From Castellaniella caeni NBRC 101664 (GTDB lineage: Bacteria > Pseudomonadota > Gammaproteobacteria > Burkholderiales > Burkholderiaceae_B): a stretch of DNA of 60,089 nt. The notes beneath the pieces were generated by a model that worked only from the letters and a program-made list of their open reading frames with translations, ran no database searches and was not told the origin of the DNA. Below are positions 1 to 60,089 of this stretch, piece by piece. Location of the stretch: NCBI RefSeq assembly GCF_001592225.1, contig NZ_BCWN01000024.1:1-60089 (forward strand). Direction: 5' to 3'. Position numbers and translations under genes: made by a program. The stretch's first letter is position 1; each line of letters opens with the position of its first letter.

Positions 1-60
1 CGGCACGCCGGTGCAGCGCAGAAGCCAACAGCCCAGCTGCTTAGAAACCGGCCGCTCAGC

Positions 61-100
61 AACCCGGCAACCCGGCAACCCGGCAACCCAGCAACCCGGC
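61..100. repeat. 8-bp tandem repeat upstream of queA
   Basis: Five head-to-tail copies of the octamer AACCCGGC, the fourth reading AACCCAGC. The array ends 64 bases before the queA start and may be a slippage-prone simple repeat. I see no clear promoter or Shine-Dalgarno in the rest of bases 1-164. Confidence 0.85.
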
Positions 101-164
101 AAGCATGCTACAAGCAGCGACTAAAATACCCTCCACCTTTCACCCCCCCTGGCGCCACGCCCCA

Positions 165-2356
<2,192 letters not shown>

Positions 2357-2432
2357 GCCAACCTGCCCGACAGCCAAAAGCCGCCGGGACGTCCGTCAAC
2401 GCACGCGACTGCCCACGGATACAGCGACAAGC

Positions 2433-2438
2433 TACAAT
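2433..2438 (+). promoter_or_regulatory. possible -10 box in the tgt-yajC gap
   Basis: TACAAT lies about 66 bases before the yajC start in the only sizeable gap between tgt and yajC. The matching -35 region is poor, so this is a weak candidate for a yajC-secD-secF promoter. Confidence 0.3.
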
Positions 2439-2503
2439 CAAGAGTTAATCTGATTTATCCCATCCCGTCCTTTAACCCCACACCGAATTTTCCAGGAGCC
2501 TTC

Positions 2504-2848
2504 ATGTCTGTCGTTGACACCCTGACCCTGATCCCGGCCCAGGCCGCCGCGGGCGAACCCAATGCGCTGATGAGCATGCTGCCCATCATCCTGATGTTCG
2601 TCATCCTGTACTTCCTGATGATCCGCCCGCAAATGAAGCGCCAGAAAGATCACAAGAAGATGGTGCAGGCCCTGGCCAAGGGCGACGAGGTGATCCTCTC
2701 GGGCGGCATGCTGGGCAAGATCAGCAAGGTCAGCGACAGCTACCTCACCCTCGAAATCGCCCAGGCCGGAGACAAGGCGGTCGAGGCCATCGTGCAGCGC
2801 AGCGCCGTCACGGCCGTCCTGCCCAAGGGCACGATCAAGTCGCTCTGA
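2504..2848 (+). CDS. yajC: Sec translocase accessory protein YajC
   Basis: YajC is a small inner-membrane subunit that copurifies with SecDF and the SecYEG channel. The 114-residue product has one N-terminal membrane segment (about residues 22-42, LPIILMFVILYFLMI) followed by the conserved RPQMKRQKDHKKM block and the KGDEVILSGGMLGKI motif of the cytoplasmic domain. It starts after a plausible AGGAG ribosome site and precedes secD by 67 bases, the usual yajC-secD-secF order. Confidence 0.96.
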   Translation: MSVVDTLTLIPAQAAAGEPNALMSMLPIILMFVILYFLMIRPQMKRQKDHKKMVQALAKGDEVILSGGMLGKISKVSDSYLTLEIAQAGDKAVEAIVQRSAVTAVLPKGTIKSL

Positions 2849-2915
2849 TCCGCCCAATCCGGCGCCGCCCCTCGTGCGGCGCCCGGTCTTTTCAGCCCTC
2901 CCCTGTCGATCGACC

Positions 2916-4787
2916 ATGAACCGCTACCCACTCTGGAAGTACCTCATCGTACTGGCCGCCCTCATCATCGGCGTGCTCTATACGTTGCCCAACCTGTATG
3001 GTGAATCCCCCGCCGTCCAGATTGCGGGCGCCAAGACATCGGTCAAGATCGATCAGGAAACGCTCGCGCGCGCCGACCAGATTCTCAGCCAGGATCACAT
3101 CACGCCAACCGCCAGCTCCTTCGAGATGAACGGCCCGGTGGGCACGGTGCGCCTGCGCTTCGACTCCACCGACACACAGCTCAAGGCCAAGGACACGCTC
3201 GAAAAGGCGCTGAACACCGACCCCAAAAACCCGGATTACACGGTGGCCCTGAACCTGATGTCGGCCTCGCCCAACTGGCTGACCGCCCTGGGCGCCCACC
3301 CCATGTACCTGGGCCTCGACCTGCGCGGCGGGGTGCACTTCCTGCTGCAGGTCGATCTGCAGGGCGCGCTCAGCAGCCGCTACGACTCGATGGCGGGCGA
3401 AGCGCGCAGCACCTTGCGCGACAACAAGCTCAAGTTTGAAGACGTCGAACGCAACCAGCTCTCGGTGCGCGCCACCTTCGCCACGCAAGACGAACGCGAC
3501 GCCGCCGCCGACGCGCTGCGCCGCGCCATGCCCGAAATGGTCTTCAGCAACGGCCAGTCGGGCACCACCTGGCTGCTGGACGGCAAGCTCAGCCCCACCG
3601 CCATCACTCAGGTGCAGGACAACGCCCTGAAACAAAACATCCAGACGCTGCACAACCGCATCAACGAACTGGGCGTGGCTGAACCGGTCATCCAGCAGCA
3701 GGGCGGCGACCGCATCGTGGTGCAGTTGCCGGGCGTGCAAGACGTTGCCAAGGCCAAAGAAATCCTCGGCCGCACGGCCACGCTCGAAATCCACATGGTG
3801 GACGACTCGCCGGCGGCCACGGCCGCCCTGCAGTCGGGCCGCGTGCCCTTCGGCCTGGTGAAATACACCGACCGCGACGGCCGCCCGCTGCTGCTGCGCC
3901 GCCAGGTCATCCTCACGGGTGAAAACCTGCAAGACGCCCAGCCAGGCCGCGACCAGCAGACCCAGCAGCCCACGGTCAACCTCACGCTCGATTCCAAGGG
4001 CGCGCGCATCTTCCGCGACGTCACGCGCGACAACATCGGCAAGCGCATGGCCATCGTGCTGTTTGAAAACGGCAAGGGCGAGGTCGTCACAGCCCCCGTC
4101 ATCCGCTCGGAAATCCCTGGCGGGCAAGTGCAGATCTCCGGCAGCATGTCGGCCCAAGAAGCTGCCGACGTCGCCCTGCTGCTGCGCGCCGGCGCCCTGG
4201 CCGCCCCGATGCACATCATCGAAGAGCGCACCATCGGCCCGAGCCTGGGTGCCGCCAACATCAAGCAGGGCTTTGATTCCACGCTGTACGGCTTCACGGC
4301 AATCGCCATCTTCATCATCGTCTACTACCACCTGTTCGGCCTGTTCTCCACGCTGGGGCTGAGCTTCAACGTGCTGCTGTTGCTGGCCGTGCTCTCGATG
4401 CTGCAGGCCACGCTCACGCTGCCCGGCATCGCCGCCGTGGCGCTCACGCTGGGGATGGCCATCGACGCCAACGTGCTCATCAACGAACGCATCCGCGAAG
4501 AACTGCGATTAGGTTTGCCGCCGCAGCAGGCCATTCACCTGGGCTTCGACCGCGCCTGGGCAACCATTTTCGACTCCAACCTCACCAGCCTCATCGTGGG
4601 GATCGCCCTGCTCACCTTCGGCACGGGCCCGGTGCGCGGCTTCGCGGTGGTGCACTGCATCGGCATCCTCACCTCGATGTTCTCGTCGGTGGTGGGCGTG
4701 CGCGCCCTGGCCAACCTGTACTACGGCCGCAAGCGCAAGCTCAAGACGGTGTCGATCGGGCACGTCTGGAAACCCAATCAGGATTAA
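2916..4787 (+). CDS. secD: protein translocase subunit SecD
   Basis: SecD, with SecF, uses the proton gradient to pull exported proteins into the periplasm after SecA-driven translocation. The start is set at the Met of MNRYPLWKYL, giving 623 residues; an upstream ATG at 2874 lies in a region lacking family similarity. Residues 6-25 form the first membrane helix, a large periplasmic domain includes LGLDLRGGVHFLLQV, and the C-terminal third contains the remaining helices with the AIDANVLINERIREELR motif that carries the conserved charged residues. secF begins 12 bases after the stop. Confidence 0.96.
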   Translation: MNRYPLWKYLIVLAALIIGVLYTLPNLYGESPAVQIAGAKTSVKIDQETLARADQILSQDHITPTASSFEMNGPVGTVRLRFDSTDTQLKAKDTLEKALNTDPKNPDYTVALNLMSASPNWLTALGAHPMYLGLDLRGGVHFLLQVDLQGALSSRYDSMAGEARSTLRDNKLKFEDVERNQLSVRATFATQDERDAAADALRRAMPEMVFSNGQSGTTWLLDGKLSPTAITQVQDNALKQNIQTLHNRINELGVAEPVIQQQGGDRIVVQLPGVQDVAKAKEILGRTATLEIHMVDDSPAATAALQSGRVPFGLVKYTDRDGRPLLLRRQVILTGENLQDAQPGRDQQTQQPTVNLTLDSKGARIFRDVTRDNIGKRMAIVLFENGKGEVVTAPVIRSEIPGGQVQISGSMSAQEAADVALLLRAGALAAPMHIIEERTIGPSLGAANIKQGFDSTLYGFTAIAIFIIVYYHLFGLFSTLGLSFNVLLLLAVLSMLQATLTLPGIAAVALTLGMAIDANVLINERIREELRLGLPPQQAIHLGFDRAWATIFDSNLTSLIVGIALLTFGTGPVRGFAVVHCIGILTSMFSSVVGVRALANLYYGRKRKLKTVSIGHVWKPNQD

Positions 4788-4799
4788 CCAGGACTCATC

Positions 4800-5738
4800 A
4801 TGGAATTTTTCCGTATCCACCGCACCATTCCGTTCATGCGGCATGCGCTGCTCCTGAACATCATCAGCCTGATCACGTTCCTCGCCGCCGTCTTTTTCAT
4901 CGCCACCCGGGGCTTTCACCTGTCGATCGAATTCACCGGCGGCACGGTGATGGAGGTGCACTACGCCCAGACGGCGCCGGTCACGGACATCCGCACGGCC
5001 ATCGACGCGCTGGGCTACAAAGACTTCCAGGTGCAGAACTTCGGCACCTCGCAAGACGTGATGATCCGCCTGCCGGTGCGCACCGACCAGGACACCAGCG
5101 CGCAAAGCCGCAGCGTGCTCTCGGCCCTGCAGGCGCAGCACGCCGACGTGCAGCTGCGTCGGGTCGAGTTCGTCGGCCCGCAGGTGGGGCAAGAGCTGCT
5201 GCATAACGGCCTCATGGCGCTGCTCTTCGTGGTCGTGGGCATCATGGTGTACCTGGCCATCCGCTTCGAATGGAAGCTGGCGGCCTCGTGCGCCATCGCC
5301 AACCTGCACGACGTGGTGATCATCCTGGGCTTTTTCGCCTTCTTCCAGTGGGAATTCTCACTCTCGGTGCTGGCCGGGGTGCTGGCCGTGCTGGGCTACT
5401 CGGTGAACGAATCCGTGGTGGTGATGGACCGTATCCGCGAAAATTTCCGCAAGCAGCGCAAGGCCTCGGTGCGCGAGATCATCAACGCATCGATCACGCA
5501 GAACATTTCCCGTACCGTCATCACCCACGGCTCCACACAGATGATGGTGCTGTCGATGTTCTTCTTCGGCGGCCCCACCCTGCACAACTTCTCGCTGGCC
5601 CTGACCATCGGCATCTGGTTCGGCATCTACTCCTCCGTGTTCGTGGCCGCCGCCCTGGCCATGTGGATGGGCATCAAGCGCGAAGACCTGCTGGTCAAGC
5701 ACGTCAAAAAAGAAGGCGCCGACGTGGAATTGGGATAA
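4800..5738 (+). CDS. secF: protein translocase subunit SecF
   Basis: Partner of SecD in the inner membrane. The 312-residue protein has the N-terminal helix, the short periplasmic domain containing FTGGTVMEVHY, and five further helices. VLGYSVNESVVVMDRIREN is the conserved SecF block, and SRTVITHGSTQMMVL matches the usual SRTxxTS region. Its TAA stop sits inside the left arm of a long inverted repeat, so translation termination and the transcription terminator are physically merged. Confidence 0.96.
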   Translation: MEFFRIHRTIPFMRHALLLNIISLITFLAAVFFIATRGFHLSIEFTGGTVMEVHYAQTAPVTDIRTAIDALGYKDFQVQNFGTSQDVMIRLPVRTDQDTSAQSRSVLSALQAQHADVQLRRVEFVGPQVGQELLHNGLMALLFVVVGIMVYLAIRFEWKLAASCAIANLHDVVIILGFFAFFQWEFSLSVLAGVLAVLGYSVNESVVVMDRIRENFRKQRKASVREIINASITQNISRTVITHGSTQMMVLSMFFFGGPTLHNFSLALTIGIWFGIYSSVFVAAALAMWMGIKREDLLVKHVKKEGADVELG

Positions 5739-5787
5739 AACAGGACACAAAAGAGCCCCTGCGGGCTCTTTTGTGCCTGTTTTATCC
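5733..5787 (+). terminator. terminator whose stem contains the secF stop codon
   Basis: A near-perfect inverted repeat of about 25 bases per arm: GGATAAAACAGG...AAAAGAGCCC pairs with GGGCTCTTTT...CCTGTTTTATCC across a CTGC loop, with one unpaired base. The inner part is a classical GC stem followed by TTTT. The secF TAA lies at 5736-5738 inside the outer stem. Confidence 0.85.
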
Positions 5788-5916
5788 GAGCGGCCTACAG
5801 GCCGCGAGGTGGGGAAAAGCATCTCAAGCCAAGAAAACCCTCACACAAGAAAAGCCCCTGCGGGCTCTTTTGTGCCTGTTTTATCTGAGCGGCCCGCAGG
5901 CCGCGAGGTGGGGAAA
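5754..5916. repeat. 64-bp direct repeat, two copies with 99-bp period
   Basis: Copy 1 is 5754-5817 and copy 2 is 5853-5916; they differ at three positions by eye. Each copy holds the right arm of the terminator hairpin followed by a second short hairpin built on GCGGCC...GGCCGC. Copy 2's left flank keeps only an imperfect version of the terminator's left arm. The unit looks like a duplicated terminator or a REP-like element between secF and the toxin-antitoxin pair. Confidence 0.85.
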
Positions 5917-5951
5917 GGCGCCGCAGCCCAGGACAGCCCTCGGCCTCCCCA

Positions 5952-5989
5952 TTGACATCTCGCAGTGCAACGCATTTAATAACTATTAA
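5952..5989 (+). promoter_or_regulatory. parDE promoter with palindromic operator
   Basis: A consensus -35 TTGACA (5952-5957) is followed after 17 bases by TTTAAT (5975-5980). The perfect palindrome TTAATA-AC-TATTAA (5976-5989) overlaps the -10 box and lies 24 bases before the parD start, where a ribbon-helix-helix antitoxin would bind for autoregulation. Confidence 0.7.
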
Positions 5990-6013
5990 TACCCCCCTCA
6001 AAGAAAACCTGCC

Positions 6014-6307
6014 ATGCCCACCAGCGTCGCACTCAGCCCCTACTTCGAAAATTTCGTTCGCCAGCAGGTCGAGTCAGGCCGCTTCAACAACGTCAGCGAA
6101 GTCGTCCGTGCGGGCCTGCGCCTCCTGGAAATCCAAGAGGCACAGCACGCCGCGCTACGCGAAGCAATCGCGCAGGGCATCGCCAGTGGGCCTGGCATTT
6201 CTGCCGATGATGTCTTCCAGCAGCTAGAAGCAAAATACCAACTCATGACTGCCCAAAAAGACACCTCATGCGCCTGGAATTCTCTCCACGAGCCATCCTC
6301 GACCTAG
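6014..6307 (+). CDS. parD: ParD-like type II antitoxin
   Basis: Predicted antitoxin of a ParDE pair. The 97-residue product begins with a short strand and helix typical of the ParD ribbon-helix-helix dimer (SVALSPYFENFVRQQVESGR, then FNNVSEVVRAGLRLLE), which binds operator DNA; the C-terminal half would wrap the toxin. The last 13 codons read through the first 40 bases of parE in another frame, a longer overlap than the few bases usual for such pairs. Expression is probably autoregulated through the palindrome just upstream. Confidence 0.88.
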   Translation: MPTSVALSPYFENFVRQQVESGRFNNVSEVVRAGLRLLEIQEAQHAALREAIAQGIASGPGISADDVFQQLEAKYQLMTAQKDTSCAWNSLHEPSST

Positions 6308-6588
6308 AAACCATCGGCGACTACATCGCTCAGGACAGCCCACCACAATCGGTTCGGTTCATCGCGCAACTGCGCGGCCAGTGCCAAAAGATCGTCGCGT
6401 CACCCAAAGGATATCGCCTGCGCCCTGAATGTGGCCCGCAGGTTCGCTCCTGCGCGCACGGACACTACGTCATCTACTTCACGATAGAGGCGAAAACCGT
6501 GCGCATCGTGCGCATACTGCACGGTGCCATGGATGCAGGCAGCCGGTTCGGAGATACAAAACCGCAGCCGAGCGGCGATATCCAGTAA
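6268..6588 (+). CDS. parE: ParE-like toxin of the RelE/ParE superfamily
   Basis: The 106-residue product starts MRLEFSPRAILDLETIGDYI, the typical first strand and helix of ParE toxins, and has the family's central GYRLRPECGPQVRSCAHGHYVIYF and the C-terminal VRIVRILHGAMD (ParE consensus is close to vrIlRVLHgarD). ParE proteins inhibit DNA gyrase; that activity is inferred from the family. Its start lies 40 bases inside parD, so translation is probably coupled. The pair stands between two conserved housekeeping groups, an insertion-like position. Confidence 0.9.
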   Translation: MRLEFSPRAILDLETIGDYIAQDSPPQSVRFIAQLRGQCQKIVASPKGYRLRPECGPQVRSCAHGHYVIYFTIEAKTVRIVRILHGAMDAGSRFGDTKPQPSGDIQ

Positions 6589-6648
6589 AATGGTCAATTC
6601 TCCATTTTTTGCCGCCCCCGGGATATAAACCCGCCCCGGCGCTTTGCC

Positions 6649-8136
6649 ATGCAAGAAAACTCTGTGCGCCGCCCTGGCGTCATCCCCGCCTCCCGCGAAT
6701 CCGCCGAGCACCTGAAAGACCAGGCCTGGCGCCAGGCGCAGGACGAGACCCTGGCCGATCTGCTCAAGCCCATGCAGCCGGGCGAACACAAAAAGCTCTA
6801 TATCCGCACCTTCGGCTGCCAGATGAACGAGTACGACTCTGAAAAGATGGTCGATATCCTGCGCGCGACCAAAGGGGTCGAGCTCACCGACACGCCCGAC
6901 GACGCTGACATCATCCTGTTCAACACCTGTTCGGTGCGCGAAAAAGCACAGGAAAAGGTGTTCTCCGACCTGGGTCGCGTGCAGCACCTGAAGCAGGCCA
7001 AGCCCGATCTGGTCATCGGCGTGGGCGGCTGTGTCGCCAGCCAGGAAGGCGAAGCCATCGTACGCCGTGCCCCGTACGTGGACGTGGTCTTCGGCCCGCA
7101 GACCCTGCACCGCCTGCCCGAACTCATCGACCGGCGCCGCGCCACGGGCCGTTCGCAGGTGGACATCTCCTTTCCGCTCATCGAGAAATTCGACGCTCTG
7201 CCCCCGGCCCGCGTCGAAGGCCCGACCGCCTTCGTCTCCATCATGGAAGGCTGCAGCAAATATTGCAGCTTCTGCGTCGTGCCCTACACGCGCGGCGCCG
7301 AAGTCTCCCGGCCCTTTGATGACGTGCTCACCGAAATCGCCGACCTCGCCGACCAGGGCGTGCGCGAAGTCACGCTGCTGGGGCAGAACGTCAACGCCTA
7401 CCGTGGCCCCACGGGCGAATCCGGCGAAATCGCCGACTTCGCCATGCTGCTCGACTACGTACACGACATCCCCGGCATCGAGCGCATCCGCTACACCACC
7501 TCGCATCCCAAAGAGATGACGGCGCGCCTCATCGAGGCCCATGGGCGCCTGCCCAAGCTGGTGCCCTTCCTGCACCTGCCCGTGCAGGCGGGCAGCGACC
7601 GCATCCTGGCCGCCATGAAGCGCGGCTACACCGCGCTGGAATACAAGTCCATCATCCGCCGCCTGAAGGCCGCGCGCCCCGACATCACCCTGTCGTCCGA
7701 CTTCATCATCGGCTTTCCGGGTGAAACCGAAGAAGACTTCCAGAAAACCATGGATCTCGTCCGCTTCGTGGGCTTTGACCAATCCTTCTCCTTCGTCTAT
7801 TCCAAGCGCCCTGGCACCCCGGCGGCCGACCTGGACGACCCCACGCCGCACGCAGAAAAGCTCGACCGCCTGCACCGCCTGCAGACGCTCATCAACGAGC
7901 AGGCCGCCGCCTACAGCCAGGCCATGGTGGGCAGCGTCCAGCGCCTGCTGGTCGAAGGCCCATCCAAGCGCGACCCCGCCGACATGAAGGGACGCACCGA
8001 AAACAACCGCATCGTCAACTTCGCCGGTCAGCCGCGGCTCATCGGCCAGATGGTGGACGTGCGCATCACCGAAGCCATGGCCAACACCCTGCGCGGCGAA
8101 ATCGTCACACGCGTCACCGACCGGGTCGGCGCATGA
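6649..8136 (+). CDS. miaB: tRNA-2-methylthio-N6-dimethylallyladenosine synthase MiaB
   Basis: Radical SAM methylthiotransferase that converts i6A37 to ms2i6A37 in tRNAs reading UNN codons. The N-terminal domain carries the three cysteines of the auxiliary 4Fe-4S cluster ([24 protein letters not shown]); the radical SAM motif is CSKYCSFC near residue 202; a TRAM domain closes the protein. At 495 residues it is somewhat longer than the family's roughly 440-475 because of about 45 variable N-terminal residues. The end overlaps the next gene in ATGA, starting a tightly coupled run to lnt. Confidence 0.97.
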
Positions 8137-9152
8137 GCACGACACGCTCCACCACTGCCGGCAAACGTCCCCATACCCTGCAACTGGTCGGCGGCAACCA
8201 GCAGCTGGCCAATCTGTGCGGACCGCTGGACGAAAACCTGCGCCAGATCGCCCAGGCCTTCGACGTCACCATCAGCCGCCGGGGCAACCGCTTCAGCTGC
8301 CGCGGCGAACGCGCCCCCGAGGCCGCCCAGGCCCTGCGCTGGTTCCACGAACGCAGCGCCCACGCGCCCCTGTCGCTCGACGCCCTGCAGCTGGGCCTGG
8401 TCGAACTGAGCAACCGCGGCACGGCGGCGCCCGCCCAACAGGCGCCGCACCACGCCCTGCCCGACCTGCCCCCGGTGGACGAAGACGGCATCGTGCTGCG
8501 CACGCGCAAGTCCGATCTGCGGCCCCGCACACCGCACCAGCGCGAATACCTCAGCGCCATCCTCAAGCACGACGTCACTTTCGGTGTCGGGCCCGCGGGC
8601 ACCGGCAAGACCTGGCTCGCCGTGGCCTGCGCCATCGACGCGCTGGAGCGCGAATCCGTCTCGCGCCTGGTGCTCACCCGTCCGGCGGTCGAGGCGGGCG
8701 AGCGCCTGGGTTTTCTGCCCGGCGACCTGGTGCAAAAGGTAGACCCCTACCTGCGCCCGCTCTACGACGCCCTCTACGACCTGCTGGGCTTCGAAAAGAC
8801 CCAGCGCCTGTTCGACAAGCAGACCATCGAGATCGCGCCGCTGGCCTACATGCGCGGGCGCACGCTCAACCACGCCTTCATCATCCTCGACGAAGCGCAA
8901 AACACCACGCCCGAGCAGATGAAGATGTTTCTCACCCGCATCGGCTTTGGCAGCAAGGCGGTCATCAACGGCGACCCCTCGCAGGTCGATCTGCCCAAGG
9001 GGCACCAAAGCGGCCTGCTGCACGCGCTGGACGTGCTCGACGGAGTGGTCGGCATCGCCCAGACACGCTTTACCAGCCGCGACGTGGTGCGCCACCCGCT
9101 GGTCGGGCGCATCGTCGATGCCTACGAACAGGCAGGCGACCATGTATCCTGA
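8133..9152 (+). CDS. ybeZ: PhoH-family ATPase (YbeZ)
   Basis: PhoH-like P-loop ATPase, functionally linked to the endoribonuclease YbeY and to rRNA maturation. In the 339-residue product an N-terminal KH-like segment (about residues 15-95) precedes the ATPase core with Walker A GPAGTGKT near residue 153 and Walker [20 protein letters not shown]. The start overlaps miaB by 4 bases and the end overlaps ybeY by 11 bases; miaB-ybeZ-ybeY-corC-lnt is the conserved proteobacterial order. Confidence 0.95.
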
Positions 9153-9627
9153 TTTCTCACTCAGCATCCAGTACGCCGTCGCCGCCCCGCAGCTGCCGCG
9201 CTGGCGCCTGCGCCGCTGGGTGGGACGCGCGCTCGAACAGGCCCTGGCGGCCCCCGACCCGCGTGCCGGTCAGCCGGTGGCGCTCACCCTGCGCATCGTC
9301 GATGCCGACGAAGGCCGCAGCCTGAACGCCGCCTGGCGGCAGAAAGACTACGCCACCAACGTCCTCACCTTCGAGTACGGAGCCGACCCCTCGGGCCTCA
9401 TCAGCGGCGACCTCGTGCTCTGCCTGCCGGTACTCGAACGCGAGGCGGCCGAGCAAGGCAAGCCACTGCTGCACCACGCTGCCCACCTGGTCACGCACGG
9501 CGTGCTGCACGCGCTGGGCTACGACCACATCGAAATCGACGAAGCTGAACGCATGGAGACCCTGGAAACCGCCATCCTCGCGGCGCAGGGCATCCCCGAC
9601 CCCTACCGGGCCGAGGGCGCCGCCTAA
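9142..9627 (+). CDS. ybeY: endoribonuclease YbeY
   Basis: Metal-dependent RNase needed for 16S rRNA 3' end maturation and ribosome quality control. The ATG at 9142 gives 161 residues, the family norm, although the frame is open further upstream inside ybeZ. The zinc site HGVLHALGYDH (consensus HGxLHLxGYDH) lies near residue 120, and DYATNVLTFEY is the second family block. It overlaps ybeZ by 11 bases, consistent with coupled translation. Confidence 0.95.
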   Translation: MYPDFSLSIQYAVAAPQLPRWRLRRWVGRALEQALAAPDPRAGQPVALTLRIVDADEGRSLNAAWRQKDYATNVLTFEYGADPSGLISGDLVLCLPVLEREAAEQGKPLLHHAAHLVTHGVLHALGYDHIEIDEAERMETLETAILAAQGIPDPYRAEGAA

Positions 9628-9679
9628 GCGCGCCGTTTTATCGGTTATGCTACAGAATCCCTCACTCGTCCTTCGGACA

Positions 9680-10564
9680 ATGCCAGACCCTCACTCTTCC
9701 GACTCAGAACCCCGACCTGCTCAGGCGGCGTCCAGCTCTTTCTTCTCCCGCATCAAGTCCCTGCTGCGGCCCGCCGCCCCCACAGACCGCGAAGGCATCC
9801 GTGCCGTGCTCGAAGCCGCCCACGATCATTCCGTGCTCGACGGCGAATCGTATGCCATGATTTCCGGAGCCCTCGAAGTGGCCGACAAGACCGTGGCCGA
9901 CATCATGGTCTCGCGCTCGCGCATGGATCTTCTCGACATCGCGCAGCCGCTCACCGAACTCATGCCCATCATCACCGAAACCGGACACTCCCGGTTTCCG
10001 GTCTACGAGGGCGACCGCGACAACATCATCGGCGTGCTGCTGGCCAAAGACCTGCTGCTCACCCTCTCCGACCACGCGCTGGACATCCGCGCGCTGCTGC
10101 GTCCCCCGGTGTTCATCCCCGAATCCAAGCGCCTGAACGAACTGCTGCACGAGTTTCGTGTCAGCCGCAACCACCTGGCGGTGGTCATCGACGAGCACGG
10201 CGGCATCTGCGGCCTGGTCACCATGGAAGACGTGCTCGAACAGATCGTCGGCGACATCGAAGACGAATTCGACGACGAAGACGAAAAAACCATCTTCCGC
10301 ACTGGCGACAACAGCTGGCGCGCCATGGGCACCACCGAGATCGACGACTTCAACGAAGCCTTCCAGGTGCAGCTGCCCGACGAAGACTACGACACCCTCA
10401 ACGGCTGGCTGGCCGCCGAACTGGGCCACATCCCGCGGCGCGGCGAACGCTTCGAAAGCCAGGGTCTGGCCTTCACCGTGGTGGGCGCCGACGGCAAGCG
10501 CGCACGCTGGCTGCACGTGCAGCGGCTCGCCGCCATACCATCCACCACCGAACAGCACGGATGA
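9680..10564 (+). CDS. corC: CorC/HlyC-family CBS-domain protein
   Basis: Cytoplasmic CBS-pair protein associated with magnesium and cobalt efflux. The start at MPDPHSSDSE gives 294 residues; an upstream in-frame ATG at 9647 is less likely because it lies in the promoter-like TTATGCTACAG stretch. Two CBS motifs (about residues 65-185; note MVSRSRMDLLD and the VVIDEHGGICGLVTMEDVLE block) are followed by an acidic linker and a CorC_HlyC domain (residues 205-285). No membrane domain is present. The stop overlaps the lnt start (ATGA). Confidence 0.92.
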   Translation: MPDPHSSDSEPRPAQAASSSFFSRIKSLLRPAAPTDREGIRAVLEAAHDHSVLDGESYAMISGALEVADKTVADIMVSRSRMDLLDIAQPLTELMPIITETGHSRFPVYEGDRDNIIGVLLAKDLLLTLSDHALDIRALLRPPVFIPESKRLNELLHEFRVSRNHLAVVIDEHGGICGLVTMEDVLEQIVGDIEDEFDDEDEKTIFRTGDNSWRAMGTTEIDDFNEAFQVQLPDEDYDTLNGWLAAELGHIPRRGERFESQGLAFTVVGADGKRARWLHVQRLAAIPSTTEQHG

Positions 10565-12171
10565 CCCGCCCCTCGCCCACCTGGCTCTGGGTGCTCGTCG
10601 CCGGCGCCATCGAGGCCCTGTGCTTTGCGCCGGGCCCCCTGCCCGCCTGGGTGCTGCCCTTTGCCCAGATCGGCGCGCTGTCCGTGCTGGCCGCCTCGAC
10701 CTGGCGCGCCACGGGGCCGCGCCAGGCGGCATTCTACGGCTGGCTGTTCGGCCTGGCCCAGTTCACCGTCGGCGTGTACTGGCTCACCATCAGCATGCAC
10801 GAATTCGGCGGGCTCTCTTTGTGGCTGGCCAGCGCCGCTTTGCTGCTCTTTGCCGCCTGCATGGCACTGTACGGCGCGGCGGCCTGCGCGCTCAGCGCCT
10901 GGCTGAGCGCCGCCCACAAGAACCCGGAACAGCGCGCCGCGCGCCAAGTGCTCAACGCCGTCACCTGGGCCAGCGCCTGGACGCTGTTCGAGTGGCTGCG
11001 CGGCACCCTGTTCACCGGCTTCACCTGGCTGAACATCGGCTACGCGCACGCGGAAGGCATGTTCGCCGCCTGGGCCCCCGTCGTGGGCGTCTACGGCCTG
11101 GCCTGGCTGGCCGCCTTCGCGGCGGCCACGATCGGCCTCATGGCCCGGGCCAAAGACACTCCCTACGACCGCAGCGCGGCCGCCGGCATCGCCCTGACGC
11201 TGCTGGCGGGCCTGGCCGGCATCGCCGCCACCCACCTGTCCTGGTCGCAACCCGACGGCACTCCACTGCTGGTTCGCCTGGTACAGCCCGCCACGCCGCA
11301 GGCCGAAAAATTCGATCCCGCACGCTTCCTGCAGGCACAGGAACACGCTCGCCGCCTGGCCGGGCTGGCCGCCAAGAGTCCCGCAGACCAGCCCAGCCTG
11401 GTCATCCTGCCCGAAACCGTGGTGCCCATCTTCCAGGACGAAATCCCCGCGCCGGTCTGGCAGCCCTGGCTGGATCTCGCCCAGCGGATGAACGCCGCCA
11501 TCGTCCTGGGACTGCCCCTGCACACCCAGCGCGATGGCGGCAACCAGTACACCAACAGCGCCACCGTCCTCTATCCCGGCGATACCCGCCCTCCCCTGGT
11601 GCCCGAGCGCTGGCACTACGACAAGCACCATCTGGTGCCATTCGGCGAATTCATCCCGCCGGGCTTTCGCTGGTTCGTGCACGCCCTGCAAATCCCCCTG
11701 GGGGACTTCAACCGCGGCGCGCTGCGCCAGGCCCCCTTGTCGCTGGACGGGCAGGCCCTGGCCATCGACATCTGCTATGAAGACACGTTCGGCGAGGCAA
11801 TCGCCGCCTCGGTGGCGCCGGACGCCTCGGGCGCGCCGGGGGCCAGCATCCTTGTCAACCTGAGCAATCTGGCCTGGTTCGGCAATACCTGGGCTTTGCG
11901 CCAGCACTTGTGGATGGCCCGCATGCGCGCGCTGGAAACCGCCCGGCCCATGCTGCGCGCCACCAATACGGGCACGACCGCCGCCATCGCCCCCGACGGC
12001 GCGGTGCTCGGCGCGCTCGACCCGGCCATCCCCGGCGTGCTGGACGTCGAGGTACAGGGCATGACCGGCCTGAGCCCCTATGTGCGCTGGGGCAATCTGC
12101 CGGTGCTGGTCTGGAGCGTGCTGGGGCTGCTGCTGGCTGCGCGCCGCCGTCGCCCCGCAGGCCCCGACTGA
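10561..12171 (+). CDS. lnt: apolipoprotein N-acyltransferase Lnt
   Basis: Inner-membrane enzyme that adds the third acyl chain to the N-terminal Cys of lipoproteins. The N-terminal half has several membrane helices; the periplasmic nitrilase-like domain shows the Glu-Lys-Cys triad as E285 (VILPETV), K355 (HYDKHHLVPFGE) and C405 (DICYED). Length (536) is normal. It ends the miaB-lnt run; the next gene converges from the other strand. Confidence 0.96.
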   Translation: MTRPSPTWLWVLVAGAIEALCFAPGPLPAWVLPFAQIGALSVLAASTWRATGPRQAAFYGWLFGLAQFTVGVYWLTISMHEFGGLSLWLASAALLLFAACMALYGAAACALSAWLSAAHKNPEQRAARQVLNAVTWASAWTLFEWLRGTLFTGFTWLNIGYAHAEGMFAAWAPVVGVYGLAWLAAFAAATIGLMARAKDTPYDRSAAAGIALTLLAGLAGIAATHLSWSQPDGTPLLVRLVQPATPQAEKFDPARFLQAQEHARRLAGLAAKSPADQPSLVILPETVVPIFQDEIPAPVWQPWLDLAQRMNAAIVLGLPLHTQRDGGNQYTNSATVLYPGDTRPPLVPERWHYDKHHLVPFGEFIPPGFRWFVHALQIPLGDFNRGALRQAPLSLDGQALAIDICYEDTFGEAIAASVAPDASGAPGASILVNLSNLAWFGNTWALRQHLWMARMRALETARPMLRATNTGTTAAIAPDGAVLGALDPAIPGVLDVEVQGMTGLSPYVRWGNLPVLVWSVLGLLLAARRRRPAGPD

Positions 12172-12219
12172 AACCCAGACCGAAGCCCGGATTCAAACCC
12201 CGACCGGAACCCTGACTGA

Positions 12220-12240
12220 CGCCCGGTGCGCAGCCGGGCG
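12220..12240. terminator. hairpin between convergent lnt and GGDEF gene
   Basis: Seven-base arms CGCCCGG and CCGGGCG around a 7-base loop in the 96-base gap between two convergent genes. There is no T tract, so it is a possible, not certain, bidirectional terminator. Confidence 0.4.
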
Positions 12241-12267
12241 GCCTGTCCGCTCAGCCTCCGGAGCACA

Positions 12268-15162
12268 TCACAGGCGCGGCCCCGCCGGGTCTTGCAAACG
12301 CTGCTCGAACTGTTGCTGGTCGAGCGGCTCGCCCAGCCAGTAGCCCTGCCCCGCGTCGCAGCCCATTGCGCGCAGCAGCTCGTACTGCGCCTGGCTGGTG
12401 ATGCCCTCGGCCACGACGCGCATGCCCAGGCGGTGCACCAGCCCCACGATGGCTTCGCATACCAGTCGGGCCTGTTCGCTGGTGAGCACTTCTTCGGTGA
12501 TGCTGCGCTCGAGCTTGAGCGTCTCGAACAGCAGGTGGCGGGTGGCCAGCAAGGCGGGCATTCCCACCGAGGCCGCCCCCACACTGAAGCGCATGCCCAG
12601 CTCGTGCAGTTGCTGCAGGCGCTCGCGCACCATGGGGCTGAGGCTGACCAGCAGCTGCTCGTTGAATTCGAGCGACAGACTGTCGGCCGGCAGGTTGAGC
12701 ACTTCCAGCTGCCCCAGTACCGTCTCCAGGCCGGATTGCGCCAGGCCAAACTGCCCCGGCGAGACGTTGACGGTGAGACGCAGGCCGGGAGCCAGCGCCT
12801 GGCGCCAGTGCGCCAACTGCAAGATGGCCTCGTGGAACACCCAGTCGCCCAGGGGCCGGATCAGCTGCCGCTCTTCGGCAAACGGGATGAAGTCCATCGG
12901 TGCGATCACCCCGTAGTCGGGGTGCCGCCAGCGCAGCAGCACTTCGGCCTTGATGATCTTCTTGCTGCTGAAATCGTAGATGGGCTGGTACAGCAGAAAA
13001 AACTGCCCCGCTTCCAGCGCCTGGGGCAGGCTCACCAGCAGATCGTGCTGCATGTCCGAGCGCTCGCGGATCGACTCGTCGAAATAGCGGTAGCCATCCC
13101 GGCCCGCGGCCTTGGCCTCGTACATGGCCATGTCTACGTGGCGCATCAGGGTCTCGGCGGAATCGGCGTCTTCCGGATAGCGGGCCACCCCGAGGCTGGC
13201 GGACACTTTGATGAGATTGCCCGCCAGCTGGTAGGGCTCGGTGATGCCGTCGAGAATGCGCTGGCACAGGGCATCGAGCGCCGCGCGCGTGGCGCCCCCC
13301 ATGATGAGGATGACGAATTCGTCCCCGCCCAGGCGCGCCACAAAGTGCACGGACGGATCGGTGCAGTGCTGCAGGCGCTGGGCGACTTCGACCAGCAGCC
13401 GGTCGCCCATGGCGTGGCCCAGGGAATCGTTGACCTCTTTGAAGAGATCGAGATCGAGAAACAGCAGAGCCAGCGAACGCTGGCGCTGGTTGGCCTCTTC
13501 GACGGCGTTTTTCAGGCGCTCGTTGAAATACTGGCGGTTGGGCAGGTCGGTGAGCGGGTCGTGGTGGGCCTGGTTCCAGATGGCGGCCTCGACCTGCTTT
13601 TTCTGCGTGATGTCGCTGAGCATCGCCACCCGGCAATTGACAGAACCGTCGTGGTTCCAGGCGGTATCCAGCACCGCCCGCTGGGCGTAGTCTTCGCCCG
13701 ACTTGCGCTGCAGCCAGTACTCGCCCTCCCAGCGCCCCTTGGTGTTGATGGCATGCCACATCTCGTCGTAGAAGTCGCGGTTGTGGCGCCCCGGCTTGAG
13801 CAACGGCAGCAGTTCGCCCACCACTTCGTCGGGCCAATAGCCCGTGACGCGCGAATACGCCGGATTGACGTCGATGATGACCCCGGTGGCGTCAGTGAGC
13901 ACGATGGCTTCGCTGCTGTTTTCATAGGCAATGGCGGCCAGCTGCGCCGAGGACTCCGCCTGCTTGCTCTCGGTGATGTCCTGCACGAGGCCGATGGTGG
14001 ACATCTGCTCGCCCTCGCCCACCAGTGTGATGAACACCTCGATGTCCAGCAAAGAGCCATCTTTGCGCCGCCCGCGGCGCTCGAAGCGCACCGTGCCGTC
14101 CTTGCGTTTCTGGCCCACTTTGAGGGCCTCGTCCACGAGGTAGCGCTCGCGCGGGGCGATCACCGACAGCAGGGACAAATGCCCCGTCATTTCGTCGGGC
14201 CGGTAGCCGAAGATCTCGGCCATCTTGGGGCTGACGAAGCTGAAGCGGTCGCGCGCCAGCAGGAAAATACCGACGATGGCGTTGGCCGCGAGCCCCTGGA
14301 AGATGATCTCCGAGCGTTCGAGCCCTTCGCGGTCGGAGCGCATCTGGCTCAAGAGGGTCTGCATGCGGGTCGTGCGCGCATTGAAGGCCTGGGCGATATC
14401 GTTGAGTTCGCCCACCCCGCCGCCGTCAGCCACCTGCGTCACCATGTCGCCGCGCAGCAGCTCTCTGGCGGCACGGTGCACACGCTGCAAGGGGTGCAGC
14501 ACGCGATAGTGGACAAAGAGGAAAGCCCCCAACAGCAGCAGGAGGTCGGCCAGCACGATACCAAAGAGCCAGGCCATCGCCTGATCTTTGCTCTGGCGCA
14601 GCTGGGGCATCAGCGCGTTCAGGGCGGCATTGAGCGAGCCCAGCAGCGTGGCGGCGTCATCGGCGATCCATTGTCGCTGCACGGTGTGCGGCAGGTCGCG
14701 CGCGTCGGCGGGCGCCTCGTTGCGCGAATACGAGTCGAGCATGACCGCCTGCAGGCGCCCGCGCAGCACCACCCAGTCACGGTGGATCTTGGGCAGGAAC
14801 TTGCGCACCTCCGGCTGGGTGATGGCCGCCAGTTCACGGTCATCGACCACGCCGCCCTGGTCGAAGGCCTGCAAAGAGCGATCCATGGCGTCGATTTCTT
14901 TACTGAGCTGGCCGGTCTGGAAGACGCCGCCATCGGACAGGCGCATGGCCCGCACGGCCAGCTGCTGGCTGGTGGTGCGCATGCCGTCGAGCAAGGAGGA
15001 CTGGTCGAGCGCGGTCTCATAGCGCGCCATCAGGGAATACACCAGCACCGCGTTGCCCAGCACGAACGTGAGCATGAGCACGTAGAACACGGCAGACAGC
15101 GCGCCCAGCCGGAATCGCGGGCGGACTGCAAGGGTGGCTGCATTCGGAGAAGGTGCTTGCAT
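12268..15162 (-). CDS. membrane PAS-PAS-GGDEF-EAL protein with degenerate EAL
   Basis: A 964-residue c-di-GMP signalling protein. Two membrane helices (about 25-46 and 190-215) enclose a periplasmic sensor region; a HAMP-like segment, two PAS domains (about 290-400 and 405-525), GGDEF and EAL follow. The cyclase motif GGDEF is intact at 612-616, but the RxxD inhibitory site before it is absent. The EAL domain has E740 (EVLLR for EALLR), VNVSPGQF and AEGIT, yet the metal-binding DDFGTG loop reads VGAASVG near 860, so both aspartates are missing. I expect cyclase activity with a non-hydrolytic, perhaps ligand-sensing EAL. It stands alone between lnt and the lyase gene. Confidence 0.9.
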   Translation of the reverse strand: MQAPSPNAATLAVRPRFRLGALSAVFYVLMLTFVLGNAVLVYSLMARYETALDQSSLLDGMRTTSQQLAVRAMRLSDGGVFQTGQLSKEIDAMDRSLQAFDQGGVVDDRELAAITQPEVRKFLPKIHRDWVVLRGRLQAVMLDSYSRNEAPADARDLPHTVQRQWIADDAATLLGSLNAALNALMPQLRQSKDQAMAWLFGIVLADLLLLLGAFLFVHYRVLHPLQRVHRAARELLRGDMVTQVADGGGVGELNDIAQAFNARTTRMQTLLSQMRSDREGLERSEIIFQGLAANAIVGIFLLARDRFSFVSPKMAEIFGYRPDEMTGHLSLLSVIAPRERYLVDEALKVGQKRKDGTVRFERRGRRKDGSLLDIEVFITLVGEGEQMSTIGLVQDITESKQAESSAQLAAIAYENSSEAIVLTDATGVIIDVNPAYSRVTGYWPDEVVGELLPLLKPGRHNRDFYDEMWHAINTKGRWEGEYWLQRKSGEDYAQRAVLDTAWNHDGSVNCRVAMLSDITQKKQVEAAIWNQAHHDPLTDLPNRQYFNERLKNAVEEANQRQRSLALLFLDLDLFKEVNDSLGHAMGDRLLVEVAQRLQHCTDPSVHFVARLGGDEFVILIMGGATRAALDALCQRILDGITEPYQLAGNLIKVSASLGVARYPEDADSAETLMRHVDMAMYEAKAAGRDGYRYFDESIRERSDMQHDLLVSLPQALEAGQFFLLYQPIYDFSSKKIIKAEVLLRWRHPDYGVIAPMDFIPFAEERQLIRPLGDWVFHEAILQLAHWRQALAPGLRLTVNVSPGQFGLAQSGLETVLGQLEVLNLPADSLSLEFNEQLLVSLSPMVRERLQQLHELGMRFSVGAASVGMPALLATRHLLFETLKLERSITEEVLTSEQARLVCEAIVGLVHRLGMRVVAEGITSQAQYELLRAMGCDAGQGYWLGEPLDQQQFEQRLQDPAGPRL

Positions 15163-15281
15163 GCAATCCTGATGTCAGAAGGCGGCAGGCAACGACGCGG
15201 ACGACACTGCCTGCTGGCCGTCGGTCTCCTGCCATCAGGCATGTTACCGGATATGGCTACCCCGGCACACATGCAAAAACC

Positions 15282-16730
15282 CTATTTCATGGTGGAATAT
15301 CGAGCTTTTGAGCCGTCCTCCAGCCGCACGGCTTCAGTCAGCCGACGCAAGTCCAGGATCTGGCGGATGACGTCCTGCGGGAGATCGGGCTGGGCCGAAA
15401 CGACCTCGCTCAGAGTGCTTCCCGATGCCAGCGCTTCTTTTGCCAGCCGCGCCGCGCGCTCGTAACCGACGCAGGGCGTCAGCGCCGTGGCCCCGGCCAT
15501 GCTGCGCTCGAGATGCCGGGCACAGTTTTGCGCATCCGCGGCGATGTCCGCCACGCACTTCACCGTCAGCGTCGTCACGGCATTGCTCAGCAATGCCATC
15601 GATTCGAGCAGGCTGAACACGATCAGCGGTTCCATGACGTTCAGCTGAAGCTGCCCGCCTTCCGCCGCCAGGGTGACCGCCATGTCGCTGCCGATGACCC
15701 GGAAAGCCACCTGATTCACGACCTCCGGCACGACAGGATTCACCTTGCCCGGCATGATCGACGAACCCGCCTGCAGGGGCGGCAGGCTGATCTCGGACAG
15801 GCCGCCCCTGGGGCCGCTCGCCAGCAGGCGCAAGTCGTTGCAAATCTTGGACAAGGTCGTGGCGATGCGCTTCAAGGTGCCGGAACACAGCACCAGCGCA
15901 TCGACGTCCCACGACGCCTGCACCAAATTGTCCGCCGATACGAAAGAAATGCCAGTCGCGCGCCGAAGCTCGTCCAGGACGCTCGCCTGGTATTCCCGGC
16001 TGGCATTGATCCCGGTGCCGATCGCCGTGCCGCCGAGATTGATCCGTGCGCAGGCCGATGCCACCTCGCGCAGCGCCGTCCGGCCCTGCCGGACGGCGGC
16101 GGCAAACGCCATGAACTCCTGGCCCAGGGTCAGCGGCACCGCATCCTGCAATTGCGTGCGGCCCAGCTTCACGATCGCAGCGAACCGCTCGGCCCGCTCC
16201 TCAAAAGCATCGGCCAGCCCGGCCAGCGCCGCTTCGAGCCGCGGCAAGGTGAGCAGGATCGCCAGGCGCACCGCCGTCGGATAGACGTCGTTGGTGGACT
16301 GAGAGCAGTTCACATCGTCATTCGGATGCAGGCTGGCGTATGCCCCCCGCGCCAGGCCCATGATTTCCAGCCCACGATTCGCAATGACCTCGTTGACATT
16401 CATGTTCGTGGACGTTCCCGCGCCTCCTTGGAACATGTCGAGCGGAAACTGCGCCAAGTGCTGATCCGCCAGAATTTCCAGACAGACTTTGCCAATAACC
16501 GCCGCCTTCTCGGCACCCAGCAGCCCAACCCGCGCATTGGCGCGGGCGGCGGCCAGCTTCACGTAGGCCAGGGCATGGACGAAGGCAGGGAAGTCACCCA
16601 GGCGCGCGCCCGATATCTGGAAATTAGCCAACGCCTTACCTGTTTCCGCCCCATAGTACACACCTGCCGATACGGATGCCGCCGCATCGGGGTCGGCACC
16701 CGCATGAAACACCGCATCAAGTTCGTGCAT
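15282..16730 (-). CDS. aspA: aspartate ammonia-lyase family protein
   Basis: Member of the fumarase/aspartase superfamily; aspartase turns L-aspartate into fumarate and ammonia. The start at MHELDAVF gives 482 residues with the family's usual spacing before YYG; an in-frame ATG at 16775 adds 15 residues. GTSTNMNVNEV (105-115), the signature GSSIMPGKVNP (322-332) and GRTQLQDAVP (190-199; fumarases have GRTH) favour aspartase over fumarase. Odd features: the usual YYGVxTLRA reads YYGAETGKA, putting K32 at the position of E. coli Arg29, and HPNDDVNCSQSTND has C142 where Lys is common. Last gene of the transporter-ureohydrolase operon. The substrate could be aspartate or a derivative. Confidence 0.85.
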   Translation of the reverse strand: MHELDAVFHAGADPDAAASVSAGVYYGAETGKALANFQISGARLGDFPAFVHALAYVKLAAARANARVGLLGAEKAAVIGKVCLEILADQHLAQFPLDMFQGGAGTSTNMNVNEVIANRGLEIMGLARGAYASLHPNDDVNCSQSTNDVYPTAVRLAILLTLPRLEAALAGLADAFEERAERFAAIVKLGRTQLQDAVPLTLGQEFMAFAAAVRQGRTALREVASACARINLGGTAIGTGINASREYQASVLDELRRATGISFVSADNLVQASWDVDALVLCSGTLKRIATTLSKICNDLRLLASGPRGGLSEISLPPLQAGSSIMPGKVNPVVPEVVNQVAFRVIGSDMAVTLAAEGGQLQLNVMEPLIVFSLLESMALLSNAVTTLTVKCVADIAADAQNCARHLERSMAGATALTPCVGYERAARLAKEALASGSTLSEVVSAQPDLPQDVIRQILDLRRLTEAVRLEDGSKARYSTMK

Positions 16731-16798
16731 GAGAATCCCAATAGAATTTTCGACGCCCGGGCGCACCCGCGCCACGGCTGACCGCTATCGGCCAACAC

Positions 16799-16820
16799 GC
16801 TGTTCGGCCAACCGAACAGC
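16799..16820 (-). promoter_or_regulatory. perfect hairpin between ABC ATPase gene and aspA
   Basis: Nine-base perfect arms GCTGTTCGG and CCGAACAGC with a 4-base loop begin just after the ATPase stop codon and precede the lyase start by about 70 bases. Without a T tract it could be an mRNA-stabilising or attenuating structure that sets aspA expression apart from the transporter. Confidence 0.5.
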
Positions 16821-16823
16821 ACA

Positions 16824-17552
16824 CTAGTGGTTCAGAATCTTGGAGAGGAACGATTTCGCGCGCGCGGACGTATCGCCCGAGAAAAAGGCCGCCGTGGAGG
16901 TGTCGTCAATGATCTCGCCGCTTTCCATGAAAATGACCCGATCCGAGACCCGCTTGGCGAACCCCATCTCGTGGGTGACGACCATCATGGTCATGCCCTC
17001 TTGCGCCAGTTCCGTCATCACGTCGAGCACTTCGCTGATCATCTCCGGATCCAGCGCGGACGTCGGCTCGTCGAACAGCATGACGTTGGGATCCATGCAC
17101 AGCGAGCGGGCGATGGCCACGCGCTGCTTCTGCCCGCCCGAGAGTTCGGACGGATATTTGTGGGCGTGATCCGCCAGCCCCACCCGTTTCAGAAGCGCAT
17201 AGCCCTTCTCTTCGGCTTCTTTCTTGCTCCGCTTGAGCACCTTGGTCTGCGCGATGGTCAGGTTGCGCAGGATGCTGAGATGGGGAAAGAGTTCAAAGTG
17301 CTGGAAGACCATGCCGACACGCGTGCGCAGCCTGGCAAGATCCGTCTTCGCGCTCAAGATCGACAGGCCTTCGATCCGGATGTCGCCCTTCTGTATGGAT
17401 TCCAGCCCATTGACCGTCTTGATGAACGTCGATTTGCCCGACCCGGAAGGGCCACACACGACGACGATGTCACCCTTTTCGACCGTGGTGGAACAGTCCT
17501 TGAGCGCGTGGTAATTGCCATACCACTTGTTGATGCCACTGATCTCTATCAT
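16824..17552 (-). CDS. polar amino acid ABC transporter, ATP-binding subunit
   Basis: GlnQ/HisP-type ATPase of the polar amino acid (PAAT) importer family, 242 residues from [12 protein letters not shown]. That Met is preferred because a GGAG sits 6 bases before it; in-frame ATG and GTG codons lie at 17564 and 17576. Walker A is GPSGSGKST, the signature is [15 protein letters not shown], and Walker B is [15 protein letters not shown]. It is separated from its permease genes by the ureohydrolase gene, which argues that transporter and hydrolase share a substrate. Confidence 0.93.
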
Positions 17553-17657
17553 GATCGTCTCCATCGCCTCCTCCACTGGCCTGTCGGCCGTGGATGGCTT
17601 TTTCTTCTGTTTGGCCGCAGGGCGGCTGCCCGTCGGCCGCAGCCATCATGGGCCGCG

Positions 17658-18620
17658 TCACTTCTTGTCGAAATAGCCCGCCCGTATCGTCGCGCCGATC
17701 AGATTGACGATGAACCGGCCCGCCGTCACGCAGGTCAGTTGGCACGCAAGGTCTTTGCCCGGCTGGATTTCCACGATGTCCATGCCGACCACCCGCCCCT
17801 TGTTGACCAGCCCATGAATGAGCTGTCGGGCCTGCACGTAGGTCACGCCGCCCGGCGCCGGGCCAGCGACCGCCGGCATGATGCTGGGGTCGATGCCGTC
17901 GGCATCGATGCTGATGTAATAATTGCCGCCGTCCGGGATGCGATCCAGGATCGCCTTCATCCCGACCTCATGCAGTTCGTAGGCGCTGACCAGCACCGCG
18001 CCGTAGTCCCGCGCAGCGTCGTACTCTTCCTGCCGGGCGCTGCCCTGGGCCCGCAGGCCGATCTGGACGATGTCCTTGACGTGCGCCATTTCGGACGCCC
18101 GGCGAATCGGGCTGGAGAGGCCTTCCTTGACACCGTTCACATTGTCGCGCCAGTCCAGGTGCGCATCGACGTGCACGAGCGTGACCGGGGCGAACTCGTC
18201 GAACGCCCGCAGGATCGGCGTCGTAATCCCGTGGTCGCCGCCCAGCACGATGGGCAGAGCCCCGGCCTTGAGAATCCGGCGCACGGCGGCTTCCGCCTTG
18301 CGATAGTGATCACCCGGCTTGGCCAGATCGGGCAGCACGTCGCCGCAATCGACGAAGCGGATGTCGTCACGCCCCTGCAGCAGGGCCCCATCGATATCGA
18401 AGTCGTAGTGATCCGGCTCCCGCACGATCCGGTCGCTGATGTCGCGCATCGTCTGCGGGGTATGGCTCTGGTCGTTCGTGAACGATTTCGGGCTGTATGC
18501 GGCGCCGAACGGCATGCCCAGAATGGCGATGTCGGCCTTGAGGTTGTCGAGATCCTGCGCGGGCTCGGAATACAGCAGCGTCTTGTGTCCGGTGCGCGGG
18601 GGTACGGTCAGTTGTTCCAT
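17658..18620 (-). CDS. ureohydrolase (agmatinase/guanidino-acid hydrolase family)
   Basis: Binuclear-metal hydrolase releasing urea from a guanidino compound. All six ligands are visible: H130 (GGDHG), D152, H154 and D156 (DAHLD), D239 and D241 (SIDADGIDP). The 320-residue length fits agmatinase-type enzymes. The loop after the last ligand reads MPAVAGPAPGG instead of the TGTP-containing loop usual in agmatinases and guanidinobutyrases, so the substrate is uncertain. AAGGAG lies 7 bases before the ATG. It is embedded between permease and ATPase genes of an amino acid importer and upstream of an aspartase relative, suggesting an imported guanidino acid rather than agmatine from internal decarboxylation. 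Confidence 0.88.
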   Translation of the reverse strand: MEQLTVPPRTGHKTLLYSEPAQDLDNLKADIAILGMPFGAAYSPKSFTNDQSHTPQTMRDISDRIVREPDHYDFDIDGALLQGRDDIRFVDCGDVLPDLAKPGDHYRKAEAAVRRILKAGALPIVLGGDHGITTPILRAFDEFAPVTLVHVDAHLDWRDNVNGVKEGLSSPIRRASEMAHVKDIVQIGLRAQGSARQEEYDAARDYGAVLVSAYELHEVGMKAILDRIPDGGNYYISIDADGIDPSIMPAVAGPAPGGVTYVQARQLIHGLVNKGRVVGMDIVEIQPGKDLACQLTCVTAGRFIVNLIGATIRAGYFDKK

Positions 18621-18674
18621 GGATGACTCCTTAAAAAGTTAAGCGCGTCTCGTTGTTCCACCACGCGGCGGTTT

Positions 18675-19337
18675 TTAATCGGCATTCCACTTCGCGACGC
18701 GCTGCTCGAAGTAATTTCCCGAAAAATCAAGCAAGAGGCTGCACAGCCAGTACAGCAGCGCAGCCATGCCGAACACCTCGACATAGGCGAAGGTGGTGGA
18801 GGACAAAAGGTTGGTCTGGTAGGTGAGTTCCTTGAGGGCGACGACCGACAGAATCGAGGTCTCCTTGAACATCATGATGACGAGGCTTGTGGTGGGCGGC
18901 AGCAGAAACGAGAGCAGCTGCGGGATGACGATGTGCCACTGCACGGCGATCGGTCGCATCCCCAGCGAGACGGACGCCTGCGTCTGCCCTTTCGGCACGC
19001 TGTGCAGGGCGGCCCGCATGACCTCGCAGAAATACCCGCCCGTATAGAAGGCGACCGTGATCAGCCCGACGTACAAGTCCGAGAGCACCACGCCCACCTT
19101 CGGCAGGCCGAAGTAAGACAGGTAGACGATGATGAGAAAAGGAATATTTCTGACGACTTCCACATAGCATTTTGCAAACAGCCGCAAGACGGCGTACTTG
19201 CCCTCCGCCGCGTAGGCCAGCAGGCCGCCGATCAGGATGCCGACGGGGATCCCGATGACGCTCACCAGCGCGGTGATCTTCAGACCGCTCAGGAGGATGG
19301 GCAGCGACTCACGGATGACTTCGAGATCAACGAGCAT
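18675..19337 (-). CDS. polar amino acid ABC transporter permease (second)
   Basis: His/Glu/Gln/Arg-type (HisM-like) permease, 220 residues from MLVDLEVIRESLPI; a longer in-frame start at 19391 would run deep into the preceding permease gene. About five membrane helices are evident, with the EAA loop region around MRAALHSVPKGQTQASVSLG, which contacts the ATPase. The start overlaps the end of the other permease gene by 11 bases. Forms the channel heterodimer with the 19327-20007 product. Confidence 0.92.
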   Translation of the reverse strand: MLVDLEVIRESLPILLSGLKITALVSVIGIPVGILIGGLLAYAAEGKYAVLRLFAKCYVEVVRNIPFLIIVYLSYFGLPKVGVVLSDLYVGLITVAFYTGGYFCEVMRAALHSVPKGQTQASVSLGMRPIAVQWHIVIPQLLSFLLPPTTSLVIMMFKETSILSVVALKELTYQTNLLSSTTFAYVEVFGMAALLYWLCSLLLDFSGNYFEQRVAKWNAD

Positions 19338-20007
19338 TTGGCAACACCCTCGCGATTTTCCTTTCCACGAAACGGGAGAAGGACGACGCAATGAAGAGGA
19401 TCATGAAATACACGGCCGCCGCCGCGACAAACACCTGCAGCGGGAGATTGCTCTGCAGGTTGGCATCCCGCGCCAAGGCGGACAGCTCGGCCACCGAGAT
19501 GATGGACAGCAGCGAAGACGCCTTCAGCAGGATCGTGAACTCGTTGGTCAGGGGCGGCAGCGAACGGTGAAAGACCTGCGGCAGCAGGATGTACAGCCAG
19601 GTCAGGTGCTGGCTCATCCCCAGGGCGCTGGCAGCGGCGCCCTGGCCGCGCGGAATCGTCGTCAGCGCGCCGCGCAGTATTTCGCTGATATAGGCGGCGG
19701 TATTGCACGCCAGCGCGAGGATGCCGGCCTCCATCGGGCTGAGCTCTATCTGCAGCACGGTCGGGATCACGTAATACGCGATCAGGAGCTGTATCAGCAG
19801 CGGCGTGCCGCGAATGACGCTCACGTAAAGCCTGGCCAGCGCCTTCAGCGGCCGGGCGCCCTTGACCCGCACGAACAGGATGACAGTCCCCAGGCACAGC
19901 CCCAGGCAGAAGGCGGCCACGCTTGCCAGAATCGTCACCCCGGAGGCGCGCAGCACCCCCGCGTAGAAGGGGTCGAGGGCCCCCTGGGCGGTCAGAAAGT
20001 CGATCAT
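19327..20007 (-). CDS. polar amino acid ABC transporter permease (first)
   Basis: HisQ/HisM-type permease of 226 residues. Helix 1 spans about residues 19-42; the EAA loop is LRGALTTIPRGQGAAASALG. AAAGGAG lies 7 bases before the ATG, supporting this start. It follows the binding-protein gene by 32 bases and overlaps the second permease by 11, a standard PAAT layout. Confidence 0.92.
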   Translation of the reverse strand: MIDFLTAQGALDPFYAGVLRASGVTILASVAAFCLGLCLGTVILFVRVKGARPLKALARLYVSVIRGTPLLIQLLIAYYVIPTVLQIELSPMEAGILALACNTAAYISEILRGALTTIPRGQGAAASALGMSQHLTWLYILLPQVFHRSLPPLTNEFTILLKASSLLSIISVAELSALARDANLQSNLPLQVFVAAAAVYFMILFIASSFSRFVERKIARVLPNAR

Positions 20008-20039
20008 CGGGCGACTCCTTTGAAGAAGGCGCTAGGGCG

Positions 20040-20888
20040 CTAGAGGGCGCCAGCAGGCAGGTAATCCTTCGTCGGCAGATCCATGGTCTCGCCAAACCAC
20101 TTCTCCTGCAGCTTGGCGAGCGTGCCGTCGCTGCGCATGTCATCCAGCGTCTGATTGATGAAGGCGCGAATCTCCTTGTCCTTCGGGTTGGTCACCCAGG
20201 CCAGCAGTCGGCGCTCGCCCACCTGGCCGACGACGCGGTAGGCATCGGGCTTTTGCTTCATTTCGAGCGCCAGCACGTTGGAGGGCAGCACACCCACGTC
20301 GATGGTGCCGTTGACGAGCGCCACAGAGACGTCGGGATAGGACTGGAAGAGCTTCAGGTCGGCGTAGCCCTTCTTGCCCTCTTTTTCCAGCTGCTGGCTG
20401 TACTTCTGGATTTCAGGCTGGGCGAGCGATCCCATCTGCGTGCCGACGATCTTGCCCGCGATGTCGGCTCCCGACTGGATGGCCGTGTTGCTCTTTTTCA
20501 CCACCAGCATGGAACGCACCTCGCCGACGGGCTCGGTGAAGGCCACCTTCTGCGCGCGCTCTTTGGTGATGCCCACACTGGTCGCCACGAAGTCGAATTT
20601 CCTGGCGAGCACACCGGGCAAAAGCCCTTGCAGCGGCTGGTTGAGCTGATTGAGCTTGACGCCCAGCTTCGCCACCATGTGATCGAGTATGTCCTTGCCG
20701 TAGCCGACGATCTTGTCGTTCTGCACGAACTCGTATGGCTCGTAGGCCGCTTCCGTGCCGACCGTCAACTGCCCGCGGGCCTTGATGTCCGCAATGGTGC
20801 CGCCCGCCGCGGCATACGCGACGCTACAGGAAAGCGCGCTCACGGCGAGCACGAGCCGGGTCAATGCCTTTTTTCCGAAGGTGTTCAT
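20040..20888 (-). CDS. polar amino acid ABC transporter, periplasmic binding protein
   Basis: Solute-binding protein of the SBP_bac_3 family. The Met of MNTFGKKAL is chosen because AAGG lies 9 bases upstream; a nearer in-frame ATG at 20897 has no room for a ribosome site. A signal peptide occupies about residues 1-27 (cleavage near AYA-AAGG). The mature part begins IKARGQLTVGTEAAYEPYEF, the typical first lobe, and has the YGKDILDHMVAKLGVKL segment. First gene of the minus-strand operon and divergent from the LysR gene, its probable regulator. The ligand is unknown; context suggests a guanidino acid. Confidence 0.92.
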   Translation of the reverse strand: MNTFGKKALTRLVLAVSALSCSVAYAAAGGTIADIKARGQLTVGTEAAYEPYEFVQNDKIVGYGKDILDHMVAKLGVKLNQLNQPLQGLLPGVLARKFDFVATSVGITKERAQKVAFTEPVGEVRSMLVVKKSNTAIQSGADIAGKIVGTQMGSLAQPEIQKYSQQLEKEGKKGYADLKLFQSYPDVSVALVNGTIDVGVLPSNVLALEMKQKPDAYRVVGQVGERRLLAWVTNPKDKEIRAFINQTLDDMRSDGTLAKLQEKWFGETMDLPTKDYLPAGAL

Positions 20889-20946
20889 TTGTCTCATCCT
20901 TATTGTCGTAGGAAGTTCAAGTAGGCTATCGTATTTGCCATTCTCG

Positions 20947-20962
20947 AAAAATCGATATTTTT
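20947..20962. promoter_or_regulatory. AT-rich dyad in the LysR-SBP intergenic region
   Basis: Arms AAAAAT and ATTTTT flank CGAT, centred in the 79-base divergent gap just before the LysR gene start. LysR proteins commonly bind AT-rich interrupted dyads here to repress themselves and activate the divergent operon. Confidence 0.45.
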
Positions 20963-20967
20963 GAAAC

Positions 20968-21879
20968 ATGGTTACGAAAAACAAGACTTCGTGGGGCAAC
21001 GGTGCCCCGCGCAGGCTCCTGACGGAACGCGACCTGAAATCACTGCGGGTATTCTGTGCCGCCGCGCAAGCCAGCGGCATCACGGCGGCCACCAGCCAGC
21101 TGCACCTCTCAAAAGCGTCGGTCAGCCGACACATCCTGGAGATCGAAGAGCGCCTCGGGGTCAAGCTGTGTGAACGCGGCCCGGGGGGGTTCAGGCTCAC
21201 GAACGCCGGCACCGTCGCCCTGGAGGTAACGAGCCGGGCGCTGCGCGCCCTGGATCGCATCCAGCCCGACATCGATGCCGCCACCGGCGTGCTGACGGGG
21301 CCGCTGACCATCGGGCTGGTCGAGCACATCCTCACGGATCCCGCCTGCACCCTGCCGACCGCCCTGAACGAGCTGCGCCATCGGGCGCCGGACGTCTATC
21401 CGGAAATCGTCGTCTTGACGCACACCCAGCTCAATCGGGCGCTGCGCGAGCGTCGCGTGCAGATCGCCATACGGGGGCAATATCAGCGGGATCGCACTTT
21501 CAACTACCTGCCGCTGTTCGAAGAGCTTCACCGCTTGTACGTCGCACGCGATGTCAACGAACAGGCTGCCAGCCGACTGCAGCTGGTCTATCGACACCAT
21601 CCGTTCGTGGACAAGATCATGGCAACGGGCCGCTTCCAACGCGGGCCCGACGCTGGCGGACTGGAAGCCATCGCCACTTTCATCGCCACGGGCAACTTCA
21701 TCGGGATGCTGCCGGCCCACTACGCCGAGCTGATCAACGTGCGCTACCCCATCCGCCGGGTGGATGAAAGTATTGAATTTCGTAACCAGATCTGCGCCAT
21801 CACCGAGGCGTCGCGACCGCTACCGGCCAGTGCAGAGCTTTTTCTGGATATCCTGCAGTCTCAGCAGCCGTCGAAGTAG
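20968..21879 (+). CDS. LysR-type transcriptional regulator
   Basis: A 303-residue LysR protein. The winged helix-turn-helix occupies about residues 20-80 (LRVFCAAAQASGITAATSQ then ASVSRHILEIEERLGVKL), followed by the linker helix and a two-lobe effector domain from about residue 100. It is transcribed away from the transporter-ureohydrolase-lyase operon across a 79-base gap, so it most likely controls that operon in response to its substrate or a breakdown product. Its 3' end overlaps the convergent asparaginase gene by 19 bases. Confidence 0.92.
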   Translation: MVTKNKTSWGNGAPRRLLTERDLKSLRVFCAAAQASGITAATSQLHLSKASVSRHILEIEERLGVKLCERGPGGFRLTNAGTVALEVTSRALRALDRIQPDIDAATGVLTGPLTIGLVEHILTDPACTLPTALNELRHRAPDVYPEIVVLTHTQLNRALRERRVQIAIRGQYQRDRTFNYLPLFEELHRLYVARDVNEQAASRLQLVYRHHPFVDKIMATGRFQRGPDAGGLEAIATFIATGNFIGMLPAHYAELINVRYPIRRVDESIEFRNQICAITEASRPLPASAELFLDILQSQQPSK

Positions 21880-22850
21880 TGCTGTAACGCGTCGCGTTCG
21901 CGCGTGACGGTGAGTGCCAGCATCAGCAGGATGCGCGCCTTTTGCGGATTATGTGCCCCTGCGGCAACCAGGCCGCCCGCTTCATCGAAGCGGCTGTGCG
22001 TGATGGCGCCGGTGGGCACACGGCTGCTGCGCACGCAGGCAATGCCCGCTTTCACGGCCTGGGCCAGACCAGCCTGGGCATTGGGTGAGAGGCTGCCGTT
22101 GCCGCAGGCCGCCACCACGATGCCCGCCACCTGTGCGTCGATGGATGCCCGATAGTGATGCAGTCCCGCGCTCTGGTGGTCGTAGATGATGTCCACGTCC
22201 GGCAGTCGCGCCAGCCCCGCCAGGCTGAAGGTCGGCGCGTCAGGATGCAGGCCGACGGGCACCTGGTACAAATGCACCTGGCCGTCGCGCACAGACCCCA
22301 GGCTGCCCTGGTCGGGCGCCCCAAAGGCATCGACGCGCGTGGTGTGAAACTTGCTGACGAAGCGCGCGGCAAAAAACTGGTCGTTGAGCGTGACCAGCAC
22401 CCCCAGCCCGCGGGCCTTGGGGCTGGCCGCCAGCACCAGCGCGTTATACAGGTTGAGCCGCCCATCGGCGCTGATCGCCGAACTGGGGCGCATGGCCCCC
22501 ACGATCACGACCGGCTTGCTCGACTGCAGCGTGAGGCTCAGGAAATAGGCGGTTTCTTCGAGGGTGTCGGTGCCATGCGTGATGACGGCGCCATCGATAT
22601 CGGGGTCGGCCAGCTGCGCCTCGACCTCGGCGGCCAATGCCAGCAGCATCGAATTGGTGATCTCGCGGCTGTCCACGTTGAGCGGCTGTCGGTACTCGAC
22701 CCGCATCAGGCGCTCGATGCCGCTGTCTTCACCCAGCAGCGCGCTGACACTTTGCGTGACGGCGTAGTCCGACAACGTGGTGGCGTCCGAAGCCGTGGAG
22801 GCGATGGTGCCGCCCGTGCCCAGCACGACGATGCGTGGCAAAGTTTTCAT
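21861..22850 (-). CDS. L-asparaginase (type II-like sequence, no signal peptide)
   Basis: Hydrolyses asparagine to aspartate and ammonia. The first active-site block is GTGGTIAS (residues 11-18, Thr15 the likely nucleophile) and the second is THGTDTLEETAYF; GAMRPSS contains the usual AMRP motif. The 329-residue length is standard. The N-terminus goes straight into the first strand (MKTLPRIVVLGTGG), so no export signal is seen and a cytoplasmic location is likely although the sequence looks like the AnsB clade. It ends 3' to 3' with the LysR gene; its product aspartate could feed the nearby aspartase-type lyase. Confidence 0.93.
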   Translation of the reverse strand: MKTLPRIVVLGTGGTIASTASDATTLSDYAVTQSVSALLGEDSGIERLMRVEYRQPLNVDSREITNSMLLALAAEVEAQLADPDIDGAVITHGTDTLEETAYFLSLTLQSSKPVVIVGAMRPSSAISADGRLNLYNALVLAASPKARGLGVLVTLNDQFFAARFVSKFHTTRVDAFGAPDQGSLGSVRDGQVHLYQVPVGLHPDAPTFSLAGLARLPDVDIIYDHQSAGLHHYRASIDAQVAGIVVAACGNGSLSPNAQAGLAQAVKAGIACVRSSRVPTGAITHSRFDEAGGLVAAGAHNPQKARILLMLALTVTRERDALQHYFDGC

Positions 22851-22931
22851 GGTGATGAATTCTCCCCGATCTGCCAGCGCCGCCTGCTGCCGTGCGACCC
22901 CTTCAACGGCACATGGCTGGTGCGAAAAAGG

Positions 22932-22966
22932 AAAAAGCCTGCTAATCTACTTGACTAGCAGGCTTT
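22932..22966 (-). terminator. terminator of the tRNA operon
   Basis: Perfect 11-base stem (AAAGCCTGCTA with TAGCAGGCTTT) and an 11-base loop, read on the minus strand into a run of five T. It lies 9 bases past the CCA of tRNA-Asp and before the asparaginase gene. Confidence 0.88.
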
Positions 22967-22974
22967 CAAATTGT

Positions 22975-23051
22975 TGGCGGAGCGGACGGGACTCGAACCC
23001 GCGACCCCCGGCGTGACAGGCCGGTATTCTAACCAACTGAACTACCGCTCC
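22975..23051 (-). tRNA. tRNA-Asp (GTC)
   Basis: 77 bases including an encoded CCA. The acceptor stem GGAGCGG pairs with CCGCTCC, the anticodon loop CTGTCAC gives GTC, and the T arm contains GGGTTCGAGTCCC. Third of three tRNAs transcribed together. Confidence 0.97.
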
Positions 23052-23071
23052 GCAGCGGTGCCAGACCAAAC

Positions 23072-23147
23072 TGGCGTCCCCTAGGGGATTCGAACCCCTG
23101 TACTCACCGTGAAAGGGTGATGTCCTAGGCCTCTAGACGAAGGGGAC
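23072..23147 (-). tRNA. tRNA-Glu (TTC)
   Basis: 76 bases including an encoded CCA. The acceptor stem GTCCCCT pairs with AGGGGAC, the anticodon is TTC within CTTTCAC, and the T arm GGGGTTCGAATCCCC is perfect. It lies 20 bases upstream of tRNA-Asp in the same transcript. Confidence 0.97.
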
Positions 23148-23169
23148 TGGACATTCGTTAAAGAAGTTT

Positions 23170-23245
<76 letters not shown>

Positions 23246-23254
23246 AAAACAGGG

Positions 23255-23268
23255 CTTCGTTAACGAAG
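23255..23268. promoter_or_regulatory. 14-bp perfect palindrome in the tRNA leader
   Basis: CTTCGTTAACGAAG lies between the tRNA promoter and tRNA-Ala, at about the expected transcription start. A related sequence, TTCGTTAAAGAAG, occurs at 23154-23166 in the spacer between tRNA-Ala and tRNA-Glu. Confidence 0.6.
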
Positions 23269-23275
23269 AAACGAG

Positions 23276-23304
23276 ATTATGCACGAGTTTTTTTGGCCGT
23301 GCAA
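23276..23304 (-). promoter_or_regulatory. promoter of the tRNA-Ala-Glu-Asp operon
   Basis: On the minus strand TTGCAC (23304-23299) and CATAAT (23281-23276) are separated by exactly 17 bases; tRNA-Ala begins 30 bases downstream of the -10 box. Confidence 0.8.
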
Positions 23305-23344
23305 GTCGATTGGGGATTTTTTTCTTAAAAAGTACAAAAAATTT

Positions 23345-24649
23345 TCAGGCCTCTCTTTCAACCCCTCTGATGGACGGGCCTGGCAGCACACGCAACACCT
23401 CATGGACCGCCTGTGTCAAAGCCGTCAGCTCATCGTGCGAAATCACAAACGAGGGGGTCAGGTAGACCACTCGCCCCAGAGGCCGCACCCAGACACCAGC
23501 GCGCACGAACGCCCGGCAGAGCGCAGCACGATCCGGCACCGCATGCAGTTCGACGGCGGCAATCGCGCCCTTGACCCGGATCTCGCGCACACTGGGCAGC
23601 GCCTGGCAGACGGCGAGCTGTTCGCGCAACGTGGCCTCGATCCGATGCACCTGCGGCAGGCGGGGTTCGGTCGCGAACAAGTCGAGCGACGCCATGGCCG
23701 CGGCACAGGCCAGAGGATTACCCATATAGGTAGGGCCATGCATCAGGGCATGCCCAGGGTCGTCCGACCAGAACGCGGCGCACACACGGGCGTTGGCCAC
23801 CGTGGCGGCCAACGGCAAGGTGCCCCCCGTCAGTGCCTTGGACAGCGTCAGGATGTCTGGCTGCACGCCAGCCTGCTCAAAAGCGAACAAACTGCCCGTG
23901 CGCCCGAAGCCAGTGAAAATTTCATCGAAAATCAGCAAGACGCCATGCCTGTCGGCCAGCGCCCGCAAGCGCTGCAATACTTGCGGAGCATGCATGCGCA
24001 TGCCCGCGGCCCCCTGCACCAACGGCTCGACCAGAAGGGCGGCGATATGGCCCGCTTCTTGCTGCAAGACGGCATCCAGGCAGGCTTCGCTGGCCGCGTC
24101 AACGGGCAAAGGCATGACATCCTGCGCGGGCAGCATCGAGGCAAAGGCGGCATGCATGCCGATGGCCGGATCGCACACGGCCATCGTGCCGAAGGTATCA
24201 CCATGGTAGCCACCCGCAAAAGACAGGATACGCTGGCGCCGGGGCTGCCCCTGATTGAACCAATACTGGCGCGCCATCTTCATGGCCACTTCCACTGACA
24301 CGGAACCGGATTCGGTCAAGAAGACGCGCTCGAAGCCAGGCCCGAGCAGCGCGCACAAGCGGCTGGCCAGCGCCAGGGCGGGTTCATGCACGAGACCGCC
24401 GAACATCACATGCGGCAGACGGTCGAGCTGCTCGTGAATCGCCTGGACGATATGGGGGTGACGATAGCCATGGCACGCCGTCCACCAGGAAGCAATGCCG
24501 TCAATGAGCACCCGGCCATCAGCGAGGTGCAGCCGACATCCCTCGGTCGCTACGACGGGCAGGGGATCGTCCGCCGTCTTCATTTGAACGTAAGGAAGCC
24601 AGATATGAGGATGCCCGGCGTTCATCCAGGCGGGAGCGGAATTCAACAT
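23345..24649 (-). CDS. bioA: adenosylmethionine-8-amino-7-oxononanoate aminotransferase BioA
   Basis: PLP enzyme that uses SAM as amino donor to convert KAPA to DAPA in biotin synthesis. The 434-residue product has the substrate-binding GIASWWTACHGYRHP region, LIFDEIFTGFGRTG with the PLP-contacting Asp, and LTLSKALTGGTLPLA with the Schiff-base Lys. It is transcribed divergently from bioF-C-D-B across a 200-base gap, a common bio arrangement that allows joint control. Confidence 0.96.
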   Translation of the reverse strand: MLNSAPAWMNAGHPHIWLPYVQMKTADDPLPVVATEGCRLHLADGRVLIDGIASWWTACHGYRHPHIVQAIHEQLDRLPHVMFGGLVHEPALALASRLCALLGPGFERVFLTESGSVSVEVAMKMARQYWFNQGQPRRQRILSFAGGYHGDTFGTMAVCDPAIGMHAAFASMLPAQDVMPLPVDAASEACLDAVLQQEAGHIAALLVEPLVQGAAGMRMHAPQVLQRLRALADRHGVLLIFDEIFTGFGRTGSLFAFEQAGVQPDILTLSKALTGGTLPLAATVANARVCAAFWSDDPGHALMHGPTYMGNPLACAAAMASLDLFATEPRLPQVHRIEATLREQLAVCQALPSVREIRVKGAIAAVELHAVPDRAALCRAFVRAGVWVRPLGRVVYLTPSFVISHDELTALTQAVHEVLRVLPGPSIRGVEREA

Positions 24650-24849
24650 AGAAAGTTACAAATCATCCAAAACACGGAATACCCAAAAAACAGGACGCAT
24701 ACAGGGCAGATCGACAGCGGTTGACAGCCATTGTCATCAACGCACCGCTTCTTGAAAGACACTAAATGCCGCTAAAACACTGTCATCGTCAGCCTATTTA
24801 ATTATTATTGCCATTATTTCCAACGCAACAGAAAAACCTTGAGCAGATC
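24650..24849. promoter_or_regulatory. divergent bioA-bioF control region
   Basis: The 200-base gap must hold both promoters. A TTGACA hexamer is at 24721-24726, and TGACA-N5-TGTCA forms a short dyad at 24722-24736; TGTCATC recurs at 24732 and 24781. No sequence resembling the E. coli BirA operator (TTGTAAACC type dyad) was found, so the regulator is unknown. Confidence 0.4.
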
Positions 24850-26019
24850 ATGAACCAGTTCGACCTGCTGTTCGACCGTCAGCTACAGGCGCTGGAACAG
24901 CAAAATTTGCGTCGTTCACTGCACATCGCGGACACCGGCCCAGCCACCCGCAATTTCTGCAGCAACGACTACCTGGGGTTGTCCAGTCACCCCGCCCTGA
25001 TCGCCCGCAGCTGCCGCTATGCGCAAGACTACGGCGTGGGTGGCAAAGCATCCCGGCTGCTCAGCGGGACGCTGGCCTTGCACCAGGATATTGAATCCCG
25101 GCTGGCCCACGCCAAAGGCGCCGAGGCCTCCCTGCTCTTTGCCTCGGGCTGGCAAGCCAATGCCAGCCTGATTCCCGCGCTGATCGACGCCCTGGGCCGC
25201 GACACCCGGGTCTACGTCGACCGGCTGGTTCACGCCAGCCTGCACCAAGGGTGCCGTGCGGCAGCCGTACACCAGCACCGCTTTCGCCACAACGACCTGA
25301 ACCACCTGGAAACGCTGCTGCGCGCGCACCAGGGGCAGCCTGGGCGCGCGCTGATCATCACGGAAAGCGTCTTCAGCATGGACGGCGATTGCTGTCCGGT
25401 GGAGGCGCTCACCGCGCTGGCCAGGCGCCACGCGGCCTTCGTCTACCTGGATGAAGCACACGCGACGGGCGTCCTGGGGCCTGCGGGCATGGGGCTTGGC
25501 ACGCTTGCAGAAGGCGGCGCGCACCTGAGCATGGGCACCTGCAGCAAGGCCATGGGCAGCTTCGGGGCCTATGTCGCGGGTTCGCGCGCGCTCTGCGACT
25601 ACCTCGTCAACCGCTGCTCGGGCTTCAGTCACACAACGGCACTGCCGCCCCCCGTACTGGGCGCCATTGAAGCCGCGCTCGAACTCATCCCCGGCATGCA
25701 GGCCGAACGCGCGCATCTGCACGCGCAAAGCGCCCGGCTGCGCCAGCGCCTGCACGCCCTGGGGCTGGATACGGGCGCATCCAGCACCCAGATCATTCCG
25801 GTGCTCATGCGGGACACGCCCAGAACCCTGGCATTGCAGCGCCATCTGCACGCGCACGGGATGCAGGTCGGCGCCATCCGCCCGCCCACCGTACCGTCCG
25901 GCACCAGCCGTTTGCGCATCACCCTGACCGCCCGCCACACGGCAGCCGACATCGATGATTTGTCGGAGCAGATTCGCGTCGGACTGGATCACCCTCACCT
26001 GCTGCCGGCCAGCGCATGA
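24850..26019 (+). CDS. bioF: 8-amino-7-oxononanoate synthase BioF
   Basis: PLP-dependent condensation of pimeloyl-ACP and alanine to KAPA. Starting at MNQFDLLFDR gives 389 residues, the family length; an upstream in-frame ATG at 24808 adds 14 residues. FCSNDYLGLSSHP (36-48), D201 and H204 (YLDEAHATG) and the cofactor Lys233 (MGTCSKAMGSFG) are visible. The stop overlaps bioC in ATGA. Together with BioC this implies the BioC-BioH type pimeloyl route, although no bioH is in the window. Confidence 0.96.
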   Translation: MNQFDLLFDRQLQALEQQNLRRSLHIADTGPATRNFCSNDYLGLSSHPALIARSCRYAQDYGVGGKASRLLSGTLALHQDIESRLAHAKGAEASLLFASGWQANASLIPALIDALGRDTRVYVDRLVHASLHQGCRAAAVHQHRFRHNDLNHLETLLRAHQGQPGRALIITESVFSMDGDCCPVEALTALARRHAAFVYLDEAHATGVLGPAGMGLGTLAEGGAHLSMGTCSKAMGSFGAYVAGSRALCDYLVNRCSGFSHTTALPPPVLGAIEAALELIPGMQAERAHLHAQSARLRQRLHALGLDTGASSTQIIPVLMRDTPRTLALQRHLHAHGMQVGAIRPPTVPSGTSRLRITLTARHTAADIDDLSEQIRVGLDHPHLLPASA

Positions 26020-26885
26020 GCACGCACCACACGAACCCCACCGGGCACTCGGAGCCCGCAGGCCAGCCCTGGCAATGCTTCGACCGGGCCGCGCGGGGCT
26101 ACGAGCGGCATGCCCGCGTGCAACCCGCCATTGCCCGGCATCTGGCGGCGCTGATCCGCACACACGCCTTGCCCCGGCAAGCCCGCATCCTCGAAATCGG
26201 ATGCGGCACCGGCCTGCTCACACAAGCGCTGGCATCGCACTACCCCATGGCGCGCTGGCTGCTGACCGACCTGTCACCCACCATGCTGGAACAGGCCCGG
26301 CGCAAGCTGCCACCAGGCGAGCACAATCAGTGCCGGGTCATGGACGGGGAACATCCCGCATTTCCGCCCTCGCAGCCACGCTTCGACCTGATTTGCTCCA
26401 GCATGGCGTTGCAATGGTTCAGACACCCTGCCGAAGGCTTGGCGCGCCTGGCCCGATGGCTGGCGCCGGGCGGCATGCTGGCGGTGGCGGTTCCCACCAT
26501 GGGCTCCCTGGCCGAATGGCGGCAGGCACACACCGCCCTGTGCCTGGCGGCGGATACCCTGGCTTTCCCTGCGGCAGAGCAGTTGCAGGCCGCGGCAGCC
26601 GGGCTGGAAGGCGCATGCTCGACCCGGTCTTACACCGACCAATACCGCAACGCCCGGGAATTCCTGCTGGGACTGAAGGGCGCCGGGGCCACCACGCCCC
26701 AGACGCACCGCCGCCCGCTGGGAGCCGGTACGCTGCGCGCCGTCTGCCGCGAATTCGACCGGCAAGGCGCCCGCTGTACATACCAGGTCACGTTCGGCTT
26801 GTGGCACCGCCCGGGCGCCCCCATGAAGCCGCAGCACCCACCATGCGCATCCCGCCTGGCTCCGACACCCGACCGACAACCATGA
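26016..26885 (+). CDS. bioC: malonyl-ACP O-methyltransferase BioC
   Basis: SAM-dependent methyltransferase that caps malonyl-ACP so that fatty acid synthesis can build the pimeloyl chain. The 289-residue product begins with the family's FDRAARGYERHARVQ segment, then the SAM-binding ILEIGCGTGLLTQAL (motif I) and LLTDLSPTMLEQAR; SSMALQWFRHP is the BioC-specific QW motif region. It overlaps bioF upstream and bioD downstream by 4 bases each, so the pathway genes are translationally chained. Confidence 0.93.
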   Translation: MSTHHTNPTGHSEPAGQPWQCFDRAARGYERHARVQPAIARHLAALIRTHALPRQARILEIGCGTGLLTQALASHYPMARWLLTDLSPTMLEQARRKLPPGEHNQCRVMDGEHPAFPPSQPRFDLICSSMALQWFRHPAEGLARLARWLAPGGMLAVAVPTMGSLAEWRQAHTALCLAADTLAFPAAEQLQAAAAGLEGACSTRSYTDQYRNAREFLLGLKGAGATTPQTHRRPLGAGTLRAVCREFDRQGARCTYQVTFGLWHRPGAPMKPQHPPCASRLAPTPDRQP

Positions 26886-27574
26886 AGACACCACTGACAC
26901 CGCAAGCACAGCGACGCCCTCTGCAAGGGGTATTCGTGACCGGCACCGACACCGATGTGGGCAAAACCACGGTTTCCGCCATCCTGTGCAAGGCCTGGGG
27001 TGCCGATTACTGGAAACCCTACCAGACCGGAACAGCCAACCAAGTCGGCGACACGGAGACGGTGGCCGCGCTGCTGGCCTCGACGGCGCACACCTTGCAC
27101 CCGCCCGCCTGCACCCTGCGAGCCCCACTGGCCCCCTGGGCCGCTGCCCGCATCGAGCGGCAGGCCATGGACATGACGGCCCTGCAAACACCCACCAGCC
27201 AGGCCCCCATGGTGATTGAAGGCGCCGGTGGCCTGTACGTGCCGATCGACGAGCGCCACATGATGATCGACCTGGCGGCCTGGCTGGCGCTGCCGGTCGT
27301 GCTGGTCACCCGCAGCACACTGGGCACGATCAACCACACCCTGCTGAGCCTGCACGCGCTGTCCAGGCGCGGCATCCCGCTGCTGGGCATCGTCATGAAC
27401 GGCCCGCCCTCGCCCGGCAACCGACACGCACTGCAGCATTTCGGCGGGGTCGAGGTACTGGCCGAGATCCCCGCCGTGGCGCAGCTCGACGCAGAGACAA
27501 TTGCCGCACTGGCCTCCCGCATCCCGCCGCTCGACGCACTGTTGTCCCAAGCCGCGCCCCCCCATTTTGCATGA
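26882..27574 (+). CDS. bioD: dethiobiotin synthetase BioD
   Basis: ATP-dependent carboxylation and ring closure of DAPA to dethiobiotin. The ATG at 26882, in an ATGA overlap with bioC, gives 230 residues; the open frame extends upstream inside bioC without family similarity. P-loop [10 protein letters not shown] at 21-30, YWKPYQTG, and [14 protein letters not shown] are the diagnostic motifs. Confidence 0.95.
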
Positions 27575-27593
27575 CCTTTTCGTCGGACACACC

Positions 27594-28655
27594 ATGAATA
27601 CCCACATCCGTCACGAGACGCTCGACCCCGCCTGGTCGGTCGCCGCGATTCTCGACCTTTTTGCCTTGCCCCTGAACGACCTGCTGCTCAAGGCGCAGAC
27701 CATCCACCGGCAGCACCACCCGGCCAACGCCGTGCAGCAGTCGCGGCTGCTGTCCATCAAGACGGGGGCCTGCCCGGAAGACTGCGCCTACTGTCCGCAG
27801 TCGTCCCGCTACCAGACCGCCGTCGAGGAGGCGCCGCTCATGCCCCTGCCCCAGGTGCTCGCGGCGGCCAAACGGGCCCAGGCGGCGGGCGCCCAGCGCT
27901 TCTGCATGGGCGCCGCCTGGCGCTCGCCCACCGAGCGCCAACTGGACGATGTGGTCGAGCACGTGAAAGCCGTCAAGGCCCTGGGGCTGGAGACCTGCGT
28001 CACCCTGGGCATGCTCAAGCCCGGCCAGGCCGAGCGCCTGAAGGCGGCGGGCCTGGACTACTACAACCACAATCTGGATACCTCGCGCGAATACTATGGC
28101 GAGATCATCCACAGCCGCACCTACGACGACCGGCTGCAGACCCTGCAGCGGGTACGCGACGCGGGCCTGAAAGTGTGCTGCGGCGGCATCGTGGGGCTGG
28201 GCGAGTCGCGCGAGATCCGCGCCGGCCTGATCGCCACCCTGGCCAGCCTCGCACCCTACCCCGAATCCGTGCCCATCAACCAGCTGGTGAAAGTGGCGGG
28301 CACGCCGCTGGCCGACGCGCCCGATCTCGATCCGATCGAATTCGTACGCACGATCGCCGTCACCCGCATCGTCATGCCGCGCACCGTCGTGCGCCTGTCC
28401 GCCGGACGCGAAACCATGCACGACAGCACCCAGGCGCTGTGCTTCATGGCGGGGGCAAACTCCATCTTCCAGGGCGAACAGCTGCTGACCACGCCCAATC
28501 CCCGGGTGGAGGCCGACGCCGCCCTCTTCGAACGCCTGGGCCTGGTGCCCATGCCGGATCAGCCACGGGCCGACGCGGCCACCGCCGCACCCGCGGCGAC
28601 CTCCGGGCCAACCACATTGAAGTCTTCCACCAACGAGGAGGCCCCGGCATGCTGA
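27594..28655 (+). CDS. bioB: biotin synthase BioB
   Basis: Radical SAM enzyme inserting sulfur into dethiobiotin. From [10 protein letters not shown] the product has 353 residues. The SAM cluster cysteines are C60, C64 and C67 (CPEDCAYC); the TIM barrel carries [14 protein letters not shown] and the conserved [10 protein letters not shown], whose Arg is an unusual ligand of the sacrificial 2Fe-2S cluster in the family. The C-terminal 30 residues are Ala/Thr-rich and variable. It overlaps the following EamA gene by 7 bases. Confidence 0.97.
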
Positions 28656-29593
28656 CCCTGATCCTGAGCGTTTCCTTCAGCGTGGCCGTCTCGGTCTTTC
28701 TCAAGCTGGCCCGGCGCTACGACATCCAGATCGCCCAGGCCATTGCCGTCAACTACCTGACCGCCTGCGGACTGTGCCTGTGGCTGCTGCGCCCGCCGCT
28801 GGCCACGCTGTTCGACCAGGCGCCAAACGCCTGGATCGTGCTGGGACTGCTGGGCGTGCTGCTACCCGCCGTGTTCCTGATCATGGCCAGCGCCGTGCGC
28901 CACGCCGGCATCGTGCGCAGCGACACCGCCCAGCGTCTTTCACTGGTGATCCCCATCCTGGCCGCTTTCCTGGTCTTTCGCGAGGCGATATCGGGCCCGA
29001 AGCTGCTGGGCATCGCCCTGGCGCTGGCAGCGCTGGTGTGCCTGCTGAAGCGCCAGACGGATGCGGCGGCCCCGACGGCTTCCGCCCCGCACGGGGCAAG
29101 CCCATCGACCTCGACCGCTTCCGCACGGCGCCAGGCAAGCGGATCGGCCGCAGGGCGGCAACCCCGCCACGCGCGCCTGGGCCTCTGGCTGCCGCTGCTG
29201 GGCGTCTGGCTGGGCTATGGGGCGATCGACATTCTCTTCAAGCAGATGGCGCGCATGGGCACCGGCTTTACCAGCGGACTGCTGCTGAGCTTCGCGCTGG
29301 CCGGCATCCTGATCACCCTCTGGCTGCTGGCACGGCGCACCGCCTGGCACGGGGTGAGCCTGGCCTCGGGCGTGCTGCTGGGGGCGCTGAACTTCAGCAA
29401 CATCTACTTTTACATCCGCGCGCACCAGCACTATCCCGACAACCCCACCCTGGTGTTCGCCGCCATGAACATCGGCGTGATCTCGATCGGTACGCTGGTG
29501 GGCGCGGGCTTATTTCGCGAGCGCCTGAGCCCCGTCAACCTGCTGGGCATCGCCCTGGCCATCGGCGCCGTCGTCCTGCTGTTTCCGCGTTGA
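28649..29593 (+). CDS. EamA/DMT-family transporter
   Basis: Inner-membrane drug/metabolite transporter of 314 residues with two EamA halves of about five helices each (residues 1-135 and 170-314), joined by an unusually long Ala/Ser/Arg-rich linker near 136-172. It starts inside the last codons of bioB and so is probably co-transcribed with the biotin genes; transport of biotin or a precursor is possible but not shown by sequence. The final 84 bases are antisense to the end of the convergent MFS gene. Confidence 0.85.
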
Positions 29594-30904
29594 GGGGGAT
29601 TCGGCTTCGGGCGGCCCGCCGCCCTCAGCCGGGGGGTCGCCGATGACGGGGTCATGCGAGATATCCCGCTCGATATCGACCCGGGGATCGAGCACGGCCA
29701 TCACGTGGGCGTTTTGCAAGGTGTCGGCCATGGGCACGAACTGCGTGGGGGCGTCCGGGCTGAGGTGGGCCCCCGTGACCCGCTGCTCGCGTACGAAGAG
29801 AACCAGCACCGCCGCGCAGGCCGAGACAAAGACAAAATAAATGTCGCCCCCCCAGCCGCGCATGAGAAAGCCGGCCAGCAGCGGCCCGATACAGGCGCCC
29901 ACGCCGTACACCATATATAGCAGGGCGCTCAGGCCCACGCGCCGCTCGGGCTCGACGTTGTCGTTGGCAAACGAGGTTCCCATGGGGTAGAGGGTGAACT
30001 GGGTGATGCCCAGCAGTGCCGAAAAAGCCACCAGCGCCCAGTAGGGAAACCGATACCAGCCCCACAGCGGCACGCCCAGGCACAGCAGCAACAACGCGCC
30101 GATGCGGATCAAGCGCACCCGGCTGGAACGATCGGCCAGCCAGCCCAGCGGCCACTGCGACACCAGGCCAGCCGCCAGGGACACCGCCAGGAACACCCCG
30201 ACCTGGTGGGTGTCCATGCCATGCTGCAGGCCGTACACGGGCGCCAGGCCATAGAAAGCGCCGTTGAGCATGCCGGCGATGAACAGCACCATGAGCGACA
30301 TCGGCACGCGGCTGACGTAGTAGCGCCAGGCCAGCGGCGCGGGCACCTGCAGCGCCGGGTGGCTGCGCCGCGTGAGCGTGATGGGCATGAGGCTGAGCAC
30401 GCTGCAAATGGCCACGAACACCAGCGGCTGGTAATCCAGCTTGGGAAACTCGCCCAGCACCAGCTGCCCGAGCACCGTGCCCGAGCCCGTGGCAACCATA
30501 TAGAAGGCAAAGACCGTGCCGCGCGAGCCGTTTTCGGTTTGCTCGTTGAGCCAGCTTTCGATGGCGATGAACAGGCTGACCATGGCCACCCCCGCCACGA
30601 AGCGCACGGCCAGCCAGAACCAGAGGTTGTCGACGAGCACCATCACCAGCACCGTGACCGTGGTGAGTGCGGCACAGGCGGCGTACGTGCGGATGTGCCC
30701 CACCTGGATGATGAGCCGGTGGCCAAAGCGCGCGCCCAGCACCAGGCCGAAGTAATAGGCGGCGATCATTGCCCCCACCCAGATTTCGGAGACCGACTGC
30801 GCCGTGAGCCGCAAGCTGAGATAGGTGTTGAACAAACCCGAGCTGAGCAGCAGAATCAGGGTTGCCAGGTACAGGGAAAAAAAGGCACCAAGGGTCTTGG
30901 CCAT
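29510..30904 (-). CDS. MFS transporter (YcaD-like)
   Basis: A 464-residue major facilitator with about 12 helices over residues 5-385; RFGHRLIIQVGHIRTYA corresponds to the loop 2-3 region and GWLADRSSRVRLIRIG to its repeat in the second half. The sequence style resembles the YcaD subgroup; the substrate is unknown. It carries a long hydrophilic tail (about residues 395-464) rich in Asp, Pro and Gly, whose last 28 residues are encoded antisense to the EamA gene. The tail may be genuine or may result from loss of an earlier stop. It is divergent from moaC. Confidence 0.85.
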   Translation of the reverse strand: MAKTLGAFFSLYLATLILLLSSGLFNTYLSLRLTAQSVSEIWVGAMIAAYYFGLVLGARFGHRLIIQVGHIRTYAACAALTTVTVLVMVLVDNLWFWLAVRFVAGVAMVSLFIAIESWLNEQTENGSRGTVFAFYMVATGSGTVLGQLVLGEFPKLDYQPLVFVAICSVLSLMPITLTRRSHPALQVPAPLAWRYYVSRVPMSLMVLFIAGMLNGAFYGLAPVYGLQHGMDTHQVGVFLAVSLAAGLVSQWPLGWLADRSSRVRLIRIGALLLLCLGVPLWGWYRFPYWALVAFSALLGITQFTLYPMGTSFANDNVEPERRVGLSALLYMVYGVGACIGPLLAGFLMRGWGGDIYFVFVSACAAVLVLFVREQRVTGAHLSPDAPTQFVPMADTLQNAHVMAVLDPRVDIERDISHDPVIGDPPAEGGGPPEAESPSTRKQQDDGADGQGDAQQVDGAQALAK

Positions 30905-30975
30905 GGAAACGTCCGGTCAGGGCGGCACCCTTGTGGCGGCAGCAGCCCGAATCAAATATTCGATATGATAGAACG

Positions 30976-31470
30976 ATGAACGACACCACGGTTTCCGCCA
31001 CACTCACGCACGTCGATGAACACGGCCAGGTTCGCATGGTCGATGTCGGCGCCAAGGCCGCCACGGCGCGCAGCGCCATCGCCCAGGGGCGCGTGCGCCT
31101 GAGCCCGCACGCCTGGCGCCTGCTCTCGGCGCAAGAAAACGCCAAGGGCGAAGTGCTCAACACGGCTCGCATCGCCGGCATCCTGGCCGCCAAGCGCTGC
31201 GCCGAACTCATCCCCCTGTGCCACAGCCTGCCGCTCAGCTTTGTGGGGGTCGATTTCAGCGCCGACGACGCCAGCCACACGCTCACGATCCGCAGCACCT
31301 GCCGCACCAGCCACCAGACCGGCGTCGAAATGGAAGCCATGACCGCCTGCACGGTGGCCGCGCTTACGGTCTACGATATGTGCAAGGCCGCCGACAAGGG
31401 CATCGTCCTCGAAGAGGTGCGGCTCATCTACAAATCCGGAGGCAAAAGTGGCGAATGGCGCAACGATTGA
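30976..31470 (+). CDS. moaC: cyclic pyranopterin monophosphate synthase MoaC
   Basis: Second step of molybdopterin synthesis, acting on the MoaA product. From MNDTTVSATLTHVDEHG the protein has 164 residues, the usual size. Motifs: MVDVGAKAATARSAIA, the active-site LIPLCHSLPL, and VEMEAMTACTVAALTVYDMCKA. An upstream in-frame ATG at 30862 lies across the divergent MFS start and is rejected. First gene of the moaC-D-E-B-moeA operon; no molybdenum-cofactor riboswitch is evident in the 71-base leader. Confidence 0.96.
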   Translation: MNDTTVSATLTHVDEHGQVRMVDVGAKAATARSAIAQGRVRLSPHAWRLLSAQENAKGEVLNTARIAGILAAKRCAELIPLCHSLPLSFVGVDFSADDASHTLTIRSTCRTSHQTGVEMEAMTACTVAALTVYDMCKAADKGIVLEEVRLIYKSGGKSGEWRND

Positions 31471-31702
31471 CGTCTTGTACTTCGCCCAGGTGGCCGAACA
31501 CCTGGGCGTGCGGCAAGAAACCCAGCCCCTGGCCGAACCCGTCGCGGCCAGCGCCTGGCTCGACGCACTGGTGCGCCGCTGCCCGGCCCTGGGCCCGGCC
31601 AGTCGGCTGAAGCTGGCGATCAACCAGGAACACGCCAGCCACCACGACACGATCCGCCCGGGCGACGAGGTCGCGGTATTCGAGCCGGTCACCGGAGGCT
31701 GA
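31448..31702 (+). CDS. moaD: molybdopterin synthase small subunit MoaD
   Basis: Ubiquitin-like sulfur carrier of 84 residues ending in the functional Gly-Gly (EPVTGG), which becomes a thiocarboxylate and inserts sulfur into precursor Z. RPGDEVAVFEPVTGG is the typical C-terminus. The start lies 23 bases inside moaC, indicating coupled translation. Confidence 0.93.
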   Translation: MANGATIDVLYFAQVAEHLGVRQETQPLAEPVAASAWLDALVRRCPALGPASRLKLAINQEHASHHDTIRPGDEVAVFEPVTGG

Positions 31703-31708
31703 ACCACC

Positions 31709-32176
31709 ATGGTACGCATCCAGACCGAACCCTTCGACACGGCGGCCCTCATCGCCCAGCTGCAGGCGCGCAGCGCCGGGCGGGCCGGGGCCTACGTGCA
31801 TTTCCTGGGCATGGTGCGCGACTACAGCCCGCAAAGCAGCTCGCACAGCCTGTTTCTCGAACACTACCCCGGCATGTGCGAGCGCGAAATCGAAGCCCTG
31901 TGCGCGCGGGCGCGCGAACGCTTCGGCGTGCTCGACACCCTGGTGGTGCACCGTGTGGGCGAGCTGCCCCTGGGCGACCCCATCGTCTTCGTGGGGGTGG
32001 CCAGCGCCCACCGGGGCGATGCCTTTCGCGCCTGCGAATACATCATCGACACCTTGAAAACCACGGCCCCCTTCTGGAAGCGCGAGACGCTGGCCAGCGG
32101 GCAGGCCTTCTGGGTGCAGCAGCACGCATCCGACGCCGACAAAACCGCTCAATGGGACACCCGCCATGAAAGCTGA
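31709..32176 (+). CDS. moaE: molybdopterin synthase large subunit MoaE
   Basis: Catalytic subunit that pairs with MoaD. The 155-residue protein has GAYVHFLGMVRDYSP near residue 30, LEHYPGMCEREIE, VVHRVGELPLGDPIVFVGV, and the conserved lysine region APFWKRE near residue 122. It begins 6 bases after moaD and overlaps the next gene by 11 bases. Confidence 0.95.
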   Translation: MVRIQTEPFDTAALIAQLQARSAGRAGAYVHFLGMVRDYSPQSSSHSLFLEHYPGMCEREIEALCARARERFGVLDTLVVHRVGELPLGDPIVFVGVASAHRGDAFRACEYIIDTLKTTAPFWKRETLASGQAFWVQQHASDADKTAQWDTRHES

Positions 32177-32699
32177 TCCAAACCAGCCGCCCGTCAGCCT
32201 GCGCTGCGCCATTCTCACCATCGCCAACCGCCCGCGCGAAGACACCAGCGGCAACTACCTCAGCCAGGCCGTGCAGGCGGCGGGGCACCAGCTGCACGCG
32301 CGCGAGCGCTGCGCGGGCGACCGCTACCAGATTCGCAAGACACTCAGCGACTGGATCGCCGACCCCGCCGTGCAGGTCGTCCTGTGCGCCGGCGGCACGG
32401 GCTTCTCGCACGACAAGGCCACCATTCCGGCCATCACGCCGCTGCTGGATCAGACCATCCCGGGCTTTGGCGAACTCTTTCGCCACCTGTCCTGGCTGGA
32501 CATCGGCGCCTCGTCGCTGCAATCCGACGCCCTGTGCGGCACGGCCAACGGCACGCTGATCTTCTGCCTGCCGGGCTCCACCGGGGCCTGCCAGCTGGCC
32601 TGGGAGAAAATCCTGTTGCCCCAGCTCGACAGCCGCCAGCAGCCCTGCAACTTCGCCAGCGCCTACCGCACCCACCCGGAACCCGCCACCCATGCTTGA
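32166..32699 (+). CDS. moaB: molybdopterin adenylyltransferase-type protein MoaB
   Basis: MoaB/MogA fold protein that adenylates molybdopterin before metal insertion. The 177-residue product carries CAGGTGFSHDKATIPAI, the nucleotide-binding GGTG motif, and the FRHLSWLDIGASSLQSDA and FCLPGSTGACQLAW blocks typical of the MoaB clade. It overlaps both moaE and moeA, placing it within the operon. Confidence 0.92.
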   Translation: MKADPNQPPVSLRCAILTIANRPREDTSGNYLSQAVQAAGHQLHARERCAGDRYQIRKTLSDWIADPAVQVVLCAGGTGFSHDKATIPAITPLLDQTIPGFGELFRHLSWLDIGASSLQSDALCGTANGTLIFCLPGSTGACQLAWEKILLPQLDSRQQPCNFASAYRTHPEPATHA

Positions 32700-33900
32700 T
32701 TTCGATGTTGCCCAGGCCCGGCTGGCCGCGCGGGCGCGCATGCCCGCCAGCCAGTCGGACGTCTCCCTGCACGAACTGCCAGGGCGCGTCCTGGCCCAAG
32801 ACTTGGTCGCCCAGCTCGACCTGCCCCCCGCCGACAACAGCGCCATGGACGGCTACGCCCTGCGCGCAGCCGATGCCGCCACAGCCCACGGCACCCTGCC
32901 CATCCAGCAACGCTGCTTTGCCGGGCAGGCGCCCGACCCCCTGCAGGCCGGACACGCCACTCGCCTGTTCACGGGCAGCCTCATCCCCGCCGGGGCGGAC
33001 ACCGTCGTCATGCAGGAAGACTGCCACGAGACCGACGACCACGTGACGTTCGAGCAGGTCGTCCAGGCGGGCCGCCACATCCGCCGCCGCGGCGAAGACA
33101 TGCGGCGCGGCCACGTCATCCTGCGACGCGGCACCCGCCTGCGGGCTGGCCACATCGCCGTGCTGGCGGCGCAGGGCTACGCCCAGGCGCCGGTCTTCAC
33201 GCCCCTCAAGATCGGCATCCTCACCACCGGCGACGAACTCATCACGCCCGGCCAGCCCCTGCCCCCAGCGGCCATCTACAACTCCAACGGCCCCATGCTG
33301 GCCAGCCTGTGTCGCGAACTCGGGGTGGCCGACACCCTGTTGCGCCACGCCCGGGACACTCCCCAGGAAACCGAGACCGCGCTGGCGGAACTCGTCGAAC
33401 GCTGCGACCTGGTGCTCAGCGTCGGGGGCGCCTCGGTGGGCGAGAAAGACCTGGTCAAGCCCGCCATCGAGGCGCTAGGCGGTACGCTCGACCTCTGGCG
33501 CGTGCGCATGAAACCCGGCAAGCCGGTGGCGCTGGCCGAACTCAAGGGCCGCCCGGTCGTCTGCCTGCCTGGCAACCCGGTCTCGGCATTCGTGGTCTTC
33601 AGCCTGCTGGTCAGCCCGCTGATCCGCGGCCTGCAAGGCTGCCGCCAGGTGCTGCCGCCCACCCGCCGGGGCATCCTGCAGACCGAACACCCGCTGGGCA
33701 GCGAGCGAGAAGAATTCATCCGCATTCAGGCCCAGACGGCGGGCAGCGGCCTGCCTGCGCTCGTCCCGCACCAGCAGCAAAGCTCGGGGGCGCTCAGCAG
33801 CCTGAGCTGGTCGCACGGCCTGGCGCGCATCCCGGCAGGCAGCCGGGTCGAGGCGGGCGCGGAGGTCACCTGGTACGCCTTCGCCGACTGGCTGCAATGA
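32692..33900 (+). CDS. moeA: molybdopterin molybdenumtransferase MoeA
   Basis: Inserts molybdate into adenylated molybdopterin. The 402-residue protein has the four-domain MoeA layout: PPADNSAMDGYAL near 42-54, GEDMRRGHVILRRG, ILTTGDELITPG, YNSNGPMLASLC, LSVGGASVGEKD, and GKPVALAELKGRPVVCLPGN with the active-site region. It overlaps moaB by 8 bases and is the last gene of the forward cofactor operon. The following 143 bases (33901-34043) to mobA show no gene or clear signal. Confidence 0.95.
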   Translation: MLDFDVAQARLAARARMPASQSDVSLHELPGRVLAQDLVAQLDLPPADNSAMDGYALRAADAATAHGTLPIQQRCFAGQAPDPLQAGHATRLFTGSLIPAGADTVVMQEDCHETDDHVTFEQVVQAGRHIRRRGEDMRRGHVILRRGTRLRAGHIAVLAAQGYAQAPVFTPLKIGILTTGDELITPGQPLPPAAIYNSNGPMLASLCRELGVADTLLRHARDTPQETETALAELVERCDLVLSVGGASVGEKDLVKPAIEALGGTLDLWRVRMKPGKPVALAELKGRPVVCLPGNPVSAFVVFSLLVSPLIRGLQGCRQVLPPTRRGILQTEHPLGSEREEFIRIQAQTAGSGLPALVPHQQQSSGALSSLSWSHGLARIPAGSRVEAGAEVTWYAFADWLQ

Positions 33901-34043
33901 ACCCGCACAGGCCAAACCACACCCCACGATAGAAAATCAAGAAGCTCGAGCGCGATTCGCCGAGGTAGCGACGGCATCAGTGGCAGAAACCAGATGCTGA
34001 AGCTTGCCTTGAACAAGCTGCCATGCCGCCGACATCCGTGGTT

Positions 34044-34640
34044 TCAGCCTGGCTGCCAGCGCTGCCAGTCTTCGGGTGTGTTCAGGTTGACCAGGCAGTC
34101 GGCTTCGTCGAAATACACCGCCTGGGCCTCGCAGGATCGCAGCCACCCCTGCACGCGGCGTTCACCTGCCCGCACCCAGGCCTGCAGGCCCGCCGCGCAG
34201 TCGCGGTGCACCAGCAGGCACAAGGGATGCGGCCCGTCGGGCGTGCGCGCGTACGCCGGCTGCCGGGCCGTGGCCTGGGCCGCCAGGCGAGCCAGCAGGT
34301 TGGCAGGCCAGCGCACGACATCCACCGGCAGCACGAACAACCAGGGCGCGCGGGCCTGCTGCAAGCCCGCCAGCAGGCCCGCCAGCGGGCCGCTGCCCTG
34401 CAGTTCGGCAGCATCGGGCACCACCTGACCATACTGGGCGTACAGGTCGACGTGCCGGTTGGCGCTGATGAGAAAGCGGGCAACCCCCTGGGCGCGCATG
34501 TACTGCTGCACCTGGGCCACCAGCGGCTGCCCCTGCCAGACCCGCAGGCCCTTGTCGGCCTGGGGCGACTGCGGCGTGCGCATGCGCTGCGACTGCCCCC
34601 CCGCGAGGATGAGGCCATCGAGATCCGCAGGGATGACCAA
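34044..34640 (-). CDS. mobA: molybdenum cofactor guanylyltransferase MobA
   Basis: Attaches GMP to Mo-molybdopterin to make the bis-MGD cofactor of DMSO-reductase-family enzymes. The 198-residue product starts DGLILAGGQSQRM, the nucleotide-binding motif, with the conserved DKGL Lys after a short insertion; GPLAGLLAGL and the metal-binding PVD follow; NLNTPED is the usual C-terminal block. The gene begins 3 bases after moaA on the same strand. Confidence 0.93.
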   Translation of the reverse strand: MVIPADLDGLILAGGQSQRMRTPQSPQADKGLRVWQGQPLVAQVQQYMRAQGVARFLISANRHVDLYAQYGQVVPDAAELQGSGPLAGLLAGLQQARAPWLFVLPVDVVRWPANLLARLAAQATARQPAYARTPDGPHPLCLLVHRDCAAGLQAWVRAGERRVQGWLRSCEAQAVYFDEADCLVNLNTPEDWQRWQPG

Positions 34641-34643
34641 GAC

Positions 34644-35726
34644 CTAGCCGCCGATGTAGCTCATCTCGATCTTGTGATCGCGATGCGCCTGGCCGCGGAG
34701 TTCGGAGTAGCGGTCGCCGCGCGCCAGCCAGACACCGGCCAGGCGGTCTTTGAGCGCCTGGGCGCCGACGCCCGAGCGCAACAGCGCCCGCAGGTCGTAG
34801 CCCTGCTCGGCAAACAGACAGGTGAACAGCCGCCCTTCGGGCGACAGGCGCAGCCGCGTACAGGAGCCGCAGAAGGGTTGCGACACGCTGGTGATGAGGC
34901 CGATCTCGCCGCCGCCATCGGCATAGGCCCAGCGGCGTGCGACCTCGCCGTGGTAGTGGGCCTGAATCGGCTGCAGGGGAAATTCAGCCCCGATGAGGCG
35001 CACGATCTCGGCGCCGGTGACGACTTCGTCCATGCGCCAGCCGTTGGAATTGCCGACGTCCATGTATTCGATGAAGCGCAGCACGTGCCCCGTGCCGCGG
35101 AAGTGGCGCGCCATGGGCAGAATTTGCGCGTCGTTCATGCCGCGGCGCACCACCATGTTGACCTTGACCGGCGCCAGGCCTGCCCGCGCCGCCGCTTCGA
35201 TGCCGGCCAGGATGGTGGCCACCGGCACCCCGCTGTCGCTCATGCGCTCGAACAGGGTATCGTCGAGCGCATCGAGGCTGACGGTGACCCGCGACAAGCC
35301 CGCGTCGGCCAACGCCTGCGCCTTGCGCGCCAGCAAGGTGCCGTTGGTGGTGAGGGTGAGTTCGGGTGCCTGGCCGTCGGGCGTGCGCAGCTGGGCCAGC
35401 ATGGCCACCAGCGTCTCGATCTGCTTGCGCAGCAGGGGCTCGCCCCCGGTGAGGCGGATTTTGCGCACCCCTTGCGACAGGGCGGCTTCGGCCACCCGCG
35501 TGATTTCCTCGAAGGAAAGGAGAGCACTGTGCGGCAAGAAGGCGTGATCGGCCCCAAAGACCTCGCGCGGCATGCAATAGGTACAGCGGAAATTGCAGCG
35601 GTCAGTGACGGAGATGCGCAGGTCGCGCAAGGGGCGCCCCCGCGTGTCGTGCACCGCCTGCCCCGGCGCCAGGACAGGCGCGGCGACAGGCTGGTCTTCG
35701 GGATGGAGATAGATGACGCGGCTCAT
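34644..35726 (-). CDS. moaA: GTP 3',8-cyclase MoaA
   Basis: Radical SAM enzyme for the first committed step of molybdopterin synthesis. C44, C48 and C51 form the SAM cluster motif (CNFRCTYC); the second cluster is in FCGSCTRLR plus a Cys 14 residues later (LFTCLF); the C-terminal Gly-Gly needed for activity is present (SYIGG). The 360-residue length is typical. It is transcribed with mobA and converges on the forward moaC-moeA operon. Confidence 0.96.
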
Positions 35727-35776
35727 ACACTACCGTGAGGAGATTGATCGCCTCGTCCAGCGGCGACGGGAGGGTG

Positions 35777-36238
35777 CTAGTCGTTTTCCTTGACACGATA
35801 TACCAGGGTGGCCACCTTTGCCAGCCCGAGTACCTTGACCGTGACGCTGCCCAGCAGCAGGCGCGACAAGCCGCTGCGCCCGTGGCTGCCGATGAAGATG
35901 AGGTCGCAGTTTTCTTCTTTGGCGGCATGCACGATGCCATCGGCAACATTGAAGTTGGACACGGCCTTGGCGGTGGCCTTGACCCCCGCCGTGGCAGCGC
36001 GGTCGAGCACGGCCTGGAGATATTTCTGGGCCTGTTCGGCAGCCGTGCGGTCGTAGTCTTCGTCGGTGATGGCATAGGCGGCCGCCATGCCGTCGAAGCC
36101 GACCGTGGCGGCAAACGGCTGGGTGACGTGCAGCGCGACGATTTCGGCGCCGATGGAGCGGGCAAACGTGACCCCCTTGTTGGCGGCCTGGGCCGAGAGC
36201 TTGGAACCGTCGGTGGGAATGAGGATTTTCTTGAACAT
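35777..36238 (-). CDS. universal stress protein, UspA family
   Basis: A 153-residue single Usp domain starting MFKKILIPTDGSKLS; an in-frame ATG at 36253 would add 5 residues. The ATP-binding pattern G-2x-G-9x-G(S/T) appears as GSHGRSGLSRLLLGSVT, so this is the nucleotide-binding type. The exact role is unknown; Usp proteins act under stress or growth arrest. It stands between moaA and the lipid-modification genes with short gaps and no evident partner. Confidence 0.92.
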   Translation of the reverse strand: MFKKILIPTDGSKLSAQAANKGVTFARSIGAEIVALHVTQPFAATVGFDGMAAAYAITDEDYDRTAAEQAQKYLQAVLDRAATAGVKATAKAVSNFNVADGIVHAAKEENCDLIFIGSHGRSGLSRLLLGSVTVKVLGLAKVATLVYRVKEND

Positions 36239-36309
36239 GCTGAGATCATCCAAAAGGCTGAACAGGAGACTTCAGCATACCTGCTGAAGGGCCGGAATGA
36301 CAGTCGGGA

Positions 36310-36672
36310 TCAGCCCTGAGCTTGATTTCGCTCAGCTTCTTGTGCCAGCTGGAAGAGCTGCGTGCAGCGCCCGCCCGAGCGGCAAAACGCCAGCACCGGC
36401 CCAGGCAGTTCGTGCAGCAGGCGGCCAAATTCGGCCACGTCGGCAGCCGTGATGGCGCCGCTGACCACGGGCTGGTAGCGCGCCTGCAGCCCCGCGGCCC
36501 GGGCGGCCTCGAGCACGTCGGCGGACAGCGGCTGCTCGGCCCCGCCCTCGCCATCGGGGCGGTTGATGATGAGCGATTTGAATCCGGCATCCGCCACGGC
36601 CCGCATGTCGGCGGGCTGCAACTGGGGCGATACCGACAGGTCGGCGGTGAGAGCACGGTAGGGCGAGTTCAT
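36310..36672 (-). other. possible internal start for the stand-alone DUF442 domain
   Basis: On the minus strand AAGGA lies 6 bases before the ATG at 36672, which begins MNSPYRALTADLSVSPQL, the exact N-terminus expected for a stand-alone TIGR01244 protein of 120 residues. No stop codon separates it from the deacetylase, so both a fusion and a free domain could be translated. Confidence 0.5.
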
Positions 36673-37497
36673 GTCAGTTCCTTGGAGGGGGGCGGCCCCC
36701 TCGATCGTCAAGTGGTATTCGGCCAGCCAGTCGGCCATCCGCGCGCTGGCCAGCACGGCGTATTCGGCCTGGCGCTGCGCGGACAGCGCATCGGCGGCAT
36801 CCGGCCCCAGGGCGGGATGGCACATCAGCTCGTCGCCATCCTGGCACTGGGCCAGCCAGAGCGACATCCAGGCCTGATAAGCCTGCGCGCCGCCTTTGAA
36901 ATCATACACGCCCAGAAAGCCCGGATTCTGGCGCAGACCGGCCGCCCGCGCGCGGCGGCGCAGGCCGCCCGCCCCCAGCCCGGCGATGACCCGGGCCTTG
37001 AGCCGCAAGGCCCAGGGCAGGCCCGCCGTGCGCGGACGGCCGGTATCGCGCAGCCAGGGCCGCGGGCCCGGCAAGGCGGCGAGCGCTTCAAGCAGGGCAT
37101 CGCGCACGAGCGGCAGCTGGTGCACGTGTTGGTGCCCATCGACGTAATCCGGCAGCCGCCCCGTCAGGGCCTGGAACCGCCGCAGCTGGCGGTCGACGGC
37201 GTCGCGCACGGCCTGCGGCGGCAGGCGCCGCAGATAGGCCGCCTGGATGAGCGCGCGCAAGGGCAGGCACAGGCCCGGCTGGCCGAAGGATTCGGTGAGG
37301 TTCAGGTGCAAGCCGACCTGCGCCCCGGTGCCCAGCAAGGCAGGCAGGTTGCGCGCGGCGCTGGGCCCATCGACCAGCAGGCTGGTGGCCGAGAGCCGCC
37401 CCAGCCGCAGCAGGCCGAGGACGCCGGCGTCCACCGCCGGGTTCATCCCGAAATCGTCGGCGCACACTACAATGCGGCGGTATTTGCGATCGATCAT
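36310..37497 (-). CDS. ChbG/HpnK-type deacetylase fused to a DUF442 phosphatase-like domain
   Basis: A 395-residue two-domain protein. Residues 5-270 are a YdjC/ChbG/HpnK carbohydrate deacetylase with the metal site ADDFG (13-17), GLHLNLTES and DGHQHVHQLP. Residues 276-395 match the TIGR01244/DUF442 family, with INRPDGEGG and the Cys-x4-Arg loop CRSGGR at 372-377. The linker contains an in-frame Met276 preceded by AAGGA with 6-base spacing, so the second domain may also be made alone. Beside GtrA, ArnT-like and GT2 genes it probably removes an acetyl group from a lipid-linked amino sugar, like the deacetylase of the Bordetella lgm locus. Its ATG shares CATG with the divergent gtrA-like ATG. 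Confidence 0.85.
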   Translation of the reverse strand: MIDRKYRRIVVCADDFGMNPAVDAGVLGLLRLGRLSATSLLVDGPSAARNLPALLGTGAQVGLHLNLTESFGQPGLCLPLRALIQAAYLRRLPPQAVRDAVDRQLRRFQALTGRLPDYVDGHQHVHQLPLVRDALLEALAALPGPRPWLRDTGRPRTAGLPWALRLKARVIAGLGAGGLRRRARAAGLRQNPGFLGVYDFKGGAQAYQAWMSLWLAQCQDGDELMCHPALGPDAADALSAQRQAEYAVLASARMADWLAEYHLTIEGAAPLQGTDMNSPYRALTADLSVSPQLQPADMRAVADAGFKSLIINRPDGEGGAEQPLSADVLEAARAAGLQARYQPVVSGAITAADVAEFGRLLHELPGPVLAFCRSGGRCTQLFQLAQEAERNQAQG

Positions 37498-37888
37498 GCT
37501 GAAGAAACTCATCACCCAGATAGGCTGGTTCGTCATTGTAGGCTGCGCGGCGGCGGCCACCCACTGGGCCGTGGCCGTGGCCTGCGTGGCGCTGGCCGGG
37601 CTGGCCCCGCTGCTGGCCAACCTCGTGGGCTGGCTGGTGGCGTTCGGGGTTTCGTTCACCGGCCACTACCGGCTGACGTTCCGCCACCAGCACGCGCCCC
37701 TGCTGCGCTCGGCGCTGCGCTTCTTCGCCGTGTCGGCCCTGGGCTTCGTCGTCAACGAGGCCGCCTACGCCACGCTGCTGCGCCTGACGACCATCCGTTA
37801 CGACCTTTTGCTGGCGCTGGTGCTGATCGGCATCGCCGGGATGACCTTCATTCTGGGGCGCTACTGGGCGTTTCGCCACAGCCACTAG
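37496..37888 (+). CDS. GtrA-family membrane protein
   Basis: A 130-residue protein with four predicted membrane helices, typical of GtrA, a family thought to help flip or handle polyprenyl-phosphate-linked sugars. FSFTGHYRLTFRH-like sequence (SFTGHYRLTF) and the final LGRYWAFRHSH match the family. The start at MLKKLITQIG is chosen by length; MRRYLRSIMLKK from 37472 is an alternative. The ATG overlaps the divergent deacetylase ATG, and the last 41 bases are antisense to the ArnT-like gene. Probable flippase-type partner of the neighbouring glycosyltransferases. Confidence 0.88.
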   Translation: MLKKLITQIGWFVIVGCAAAATHWAVAVACVALAGLAPLLANLVGWLVAFGVSFTGHYRLTFRHQHAPLLRSALRFFAVSALGFVVNEAAYATLLRLTTIRYDLLLALVLIGIAGMTFILGRYWAFRHSH

Positions 37889-39503
37889 GCAGATCACCTG
37901 CGGGCAGTTTCCACAGCCCCATCTTGCGCGCCTGGGCCACGGGCGCTTGCCCGGCCAGCACCGGCAGGCGATCCGCTTCGTCCAGCCAGGCCATGAGCCA
38001 GACCGTGGGATGCGCAGGCTCGCACACAAAGGCCTGCAAGCGCTGGGGCAACCACAGCACGTCGGCGCCCTTGTCGGCGGTGAACAGCGCGGCATCGGCC
38101 AGCTCGCGGCGCCAGTCGTCACCGTGCATGAGCCTCGGGTCGTCCCAGTTGGTGACGACGATGACGGGCTTGCGCCAATTGGCGTACAAGGGCACGTCGT
38201 AGGCGTACTGGTTGAACATCACCAGCTGATCGCCCGGCTGGGCCGACTGGACGAGCACCTGCGCCAGGGGCCGGGAGCTGCGCTGAGGAAACACCAGCAG
38301 GGCCGCGACCGCCGCCAGGCAGATGAGCGCGGCCCCGAGCGCGTGGCGCACCAGGCTGCGGGTGACCCCGGGCGCGGTTTCTTCTTCGCGCTGCTCGAAG
38401 GTTTCCTGGATGAACCAGGCCAGCGGCGGCAGTACCGCGATGACGTAGCCCACCAGCTTGGAAGCAGGAATGGAAAAGAACACCAGCACCACGGCCAGCC
38501 ACGCGAGCATGAGGCCACGCAGCACACCGCGATCGACTTGCCTGGGGTTTTGCGTCGGCGGCACGAACACGGGCAGCAAGGGGCCGTGCGGATAGAACCA
38601 GCGCCACAGCTGGACGGACCAGGGCAGCGTCAGGCCCAGCACGACCGGGACGTAGAACCAGAAGGGATGCGGATTGTTGAAACCCGTTTCGAGAAAGCGC
38701 TGGAAGTGCTGGTAGACGATGTAGTAGTCGAAAAAGCCGGGAAAGCGCAGCTGCATGACCACCATCCAGGGCGTGATCAGCAGCAGGAACAAGAGGATGC
38801 CGGGCCACCACAAGAGCCGCCCCATGGCGCGATACTGGCGCCGCCCCAGCAGCCAGAAGAACAGCACGCCGCCCGGCAGCACCACGCCGATCAGCCCCTT
38901 GGCGAGAAAGCCGGCGGCGGCCAGCACGTACATGAGCAGCAGGGCCAGCCGGTCGGGGCGCGCCTGCTCGTGGCGGAAGACGGCATCCGCGCCCGCCAGG
39001 ACGGTGAGGCTGATGAGGGCGGCCACCAGCATGTCAAGGTTGGCGTAGTGGGCGGCGCCGAACAGAAACGGCTGCACCGCCAGGATGAGCGCCGTGCGGC
39101 GTGCGGCGCCCAGTGGGGCATAGCGCCGCAGAAAAACGTAGAAGGCCGTCACCATGGCCGTGGCCGACAGCACCGACACGAGCCGACCCGCCCAGGCGTT
39201 GTCGCCGAACACGGCCAGCGAGCCCGCGGTCAGCCAGTAGAACAGCGGCGGCTTGTGAAAAAACGGCATGCCGTCCAGGCGCGGCGTGAGGAAATCGCCC
39301 GACACCAGCATGTGCCAGGCCACGCCCACGTAGCGCCCTTCGTCGGGCAGCAGCAGCGGATACATCCAGGTGGTGGCCGCCAGCCATACGAAGGCGCACA
39401 GGGCCACCCACCCCCAGGCCGAGCGCCGCTGCAGGCACTGCCAGGCACACACGGCCTGATCCACGATGCGGTGCGCGGCCCCGGGCCAGCGGCGGGCGTT
39501 CAT
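37848..39503 (-). CDS. ArnT-like lipid A glycosyltransferase (PMT/GT-C fold)
   Basis: A 551-residue polytopic inner-membrane glycosyltransferase. The first periplasmic loop carries LLPDEGRYVGVAWHMLVSGD and FFHKPPLFYWL, which match the ArnT pattern (DExRYAxxAxEM...KPPLxYW) with the catalytic acidic residue in DEGRY. ArnT proteins transfer an amino sugar from undecaprenyl phosphate to lipid A phosphates. About 12 helices occupy the first 400 residues and a periplasmic domain follows. It overlaps the upstream GT2 gene by 4 bases, so both are co-translated. Likely counterpart of Bordetella LgmB; the sugar (glucosamine rather than aminoarabinose) is inferred from the adjacent deacetylase. Confidence 0.87.
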   Translation of the reverse strand: MNARRWPGAAHRIVDQAVCAWQCLQRRSAWGWVALCAFVWLAATTWMYPLLLPDEGRYVGVAWHMLVSGDFLTPRLDGMPFFHKPPLFYWLTAGSLAVFGDNAWAGRLVSVLSATAMVTAFYVFLRRYAPLGAARRTALILAVQPFLFGAAHYANLDMLVAALISLTVLAGADAVFRHEQARPDRLALLLMYVLAAAGFLAKGLIGVVLPGGVLFFWLLGRRQYRAMGRLLWWPGILLFLLLITPWMVVMQLRFPGFFDYYIVYQHFQRFLETGFNNPHPFWFYVPVVLGLTLPWSVQLWRWFYPHGPLLPVFVPPTQNPRQVDRGVLRGLMLAWLAVVLVFFSIPASKLVGYVIAVLPPLAWFIQETFEQREEETAPGVTRSLVRHALGAALICLAAVAALLVFPQRSSRPLAQVLVQSAQPGDQLVMFNQYAYDVPLYANWRKPVIVVTNWDDPRLMHGDDWRRELADAALFTADKGADVLWLPQRLQAFVCEPAHPTVWLMAWLDEADRLPVLAGQAPVAQARKMGLWKLPAGDLPSGCGETPSSAPE

Positions 39504-40555
39504 GATGTGCTGCCCTGCGAAGCGGGAGCCTGCGCGGGCGACGCGGGGTTGGCGGATCGCGGCGCGGCGGGCGGACGCGGCGGACGGCCCGGCGCGGCAT
39601 CCCCCGCGGTGCCAGGCGCGCGCCCCTGCACGCGCTCGCGCAGCAGATACACGGGGCGCCCCTTGACCTCGGTGAAGATGCGCGCGATGTATTCGCCGAC
39701 GATGCCCAGGGACATCAGATTGACCCCGGAGAAGAACAGGATGACGATGATGAGCGTGGCCCAGCCACGCACCGCGTCGCCAAACAGCAGGTGGGTGACG
39801 ATGATGAACAGGCCATAGACGAAGGCCACCAGCGACAGGCAGGCCCCCAGCAGGCTGAGCAGACGCAGGGGCCAGGTGGTGAAGGCGGTGAGCCCGTCAA
39901 TGGCAAAGCGCAGCAGTTTCAGGGGGCGAAAGCGGCTGACCCCATGCAGGCGTTGCGGCGGCGTGTAGGGCATGGCCTCGGCATCGAAGCCCACCCAGGC
40001 GAACAGGCCTTTCATGAAGCGGTCGCGCTCGGGCAGGCGCAGCAGGGCATCGACGACCGCGCGATCCATCAGGCGGAAGTCGCCCGCGTTGGGCGGCACG
40101 CCGCGGCCATCCGAGGTGCGCATCAGCAAGTAGAACAGCCGCGAGCCCGCCCGTTTGAACCAGCTTTCATCCTCGCGCGTGGCGCGCACGGCGTAGACCA
40201 TCTGCATCCCTTCGCGCCAACGTTGCAGCATGGCGACAACCAGCTCGGGCGGATGCTGCATGTCGGCATCCAGGCAGACCACGACGTCTCCGGTGGCGGC
40301 CTCGAGCCCGGCGGTGAGCGCCGCTTCTTTGCCGAAGTTGCGCGACAGGCGCAGGTAGACCATCTCGGGATGCAGGCCGCACCAGTGGCGCATGAGTTCG
40401 GGCGTGCCGTCGGTGCTGCCGTCATCGACCACGATGACTTCGAGCCGCCCGGTTTCCGGCCCCAGCGTGGCCAGCAGCTGGGGCAGCAGAATGCCCAGAT
40501 TGGCCTGCTCGTTCAGGCAGGGGATGACGCAGGACAGGGACGCGGGTTGAGGCAT
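39500..40555 (-). CDS. GT2 polyprenyl-phosphate glycosyltransferase (DPM1/ArnC/LgmA-like)
   Basis: A 351-residue family 2 glycosyltransferase that would load a sugar onto undecaprenyl phosphate on the cytoplasmic face. CVIPCLNEQANL, VVDDGSTDGT and CLDADMQHPPE (the DXD-type metal site) are in the GT-A domain; two C-terminal helices (about 230-255 and 265-290) anchor it as in GtrB and ArnC. A Pro/Ala-rich tail of about 45 residues is added. The gene precedes and overlaps the ArnT-like gene, making it the probable LgmA equivalent supplying the lipid-linked GlcNAc. Confidence 0.9.
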   Translation of the reverse strand: MPQPASLSCVIPCLNEQANLGILLPQLLATLGPETGRLEVIVVDDGSTDGTPELMRHWCGLHPEMVYLRLSRNFGKEAALTAGLEAATGDVVVCLDADMQHPPELVVAMLQRWREGMQMVYAVRATREDESWFKRAGSRLFYLLMRTSDGRGVPPNAGDFRLMDRAVVDALLRLPERDRFMKGLFAWVGFDAEAMPYTPPQRLHGVSRFRPLKLLRFAIDGLTAFTTWPLRLLSLLGACLSLVAFVYGLFIIVTHLLFGDAVRGWATLIIVILFFSGVNLMSLGIVGEYIARIFTEVKGRPVYLLRERVQGRAPGTAGDAAPGRPPRPPAAPRSANPASPAQAPASQGSTS

Positions 40556-40640
40556 GGGATCTCGGGGTGGTGAAAACGGGCGAGCAGTATGATTTCCGAC
40601 AAGTTGATGATGATAACTGAAGGACGCCGCGCGCTTCGCT

Positions 40641-40678
40641 TTACCTGGCCCGATGAAGATTCCTATAATATGAACCTT
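40641..40678 (+). promoter_or_regulatory. promoter with candidate NsrR operator
   Basis: TTACCT (40641-40646), a 17-base spacer and a perfect TATAAT (40664-40669) form the promoter. A 23-base imperfect palindrome at 40656-40678 (arms AAGATTCCTAT and ATATGAACCTT around one base; 9 of 11 pairs match) covers the -10 box. Its 11-1-11 geometry with AAG/CTT ends resembles published NsrR sites, and nsrR is the third gene of this operon. Confidence 0.65.
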
Positions 40679-40704
40679 TAACAGTCAACCACGCCCGAGC
40701 CTGC

Positions 40705-41127
40705 ATGGACGATACCCCGGTCTGTACCGAGGACGAGATCACGACACTCGTCCACCATTTTTACCGCCGCGTGCGCCAGGATGACGTCCTGGGGCCCATT
40801 TTCGATGCGCACATCGACGACTGGGACGAGCACCTCGAGCGCATGGTGCGCTTCTGGTCGTCGCTGCTGCGCCGCGCGGGCACCTATAGCGGCACGCCCA
40901 TGCCCAAGCACGTGGCCCTGCCCGGCATCGAAGGCCCCATGTTCTCACGCTGGCTCGAACTCTTCGGCACCACGCTGGCCGAATTCGACAATCCGCCCTT
41001 CGTCGCCCAGGCCAGCGATTTCGCCCGCCGCATCGCCCGCAGCCTGTGGTACGGCTACCAGATCACCCACACACCCGATCAACCCGTGACGGAGTTCGAC
41101 GCCCATGTCCCATCTGCTGAACATTGA
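40705..41127 (+). CDS. group III truncated haemoglobin
   Basis: A 140-residue 2-on-2 globin of the group III (Cgb) type, likely to bind or detoxify nitric oxide in the cytoplasm. Family features: HHFYRRVRQDDVLGPIF with the B10 Tyr, DDWDEHLERMVRFWSSLL with the E-helix His, and GTPMPKH, where the His is the proximal haem ligand. The start is 26 bases after the operator end. It overlaps nnrS by 23 bases and leads a globin-nnrS-nsrR operon. Confidence 0.92.
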   Translation: MDDTPVCTEDEITTLVHHFYRRVRQDDVLGPIFDAHIDDWDEHLERMVRFWSSLLRRAGTYSGTPMPKHVALPGIEGPMFSRWLELFGTTLAEFDNPPFVAQASDFARRIARSLWYGYQITHTPDQPVTEFDAHVPSAEH

Positions 41128-42427
41128 AGAAAAGCCTGCCACGCCGACGCCCGCCGGGCCTTCCATGGCGGCCTTTCTCGCCCTGGGATTCCGGCCGCTG
41201 TACATCGCCGGCGCCAGCTGGGCCGTGATTTCCATCGCCCTGTGGATTTTCGCGCCGCAGCTGCTGGGCCAGCCCTTGTCCCTGGTGGCCTGGCACGCGC
41301 ACGAAATGCTGTGGGGCTTCATCATCACGATCGCCATAGGCTTTCTGCTGACCGCCAGCGCCACCTGGACAGGGTTCAACCCCCTGCAGGGGCGCCCGTT
41401 GGCAGTCTTGTGCATTCTATGGTGCATCGCGCGCCTGGGCTTCCTGTTTGGCGGCCTCACCGGCTTCTGGATCGCCACGGCGGCCGAGCTGCTGTTCTTC
41501 CTGGGCGCCGCAACCGCACTGGCACGCGTCATGATCAAAGGCCGCAGCCGCCGCAACTACGGCCTGCCGGCCCTCATCCTGGCGTTGGGCATCGCCGACT
41601 GCCTGTTTCTCATGGCGGCCCTGGACGGCAACTACGTCTTGCTGATGGAACGCTTCGACCTCGGTCTGATCGGCATGGCGGTCGTCGCGCTGCTCATTGC
41701 CCGCCGCGTCATCCCCTTCTTCGCCATGCGCATGGTGCAAGGCCTGAAAATCCCCATGCTCACGCGCTCGGGCCACGTACAGATGGCCTTCAGCGTACTG
41801 GCGCTGCTGGCGGGCGTCCTGGTGCAGGTCACCGGCACGCCCATGACGCCGGGCAGCGGCCCGCACCTGCTGCCGCTCGTCATGGCGGGCAGCCTGTTCG
41901 TCACCGGGCTCATCAGCCTGGGGCAGCTGCTGTACTGGAAACCGCAGGCGGTGCTGCACAAGCCCATGCTGTGGATTCTGTACCTGGGCTACGCCTTCAT
42001 CGGCATCGGCCTGCTGTTCGCCGCCTGGCAGTTCAGCAATCTGTTCAATCCGGCCCTGCTCAACGGCGTGCTGGTGCGCAGCGCCACCCACGTGCACCTG
42101 ATCGGCCTGGCGGGTTTCTGCATCCTCATCATCGGCATGCTCACACGCACGGCGCTGGGGCACCTGGGACGTCCGCTGGCACTCGACCGCAGCATGCTGG
42201 CCGGCCACTGGCTGATGGTGGCCGCCGCCGTGCTGCGGCTGGCCGCCCTGTGGCCCTCGGCGGCCAGCATCCACCTGCTGCACTTGGCAGCGACCGCCTG
42301 GATCCTGTCGCTCGGGCTGTACCTGTGGCGCTTCGTGCCCATGCTGATCCGCCCGCGTCCCGACAAACCGGCGCCTGTCAGCATGCCGAAAAAGGCGGCA
42401 ACCGTACAGCCCGCCCAGGCGCGCTAG
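41105..42427 (+). CDS. nnrS: NnrS family membrane protein
   Basis: A 440-residue, roughly 12-helix inner-membrane haem-copper protein that protects cells from nitrosative stress. The family's histidine-rich segment WHAHEMLWGFIITIAIGF is at about residues 60-77, followed by LTASATWTG; a second conserved His region is ATHVHLIGLAGF. It starts 23 bases inside the globin gene and ends 13 bases before nsrR, so all three are one transcript. Confidence 0.94.
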   Translation: MSHLLNIEEKPATPTPAGPSMAAFLALGFRPLYIAGASWAVISIALWIFAPQLLGQPLSLVAWHAHEMLWGFIITIAIGFLLTASATWTGFNPLQGRPLAVLCILWCIARLGFLFGGLTGFWIATAAELLFFLGAATALARVMIKGRSRRNYGLPALILALGIADCLFLMAALDGNYVLLMERFDLGLIGMAVVALLIARRVIPFFAMRMVQGLKIPMLTRSGHVQMAFSVLALLAGVLVQVTGTPMTPGSGPHLLPLVMAGSLFVTGLISLGQLLYWKPQAVLHKPMLWILYLGYAFIGIGLLFAAWQFSNLFNPALLNGVLVRSATHVHLIGLAGFCILIIGMLTRTALGHLGRPLALDRSMLAGHWLMVAAAVLRLAALWPSAASIHLLHLAATAWILSLGLYLWRFVPMLIRPRPDKPAPVSMPKKAATVQPAQAR

Positions 42428-42440
42428 GCCAGGCCCCCGC

Positions 42441-42974
42441 ATGCGTCTGACCAACATGAGCGACTACGCGGTGCGGCTGCTGATGTATCTCAGCAGCCAC
42501 CGCGACCGTCTGTGCACCATTGCCGAAATCGCACAGTTCTACCGCATTTCCGAACCGCACCTGATGAAGATCACGCACCGCCTGGCCCAGCACGGCTGGA
42601 TCCACACGGTGCGCGGCAAGAACGGCGGCATGCGCCTGGCCCACGAGCCCGCCGACATCCCGCTGGGCGCGTTGATCCGCGATATGGAAAACGACCTGGC
42701 GCTGGTCGAGTGCATGGGCGGCGAAAACCACTGCATCCTCTCGGGCCACTGCGGCCTGAAACCCGTCATCGCCGGGGCCTTGCAGGCCTTCATGGACTAC
42801 CTCGACGCGCGCTCGCTGGCCGACATCCTGCCGCCCGGCGGGATCGCGACAGACCGGCGCCAAGAGCGCGCGACGGACACCGGGACGGGCATCGCATCGG
42901 CAACGAGTGTCGCCAAGGCCCCGGCACGGCCCCGGGTTCGCCGGAACCAGCCCGCGCCAGTGTCGCGCATCTGA
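42441..42974 (+). CDS. nsrR: Rrf2-family nitric oxide-sensing repressor NsrR
   Basis: A 177-residue iron-sulfur repressor. The winged helix (MRLTNMSDYAVRLLMYLSSH, then the recognition helix ISEPHLMKITHRLAQHGW) is followed by cysteines C91, C98 and C104, the three cluster ligands of NsrR; Asp8, the fourth ligand in characterised NsrR, is present. NO destroys the cluster and relieves repression. The C-terminal 35 residues are an Ala/Arg/Thr-rich extension absent from shorter homologues. Being last in the operon behind a candidate site, it probably autoregulates. Confidence 0.92.
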   Translation: MRLTNMSDYAVRLLMYLSSHRDRLCTIAEIAQFYRISEPHLMKITHRLAQHGWIHTVRGKNGGMRLAHEPADIPLGALIRDMENDLALVECMGGENHCILSGHCGLKPVIAGALQAFMDYLDARSLADILPPGGIATDRRQERATDTGTGIASATSVAKAPARPRVRRNQPAPVSRI

Positions 42975-43003
42975 AGCTCAAACGGGCCGACTGCCCGCCC
43001 GAC

Positions 43004-43921
43004 CTATGAGCGCGATGCTTTGGTATCAGCCGGAACAGGCGCCGCTTTGGCACCCACCGCAGCGGGTGTCGTCTGGGCCACGAGATGGCCGATGACGTTG
43101 ACGGGCTGCGACTCGACAGAAGCGGAATCAGCGGCGGATACGGGCGCCGACGCGGCCACTGGCGCCGGTGCAGGCGCCTGGACAGCCAACGTGGATGCCC
43201 GGGTGGCAGCTGACGGAACCGACGCACGCACCGGCGGGGTTGCTTGGGCCGACACGGGCGCCTGCGCAACCGGCTTGCCCACTGCGGGGACAGGCGCCGA
43301 CGGCGCGGCGGCAAGCACCCCCGCAGCGGAGCCAGACGCCTTGGCGGCGGGGCTGATGGCCTTGGCGGGCGACTTGCCCGGTGCCGTCTTGGCCGCCGTC
43401 CGGCGCGATACGGCCGAGGCTGCCTTGGCGGAAGTTGGTTTCGACTTCGACGCGACCGGCGTGGCCTTGGCGGATGGCTTGCCTGAAGCTGTCGGAGCCG
43501 CTTTGGCGGAGGCCTTGGTCGGCACAGCAGGCACCTTGGTCGGCGTGACCGACACCTTGACCGGCGCCTTGACCGATGCAGCGGGCGTACCGACGGCCGG
43601 GTGCTGGAAGCGCTCGAGTTCGCTCAGGCTCAGCTCGCGCAAGCCCGATTGCACGCCTTCGATGATTTCGCCCAGCTGATGGCCATACGCCAGGGTGCGA
43701 TCCAGCTGGTGCTGCCAGCGGTGCGTGAGCCGGGCCAGGGGGTTGGCCTCGTTTTCCGCGGCACCGGCCTGGCCGGAGGCATCGTCGAGGCGGCTGCGCA
43801 CCGCCTGGAGGTTGAGGCTGACCCATTTTTCAAAGCCGTCCAGAAACAGGAACTGGACTTGATGCACATGCGCCAGCAAGGCCTTCTGGCCGTCGCGCAC
43901 CTGTTGATGCAGATCTTCCAT
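43004..43921 (-). CDS. phasin-like protein with long Ala/Pro/Lys-rich tail
   Basis: A 305-residue product starting MEDLHQQVRDGQKALL, with GGAG 8 bases upstream; a longer in-frame start at 44011 lacks support. The first 110 residues are helical and amphipathic (VQFLFLDGFEKWVSLNLQAV), similar in style to phasins that coat polyhydroxyalkanoate granules. From about residue 115 to the end the sequence is a low-complexity Ala/Pro/Val/Thr/Lys region with many short KA, KAA and TKA units reminiscent of histone H1-like tails. It may bind granules with one end and DNA or another partner with the other. The PhaR-type box upstream supports a PHA role. Confidence 0.68.
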   Translation of the reverse strand: MEDLHQQVRDGQKALLAHVHQVQFLFLDGFEKWVSLNLQAVRSRLDDASGQAGAAENEANPLARLTHRWQHQLDRTLAYGHQLGEIIEGVQSGLRELSLSELERFQHPAVGTPAASVKAPVKVSVTPTKVPAVPTKASAKAAPTASGKPSAKATPVASKSKPTSAKAASAVSRRTAAKTAPGKSPAKAISPAAKASGSAAGVLAAAPSAPVPAVGKPVAQAPVSAQATPPVRASVPSAATRASTLAVQAPAPAPVAASAPVSAADSASVESQPVNVIGHLVAQTTPAAVGAKAAPVPADTKASRS

Positions 43922-43987
43922 GCGTGGTTCTCCGTTGCGAGGCCCGGCTGGCGATGACAGCATGCGACCGCCTCTTGCGAGACCTTC

Positions 43988-44008
43988 ATTTGTTGCGTTG
44001 CAGCAAAT
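43988..44008 (-). promoter_or_regulatory. PhaR-type inverted repeat upstream of the phasin gene
   Basis: Arms ATTTGTTGC and GCAGCAAAT around GTT match in 8 of 9 pairs and contain TTGC-N3-GCAG, close to the CTGC-N3-GCAG element reported for PhaR repressors. It lies 67 bases upstream of the phasin ATG. Confidence 0.5.
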
Positions 44009-44158
44009 CATATACTACAGGAAAATCAGCACATTAGCGCAAAAATTACCGCTGCCTGCAAAGTCTTGTCATTGCGTCACAGTCTGGTACAGGATGCGTG
44101 CCCGAGCCCGGCCAGGCGGTGGCCGACAGCGGCCACACGCCTGCCTTGCGCGACGGCT

Positions 44159-45358
44159 TCAGACGCGGTCGCAGCGGATGGTGATGGGATGGCGGCGCAG
44201 CCCCTCGACCACCTGATCGGTGACCTCGCCGTCCACGTCGGTGACGGCATAGCCGATCTTGCCACGGGTCTGCAGCTGCTGGCTGACGATGTTCAGGCCA
44301 AACTCGCCCATGAGGTTGCTCAGCGCCCCCATGGCCCCCGGCACGTTCTGGTGGATGTGGATGATGCGCGCCGTGCCGGCCTGCTCGTGGTAGGAGATCT
44401 CGGGGAAGTTGACCGCCCCCTTGGTCGTCCCGCTGCTGATGAAGCGCTTGAGCTTCTCGGCCACTTCACGCCCGATGTTTTCTTGCGATTCTTGCGTGCT
44501 GCCGCCGATGTGGGGCGTGAGCAGGACGTTCTGCATGCCGCGCAAGGGGCTGTCCAGGCCTTCGTCGCGGCTCTTGGGTTCGGTGGGGAAGACGTCGATG
44601 GCCGCCCCCGAGAGATGGCCGGACTTGAGGGCGCGCTGCAGGGCCGGGATGTCGACCACGGTGCCGCGCGAGGCGTTGATGAGGATGCTGCCCGGCTTCA
44701 TGGCGGCGATGGCGTCGGCGTCCATGAGGTTGCTGGTATCTTTGCCGCCAGGCACGTGCAGGGTGATGACGTCGGCCTGGCCCAGGAATTTCTTCAGCGA
44801 GCTGGTGGCGTGGGCGTTGCCCAGCGGCAGTTTGGCCTCGATGTCGTGATAGAGCACGCGCATGCCCAGCGCTTCGGCCAGGATGCCCACCTGCGAGCCG
44901 ATGTTGCCGTAGCCCACGATGCCCAGGGTCTTGCCGCGCGCCTCGAAGGCGCCATCGGCGGTCTTGTCCCAGAAGCCCTCGTGCACCCGGGCGTTCTTTT
45001 CGGGAATGCGGCGCAGCAGCAAGATGGCTTCGCCCAGCACCAGTTCGGCCACCGAGCGCGTATTCGAGAAAGGCGCATTGAAGACCGGGATACCGCGCAG
45101 CGCCGCGGTTTCGAGATCGACCTGGTTAGTACCGATGCAAAAACAGCCGATGGCACGCAGTTCGGGCAGCCCGGCCAGCACGTTCTGATCGAGATGGGTA
45201 CGCGAGCGGATGCCCACCACGTGCGCGCCCTGCAACGCCTCATGCAAGGCATCGCCCGTCAAGGCGCCCGCATGCGTGATGACTTCGTCGAAGCCGGCCG
45301 CCGTGAAGACTTCCTTGGCGCTGGCGTGGATGTTTTCAAACAGAACGATGCGTGCCAT
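44159..45358 (-). CDS. serA: D-3-phosphoglycerate dehydrogenase SerA
   Basis: First step of serine synthesis. From MARIVLFENIHASAK (AGAAGGA 6 bases upstream) the protein has 399 residues, the short E. coli-type form. NAD-binding GIVGYGNIGSQVGILAE, the catalytic Arg/Glu/His regions (INASRGTVVDIPAL, LLTPHIGGSTQESQ) and a C-terminal ACT domain (about 325-399, RIIHIHQNVPGAMGAL) for serine feedback are visible. Its 118-base leader region holds three inverted repeats. Confidence 0.96.
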   Translation of the reverse strand: MARIVLFENIHASAKEVFTAAGFDEVITHAGALTGDALHEALQGAHVVGIRSRTHLDQNVLAGLPELRAIGCFCIGTNQVDLETAALRGIPVFNAPFSNTRSVAELVLGEAILLLRRIPEKNARVHEGFWDKTADGAFEARGKTLGIVGYGNIGSQVGILAEALGMRVLYHDIEAKLPLGNAHATSSLKKFLGQADVITLHVPGGKDTSNLMDADAIAAMKPGSILINASRGTVVDIPALQRALKSGHLSGAAIDVFPTEPKSRDEGLDSPLRGMQNVLLTPHIGGSTQESQENIGREVAEKLKRFISSGTTKGAVNFPEISYHEQAGTARIIHIHQNVPGAMGALSNLMGEFGLNIVSQQLQTRGKIGYAVTDVDGEVTDQVVEGLRRHPITIRCDRV

Positions 45359-45388
45359 CTTGATCCTTCTCAAGCAAGTAAAAGGGTT

Positions 45389-45449
45389 CATTGTGCGTTA
45401 TTTACACAATGCCATCAGGGCTACCCCTGATGCGAACAGGGTTATCCCT
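45389..45449 (-). promoter_or_regulatory. three inverted repeats between the cyclase gene and serA
   Basis: Read on either strand: CATTGTG-N9-CACAATG (45389-45411), CATCAGGG-N4-CCCTGATG (45413-45432) and AGGG-N4-CCCT (45438-45449). The two outer ones may end the cyclase transcript; the CATTGTG dyad, nearest serA, looks like a regulator-binding site. Confidence 0.55.
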
Positions 45450-45476
45450 AATTACTTTTAACCATGAAGCGTCCGG

Positions 45477-47444
45477 TCAGGCGGCCACGAGGCGGTCGCG
45501 CCCCGCATCCTTGGCCCGGTACAGGCACTCGTCCGCCCGCTTGAAGAGCGTCTGGGCGGTATCCCCCACCGCCCACGCGGCCAGCCCCGCGCTGAGCGTG
45601 ATCGACAGCTGACGCCCATCGGGCAGCACGACCGGGCTGTGGCGCGCATGGGCCAGTACCCGCTGGATGAGCGCCACCGCGTCGGCCTGCGCGGTAGCGG
45701 GCAGCAGCACCACGAACTCTTCGCCGCCAAACCGCGCCAGCACGTCGGACTTGCGGCGCACCAGATTGCCCAGCACCTCGGCCACCCATTTGAGCACCAC
45801 GTCGCCCATATCGTGGCCGAACTGGTCGTTGACGTGCTTGAAGTGATCGATGTCGAACACCACCAGCACCAGCGCATGGTGCGCGCGCCCCAGCTGACGC
45901 AGCAGCTGTTCGAGCGACTCGTCCAACCCCCGGCGGTTGAGCAGGCCGGTGAGCGGATCGTGCAGCGTGAGCACGCGCAGCTGCTGGTTGGCCTGCTCGA
46001 GCGCCTGCATGGTGGCGCGCAGGTCTTCGGTACGCCGCTGCACCTCGTGCTGCAGGGAGCTGCGCGCCGTGGACTCGATCCGCAAGGCCTTGTCGAGCAG
46101 GTCGCGCAGCTGCATGACCTCGGCGTAGGTGAGGAGGAAAATCTGGCTGCCCAGGGCGATCTGCATCCAGCGTTCCTGCGCCATGAAACCGGGAATGTAG
46201 CCGAAAGCCGCCAGCCCATAGAACAGATAACCGGCGTAGAACACCAGCCACGACACCACGTACCAGCGGGCGGCCCGCTCGCCCTGGCGCAGGCGCGCCA
46301 CCCCCACGCAAAACATGAAGAGCATGCTGAGCATGGCATACACCGTATCCACCTTGATCATGAGCGCATACGGCAGCCAGAGGCTGGCCAGCAACAGCAC
46401 GACCCCCAGACCGAACAACAGCCGGATGAGTGCGATCTGGCGCGGCCACTGCTGCGGCACGATGTCCAGGAAATGGCGCGTGAACAGCAGCAGACTGAGA
46501 ATGGCCAGTACTTCGGTCAGCGGCACGGACACGTTGGCCAGCCAGGGCGACCACGGCCACAAGTATTGATAGCTGAGGCCGGACATGGACGTGAGAAACA
46601 GGCCCACGCAGACGATGTAGGCCGCGTTGAAGAACGGCTGGGGCAGGCGCAGGCGCAGAAACAGGGTGATGTTGAACAGCGCCAGCAGCAGCATGGCGCC
46701 CATGAACATACCCTGAGCCAGACTATGGTCTTGCGTGCCCTCGATGGCCGACTCGGCGGTGTGCAGCGAGAGCGGGATGTTGATGGCGCCGCTGCTGTGC
46801 ACGCGCAGCACCACCCCCAGCGTCTGGTACGGGGCGAAGTGCAGCGGCAGCAGAAACAGGCGGTGGCGCACGGGCCGCGCCAGAAAAGGCCGTTGATCGC
46901 CCATGCGCTGTACGTCCAGCAGCACTGGCCGGGGCCGCGGCTGCGTGGGGCGCCCCAGGTCGTAGACCCAGAAGTCCACCTCGTCCAGCAGGGGATAGTC
47001 GAGCTGCAGATACCAGCTGCGCTGCACGGCTTCGGTGTTGCGCAGCGGCACGTAGACCCAGTAGGCCGCCCGGGTGTGCGTGAACACCAGCTGGTCGGCA
47101 TCCCGGCGCTCGCGCGCCTGGCGGCCTTCGAGCAGATCGGCCGGGCCCAGCGCGCGCGCATCGTCCTGCACGAAGCACAGGCCGGGCAAAGAGGCGATGT
47201 CGGGCTGCTCGCCCGACAGCGGGATGGACGGGCAATCGGCGCCCGGCGCACCCGCCGCCAACGGGTCGACGTCCGACACCGCCACGGCGGCGCGGGCCAG
47301 CCCGGCCACCAGCAGCAGACAGGCGAACAGCAGCACCAGGGCCGCACGAGCCTCGTGCAGGCCGTGCGCCACGCCGCCCACGGGCCCTGGCCCGGGACAT
47401 CGCCCGGCAAACGGGAACAGCCATGCACAAACCAGCGACCTCAT
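45477..47444 (-). CDS. 7TMR-DISM diguanylate cyclase
   Basis: A 655-residue membrane sensor. The Met of MRSLVCAWLF is chosen as start; the open frame extends to 47591 with no family similarity. An N-terminal signal/anchor, a periplasmic jelly-roll DISM domain (about 60-200, with WYLQLDYPLLDEVDFWVYD), seven membrane helices (about 215-415), a coiled-coil linker (about 425-475) and a GGDEF domain follow. The active motif GGEEF is at about 571-575 and is preceded by RKSD, an intact RxxD inhibitory site, so product feedback is likely. DISM domains are thought to sense carbohydrates or other small ligands. Confidence 0.92.
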   Translation of the reverse strand: MRSLVCAWLFPFAGRCPGPGPVGGVAHGLHEARAALVLLFACLLLVAGLARAAVAVSDVDPLAAGAPGADCPSIPLSGEQPDIASLPGLCFVQDDARALGPADLLEGRQARERRDADQLVFTHTRAAYWVYVPLRNTEAVQRSWYLQLDYPLLDEVDFWVYDLGRPTQPRPRPVLLDVQRMGDQRPFLARPVRHRLFLLPLHFAPYQTLGVVLRVHSSGAINIPLSLHTAESAIEGTQDHSLAQGMFMGAMLLLALFNITLFLRLRLPQPFFNAAYIVCVGLFLTSMSGLSYQYLWPWSPWLANVSVPLTEVLAILSLLLFTRHFLDIVPQQWPRQIALIRLLFGLGVVLLLASLWLPYALMIKVDTVYAMLSMLFMFCVGVARLRQGERAARWYVVSWLVFYAGYLFYGLAAFGYIPGFMAQERWMQIALGSQIFLLTYAEVMQLRDLLDKALRIESTARSSLQHEVQRRTEDLRATMQALEQANQQLRVLTLHDPLTGLLNRRGLDESLEQLLRQLGRAHHALVLVVFDIDHFKHVNDQFGHDMGDVVLKWVAEVLGNLVRRKSDVLARFGGEEFVVLLPATAQADAVALIQRVLAHARHSPVVLPDGRQLSITLSAGLAAWAVGDTAQTLFKRADECLYRAKDAGRDRLVAA

Positions 47445-47589
47445 TTCTCTTGATGGCTCCTGTGGGACGTATCCGGGTATCCGGGCAATGAAACGTATCC
47501 GGGCGATGCAGCATCCAAAGCAACGAGGGGCTGGGCGCCCTTGCGACCGCCAGCCCCGCTTTATTTCGTACAAGATATTACGAAACGTC

Positions 47590-47601
47590 AATTCATGAAT
47601 T
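47590..47601. repeat. 12-bp perfect palindrome upstream of ovoA
   Basis: AATTCATGAATT lies in the divergent gap between the cyclase and ovoA genes, 98 bases before the ovoA start. No clear promoter hexamers accompany it. Confidence 0.45.
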
Positions 47602-47699
47602 ATGCATGGGAAAGGCCATCTGCGCGAGCAATGGACTGCCGTGGTAGCCTAAAGCGTTCGCCCCGTTCTTCCCCCTGCCGCCCCGTCCGGATACCGATC

Positions 47700-49844
47700 A
47701 TGTCATCTACCGCCACTTCACGATCACTTGCCGCACAACCGTCCGAACGGTTCATGCGCACGCCCAACCTGGCCGAGCCCGACACCCAGCGCCTGCGCGC
47801 CACGCTGCGGCAGTATTTTCTCGAAACCTTCGACCGCTACGAATCGCTCTTCCAGTGTCTGGCCAGCGACGAGGCGTACTACGTCAAGCCCATCGCGCTG
47901 CGCCATCCGCTCATCTTCTATTTCGGCCACACGGCCACGTTCTTCGTCAACAAGCTGCTGCTCACCCGGCTCATCGACCAGCGCCTCGACCAGCACCTCG
48001 AATCGGTGTTCGCCGTGGGGGTGGACGAAATGAGCTGGGACGACCTGGACGACGCGCACTACGAATGGCCCTCGGTGGCCGAAGTGCAGGCCTACCGCGA
48101 CCGCGTGCGCGCCCTGGTCTGCGACCTCATCGACCACGCGCCACTCACCTCGCCCATCGACTGGCAGAACCCCTGGTGGGCCATCATCATGGGCGTCGAG
48201 CACGAACGCATCCACATCGAGACCTCGTCGGTGCTCATCCGCCAGCACGCCCTGAAATACGTGCGTCCCGCCGCTGGCTGGGAACCGCGCGGCGACACGC
48301 AAGCGGCCGCCCCCGACAACGCGCTCGTGCGCGTGCCCGCGGGCGCCGTCCAGGTGGGCAAGGCCTACAACGACCCGCAGTACGGCTGGGACAACGAATA
48401 CGGCAGCCATACGGCGCAGGTCGAATCCTTCCAGGCCAGCCGCTATCTCGTCAGCAACCAGGAATTCCTCGCCTTCGTCGAGGCGGGCGGCTACCGCAAC
48501 CACCGCGACTGGACAGAAGAAGGCCAGCAGTGGCTCGCCTACAGTCACGCCGAACACCCCACGTTCTGGATCAAAAAGACGCAGGGCTGGTATCTGCGCC
48601 TGATGACCGGTGAAATCCCCATGCCCTGGGCCTGGCCGGTCGAGGTCAACTACCTCGAAGCCAAGGCCTTCTGCAACTGGAAGGCCGCCGAAACCGGCCA
48701 GCCGGTGCGCCTGCCGACCGAAGACGAGTGGTATCGGCTGTACGACACCGCGGGCCTCAAAGACCCTGGCGACGAGCCATGCAACGCCAACCTGCACCTC
48801 GACCACGGCGCCTCGTCCTGCCCGGTCAATCTGTACCAGCAAGGCGACTGCTTCGACGTCGTGGGCAATGTGTGGCAATGGACGGAAACCCCCACCTACC
48901 CCTTCAACGGCTTCGACGTCCACCCCATCTACGACGATTTCACCACGCCCACCTTCGATGGTCGCCACAACCTCATGAAAGGCGGCTCGTGGATTTCCTG
49001 CGGCAACGAGGCCGTGCGCGCCTCGCGCTATGCCTTCCGGCGCCACTTCTTCCAGCACGCGGGCCTGCGCTACGTCGTATCGCATGCGCCCGCCGAAGCC
49101 CCCGCCGCCTACTACGAAACCGACAAGCTCATGTCCGAGTACGCTGAGTTCCACTACGGCGACACCTACTTTGGCGTGGACAACTTCTCGCAGGCCCTGG
49201 CGCGGCACGCCCTGGCCGCCTTGGGCGACCGGCCAAGGCGCCGCGCGCTTGACCTGGGCTGCGCCTCGGGGCGCGCCACCTTCGAGCTGGCCAAGGCCTT
49301 CGAGCACGTCACGGGCGTCGATTTTTCGGCCCGCTTCATCAACCAGGGCGTGCAGCTCATCCAGACCGGGCAGCTGCGCTACACGCTCACCGACGAAGGC
49401 GACCTCGTTTCGTACAAGGCGCGCAGCCTGCGCGACCTGGGCCTGGAAGACACCATTGCGCGCGTCGAGTTCTACCAGGGCGATGCCTGCAACCTGAAGC
49501 CGCAGTTCACCGGCTACGACCTGGTGCTGGCGGCCAACCTCATCGACCGCCTGTACGACCCGGCGCGCTTTCTCGACGACATCCACACGCGCGTCGTCCA
49601 GGGCGGGCTGCTCATCATCGCCTCGCCCTACACCTGGCTCGAAGAACACACACCGCGCCAGGCCTGGGTGGGCGGCTTCAAGAAAGACGCCGAAAACTAC
49701 ACCACGCTGGACGGCCTCAAAGACCACCTCAGCCCGCACTTCCGGCTGCTCTCGGGGCCCACCGACGTGCCCTTCGTCATCCGCGAGACGCGGCGCAAAT
49801 TCCAGCACACGCTCTCCGAGATGACCATCTGGGAACGCCTCTGA
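47700..49844 (+). CDS. ovoA: ovothiol synthase OvoA (sulfoxide synthase plus methyltransferase)
   Basis: Bifunctional enzyme of ovothiol A synthesis: the iron domain joins cysteine and histidine as 5-histidylcysteine sulfoxide, and the C-terminal domain methylates the imidazole of 5-thiohistidine. From MSSTATSRSL the protein has 714 residues, full length for the family. H77 (YFGHTATFF) with H168 and H172 (EHERIHIET) form the iron triad in the DinB-like domain; a formylglycine-generating-enzyme-like domain spans about 200-460 (LPTEDEWYRLYD, VWQWTETP, MKGGSWISCG); a SAM methyltransferase follows (ALDLGCASGRATFELAKAF). Stands as a single transcript with a strong hairpin after it. Confidence 0.93.
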   Translation: MSSTATSRSLAAQPSERFMRTPNLAEPDTQRLRATLRQYFLETFDRYESLFQCLASDEAYYVKPIALRHPLIFYFGHTATFFVNKLLLTRLIDQRLDQHLESVFAVGVDEMSWDDLDDAHYEWPSVAEVQAYRDRVRALVCDLIDHAPLTSPIDWQNPWWAIIMGVEHERIHIETSSVLIRQHALKYVRPAAGWEPRGDTQAAAPDNALVRVPAGAVQVGKAYNDPQYGWDNEYGSHTAQVESFQASRYLVSNQEFLAFVEAGGYRNHRDWTEEGQQWLAYSHAEHPTFWIKKTQGWYLRLMTGEIPMPWAWPVEVNYLEAKAFCNWKAAETGQPVRLPTEDEWYRLYDTAGLKDPGDEPCNANLHLDHGASSCPVNLYQQGDCFDVVGNVWQWTETPTYPFNGFDVHPIYDDFTTPTFDGRHNLMKGGSWISCGNEAVRASRYAFRRHFFQHAGLRYVVSHAPAEAPAAYYETDKLMSEYAEFHYGDTYFGVDNFSQALARHALAALGDRPRRRALDLGCASGRATFELAKAFEHVTGVDFSARFINQGVQLIQTGQLRYTLTDEGDLVSYKARSLRDLGLEDTIARVEFYQGDACNLKPQFTGYDLVLAANLIDRLYDPARFLDDIHTRVVQGGLLIIASPYTWLEEHTPRQAWVGGFKKDAENYTTLDGLKDHLSPHFRLLSGPTDVPFVIRETRRKFQHTLSEMTIWERL

Positions 49845-50174
49845 TCCGCATCCGGCGGCGCCGGGCCCGAGCGTGGCCCCTTCCACAAGGGGCCACGCGC
49901 CGCCGCTGCGCCGCCCGGGCCGGGCACGTCCGCAAGGAACAGCCGCAAGCAGCAACGGCCAGGCACGACGCATGGCGCGGGTCAAATAGCCAGACGCCAT
50001 ATGCTTAAAGAGTGAAAACCTTTGCGAGTGGCCGCGCCACTGGATAGAATCAAACGCTATAAAACGTGACGTTGATATAACGTCATCACCTGAAAGCCGC
50101 ACGCACGGTTCCAGGCCCAGCCGCCTGGCCGCGCCCGCCGCTTTCTTTTTCGACTTGACGATCGAGGCCTATTC
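49845..50174 (+). promoter_or_regulatory. 330-base gap between ovoA and the ABC importer, with promoter and dyad
   Basis: After the ovoA hairpin, a promoter candidate TTTGCG-N18-TAGAAT occupies 50021-50050. Just downstream, TGACGTT-GATAT-AACGTCA (50067-50085) is a perfect interrupted palindrome 90 bases before the binding-protein ATG, a good candidate operator. No coding sequence is apparent in the gap. Confidence 0.6.
49871..49898 (+). terminator. strong hairpin after ovoA
   Basis: Perfect 12-base stem GCGTGGCCCCTT/AAGGGGCCACGC with a CCAC loop, 26 bases past the ovoA stop. There is no T run, but stem strength and position suggest transcription termination. Confidence 0.7.
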
Positions 50175-50972
50175 ATGAAGAAATTTTCAGCCCTGCTGTT
50201 TGCTGCCCTGCTTCCCTTGGCATCGATGGCACCCGCCGCCCACGCGGCCACCGACGACCTCGCCGCCATCCAGAAGGCGGGCGTGCTGCGCATCGGCACC
50301 GAGGGCACCTACGCGCCCTTCTCGTTTCACGAACAGAAAGACAACAAGCTGGTGGGCTTCGACGTGGACATCGGGCGCGCCATCGCCAAGCAGCTGGGCG
50401 TCAAGGCCAAATTCGTGGAAGGCAAGTGGGACGGCCTGATCGCCGGGCTCAACGTCAATCGCTACGACGTGGTTCTCAACCAGGTGGGCATCACCCCCGA
50501 GCGCGAAGCTAAGTACGATTTCTCCAAACCCTACATTTCCTCCGAAGCCGCCCTCATCGTGCGCGACAACAACACGGACATCCACTCGTTCGCCGACCTG
50601 AAAGGCAAGCGCTCGGCCAACACCATCACCAGCAACTTCGGCAAGCTGGCGCAGCAGCACGGCGCCGAGGTGGTGCCCGTGCAGGGCTTCAACGACGCCA
50701 TTGCGCTGCTCACCTCGGGCCGGGTGGACGCCACCGTCAACGACGAACTGTCGTTTCTCGACTTCAAGAAGCAGCAGCCCAAGGCCAAGGTGCGGGTCGT
50801 GGCAACCGACGCCAGCGCCGAATTCAGCCGCTCGGGCGTGCTGATGCGCAAGGATCAGCCGGCCCTCAAGGCGGCCATCGACAAGGCCATCGATGCCATC
50901 CGCGCCGACGGCACGTACAAGACGATCTCCGAGCGCTACTTCGGCGAAGACCTGTCCTCCAAGGTGCAATGA
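50175..50972 (+). CDS. amino acid ABC transporter, periplasmic binding protein (cystine-type)
   Basis: SBP_bac_3 solute-binding protein of 265 residues. A signal peptide covers about residues 1-24 (MKKFSALLFAALLPLAS..., cleavage near AHA-ATDD). VLRIGTEGTYAPFSFHE, LVGFDVDIGRAIAKQLGV and YDVVLNQVGITPEREAKYDF are the usual lobe-one blocks; the second lobe (GFNDAIALLTSGRVDATVND) resembles cystine-binding proteins such as TcyA/FliY, so cystine is the best guess for ligand. First gene of a binding protein-permease-ATPase operon directly downstream of ovoA. Confidence 0.9.
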   Translation: MKKFSALLFAALLPLASMAPAAHAATDDLAAIQKAGVLRIGTEGTYAPFSFHEQKDNKLVGFDVDIGRAIAKQLGVKAKFVEGKWDGLIAGLNVNRYDVVLNQVGITPEREAKYDFSKPYISSEAALIVRDNNTDIHSFADLKGKRSANTITSNFGKLAQQHGAEVVPVQGFNDAIALLTSGRVDATVNDELSFLDFKKQQPKAKVRVVATDASAEFSRSGVLMRKDQPALKAAIDKAIDAIRADGTYKTISERYFGEDLSSKVQ

Positions 50973-51034
50973 GCCCCAGGCATGCGCCGCGCTGTGGCCT
51001 ATACTGCCGCACGATCTAAAAGGAGTCCCTGACC

Positions 51035-51715
51035 GTGCCGGATTGGCTGCACCTCATGTCGGAATCCCTCTGGCCGCTGCTGGTCGGGGGGATCCAGTTC
51101 ACCGTTCCCCTGGCCATCCTGTCCTTCGCGGCGGGGCTGGCCCTGGCTTTCCTGGCCGCCATCATCCGCCTGTTCGGCCCCACGCCGCTGGTGCTGCTGG
51201 TGCGCTTTTACATCTGGCTGATCCGCGGCACGCCGCTGCTGGTGCAGCTGTTCGTCATCTTCTACGGCCTGCCCAGCATCGGCTTCGTGCTCGATCCGCT
51301 GCCCGCCGCGCTCATCGGCTTCTCGCTCAACGTGGGCGCCTACAACGCCGAGGTCATTCGCGGGGCCATCGAGGCGATCCCCAAAGGCCAGTGGGACGCC
51401 GCCTATTCACTCAGCATGACGCGCGCCCAGGCGCTGCGGCGCACCATCTTGCCGCAGGCGGCCCGCGTGGCCGTGCCGCCACTGGCCAATTCGTTCATCG
51501 CCCTGGTGAAAGACACCTCGCTGGCGGCCGTCATCACGGTGCCCGAAATCTTCCAGGCCGCACAACGCATCGCCTCGGTCACCTACGAACCGCTGGTGCT
51601 CTATACCGAGGCCGCCCTCATCTACCTGGTGCTGTGCTCGTTCCTGTCAGCCGCGCAAACCCGCCTCGAACGCTATTTCAGCCAGCACGCGGTTTTTTCC
51701 GAGGGCCAGCGATGA
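51035..51715 (+). CDS. amino acid ABC transporter permease (GTG start)
   Basis: A 226-residue PAAT permease. AGGAG lies about 10 bases before a GTG, making GTG the start. Helices occupy about 15-45, 50-75, 85-105 and two in the C-terminal half; the EAA loop is IRGAIEAIPKGQWDAAYSLS. In this single-permease system it probably forms a homodimer. The stop overlaps the ATPase start (ATGA). Confidence 0.92.
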   Translation: MPDWLHLMSESLWPLLVGGIQFTVPLAILSFAAGLALAFLAAIIRLFGPTPLVLLVRFYIWLIRGTPLLVQLFVIFYGLPSIGFVLDPLPAALIGFSLNVGAYNAEVIRGAIEAIPKGQWDAAYSLSMTRAQALRRTILPQAARVAVPPLANSFIALVKDTSLAAVITVPEIFQAAQRIASVTYEPLVLYTEAALIYLVLCSFLSAAQTRLERYFSQHAVFSEGQR

Positions 51716-52455
51716 TCCACCTGCACGACATCCGCAAGCACTTCGGCACGCACGAGGTGCTGAAAAGCGTCAGCGTCACCATCCCCGAGGGGCAGGTCAC
51801 GGCACTCATCGGGCCTTCGGGCAGCGGCAAAAGCACGCTGCTGCGCTGCGTCAACCTGCTCGAGACGCCCGACTCGGGCGAGCTCACCATCGGCGCCGAG
51901 ACCCTGCGCTTCACGCCGGGGCGGCACCCCGAGCGCCACGCCGTGCAGCGCATCCGCCAGCAGACCGGCATGGTGTTCCAGAATTTCCAGCTGTTTCCGC
52001 ACCTGACCGCCATCCAGAACGTGATGGAAGGGCTCGTCACGGTCAAGCGCTGGCCGCGCGAACGCGCCCGGGCGCGCGCCCGCGAGCTGCTCGACAAAGT
52101 GGGCTTGCGCGACAAGGCCGACGCCTGGCCCGCCAGCCTGTCGGGCGGCCAGCAACAGCGCGTGGCCATCGCCCGCGCCCTGGCGCCCGAGCCACAGGTG
52201 CTGTTGTGCGACGAACCCACCTCGGCGCTCGACCCCGGCCTGGCCGCCGAAGTGGTGGCCGTGCTCAGCGATCTGGCCAGCGAAGGCATGACCATGCTGA
52301 TGGCCACGCACGACCTGCGCCTGGCCTCGCAGGTGGCGCGCCAGACGGTGTTTCTGGAAGATGGCGCCATCGTCGAAGCGGGCCCCTCGCAGGCGCTGTT
52401 CACGCAGCCGCGGGACGCCCGCACGCGGCGCTTCGTCACTACCCTGACCGGCTGA
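51712..52455 (+). CDS. amino acid ABC transporter, ATP-binding subunit
   Basis: A 247-residue ATPase starting MIHLHDIRKHFG in an ATGA overlap with the permease gene; the open frame continues upstream inside the permease without meaning. Walker [10 protein letters not shown], signature LSGGQQQRVAIARAL and Walker [14 protein letters not shown] are intact. A TcyN/YecC-type subunit by context. Confidence 0.93.
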   Translation: MIHLHDIRKHFGTHEVLKSVSVTIPEGQVTALIGPSGSGKSTLLRCVNLLETPDSGELTIGAETLRFTPGRHPERHAVQRIRQQTGMVFQNFQLFPHLTAIQNVMEGLVTVKRWPRERARARARELLDKVGLRDKADAWPASLSGGQQQRVAIARALAPEPQVLLCDEPTSALDPGLAAEVVAVLSDLASEGMTMLMATHDLRLASQVARQTVFLEDGAIVEAGPSQALFTQPRDARTRRFVTTLTG

Positions 52456-52465
52456 ACCCGATACG

Positions 52466-53239
52466 ATGTCAGACTCACCCGCGCAAAACGCCTTCCAGGG
52501 CTCGCTCCAGACCCAGATCGACACGCTGCCCGACGCCTGGCGCGACGCCTTGCAAGCCCCGCACCTGCAGGGCATCTTGCGCAAGCTGGACGCCATGCTG
52601 GCGCAGCGGCTGGCCGCGGGCGCCGAAATCTACCCGCTGCGCCCCTTCCGGGCGCTGCTGGAAACACCCCCCGAGTCGGTACAGGTGGTGATCGTGGGCC
52701 AAGACCCCTACCACGGCCCCAACCAGGCGCAGGGCCTGGCGTTTTCAGTGCCCAGCTTCTGCCCCACGCCGCCCAGCCTGCGCAACATGTTCAAAGAACT
52801 GGCGCTCGAATACGGCGAGCCCGCCGCACCGCCGCGCAACAGCCTGGTGCGCTGGGCGCGCCAGGGGGTGCTGCTGCTGAACACCTCGCTCACCGTCGAG
52901 GCGCACCAGCCCGCCTCGCACGCCAAGCAGGGCTGGGAGCACGTCACCGACGCCCTCATCATGCGCGTCTTGCGCGAAGCCCGGCCCAAGGTGCTGCTGC
53001 TCTGGGGCAGCCACGCGCAGGCGCGCCGCCAGCTGCTGCAGCTGCAGCCCCCGGCGGGCCCGGTCGAAGTATTGATGGCCAACCACCCCTCGCCGCTCTC
53101 GGCGCTGCGTCCGCCACGGCCCTTCATCGGCTGCGGCCATTTCCGTCAGGCCAACGACTGGCTGCAAGCCCACGGCGAATCAGGCATCGACTGGATGCTC
53201 GGGAAAACGCCCCAGGCGGCTGCGGGATACGGGGGTTGA
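52466..53239 (+). CDS. ung: uracil-DNA glycosylase Ung
   Basis: Removes uracil from DNA to start base-excision repair. The 257-residue protein has the catalytic GQDPYHG with D80, LLNTSLTVE, and the DNA-intercalation loop HPSPLSALR (family HPSPLSAxR). It begins 10 bases after the importer ATPase gene, and its last 60 bases are antisense to the end of the convergent GGDEF gene. Confidence 0.95.
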   Translation: MSDSPAQNAFQGSLQTQIDTLPDAWRDALQAPHLQGILRKLDAMLAQRLAAGAEIYPLRPFRALLETPPESVQVVIVGQDPYHGPNQAQGLAFSVPSFCPTPPSLRNMFKELALEYGEPAAPPRNSLVRWARQGVLLLNTSLTVEAHQPASHAKQGWEHVTDALIMRVLREARPKVLLLWGSHAQARRQLLQLQPPAGPVEVLMANHPSPLSALRPPRPFIGCGHFRQANDWLQAHGESGIDWMLGKTPQAAAGYGG

Positions 53240-54409
53240 GGACGGGTCGGGCTCGGGGCCGCCCTGCGACCAGATCCTGACGCAATCGCGCCCGGCGGTC
53301 TTGGCGGCGTACAAGGCCTGATCGGCCCGCGCCAGCAGGCGGTCGAGATCGTAGCCTACGTCGCGCGAGCAGGACACGCCGACGCTCACCGTCAGCGGGC
53401 ACGGAAAACGCGCGGCCTGCCCGGCCAGGCGATAACGGATGCGTGCGGCAAGATCTTGTGCCCCCAGGGGGCCCAGATTGGCGGTGACGACCACGAACTC
53501 TTCGCCCCCCAGGCGCGCGCAGAGATCACCTTCGCGGGCGGTCTGCAGCAGCACCTGGGCAAAGCGGACGAGCACCCGGTCGCCCGCTTCGTGGCCGTGC
53601 CGGTCGTTGACCTGCTTGAACCAGTCGAGATCGCACATGAGCAGGGACACCTCGCCGCCTTCCTGGTGCGTCTGTTCGAGCAGCGCCGCGCCCTGCTCGA
53701 ACAGGGCACGCCGGTTGGGCAGGCTGGTCAGCGTATCGTGCAAGGCCGCATGACGGTATTTTTGCTCGGCCCGCGCACGCACCAGCATCAGGATGCCGAA
53801 CGCCAGGCAGATCGAAAAAAACAGCCCTTCGACCATGACCAGGGAAAAATCAGGCCAGCTCTGCCACAGCGCCCCTTTCAGGGGTATGGGCAACGCCCGC
53901 CAGAAGTAGAACACGGCGTGTTCGCCCAGGAACACCAGCACCGGCGTGACAGTGACGGGATCGCGGCGCCATTCGGGCCAGATGGCCAGCAGTCCCGCCA
54001 CGAGATACCCCAGGGAGAGCGCGGAATACGCGACCACCCGCCACTGGGGCTCGGCCAGAAAAAAGGGCCACTGGCACAGTGCCAGCCAGACCAGGCCCCC
54101 CAGCCCCAGCCAGCGCCAGGGCGCGGGACGCCCACGAAACACCCGCAAGCTGACCCACAGACAAGCATGGCTGGTGATGAGAAGGAAGTTGGCAAGAACG
54201 ATCGAGAAGGCGAACAGCCCGGGGCGCGTGCGCACCACCCCCAGCAAAAAGCCCAGGCAGGCCATCCACATGCCCGCAGCCGTCCAGAGCAAGGGGCGGT
54301 CGCGTTGTCCCTGGAAGGCCGCCAGACAGGTGAGGCAGCCCAGCATGAACAGTACGAAGGCTTCTACCACCAGGAGCGTGCCAGGGTCGAGATTCAACAA
54401 AACAGCCAT
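53180..54409 (-). CDS. membrane GGDEF diguanylate cyclase
   Basis: A 409-residue protein starting MAVLLNLDPGTLLVVEAF; in-frame upstream codons to 54514 lack membrane or family character. About six membrane helices (residues 10-205) of an MHYT/7TM-like sensor precede a GGDEF domain with LTSLPNRRALFEQG, CDLDWFKQVNDRHGHEAGD and GGEEF at about 299-303. REGD upstream is an intact RxxD inhibitory site. The ligand is unknown. The 3' end overlaps ung by 60 bases. Confidence 0.9.
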   Translation of the reverse strand: MAVLLNLDPGTLLVVEAFVLFMLGCLTCLAAFQGQRDRPLLWTAAGMWMACLGFLLGVVRTRPGLFAFSIVLANFLLITSHACLWVSLRVFRGRPAPWRWLGLGGLVWLALCQWPFFLAEPQWRVVAYSALSLGYLVAGLLAIWPEWRRDPVTVTPVLVFLGEHAVFYFWRALPIPLKGALWQSWPDFSLVMVEGLFFSICLAFGILMLVRARAEQKYRHAALHDTLTSLPNRRALFEQGAALLEQTHQEGGEVSLLMCDLDWFKQVNDRHGHEAGDRVLVRFAQVLLQTAREGDLCARLGGEEFVVVTANLGPLGAQDLAARIRYRLAGQAARFPCPLTVSVGVSCSRDVGYDLDRLLARADQALYAAKTAGRDCVRIWSQGGPEPDPSSTPVSRSRLGRFPEHPVDA

Positions 54410-54602
54410 GTGCGGACCATCAGCAAGCCAGATCAGACAAATGACATAGTATTGCAGAGTTGAAACACTTCGTACTAGCTGTTTGACGACGTGAACGCGG
54501 CGCCACGCGACCATGGCCCGGCAGCCGGTGGTGCGGGCACTTACAATACGCTCGTCATGCCCTCATCCGCAGACCGCCCCCACCGGATTTCCCGCCCGCA
54601 CC

Positions 54603-55322
54603 ATGCCTCGATCCAGCCCCGCCACGTTTTCGATTCCCAGCCTGACCGCGCCGGTCGCCATGGGCTACATCCCCCTGGGCGCCGTGTTCGGTTTTCTCTT
54701 CGTACAGGCGGGCGGCGCCGCCTGGCTGGCCATTGCCGCCAGCCTGCTCGTCTATGCCGGGGCGGCGCAATTCATGATGGTGCCCATGCTGGCCGCGGGG
54801 CTGCCCGTGAGCGCCATCGTCCTGGCCACGGTCGTTCTCAACCTGCGCCACGTTTTCTATGGCCTGTCGCTGCTCAACCACATGCCCGCCTCCCGCTGGC
54901 GGCGCTGGTACAGCATCTTCGCACTGACCGACGAAACCTATTCCGTGCTGACCGCGCTGCCCGTGCAGCAGCGCACGCGGCACATGGCCCTGGTCTGCGC
55001 CCTGAACCAGGGCTGGTGGGTGCTGGGCACCCTGCTCGGGGCGGCGCTCGGCGCGCGCGTACAGATCAGTTTCGCCGGGCTCGACTTCGTCCTGGCGGCG
55101 CTCTTTGCTGTGCTCACCATCGAACAATGGCGCGCGCGCCGCGACCTGCTGCCCGTCTGGGTGGCGCTGGGCGCCTACGCCCTGGCCCTGCTGGTGTTCC
55201 CCCGGCAAGCCCTGGCCCTGGCCATCGGCCTGAGCGTGCTGGCGGCGGCCCTGCGGCCCGCGCCAGCCCAGCCCGCCACCACGTCCCACGCGCCGACGCG
55301 CACAGGCAAGCCCCATGACTGA
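54603..55322 (+). CDS. azlC: AzlC-family branched-chain amino acid exporter, large subunit
   Basis: Inner-membrane permease, 239 residues from MPRSSPATFSIPSL; an in-frame ATG at 54513 would add 30 residues without family similarity. The AzlC core shows SLLVYAGAAQFMMVPMLAAG and VVLNLRHVFYGLSLL, plus FALTDETYSVL, all characteristic. It overlaps azlD by 8 bases; the AzlCD pair exports branched-chain or related amino acids. Confidence 0.93.
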   Translation: MPRSSPATFSIPSLTAPVAMGYIPLGAVFGFLFVQAGGAAWLAIAASLLVYAGAAQFMMVPMLAAGLPVSAIVLATVVLNLRHVFYGLSLLNHMPASRWRRWYSIFALTDETYSVLTALPVQQRTRHMALVCALNQGWWVLGTLLGAALGARVQISFAGLDFVLAALFAVLTIEQWRARRDLLPVWVALGAYALALLVFPRQALALAIGLSVLAAALRPAPAQPATTSHAPTRTGKPHD

Positions 55323-55635
55323 CACCGATTACGTCCTCATCACGATCCTGCTCATGGGCGCCGTCACGCTGGGCCTGCGCGCCCTACCCTTCATCGCGGG
55401 TCACTGGCTGCGGCGCCACGCGCTGGTGCAAAAGCTGGGCGACACGCTGCCCCTGTCGATCATGGTGCTGTTGCTGGTCGATACGCTGGCGGGCCAGGCG
55501 CGCCAGCACGCCTTCGGCCCCTGGCCAGAGCTGCTGGCGGTCGCCGTCGTGATGCTGCTGCAATGGCGCACGCGCCAGACGCTGCTGAGCATCGTGGCGG
55601 GCACGGCGCTGTACATGGTGCTGCGCGCCCTGTAG
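55315..55635 (+). CDS. azlD: AzlD-family branched-chain amino acid exporter, small subunit
   Basis: A 106-residue partner of AzlC with three to four membrane helices; TLGLRALPFIAGHWLRRH and the PLSIMVLLLVDTLA segment fit the family. It starts within the last codons of azlC, so the subunits are translated together. Confidence 0.92.
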   Translation: MTDTDYVLITILLMGAVTLGLRALPFIAGHWLRRHALVQKLGDTLPLSIMVLLLVDTLAGQARQHAFGPWPELLAVAVVMLLQWRTRQTLLSIVAGTALYMVLRAL

Positions 55636-55696
55636 CGGGTGCCGCGCACCGACAACGCCTACAATCAAGGTCTCGTTTCACGCACCAGGATTCCCT

Positions 55697-56179
55697 ATGC
55701 CCAGCTTTGACGTGGTCTCTGAAGTAGACAAGCACGAACTCAGCAACGCGGTTGACCAGGCCAATCGCGAACTCGCCACACGGTTTGATTTCAAGGGCAC
55801 CGAGGCCAAGTTCGAACTGGACGGCTACGTGGTCAACCAATCGGCGCCCAGCGCCTTCCAGCTCAAGCAGATGCTGGACATCCTGCGCGGGCGCCTGGCG
55901 GCGCGCGGCATCGACGTGCGCTGCCTCGAACTGGCCGACCCGCTCGAAAACCTGGGCGGCGCCCGCCAGAAAGTGACCATCCGCCAGGGCATCGAGCAGG
56001 CCACGTCCAAGAAGCTGATTGCCGCCATCAAACAGGCCAAGATCAAGGTCGAGACGCAGATCAACGGCGACAAGCTGCGCGTCTCGGGCAAGAAACGCGA
56101 CGACCTGCAGGCCGCCATTGCCCTGCTGCGCAAGACCGACGTCGATCTGCCCCTGCAGTACCAGAACTTCCGCGACTGA
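55697..56179 (+). CDS. yajQ: YajQ/UPF0234 nucleotide-binding protein
   Basis: A 160-residue cytoplasmic protein with two ferredoxin-like repeats; MPSFDVVSEVDKHELSNAVD, TRFDFKGTEA, and VRVSGKKRDDLQ-type sequence (LRVSGKKRDDLQA) are the conserved blocks. Members bind nucleotides, and some act as c-di-GMP effectors working with LysR-type regulators, which is relevant given three GGDEF genes in this window. It stands alone after azlD with a hairpin downstream. Confidence 0.94.
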   Translation: MPSFDVVSEVDKHELSNAVDQANRELATRFDFKGTEAKFELDGYVVNQSAPSAFQLKQMLDILRGRLAARGIDVRCLELADPLENLGGARQKVTIRQGIEQATSKKLIAAIKQAKIKVETQINGDKLRVSGKKRDDLQAAIALLRKTDVDLPLQYQNFRD

Positions 56180-56215
56180 GCACCTGCGCGCCCGCGCCGC
56201 TTGCCCACCCTGGGC

Positions 56216-56238
56216 CTGGCTGCCCGCCAGGCAGCCGG
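56216..56238. terminator. hairpin between convergent yajQ and oxidoreductase genes
   Basis: CTGGCTGCC pairs with GGCAGCCGG (one G-T pair) around a 5-base loop in the 88-base convergent gap; a possible shared terminator without a T tract. Confidence 0.5.
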
Positions 56239-56267
56239 ACGGGCGTCGGCCCCGGGGCAGCCCCGCG

Positions 56268-57530
56268 TCAGCAGGCGGGCACGTCGTCGGGCGGCGGCGT
56301 TTGCACCGTGGGGGCCGCCGCCTGCAGGATGTCCGCCGGATTGCGGTTCAGCGGCGGGTAGATGCGTTCGCCATTGATGAGCCGCTTGGTGCGCTTGGCC
56401 TGCGCGCCCTGCGCCACCAGCACACGGTCGCGCGTCTGCGTGTAGACCGCGCCCCACGGGCCGAGATCGACGATGGTGGTGTACCAGTCGATGTTCAGCG
56501 GCAGCAGGGGTTCACCCAGCAGGTCGGCGGCCACGTTGTGGCCGGCGTAGCGCCCCATGGGGCGGCCATACTGACAGGACATGATCGAGGGCTGTTTGCC
56601 ATCGATGAGGCTGCGGGCGCTGTCGCCCGCGGCGAAGACGTCGTCCACCCCACGCACCCGCAAGCAGTGATCCACCCGCAGGCGGCCCAGTTCGTCGTGC
56701 TCCGCGGGGATTTGCGCGGTCAGCGCGTTGGCCCGCATGCCGCCGCACCAGATCACCGTGGACGCCGCAATGTGTTCGCCACCGACGAGATCGACCCCAT
56801 TGACCGTGACCCCCGCCACCTGCGCATCGGGCCGCAACTCGACGCCCAACGCGCCCATGGCCGTTTCGATGACCGGCTGGGCCTCGCCCATGGCCTGGGC
56901 GATCTTGGGCGTGCGATCCATGAGGACGACGCGCACCTGGGCGGGGTCGCCCGCCAGCGCGGCCAGACGGCCCGGCAGCTCGGCGGCGATTTCGGTGCCG
57001 GTGAGCCCGGCGCCGATCACCACCGCCGTATAGCGCCCCGCCGATGCGGGCCGGGACGGCAGCGCGGCCAGATGCTCGCGCAGCCGCACGGCCCCCTCGT
57101 AGGTGTCAACATCCAGGGCATGCTCGGCCAGGCCGGGGATGGGCGGGTGCACGAGCGCACTGCCCAGGGCAAAGACCAGCCGGGTGTAGCCAAGCGTCCG
57201 GGTGCCACCGTCGGCCGACTGCACCTCGACCTGCCGCTGCGCCACGTCGATGTGGGTGACGGTGGCCTGCAGCCACTTCACGCCGATGGGGTCGAGCACG
57301 TCGGCCAGCGGCACCTTGGTGACGTCGAGATCGGCTTCGTAGTTGCGCACCCGGATGCTGTGGAAGGGCCGCGCGTTGACGACCAGCACTTCGACGGGGC
57401 CGTGCGGATGCGTGGTGCCCGCCAGCAGGCGCGCGGCGCCCACGGCAGCCCACAAGCCCGCAAAACCTGCGCCAAGAACCAGGATGCGCGACGCCGAAGC
57501 CTGCGCATCGTCACGAGTGGAACGGGACAT
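56268..57530 (-). CDS. NDH-2-like FAD-dependent pyridine nucleotide oxidoreductase
   Basis: A 420-residue flavoprotein of the type II NADH dehydrogenase superfamily. FAD-binding RILVLGAGFAGLWAA is near residue 15, the NAD-binding AVVIGAGLTGTEIAAEL near 170, and the C-terminal FAD contact GVDDVFAAGDSA near 295. It would pass electrons from NAD(P)H to quinone or another acceptor at the membrane face. Length and lack of membrane helices fit NDH-2, but the sequence is divergent enough that a specialised reductase is possible. Confidence 0.88.
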   Translation of the reverse strand: MSRSTRDDAQASASRILVLGAGFAGLWAAVGAARLLAGTTHPHGPVEVLVVNARPFHSIRVRNYEADLDVTKVPLADVLDPIGVKWLQATVTHIDVAQRQVEVQSADGGTRTLGYTRLVFALGSALVHPPIPGLAEHALDVDTYEGAVRLREHLAALPSRPASAGRYTAVVIGAGLTGTEIAAELPGRLAALAGDPAQVRVVLMDRTPKIAQAMGEAQPVIETAMGALGVELRPDAQVAGVTVNGVDLVGGEHIAASTVIWCGGMRANALTAQIPAEHDELGRLRVDHCLRVRGVDDVFAAGDSARSLIDGKQPSIMSCQYGRPMGRYAGHNVAADLLGEPLLPLNIDWYTTIVDLGPWGAVYTQTRDRVLVAQGAQAKRTKRLINGERIYPPLNRNPADILQAAAPTVQTPPPDDVPAC

Positions 57531-57721
57531 GATGCACGCCTGAAAAAGTAGACGTGGTTCATTGTAGACCTGTCGATCCGACGCGGCGGCGGGGTGGCGG
57601 ATACCCCTGCTGCCACCAGCGCCACGCCGCCCGGCACCCGTCTTCCGACCTATACTGTCTGCAACGTTCCGCCCGAGAACGACGCGAACACGTGATCGAC
57701 TTCATTGAAAAGAGGCAAGCC

Positions 57722-58432
57722 ATGACGACTTATGATGTCAAGCTCATCAGCAAGCGGGAAGTTGCTGAAGGCACAATGGAATTCACGCTGGAAAAACCCG
57801 CGGATCTCACCATCCGCGCCGGGCAGTTCTGCGACGTCAAGCTCCCCAGCCCCGAGGGCACCCCGAAGCACGACGCCATCCACGGTTTTTCCTTCGTCAA
57901 TGCAGCCTTCGAGCCGCACGTCGTCGTGGCCACCCGCATGCGCGGCACGCCCTTCAAAGAAGCCTTCAAGAAAACACCGGACGGCACGATGCTCAAGCTC
58001 ATCGCGCCGTTTGGCGACTTCACCCTGCACAAGAACGAAGCCATCCCCGCCGTCTTCATCATCGGCGGCATCGGCATCACGCCGGTGCGCAGCATGGTGG
58101 TGCAAGCATTGCACGACAAAACCGCGCACCAGATGACGCTCATCTATGCCAACCGCACCCGGGCGCAGGCCGCGTACACCGACGAATTCACGCAGCTGGC
58201 CGCGCAGCACGCCAACTTCACCTTCGTGCCGGTCTACACCGACGAACAGGTGTCCGGGGCCGAGCACGGGCGCGTCAACGCCGACATCGTCCGGCGCCAC
58301 GTGTCCAAGCTCGACACGTCGCGCTTCTATCTCTCCGGCCCCGAGGGCATGGTGAAAGCCATGCGCGCGCTGCTGGTCGAGATCGGTGCCGACGAAGACA
58401 ACATCCGCACCGAAGAATTCGAAGGCTACTGA
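57722..58432 (+). CDS. ferredoxin-NADP reductase-like FAD/NAD-binding protein
   Basis: A 236-residue two-domain FNR-fold flavoprotein without its own iron-sulfur domain. MTTYDVKLISKREVAEGTM begins the FAD barrel; HGFSFVNA stands where the usual RxYS FAD motif is found; the nucleotide domain has FIIGGIGITPVRSMV and the C-terminal FYLSGPEGMVKAM. It likely shuttles electrons between NAD(P)H and a separate acceptor. It is divergent from the NDH-2-like gene across 191 bases, where TATACT at 57651-57656 is a possible -10 box. Confidence 0.88.
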   Translation: MTTYDVKLISKREVAEGTMEFTLEKPADLTIRAGQFCDVKLPSPEGTPKHDAIHGFSFVNAAFEPHVVVATRMRGTPFKEAFKKTPDGTMLKLIAPFGDFTLHKNEAIPAVFIIGGIGITPVRSMVVQALHDKTAHQMTLIYANRTRAQAAYTDEFTQLAAQHANFTFVPVYTDEQVSGAEHGRVNADIVRRHVSKLDTSRFYLSGPEGMVKAMRALLVEIGADEDNIRTEEFEGY

Positions 58433-58518
58433 GCCACACGCGCCCGGCAACCCGCTCGCCCGTCCCGGCGGCGCGGGGGGCGGCGCGGCAGGCTCCGGGC
58501 TCACAAGCACACGTCACC

Positions 58519-59280
58519 ATGAAAATCGGCTTACTGCAATGCGACGACGTCGCGCCCGCCCTCATCGAGCGGCACGGCAACTACCCGGACATGATCCAGG
58601 CCCTGCTGCGGGCGGTTGACCCGCGCACCGAATTCCAGGTTTTCGCCTGCCACCAGGGCCAGATGCCGGATCGCACCGAAGGCTTCGACGGCTGGATCAC
58701 CACCGGCTCAAAATGCGGCGCCAACGACGACGCCGACTGGATCGAATACCTGGCCACCTTTATCCGTACGCTGGCACAGGCGCGCCGTCCGCTGGTGGGC
58801 ATCTGCTTCGGCCACCAGCTGATGGCCAAGGCGCTGGGCGGCCAGGTCGAGCGCAGCCCGCTGGGCTGGGGCCTGGGGGCCTACACGACCACCATCGAAC
58901 AGCAAGAGCCCTGGATGAGCCCCTGGGAATCCGACCAGCTGCAGCTGCTGGCCAGCCACCAGGATCAGGTCGCCGAACTACCACCCCAAGGGCGCGTGCT
59001 GGCGCGCAACGGTTTTTGCCCCATCTACATGATGCAGGTGGGCGACACCTGCCTGGGCCTGCAAGGCCACCCCGAATTCACTCGCGCCTACCTCGAAGAC
59101 CTCGTCCTGCTGCGCCAGGACCGGATCTCCCACGAGCGTCGGCAGGCGGCCCTGCACAGCCTCAGGCTGCCCGTGGACAACCTGGTCATGGGCAACTGGA
59201 TACTCAATTTCTTCCGCCACCTGCGGCACCTGCCGCATCCGGCCCAGGCCGCCCACACGGCGCAGACCCCCGGGGTTTGA
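58519..59280 (+). CDS. class I glutamine amidotransferase-like protein
   Basis: A 253-residue stand-alone GATase1 domain of the GuaA-like type. The catalytic Cys96 is in VGICFGHQLMA; the His-Glu pair is in LQGHPEF. SHQDQVAELP is the usual loop. Such proteins are annotated as GMP synthase-like or gamma-glutamyl hydrolases (for example for gamma-glutamyl-putrescine), but no partner gene is adjacent, so the substrate is unknown. Confidence 0.88.
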   Translation: MKIGLLQCDDVAPALIERHGNYPDMIQALLRAVDPRTEFQVFACHQGQMPDRTEGFDGWITTGSKCGANDDADWIEYLATFIRTLAQARRPLVGICFGHQLMAKALGGQVERSPLGWGLGAYTTTIEQQEPWMSPWESDQLQLLASHQDQVAELPPQGRVLARNGFCPIYMMQVGDTCLGLQGHPEFTRAYLEDLVLLRQDRISHERRQAALHSLRLPVDNLVMGNWILNFFRHLRHLPHPAQAAHTAQTPGV

Positions 59281-59292
59281 CGCGCGCCCCGT

Positions 59293-60033
59293 GTGCTGCG
59301 CGGCGGCTTCGCCGCGGCCCTGCTGGGCCTGGTCTCCCTGTCGGGGGCGGCGCAGGCCGATGATCGCGTCACGCTGGGCGTCGGCGTATCGGCCATGCCA
59401 CGCTACGAAGGGGCGGACGAATACAAGGGCCGCACCATCCCCATCGTCAACGCGCAAATCGGCCGCTTCTACGCCCGCACCGAAGACGGCATCGGCTTCA
59501 ACTTCGTGCAGACGCAAAACTTCACCCTGAGCGCGGGTGCCAACATGATGTGGGGCTATGGCGGAGACGACGTTCCGCCCGGCATCGGTGGCCTGTCCGA
59601 CGCCATCGGCGCGCGCCTGGGCTTGTCCACCAACCTCGGCGGCTTCGTCTTCGGTGTCGCGGCCACCCAGGCCGTCACGCACCGCGACCGCGGCCTGCTG
59701 ATCAACACCCGGGTGTCGTACCCCTACGCCCTGAGCGACCGCGTCCGCGTCACACCCAGCGTGGGCGCCAACTGGGCCAACGAAAAGTACATGGACAGCT
59801 ACTTCGGCATCAACGGCACCCAGTCGCGCCGCTCGGGGTTGGCGCAATACCACCCGGATTCGGGCGTCAAGGACGTCTCGGCCCGAGTCAGCCTCAGTTA
59901 TGCCGCCAGCGAACGCTTCAGCCTGACCAGCCTGGTGGGCACCAGCCGCCTGGTGGGCGAAGCGGCCGACAGCCCGATGGTGCGGCAAAAGACGCAGTTC
60001 CAGACCCTGCTGGGCGGCAGCTACACGTTCTGA
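59293..60033 (+). CDS. MipA/OmpV-family outer-membrane protein
   Basis: A 246-residue outer-membrane beta-barrel. The GTG at 59293 starts a signal peptide (LRGGFAAALLGLVSLSGAAQA, cleavage near residue 22), then the family opening VTLGVGVSAMPRYEGADEY. Alternating strand patterns and the terminal Phe (GGSYTF) fit an OMP. MipA proteins scaffold murein synthesis in E. coli, while OmpV types act as porins or adhesins. The ribosome site before the GTG is weak, so the start is provisional. Bases 60034-60089 show nothing. Confidence 0.88.
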   Translation: MLRGGFAAALLGLVSLSGAAQADDRVTLGVGVSAMPRYEGADEYKGRTIPIVNAQIGRFYARTEDGIGFNFVQTQNFTLSAGANMMWGYGGDDVPPGIGGLSDAIGARLGLSTNLGGFVFGVAATQAVTHRDRGLLINTRVSYPYALSDRVRVTPSVGANWANEKYMDSYFGINGTQSRRSGLAQYHPDSGVKDVSARVSLSYAASERFSLTSLVGTSRLVGEAADSPMVRQKTQFQTLLGGSYTF

Positions 60034-60089
60034 TCCGCGCATCCGCCGCACGCCCTTTGAACGGCTGCGAAAAGGCGGGGTTTACCACA

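Follow-up and report, generated by a model that had tools for sequence, protein, structure and literature searches.

The operon described here may well import an N-substituted aspartate, the likeliest being guanidinosuccinate, which its ureohydrolase (UH) would split into urea and L-aspartate, with an aspartase and an asparaginase recruited downstream. We regard this reading, which comes from sequence comparison, as evenly poised between right and wrong. In broader terms, the comparative evidence appears to be best matched by an acidic aspartate derivative that carries a guanidino or amidino group. The operon lies in a window of 60,089 nucleotides from Castellaniella caeni NBRC 101664 and is a six-gene run on the minus strand with a divergent LysR gene. 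Profile matches identified a periplasmic amino acid-type binding protein (SBP, SBP_bac_3; 20040..20888) and a polar amino acid-type ABC permease (permease 1; 19327..20007), followed by a second permease of this type (permease 2; 18675..19337), which overlaps the first by 11 bases. Next are the UH, of the arginase family (17658..18620), an ABC ATPase (16824..17576), and an aspartase-like lyase (15282..16730). The spacings along the run from SBP to lyase are 32, -11, 54, 81, and 93 bases. The start codon of the ATPase is uncertain, either GTG at 17576 or the ATG that follows within a few codons, and the longest lyase ORF starts at a GTG at 16775. The LysR-type regulator (20968..21879, plus strand) begins 79 bases from the SBP start. 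The 79-base divergent intergenic stretch (20889..20967) is, by its position, the presumed control region, and no sigma-70-like site was found in it. A type II asparaginase gene (21861..22850, minus strand) converges on the end of the LysR gene with a 19-base overlap and is the genome's only PF00710 match.

All genes of the run and the LysR gene matched Pfam families above the cut-offs (PF00497, PF00528 twice, PF00491, PF00005, PF00206 with PF10415, and PF00126 with PF03466). The SBP_bac_3, BPD_transp_1, and ABC_tran matches make the importer a polar amino acid ABC type. The ATPase was closest to GlnQ, under the GlnQ equivalog cut-off, and no substrate-specific equivalog cut-off was reached for the importer among the families listed. 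A sequence-only reading had described this run, with the UH inside the transporter gene set, and its coordinates and families were confirmed, the UH lying between permease 2 and the ATPase. Its gene inventory was right for the genes it named and overlooked the asparaginase. Since the gene order is preserved in three other loci of the same genus (L024-L026), whose proteins are each 65-92% identical to those here, and the LysR-transporter-UH core was found again in many genera, the arrangement is more than chance. A scan for terminator-like sites gave 11, compared to 4.3 expected in shuffles, and most were within genes.

The UH matched PF00491 with 200.7 bits (cut-off 22) and is, therefore, a member of the ureohydrolase (arginase) family. 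Its relatives were sampled as 80 named loci from about 20 genera, including Achromobacter, Pandoraea, Herbaspirillum, Paraburkholderia, and Providencia, and the motif alignment held 86 members. The metal-site motifs (GGDH, DAHxD, DxD, and E) are intact, and residues H130, D152, H154, D156, D239, D241, and E284, which we take to bind the metal, were identical in 86/86. So was the Arg that immediately follows DAHxDW (here Arg158, codon 18147-18149). This column holds Arg in the genome's own HutG and not in its arginase or agmatinase, and where the arginase and agmatinase types have a His, UH and HutG both have Ser. The substrate of HutG is an N-substituted acidic amino acid. The Arg alone is no proof of an acidic substrate, and the case for taking it so was weakened, because DAHxDWR also occurs in more distant proteins, about 40% identical, one of which (L172) is encoded near an ornithine cyclodeaminase.

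UH as a plain agmatinase, arginase, or HutG was rejected because it scored below all three equivalog cut-offs and another gene of the genome passed each. The scores were 142.9 bits for agmatinase (TIGR01230, cut-off 174.3; paralog L123, 252.4), 75.9 for arginase (TIGR01229, cut-off 227.6; L124, 286.3), and 75.6 for HutG (TIGR01227, cut-off 229.15; L126, 301.5). Other genes of the genome are thus candidates for acting on agmatine and arginine, the substrates that the sequence-only reading said would count against it. The closest solved relative in both sequence and fold was the Deinococcus radiodurans 'agmatinase' 1wog (30% identity, TM 0.85), which has the SSPxRRA motif in common with UH but carries Phe-Thr after DAHLD where UH has Trp-Arg. 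Pseudomonas GbuA and GpuA, at Foldseek ranks 2 and 3, have the same ureohydrolase fold and metal-site motifs, and convert a guanidino acid to urea and an amino acid, as proposed for UH, the putative guanidinosuccinate amidinohydrolase. They are 31% and 28% identical to UH, which differs from them in the Trp-Arg after DAHxD and in having Ser-Ser-Pro where they have His-Gly-Thr.

The SBP does not carry the full signature for binding a free amino acid (the Arg77 and Asp161 equivalents of LAO/HisJ). It keeps the carboxylate-binding Arg (codon 20556-20558), but where those proteins have the amino-binding Asp161 it has a Pro (codon 20283-20285). Across the three types of UH-linked SBPs, the Arg was present in 71/71 and Asp or Glu at the Asp161 equivalent in 0/71, compared to 21 of the 27 alignable control SBPs with Asp or Glu there. 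The Asp161 equivalent was also missing in six of the 27 controls, and one of these six (L218) has a motif that resembles that of the two-UH loci. A similar case is that of the opine-binding proteins NocT and OccJ, which take N-substituted amino acids as ligands and also lack the Asp161 equivalent; against this, an Asp introduced into OccJ left its binding unchanged (PMC4192606, PMC5740067). These are likewise SBP_bac_3-type proteins, with Ser or Asn in the column in contrast to the Pro or Gly of the UH-linked SBPs. Another difference from the opine systems is that no opine oxidase was found among the genes annotated here.

The lyase was the genome's best match to the aspA model, with a fumarase as runner-up. 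It passed NF008909, the aspartate ammonia-lyase subfamily, with 625.9 bits (cut-off 510), but so did the fumarase of the genome (L128) with 518.4 bits, which makes this a weak test. It scored 542 bits with the aspA equivalog TIGR00839, under the cut-off of 681.2, and 439.9 bits with class II fumarase TIGR00979, under both the cut-off of 664.75 and its own aspA score; the C11 gene of the genome passed TIGR00979 with 734.2 bits. The UH-linked lyase of Collimonas passed the aspA equivalog with 725.4 bits. In a 35-row aspartase tree, the UH-linked aspartases fell in three separate places, the Castellaniella lyases on a long branch and the UH-adjacent lyases of Collimonas and Paraburkholderia paired with background aspartase-type rows. 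A single clade of UH-linked aspartases was rejected (lnL 92.8 lower, p-AU 1.7e-5), and with it one ancestral UH-aspartase operon, and three changes were needed on the UH tree for aspartase and six for asparaginase. By these trees, aspartase came to lie next to UH on three or more separate occasions. The hydrolase-lyase linkage, whose failure to recur in other genomes the sequence-only reading would have counted against itself, thus recurs.

The lyase is an add-on and not the core of the system. Aspartase adjoined UH in 4/80 named loci and asparaginase in 8/80, and in 76/80 no aspartase-type lyase was found nearby on the same strand. On this point, the sequence-only proposal of a pathway using every gene, lyase included, was unsupported or incomplete. 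In two Pseudomonas loci, no downstream enzyme could be recognised beside the genes for LysR, transporter, UH, and ATPase. The asparaginase of the window passed the subfamily cut-off of TIGR00520 (type II) with 366.1 bits (cut-off 314.3).

The most constant neighbour of the UH family was LysR (77/80 loci). RidA was present in 60/80 and M20 in 11/80 named loci, and this counts against the proposed pathway, which accounts for neither; in most loci RidA, an IDS-epimerase-like protein, or M20 stands where the lyase would be. In seven sequences compared by eye with E. coli RidA, the RidA neighbours lack the catalytic Arg105. An MmgE/PrpD protein was encoded in 20 loci, and the one member searched (L061) had IDS epimerase as its nearest solved relative (2e-44). 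The active-site residues of IDS epimerase 2hp0 are H85, D88, H99, H150, K198, and K266, and the known substrates of its family have a common 1,4-dicarboxylate backbone (PMC12290011). We added Tyr145 as a seventh residue, our choice of catalytic Tyr by motif. On this list, six of the seven residues were identical in 20/20 proteins and H150 was Trp in 20/20, unlike IDS epimerase. Agrobacterium BY6 is reported to degrade iminodisuccinate, likewise an N-substituted aspartate, with an MmgE/PrpD epimerase and a stereoselective C-N lyase; the resemblance lies in the type of substrate proposed for UH and in the PrpD-type protein of the UH loci. It differs in that UH would act on a guanidine or amidine and in that the window's operon has no PrpD gene.

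An ordinary guanidino substrate (4-guanidinobutyrate, 3-guanidinopropionate, guanidinoacetate, agmatine, or arginine) is unlikely, but it deserves some weight. The aspartase and asparaginase would then be adjacent for other reasons, such as an asparagine/aspartate utilisation unit sharing the regulator, and asparaginase-aspartase pairs are known units elsewhere (ansAB). The closest solved relatives of UH are named agmatinase, guanidinobutyrase, and guanidinopropionase, and guanidino acids without an alpha-amino group would also suit the SBP change. However, the missed agmatinase, arginase, and HutG cut-offs argue against it, and repeated aspartase recruitment is hard to explain as accident. 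UH is found repeatedly with aspartate-type enzymes, a PF03616 symporter, and the IDS-epimerase-like protein, and enzymes for GABA, beta-alanine, glycine, or putrescine were not seen among the annotated neighbours, which are a minority of the flanking ORFs.

Another possible explanation, which we find improbable, is that a HutG-like UH releases formamide and aspartate from N-formimino-L-aspartate, or acts on another N-formimino acid. UH and HutG do share two residues, the Arg that follows DAHxDx and the Ser for His, and the SBP, aspartase, and epimerase-like evidence suits N-formimino-aspartate equally. The UH profile, though, favours guanidine-type enzymes (1wog, 150 bits; GbuA, 130; GpuA, 109) over formimidoylglutamase 3m1r (59 bits), and no formimidoylglutamase was among the best 50 of 208 Foldseek matches to UH (E <= 0.001). 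Also, a dedicated importer would be odd since N-formimino-aspartate arises inside the cell, as an intermediate when imidazoleacetate is broken down, and no imidazole-pathway enzyme was seen among the annotated neighbours. Very improbable is a reversed order, in which the lyase cuts guanidinosuccinate to fumarate and guanidine and UH hydrolyses the free guanidine. The long branch of the Castellaniella lyases and a lyase superfamily that includes argininosuccinate lyase would suit it, but UH as a guanidine hydrolase after the lyase was rejected because those 76 loci lack the lyase. In addition, the Collimonas and Paraburkholderia lyases group with aspartase-type rows, the Collimonas one passing the aspA equivalog, and the fold search gave identities to UH of 25% for Synechocystis and 23-24% for Nitrospira guanidine hydrolases.

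The sequence-only reading had proposed an acidic guanidino substrate such as guanidinosuccinate. The neighbourhoods, among them the glutamate-type symporter of Providencia and the IDS-epimerase-like protein of 20 loci, the SBP columns, and the repeated aspartase support the aspartate-based compound, and guanidinosuccinate itself is what we infer. In the scheme that we infer, including its substrate, stereochemistry, direction of each step, and regulation, the operon's own ABC transporter would take up extracellular guanidinosuccinate (N-amidino-L-aspartate) and UH would hydrolyse it to urea and L-aspartate. A recruited aspartase would then, in Castellaniella and two further lineages, convert the aspartate to fumarate and ammonia, a recruited asparaginase would supply the same aspartate pool, and LysR presumably activates the genes upon substrate or aspartate. 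The genome search turned up no urease, which counts against the scheme, and no urea carboxylase above cut-off, so the urea is probably not used by either route and is probably a waste product.

Milstien and Goldman reportedly found a guanidinosuccinate amidinohydrolase activity in Pseudomonas chlororaphis in 1972, the same reaction as proposed for UH, and to our knowledge it has been known only biochemically since then, with no gene. It cannot be identified with the UH family because no P. chlororaphis record was among the 80 named loci. A literature search by titles and abstracts found no bacterial guanidinosuccinate gene or pathway. If true, the proposal would provide genes for this activity, and a function for a ureohydrolase family whose nearest relative of solved structure bears the name agmatinase, though UH is under the agmatinase cut-off. 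Guanidinosuccinate is a urinary waste product and uraemic toxin, whose removal could then be tested using a defined importer and enzyme. An SBP_bac_3 protein without the Asp161 equivalent as a mark of N-blocked ligands would be a testable substrate rule. Against the proposal, human AGMAT, a relative, showed no hydrolysis of guanidinosuccinate at 10 mM (PMC9772407).

More tentatively, and a little short of even, the UH family as a whole may represent the guanidinosuccinate degradation genes. It would be a widespread modular system, marked by LysR and a DAHxDWR ureohydrolase, for taking up N-substituted aspartates and setting aspartate free. Its transporters would be exchangeable (ABC sets with differing SBPs, or a sodium/glutamate-type symporter), as would its downstream modules (asparaginase/aspartase, or RidA and the IDS-epimerase-like protein, letting both enantiomers be used). 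In Providencia, 5/5 fetched loci had a sodium/glutamate symporter-family gene (PF03616) beside UH, called by Pfam in one of the five and by 80-91% similarity to that one in the other four.

The six-gene minus-strand run and divergent LysR gene described in the sequence-only reading were all present, each Pfam-supported. The run comprises a periplasmic SBP_bac_3-type binding protein (SBP, 20040-20888), two permeases (19327-20007 and 18675-19337), the ureohydrolase (UH, 17658-18620), an ATPase (16824-17576) and an aspartase-like lyase (15282-16730), with intergenic spacings, in that order, of 32, -11, 54, 81 and 93 bases. The LysR gene (20968-21879, plus strand) lies 79 bases from it, and a type II asparaginase gene (21861-22850, minus strand), the sole PF00710 match of the genome, is convergent with LysR, with a 19-base overlap at the LysR end. 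The genome is 3.28 Mb long with an estimated completeness of 99.95%. A profile search of it with the aspA model gave four matches, with the window's lyase at the top, and none of the four reached the aspA cut-off. The runner-up, on C11, is the class II fumarase (734.2 vs a cut-off of 664.75 bits), so the window's lyase was the only aspartase candidate found in the genome. On the same strand, a long signalling protein of PAS-GGDEF-EAL type (12268-15162) lies 119 bases past the lyase; its GGDEF and PAS models were over their cut-offs, and EAL was assigned through similarity to phosphodiesterases. Biotin synthesis genes occupy 23345-27574, with bioA on the minus strand (TIGR00508, 535.9 vs 405 bits) and bioF- and bioD-like ORFs, recognized by eye, on the plus strand.

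Three further PF00491 proteins were found in the genome, each over an equivalog cut-off: an agmatinase (L123, 252.4 vs 174.3), an arginase (L124, 286.3 vs 227.6) and HutG (L126, 301.5 vs 229.15). UH fell under all three of these cut-offs. The genome had no match to urease alpha and none over the cut-off to urea carboxylase, for which there were 15 sub-cut-off matches.

Of 250 genomes searched in the family, 20 (7 of 43 genera) encode a UH relative at E <= 1e-60. A search of 398 genomes across the phylum at E <= 1e-45 gave 38 with a relative, only five of which, the window's own included, exceeded 400 bits. Four of the 10 listed genomes of the same genus had one. Named genomes gave 212 candidate stretches encoding a UH relative, and the best 80 were kept; these carry 22 labels, two of which are not genera (Pandoraea 16, Herbaspirillum 15, Achromobacter 10, Paraburkholderia 6, Caballeronia 6, Providencia 5 and others). 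Neighbors in these 80 loci were counted by tblastn with window and neighbor proteins, up to about 6-7 kb away from UH. LysR was near UH in 77 loci, RidA in 60, a same-strand ATPase in 53, MmgE/PrpD in 20, M20 in 11, asparaginase in eight (six genera), a same-strand aspartase in four (three genera) and a sodium/glutamate symporter in five, all Providencia. An ORF-clustering count done before the tblastn was lower for some of these (LysR 73, RidA 55, M20 9). The SBP of the window's cluster was present in 52 of the 80 loci and a second SBP type in 21 of the others; at least one of three transporter markers was found in 78. Two Pseudomonas loci consist of LysR, transporter, UH and ATPase only, and no downstream enzyme was recognized in them by eye. 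Hydrolysis by UH thus seems sufficient to arrive at a common metabolite.

The pairing of hydrolase and lyase, which the sequence-only reading had proposed to seek in other genomes, does recur. An aspartase tree of 35 rows held five UH-linked sequences, one from L073 (encoded on the opposite strand some 4 kb away) and the 29 best background matches. UH-linked aspartases fell in three places, and the starred branches require at least three changes. Forcing them into a single clade lowered lnL by 92.8 and was rejected (p-AU 1.7e-5), although the long branches of L073, L177 and L203 call for caution. The UH tree had 86 labelled rows and weak support for 35 of 82 inner branches; on it, aspartase requires at least three changes and asparaginase at least six. 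The asparaginase gene stands ahead of LysR in Castellaniella, Paralcaligenes and Trinickia, past the ATPase in Collimonas and Paraburkholderia antibiotica, and immediately past UH in Brachymonas. Because placement differs between lineages, asparaginase and aspartase read as repeatedly recruited for an aspartate product. Part of the repeated placement could also reflect common control of an asparagine/aspartate unit. Asparaginase and RidA never shared a locus, either among the 80 named loci, 12 of which lack both, or among the 86 UH-tree rows (asparaginase 10, RidA 62).

Taken together, the clues call for a substrate that is acidic, with a succinate backbone, no free alpha-amino group and a guanidine or amidine removable by a ureohydrolase, and that yields aspartate. 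Guanidinosuccinate has all of these properties. Judged from sequence, there is an even chance that it is the substrate and that UH acts first, in which case UH would hydrolyse guanidinosuccinate and release aspartate. N-formimino-aspartate has the same listed properties and is the poorer fit, matching the sequence similarities and the presence of an importer less well. Other guanidino acids would agree with the SBP residues described below but disagree with the aspartase, symporter and epimerase clues. Our search of the open-access literature, mainly titles and abstracts, found no bacterial guanidinosuccinate gene or operon; a 1972 biochemical report on Pseudomonas chlororaphis reportedly described guanidinosuccinate amidinohydrolase activity. 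Guanidinosuccinate was not hydrolysed by human AGMAT (PMC9772407).

In UH itself, the seven metal-site residues and Trp157-Arg158 were invariant in 86 of 86 rows. When a few sequences were aligned, the genome's own HutG also had Arg in the Arg158 column but its arginase and agmatinase did not, and UH had Ser for the His of the HGxP motif. In arginase, the Arg158 column contacts the substrate carboxylate. The Arg of DAHxDWR is only suggestive of an acidic substrate, since remoter ureohydrolases, about 40% identical, have the motif too. The context of one such protein, 38% identical and in a transporter operon (L172, 7023-13086), hints at other substrates within the wider DWR group. An ornithine cyclodeaminase gene (577.7 vs 350 bits) lies near that operon on the opposite strand. 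The AlphaFold model of UH had a mean pLDDT of 93.1, and its top Foldseek matches were 1wog, GbuA and GpuA.

The 71 UH-linked SBPs formed a cluster of 52, including the window's and those of three two-ureohydrolase loci, and a second cluster of 19. All 71 keep the equivalent of the carboxylate-holding Arg77 of LAO/HisJ. At the Asp161 equivalent, 49 have Pro and the other 22 Gly; none has Asp or Glu. For control, 30 of 56 SBP_bac_3 matches from relatives were fetched: Arg77 was Arg in 28, with a gap in the other two, and Asp161, alignable in 27, was Asp or Glu in 21, Ser in three, Gly in two and Thr in one. A further SBP_bac_3 amino-acid binding protein match in the window (L206, 50286-50948, plus strand) has Asp there. 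This Asp holds the ligand amino group in LAO and HisJ; its counterpart is Ser in NocT and Asn in OccJ, both binders of N-substituted amino acids (PMC4192606, PMC5740067). Introducing Asp into OccJ left its binding unchanged.

In Providencia, a PF03616 sodium/glutamate symporter family gene precedes UH (343.8 bits in L071; 80-91% identity to it in the other four loci). Guanidinosuccinate is succinate substituted at position 2. The nearest solved relative of the L061 MmgE/PrpD protein was iminodisuccinate epimerase (E 2e-44), followed by B. subtilis IRG1 (1e-37). Six of seven checked residues were identical in all 20 MmgE/PrpD proteins, and the seventh, His150, was Trp in all 20. Characterized enzymes of the epimerase's family use 1,4-dicarboxylates as substrates, and two of them epimerize or isomerize at C2 (PMC12290011).

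RidA, the commonest enzyme-type neighbor (for example in L061 and L103), and the M20 proteins are not accounted for by the simple pathway. In the seven UH-linked RidA sequences inspected, out of 55, Ser-Thr-Gly stands at the site of the catalytic Arg105 of E. coli RidA; therefore, these proteins may not be imine deaminases. We speculate that several N-substituted aspartates are imported, with one hydrolase for each. A zinc-deacylase-like (AstE/AspA) gene is the last of the operon in L050 and L051, and a hydantoinase/carbamoylase-family amidase (TIGR01879, 277.5 vs 204 bits) is immediately ahead of UH in L167. Four operons encode two ureohydrolases (L120 9764-14087; L121 9995-14107; L122 9935-14193; L165 8913-14114), in hosts that include Pantoea, Winslowiella and Herbaspirillum chlorophenolicum. 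Their order is UH, SBP, transporter genes and then the remoter second ureohydrolase, the metal-site motifs of which appeared intact by eye. The pair could form a hetero-oligomer, as in metformin hydrolase, or serve two substrates. In one Herbaspirillum locus, UH is followed at a distance of about 2 kb by a gene for a class A beta-lactamase (L115, 12942-13913), whose ORF cluster, with the class assigned on the L115 member alone, was found in eight of the 80 loci.
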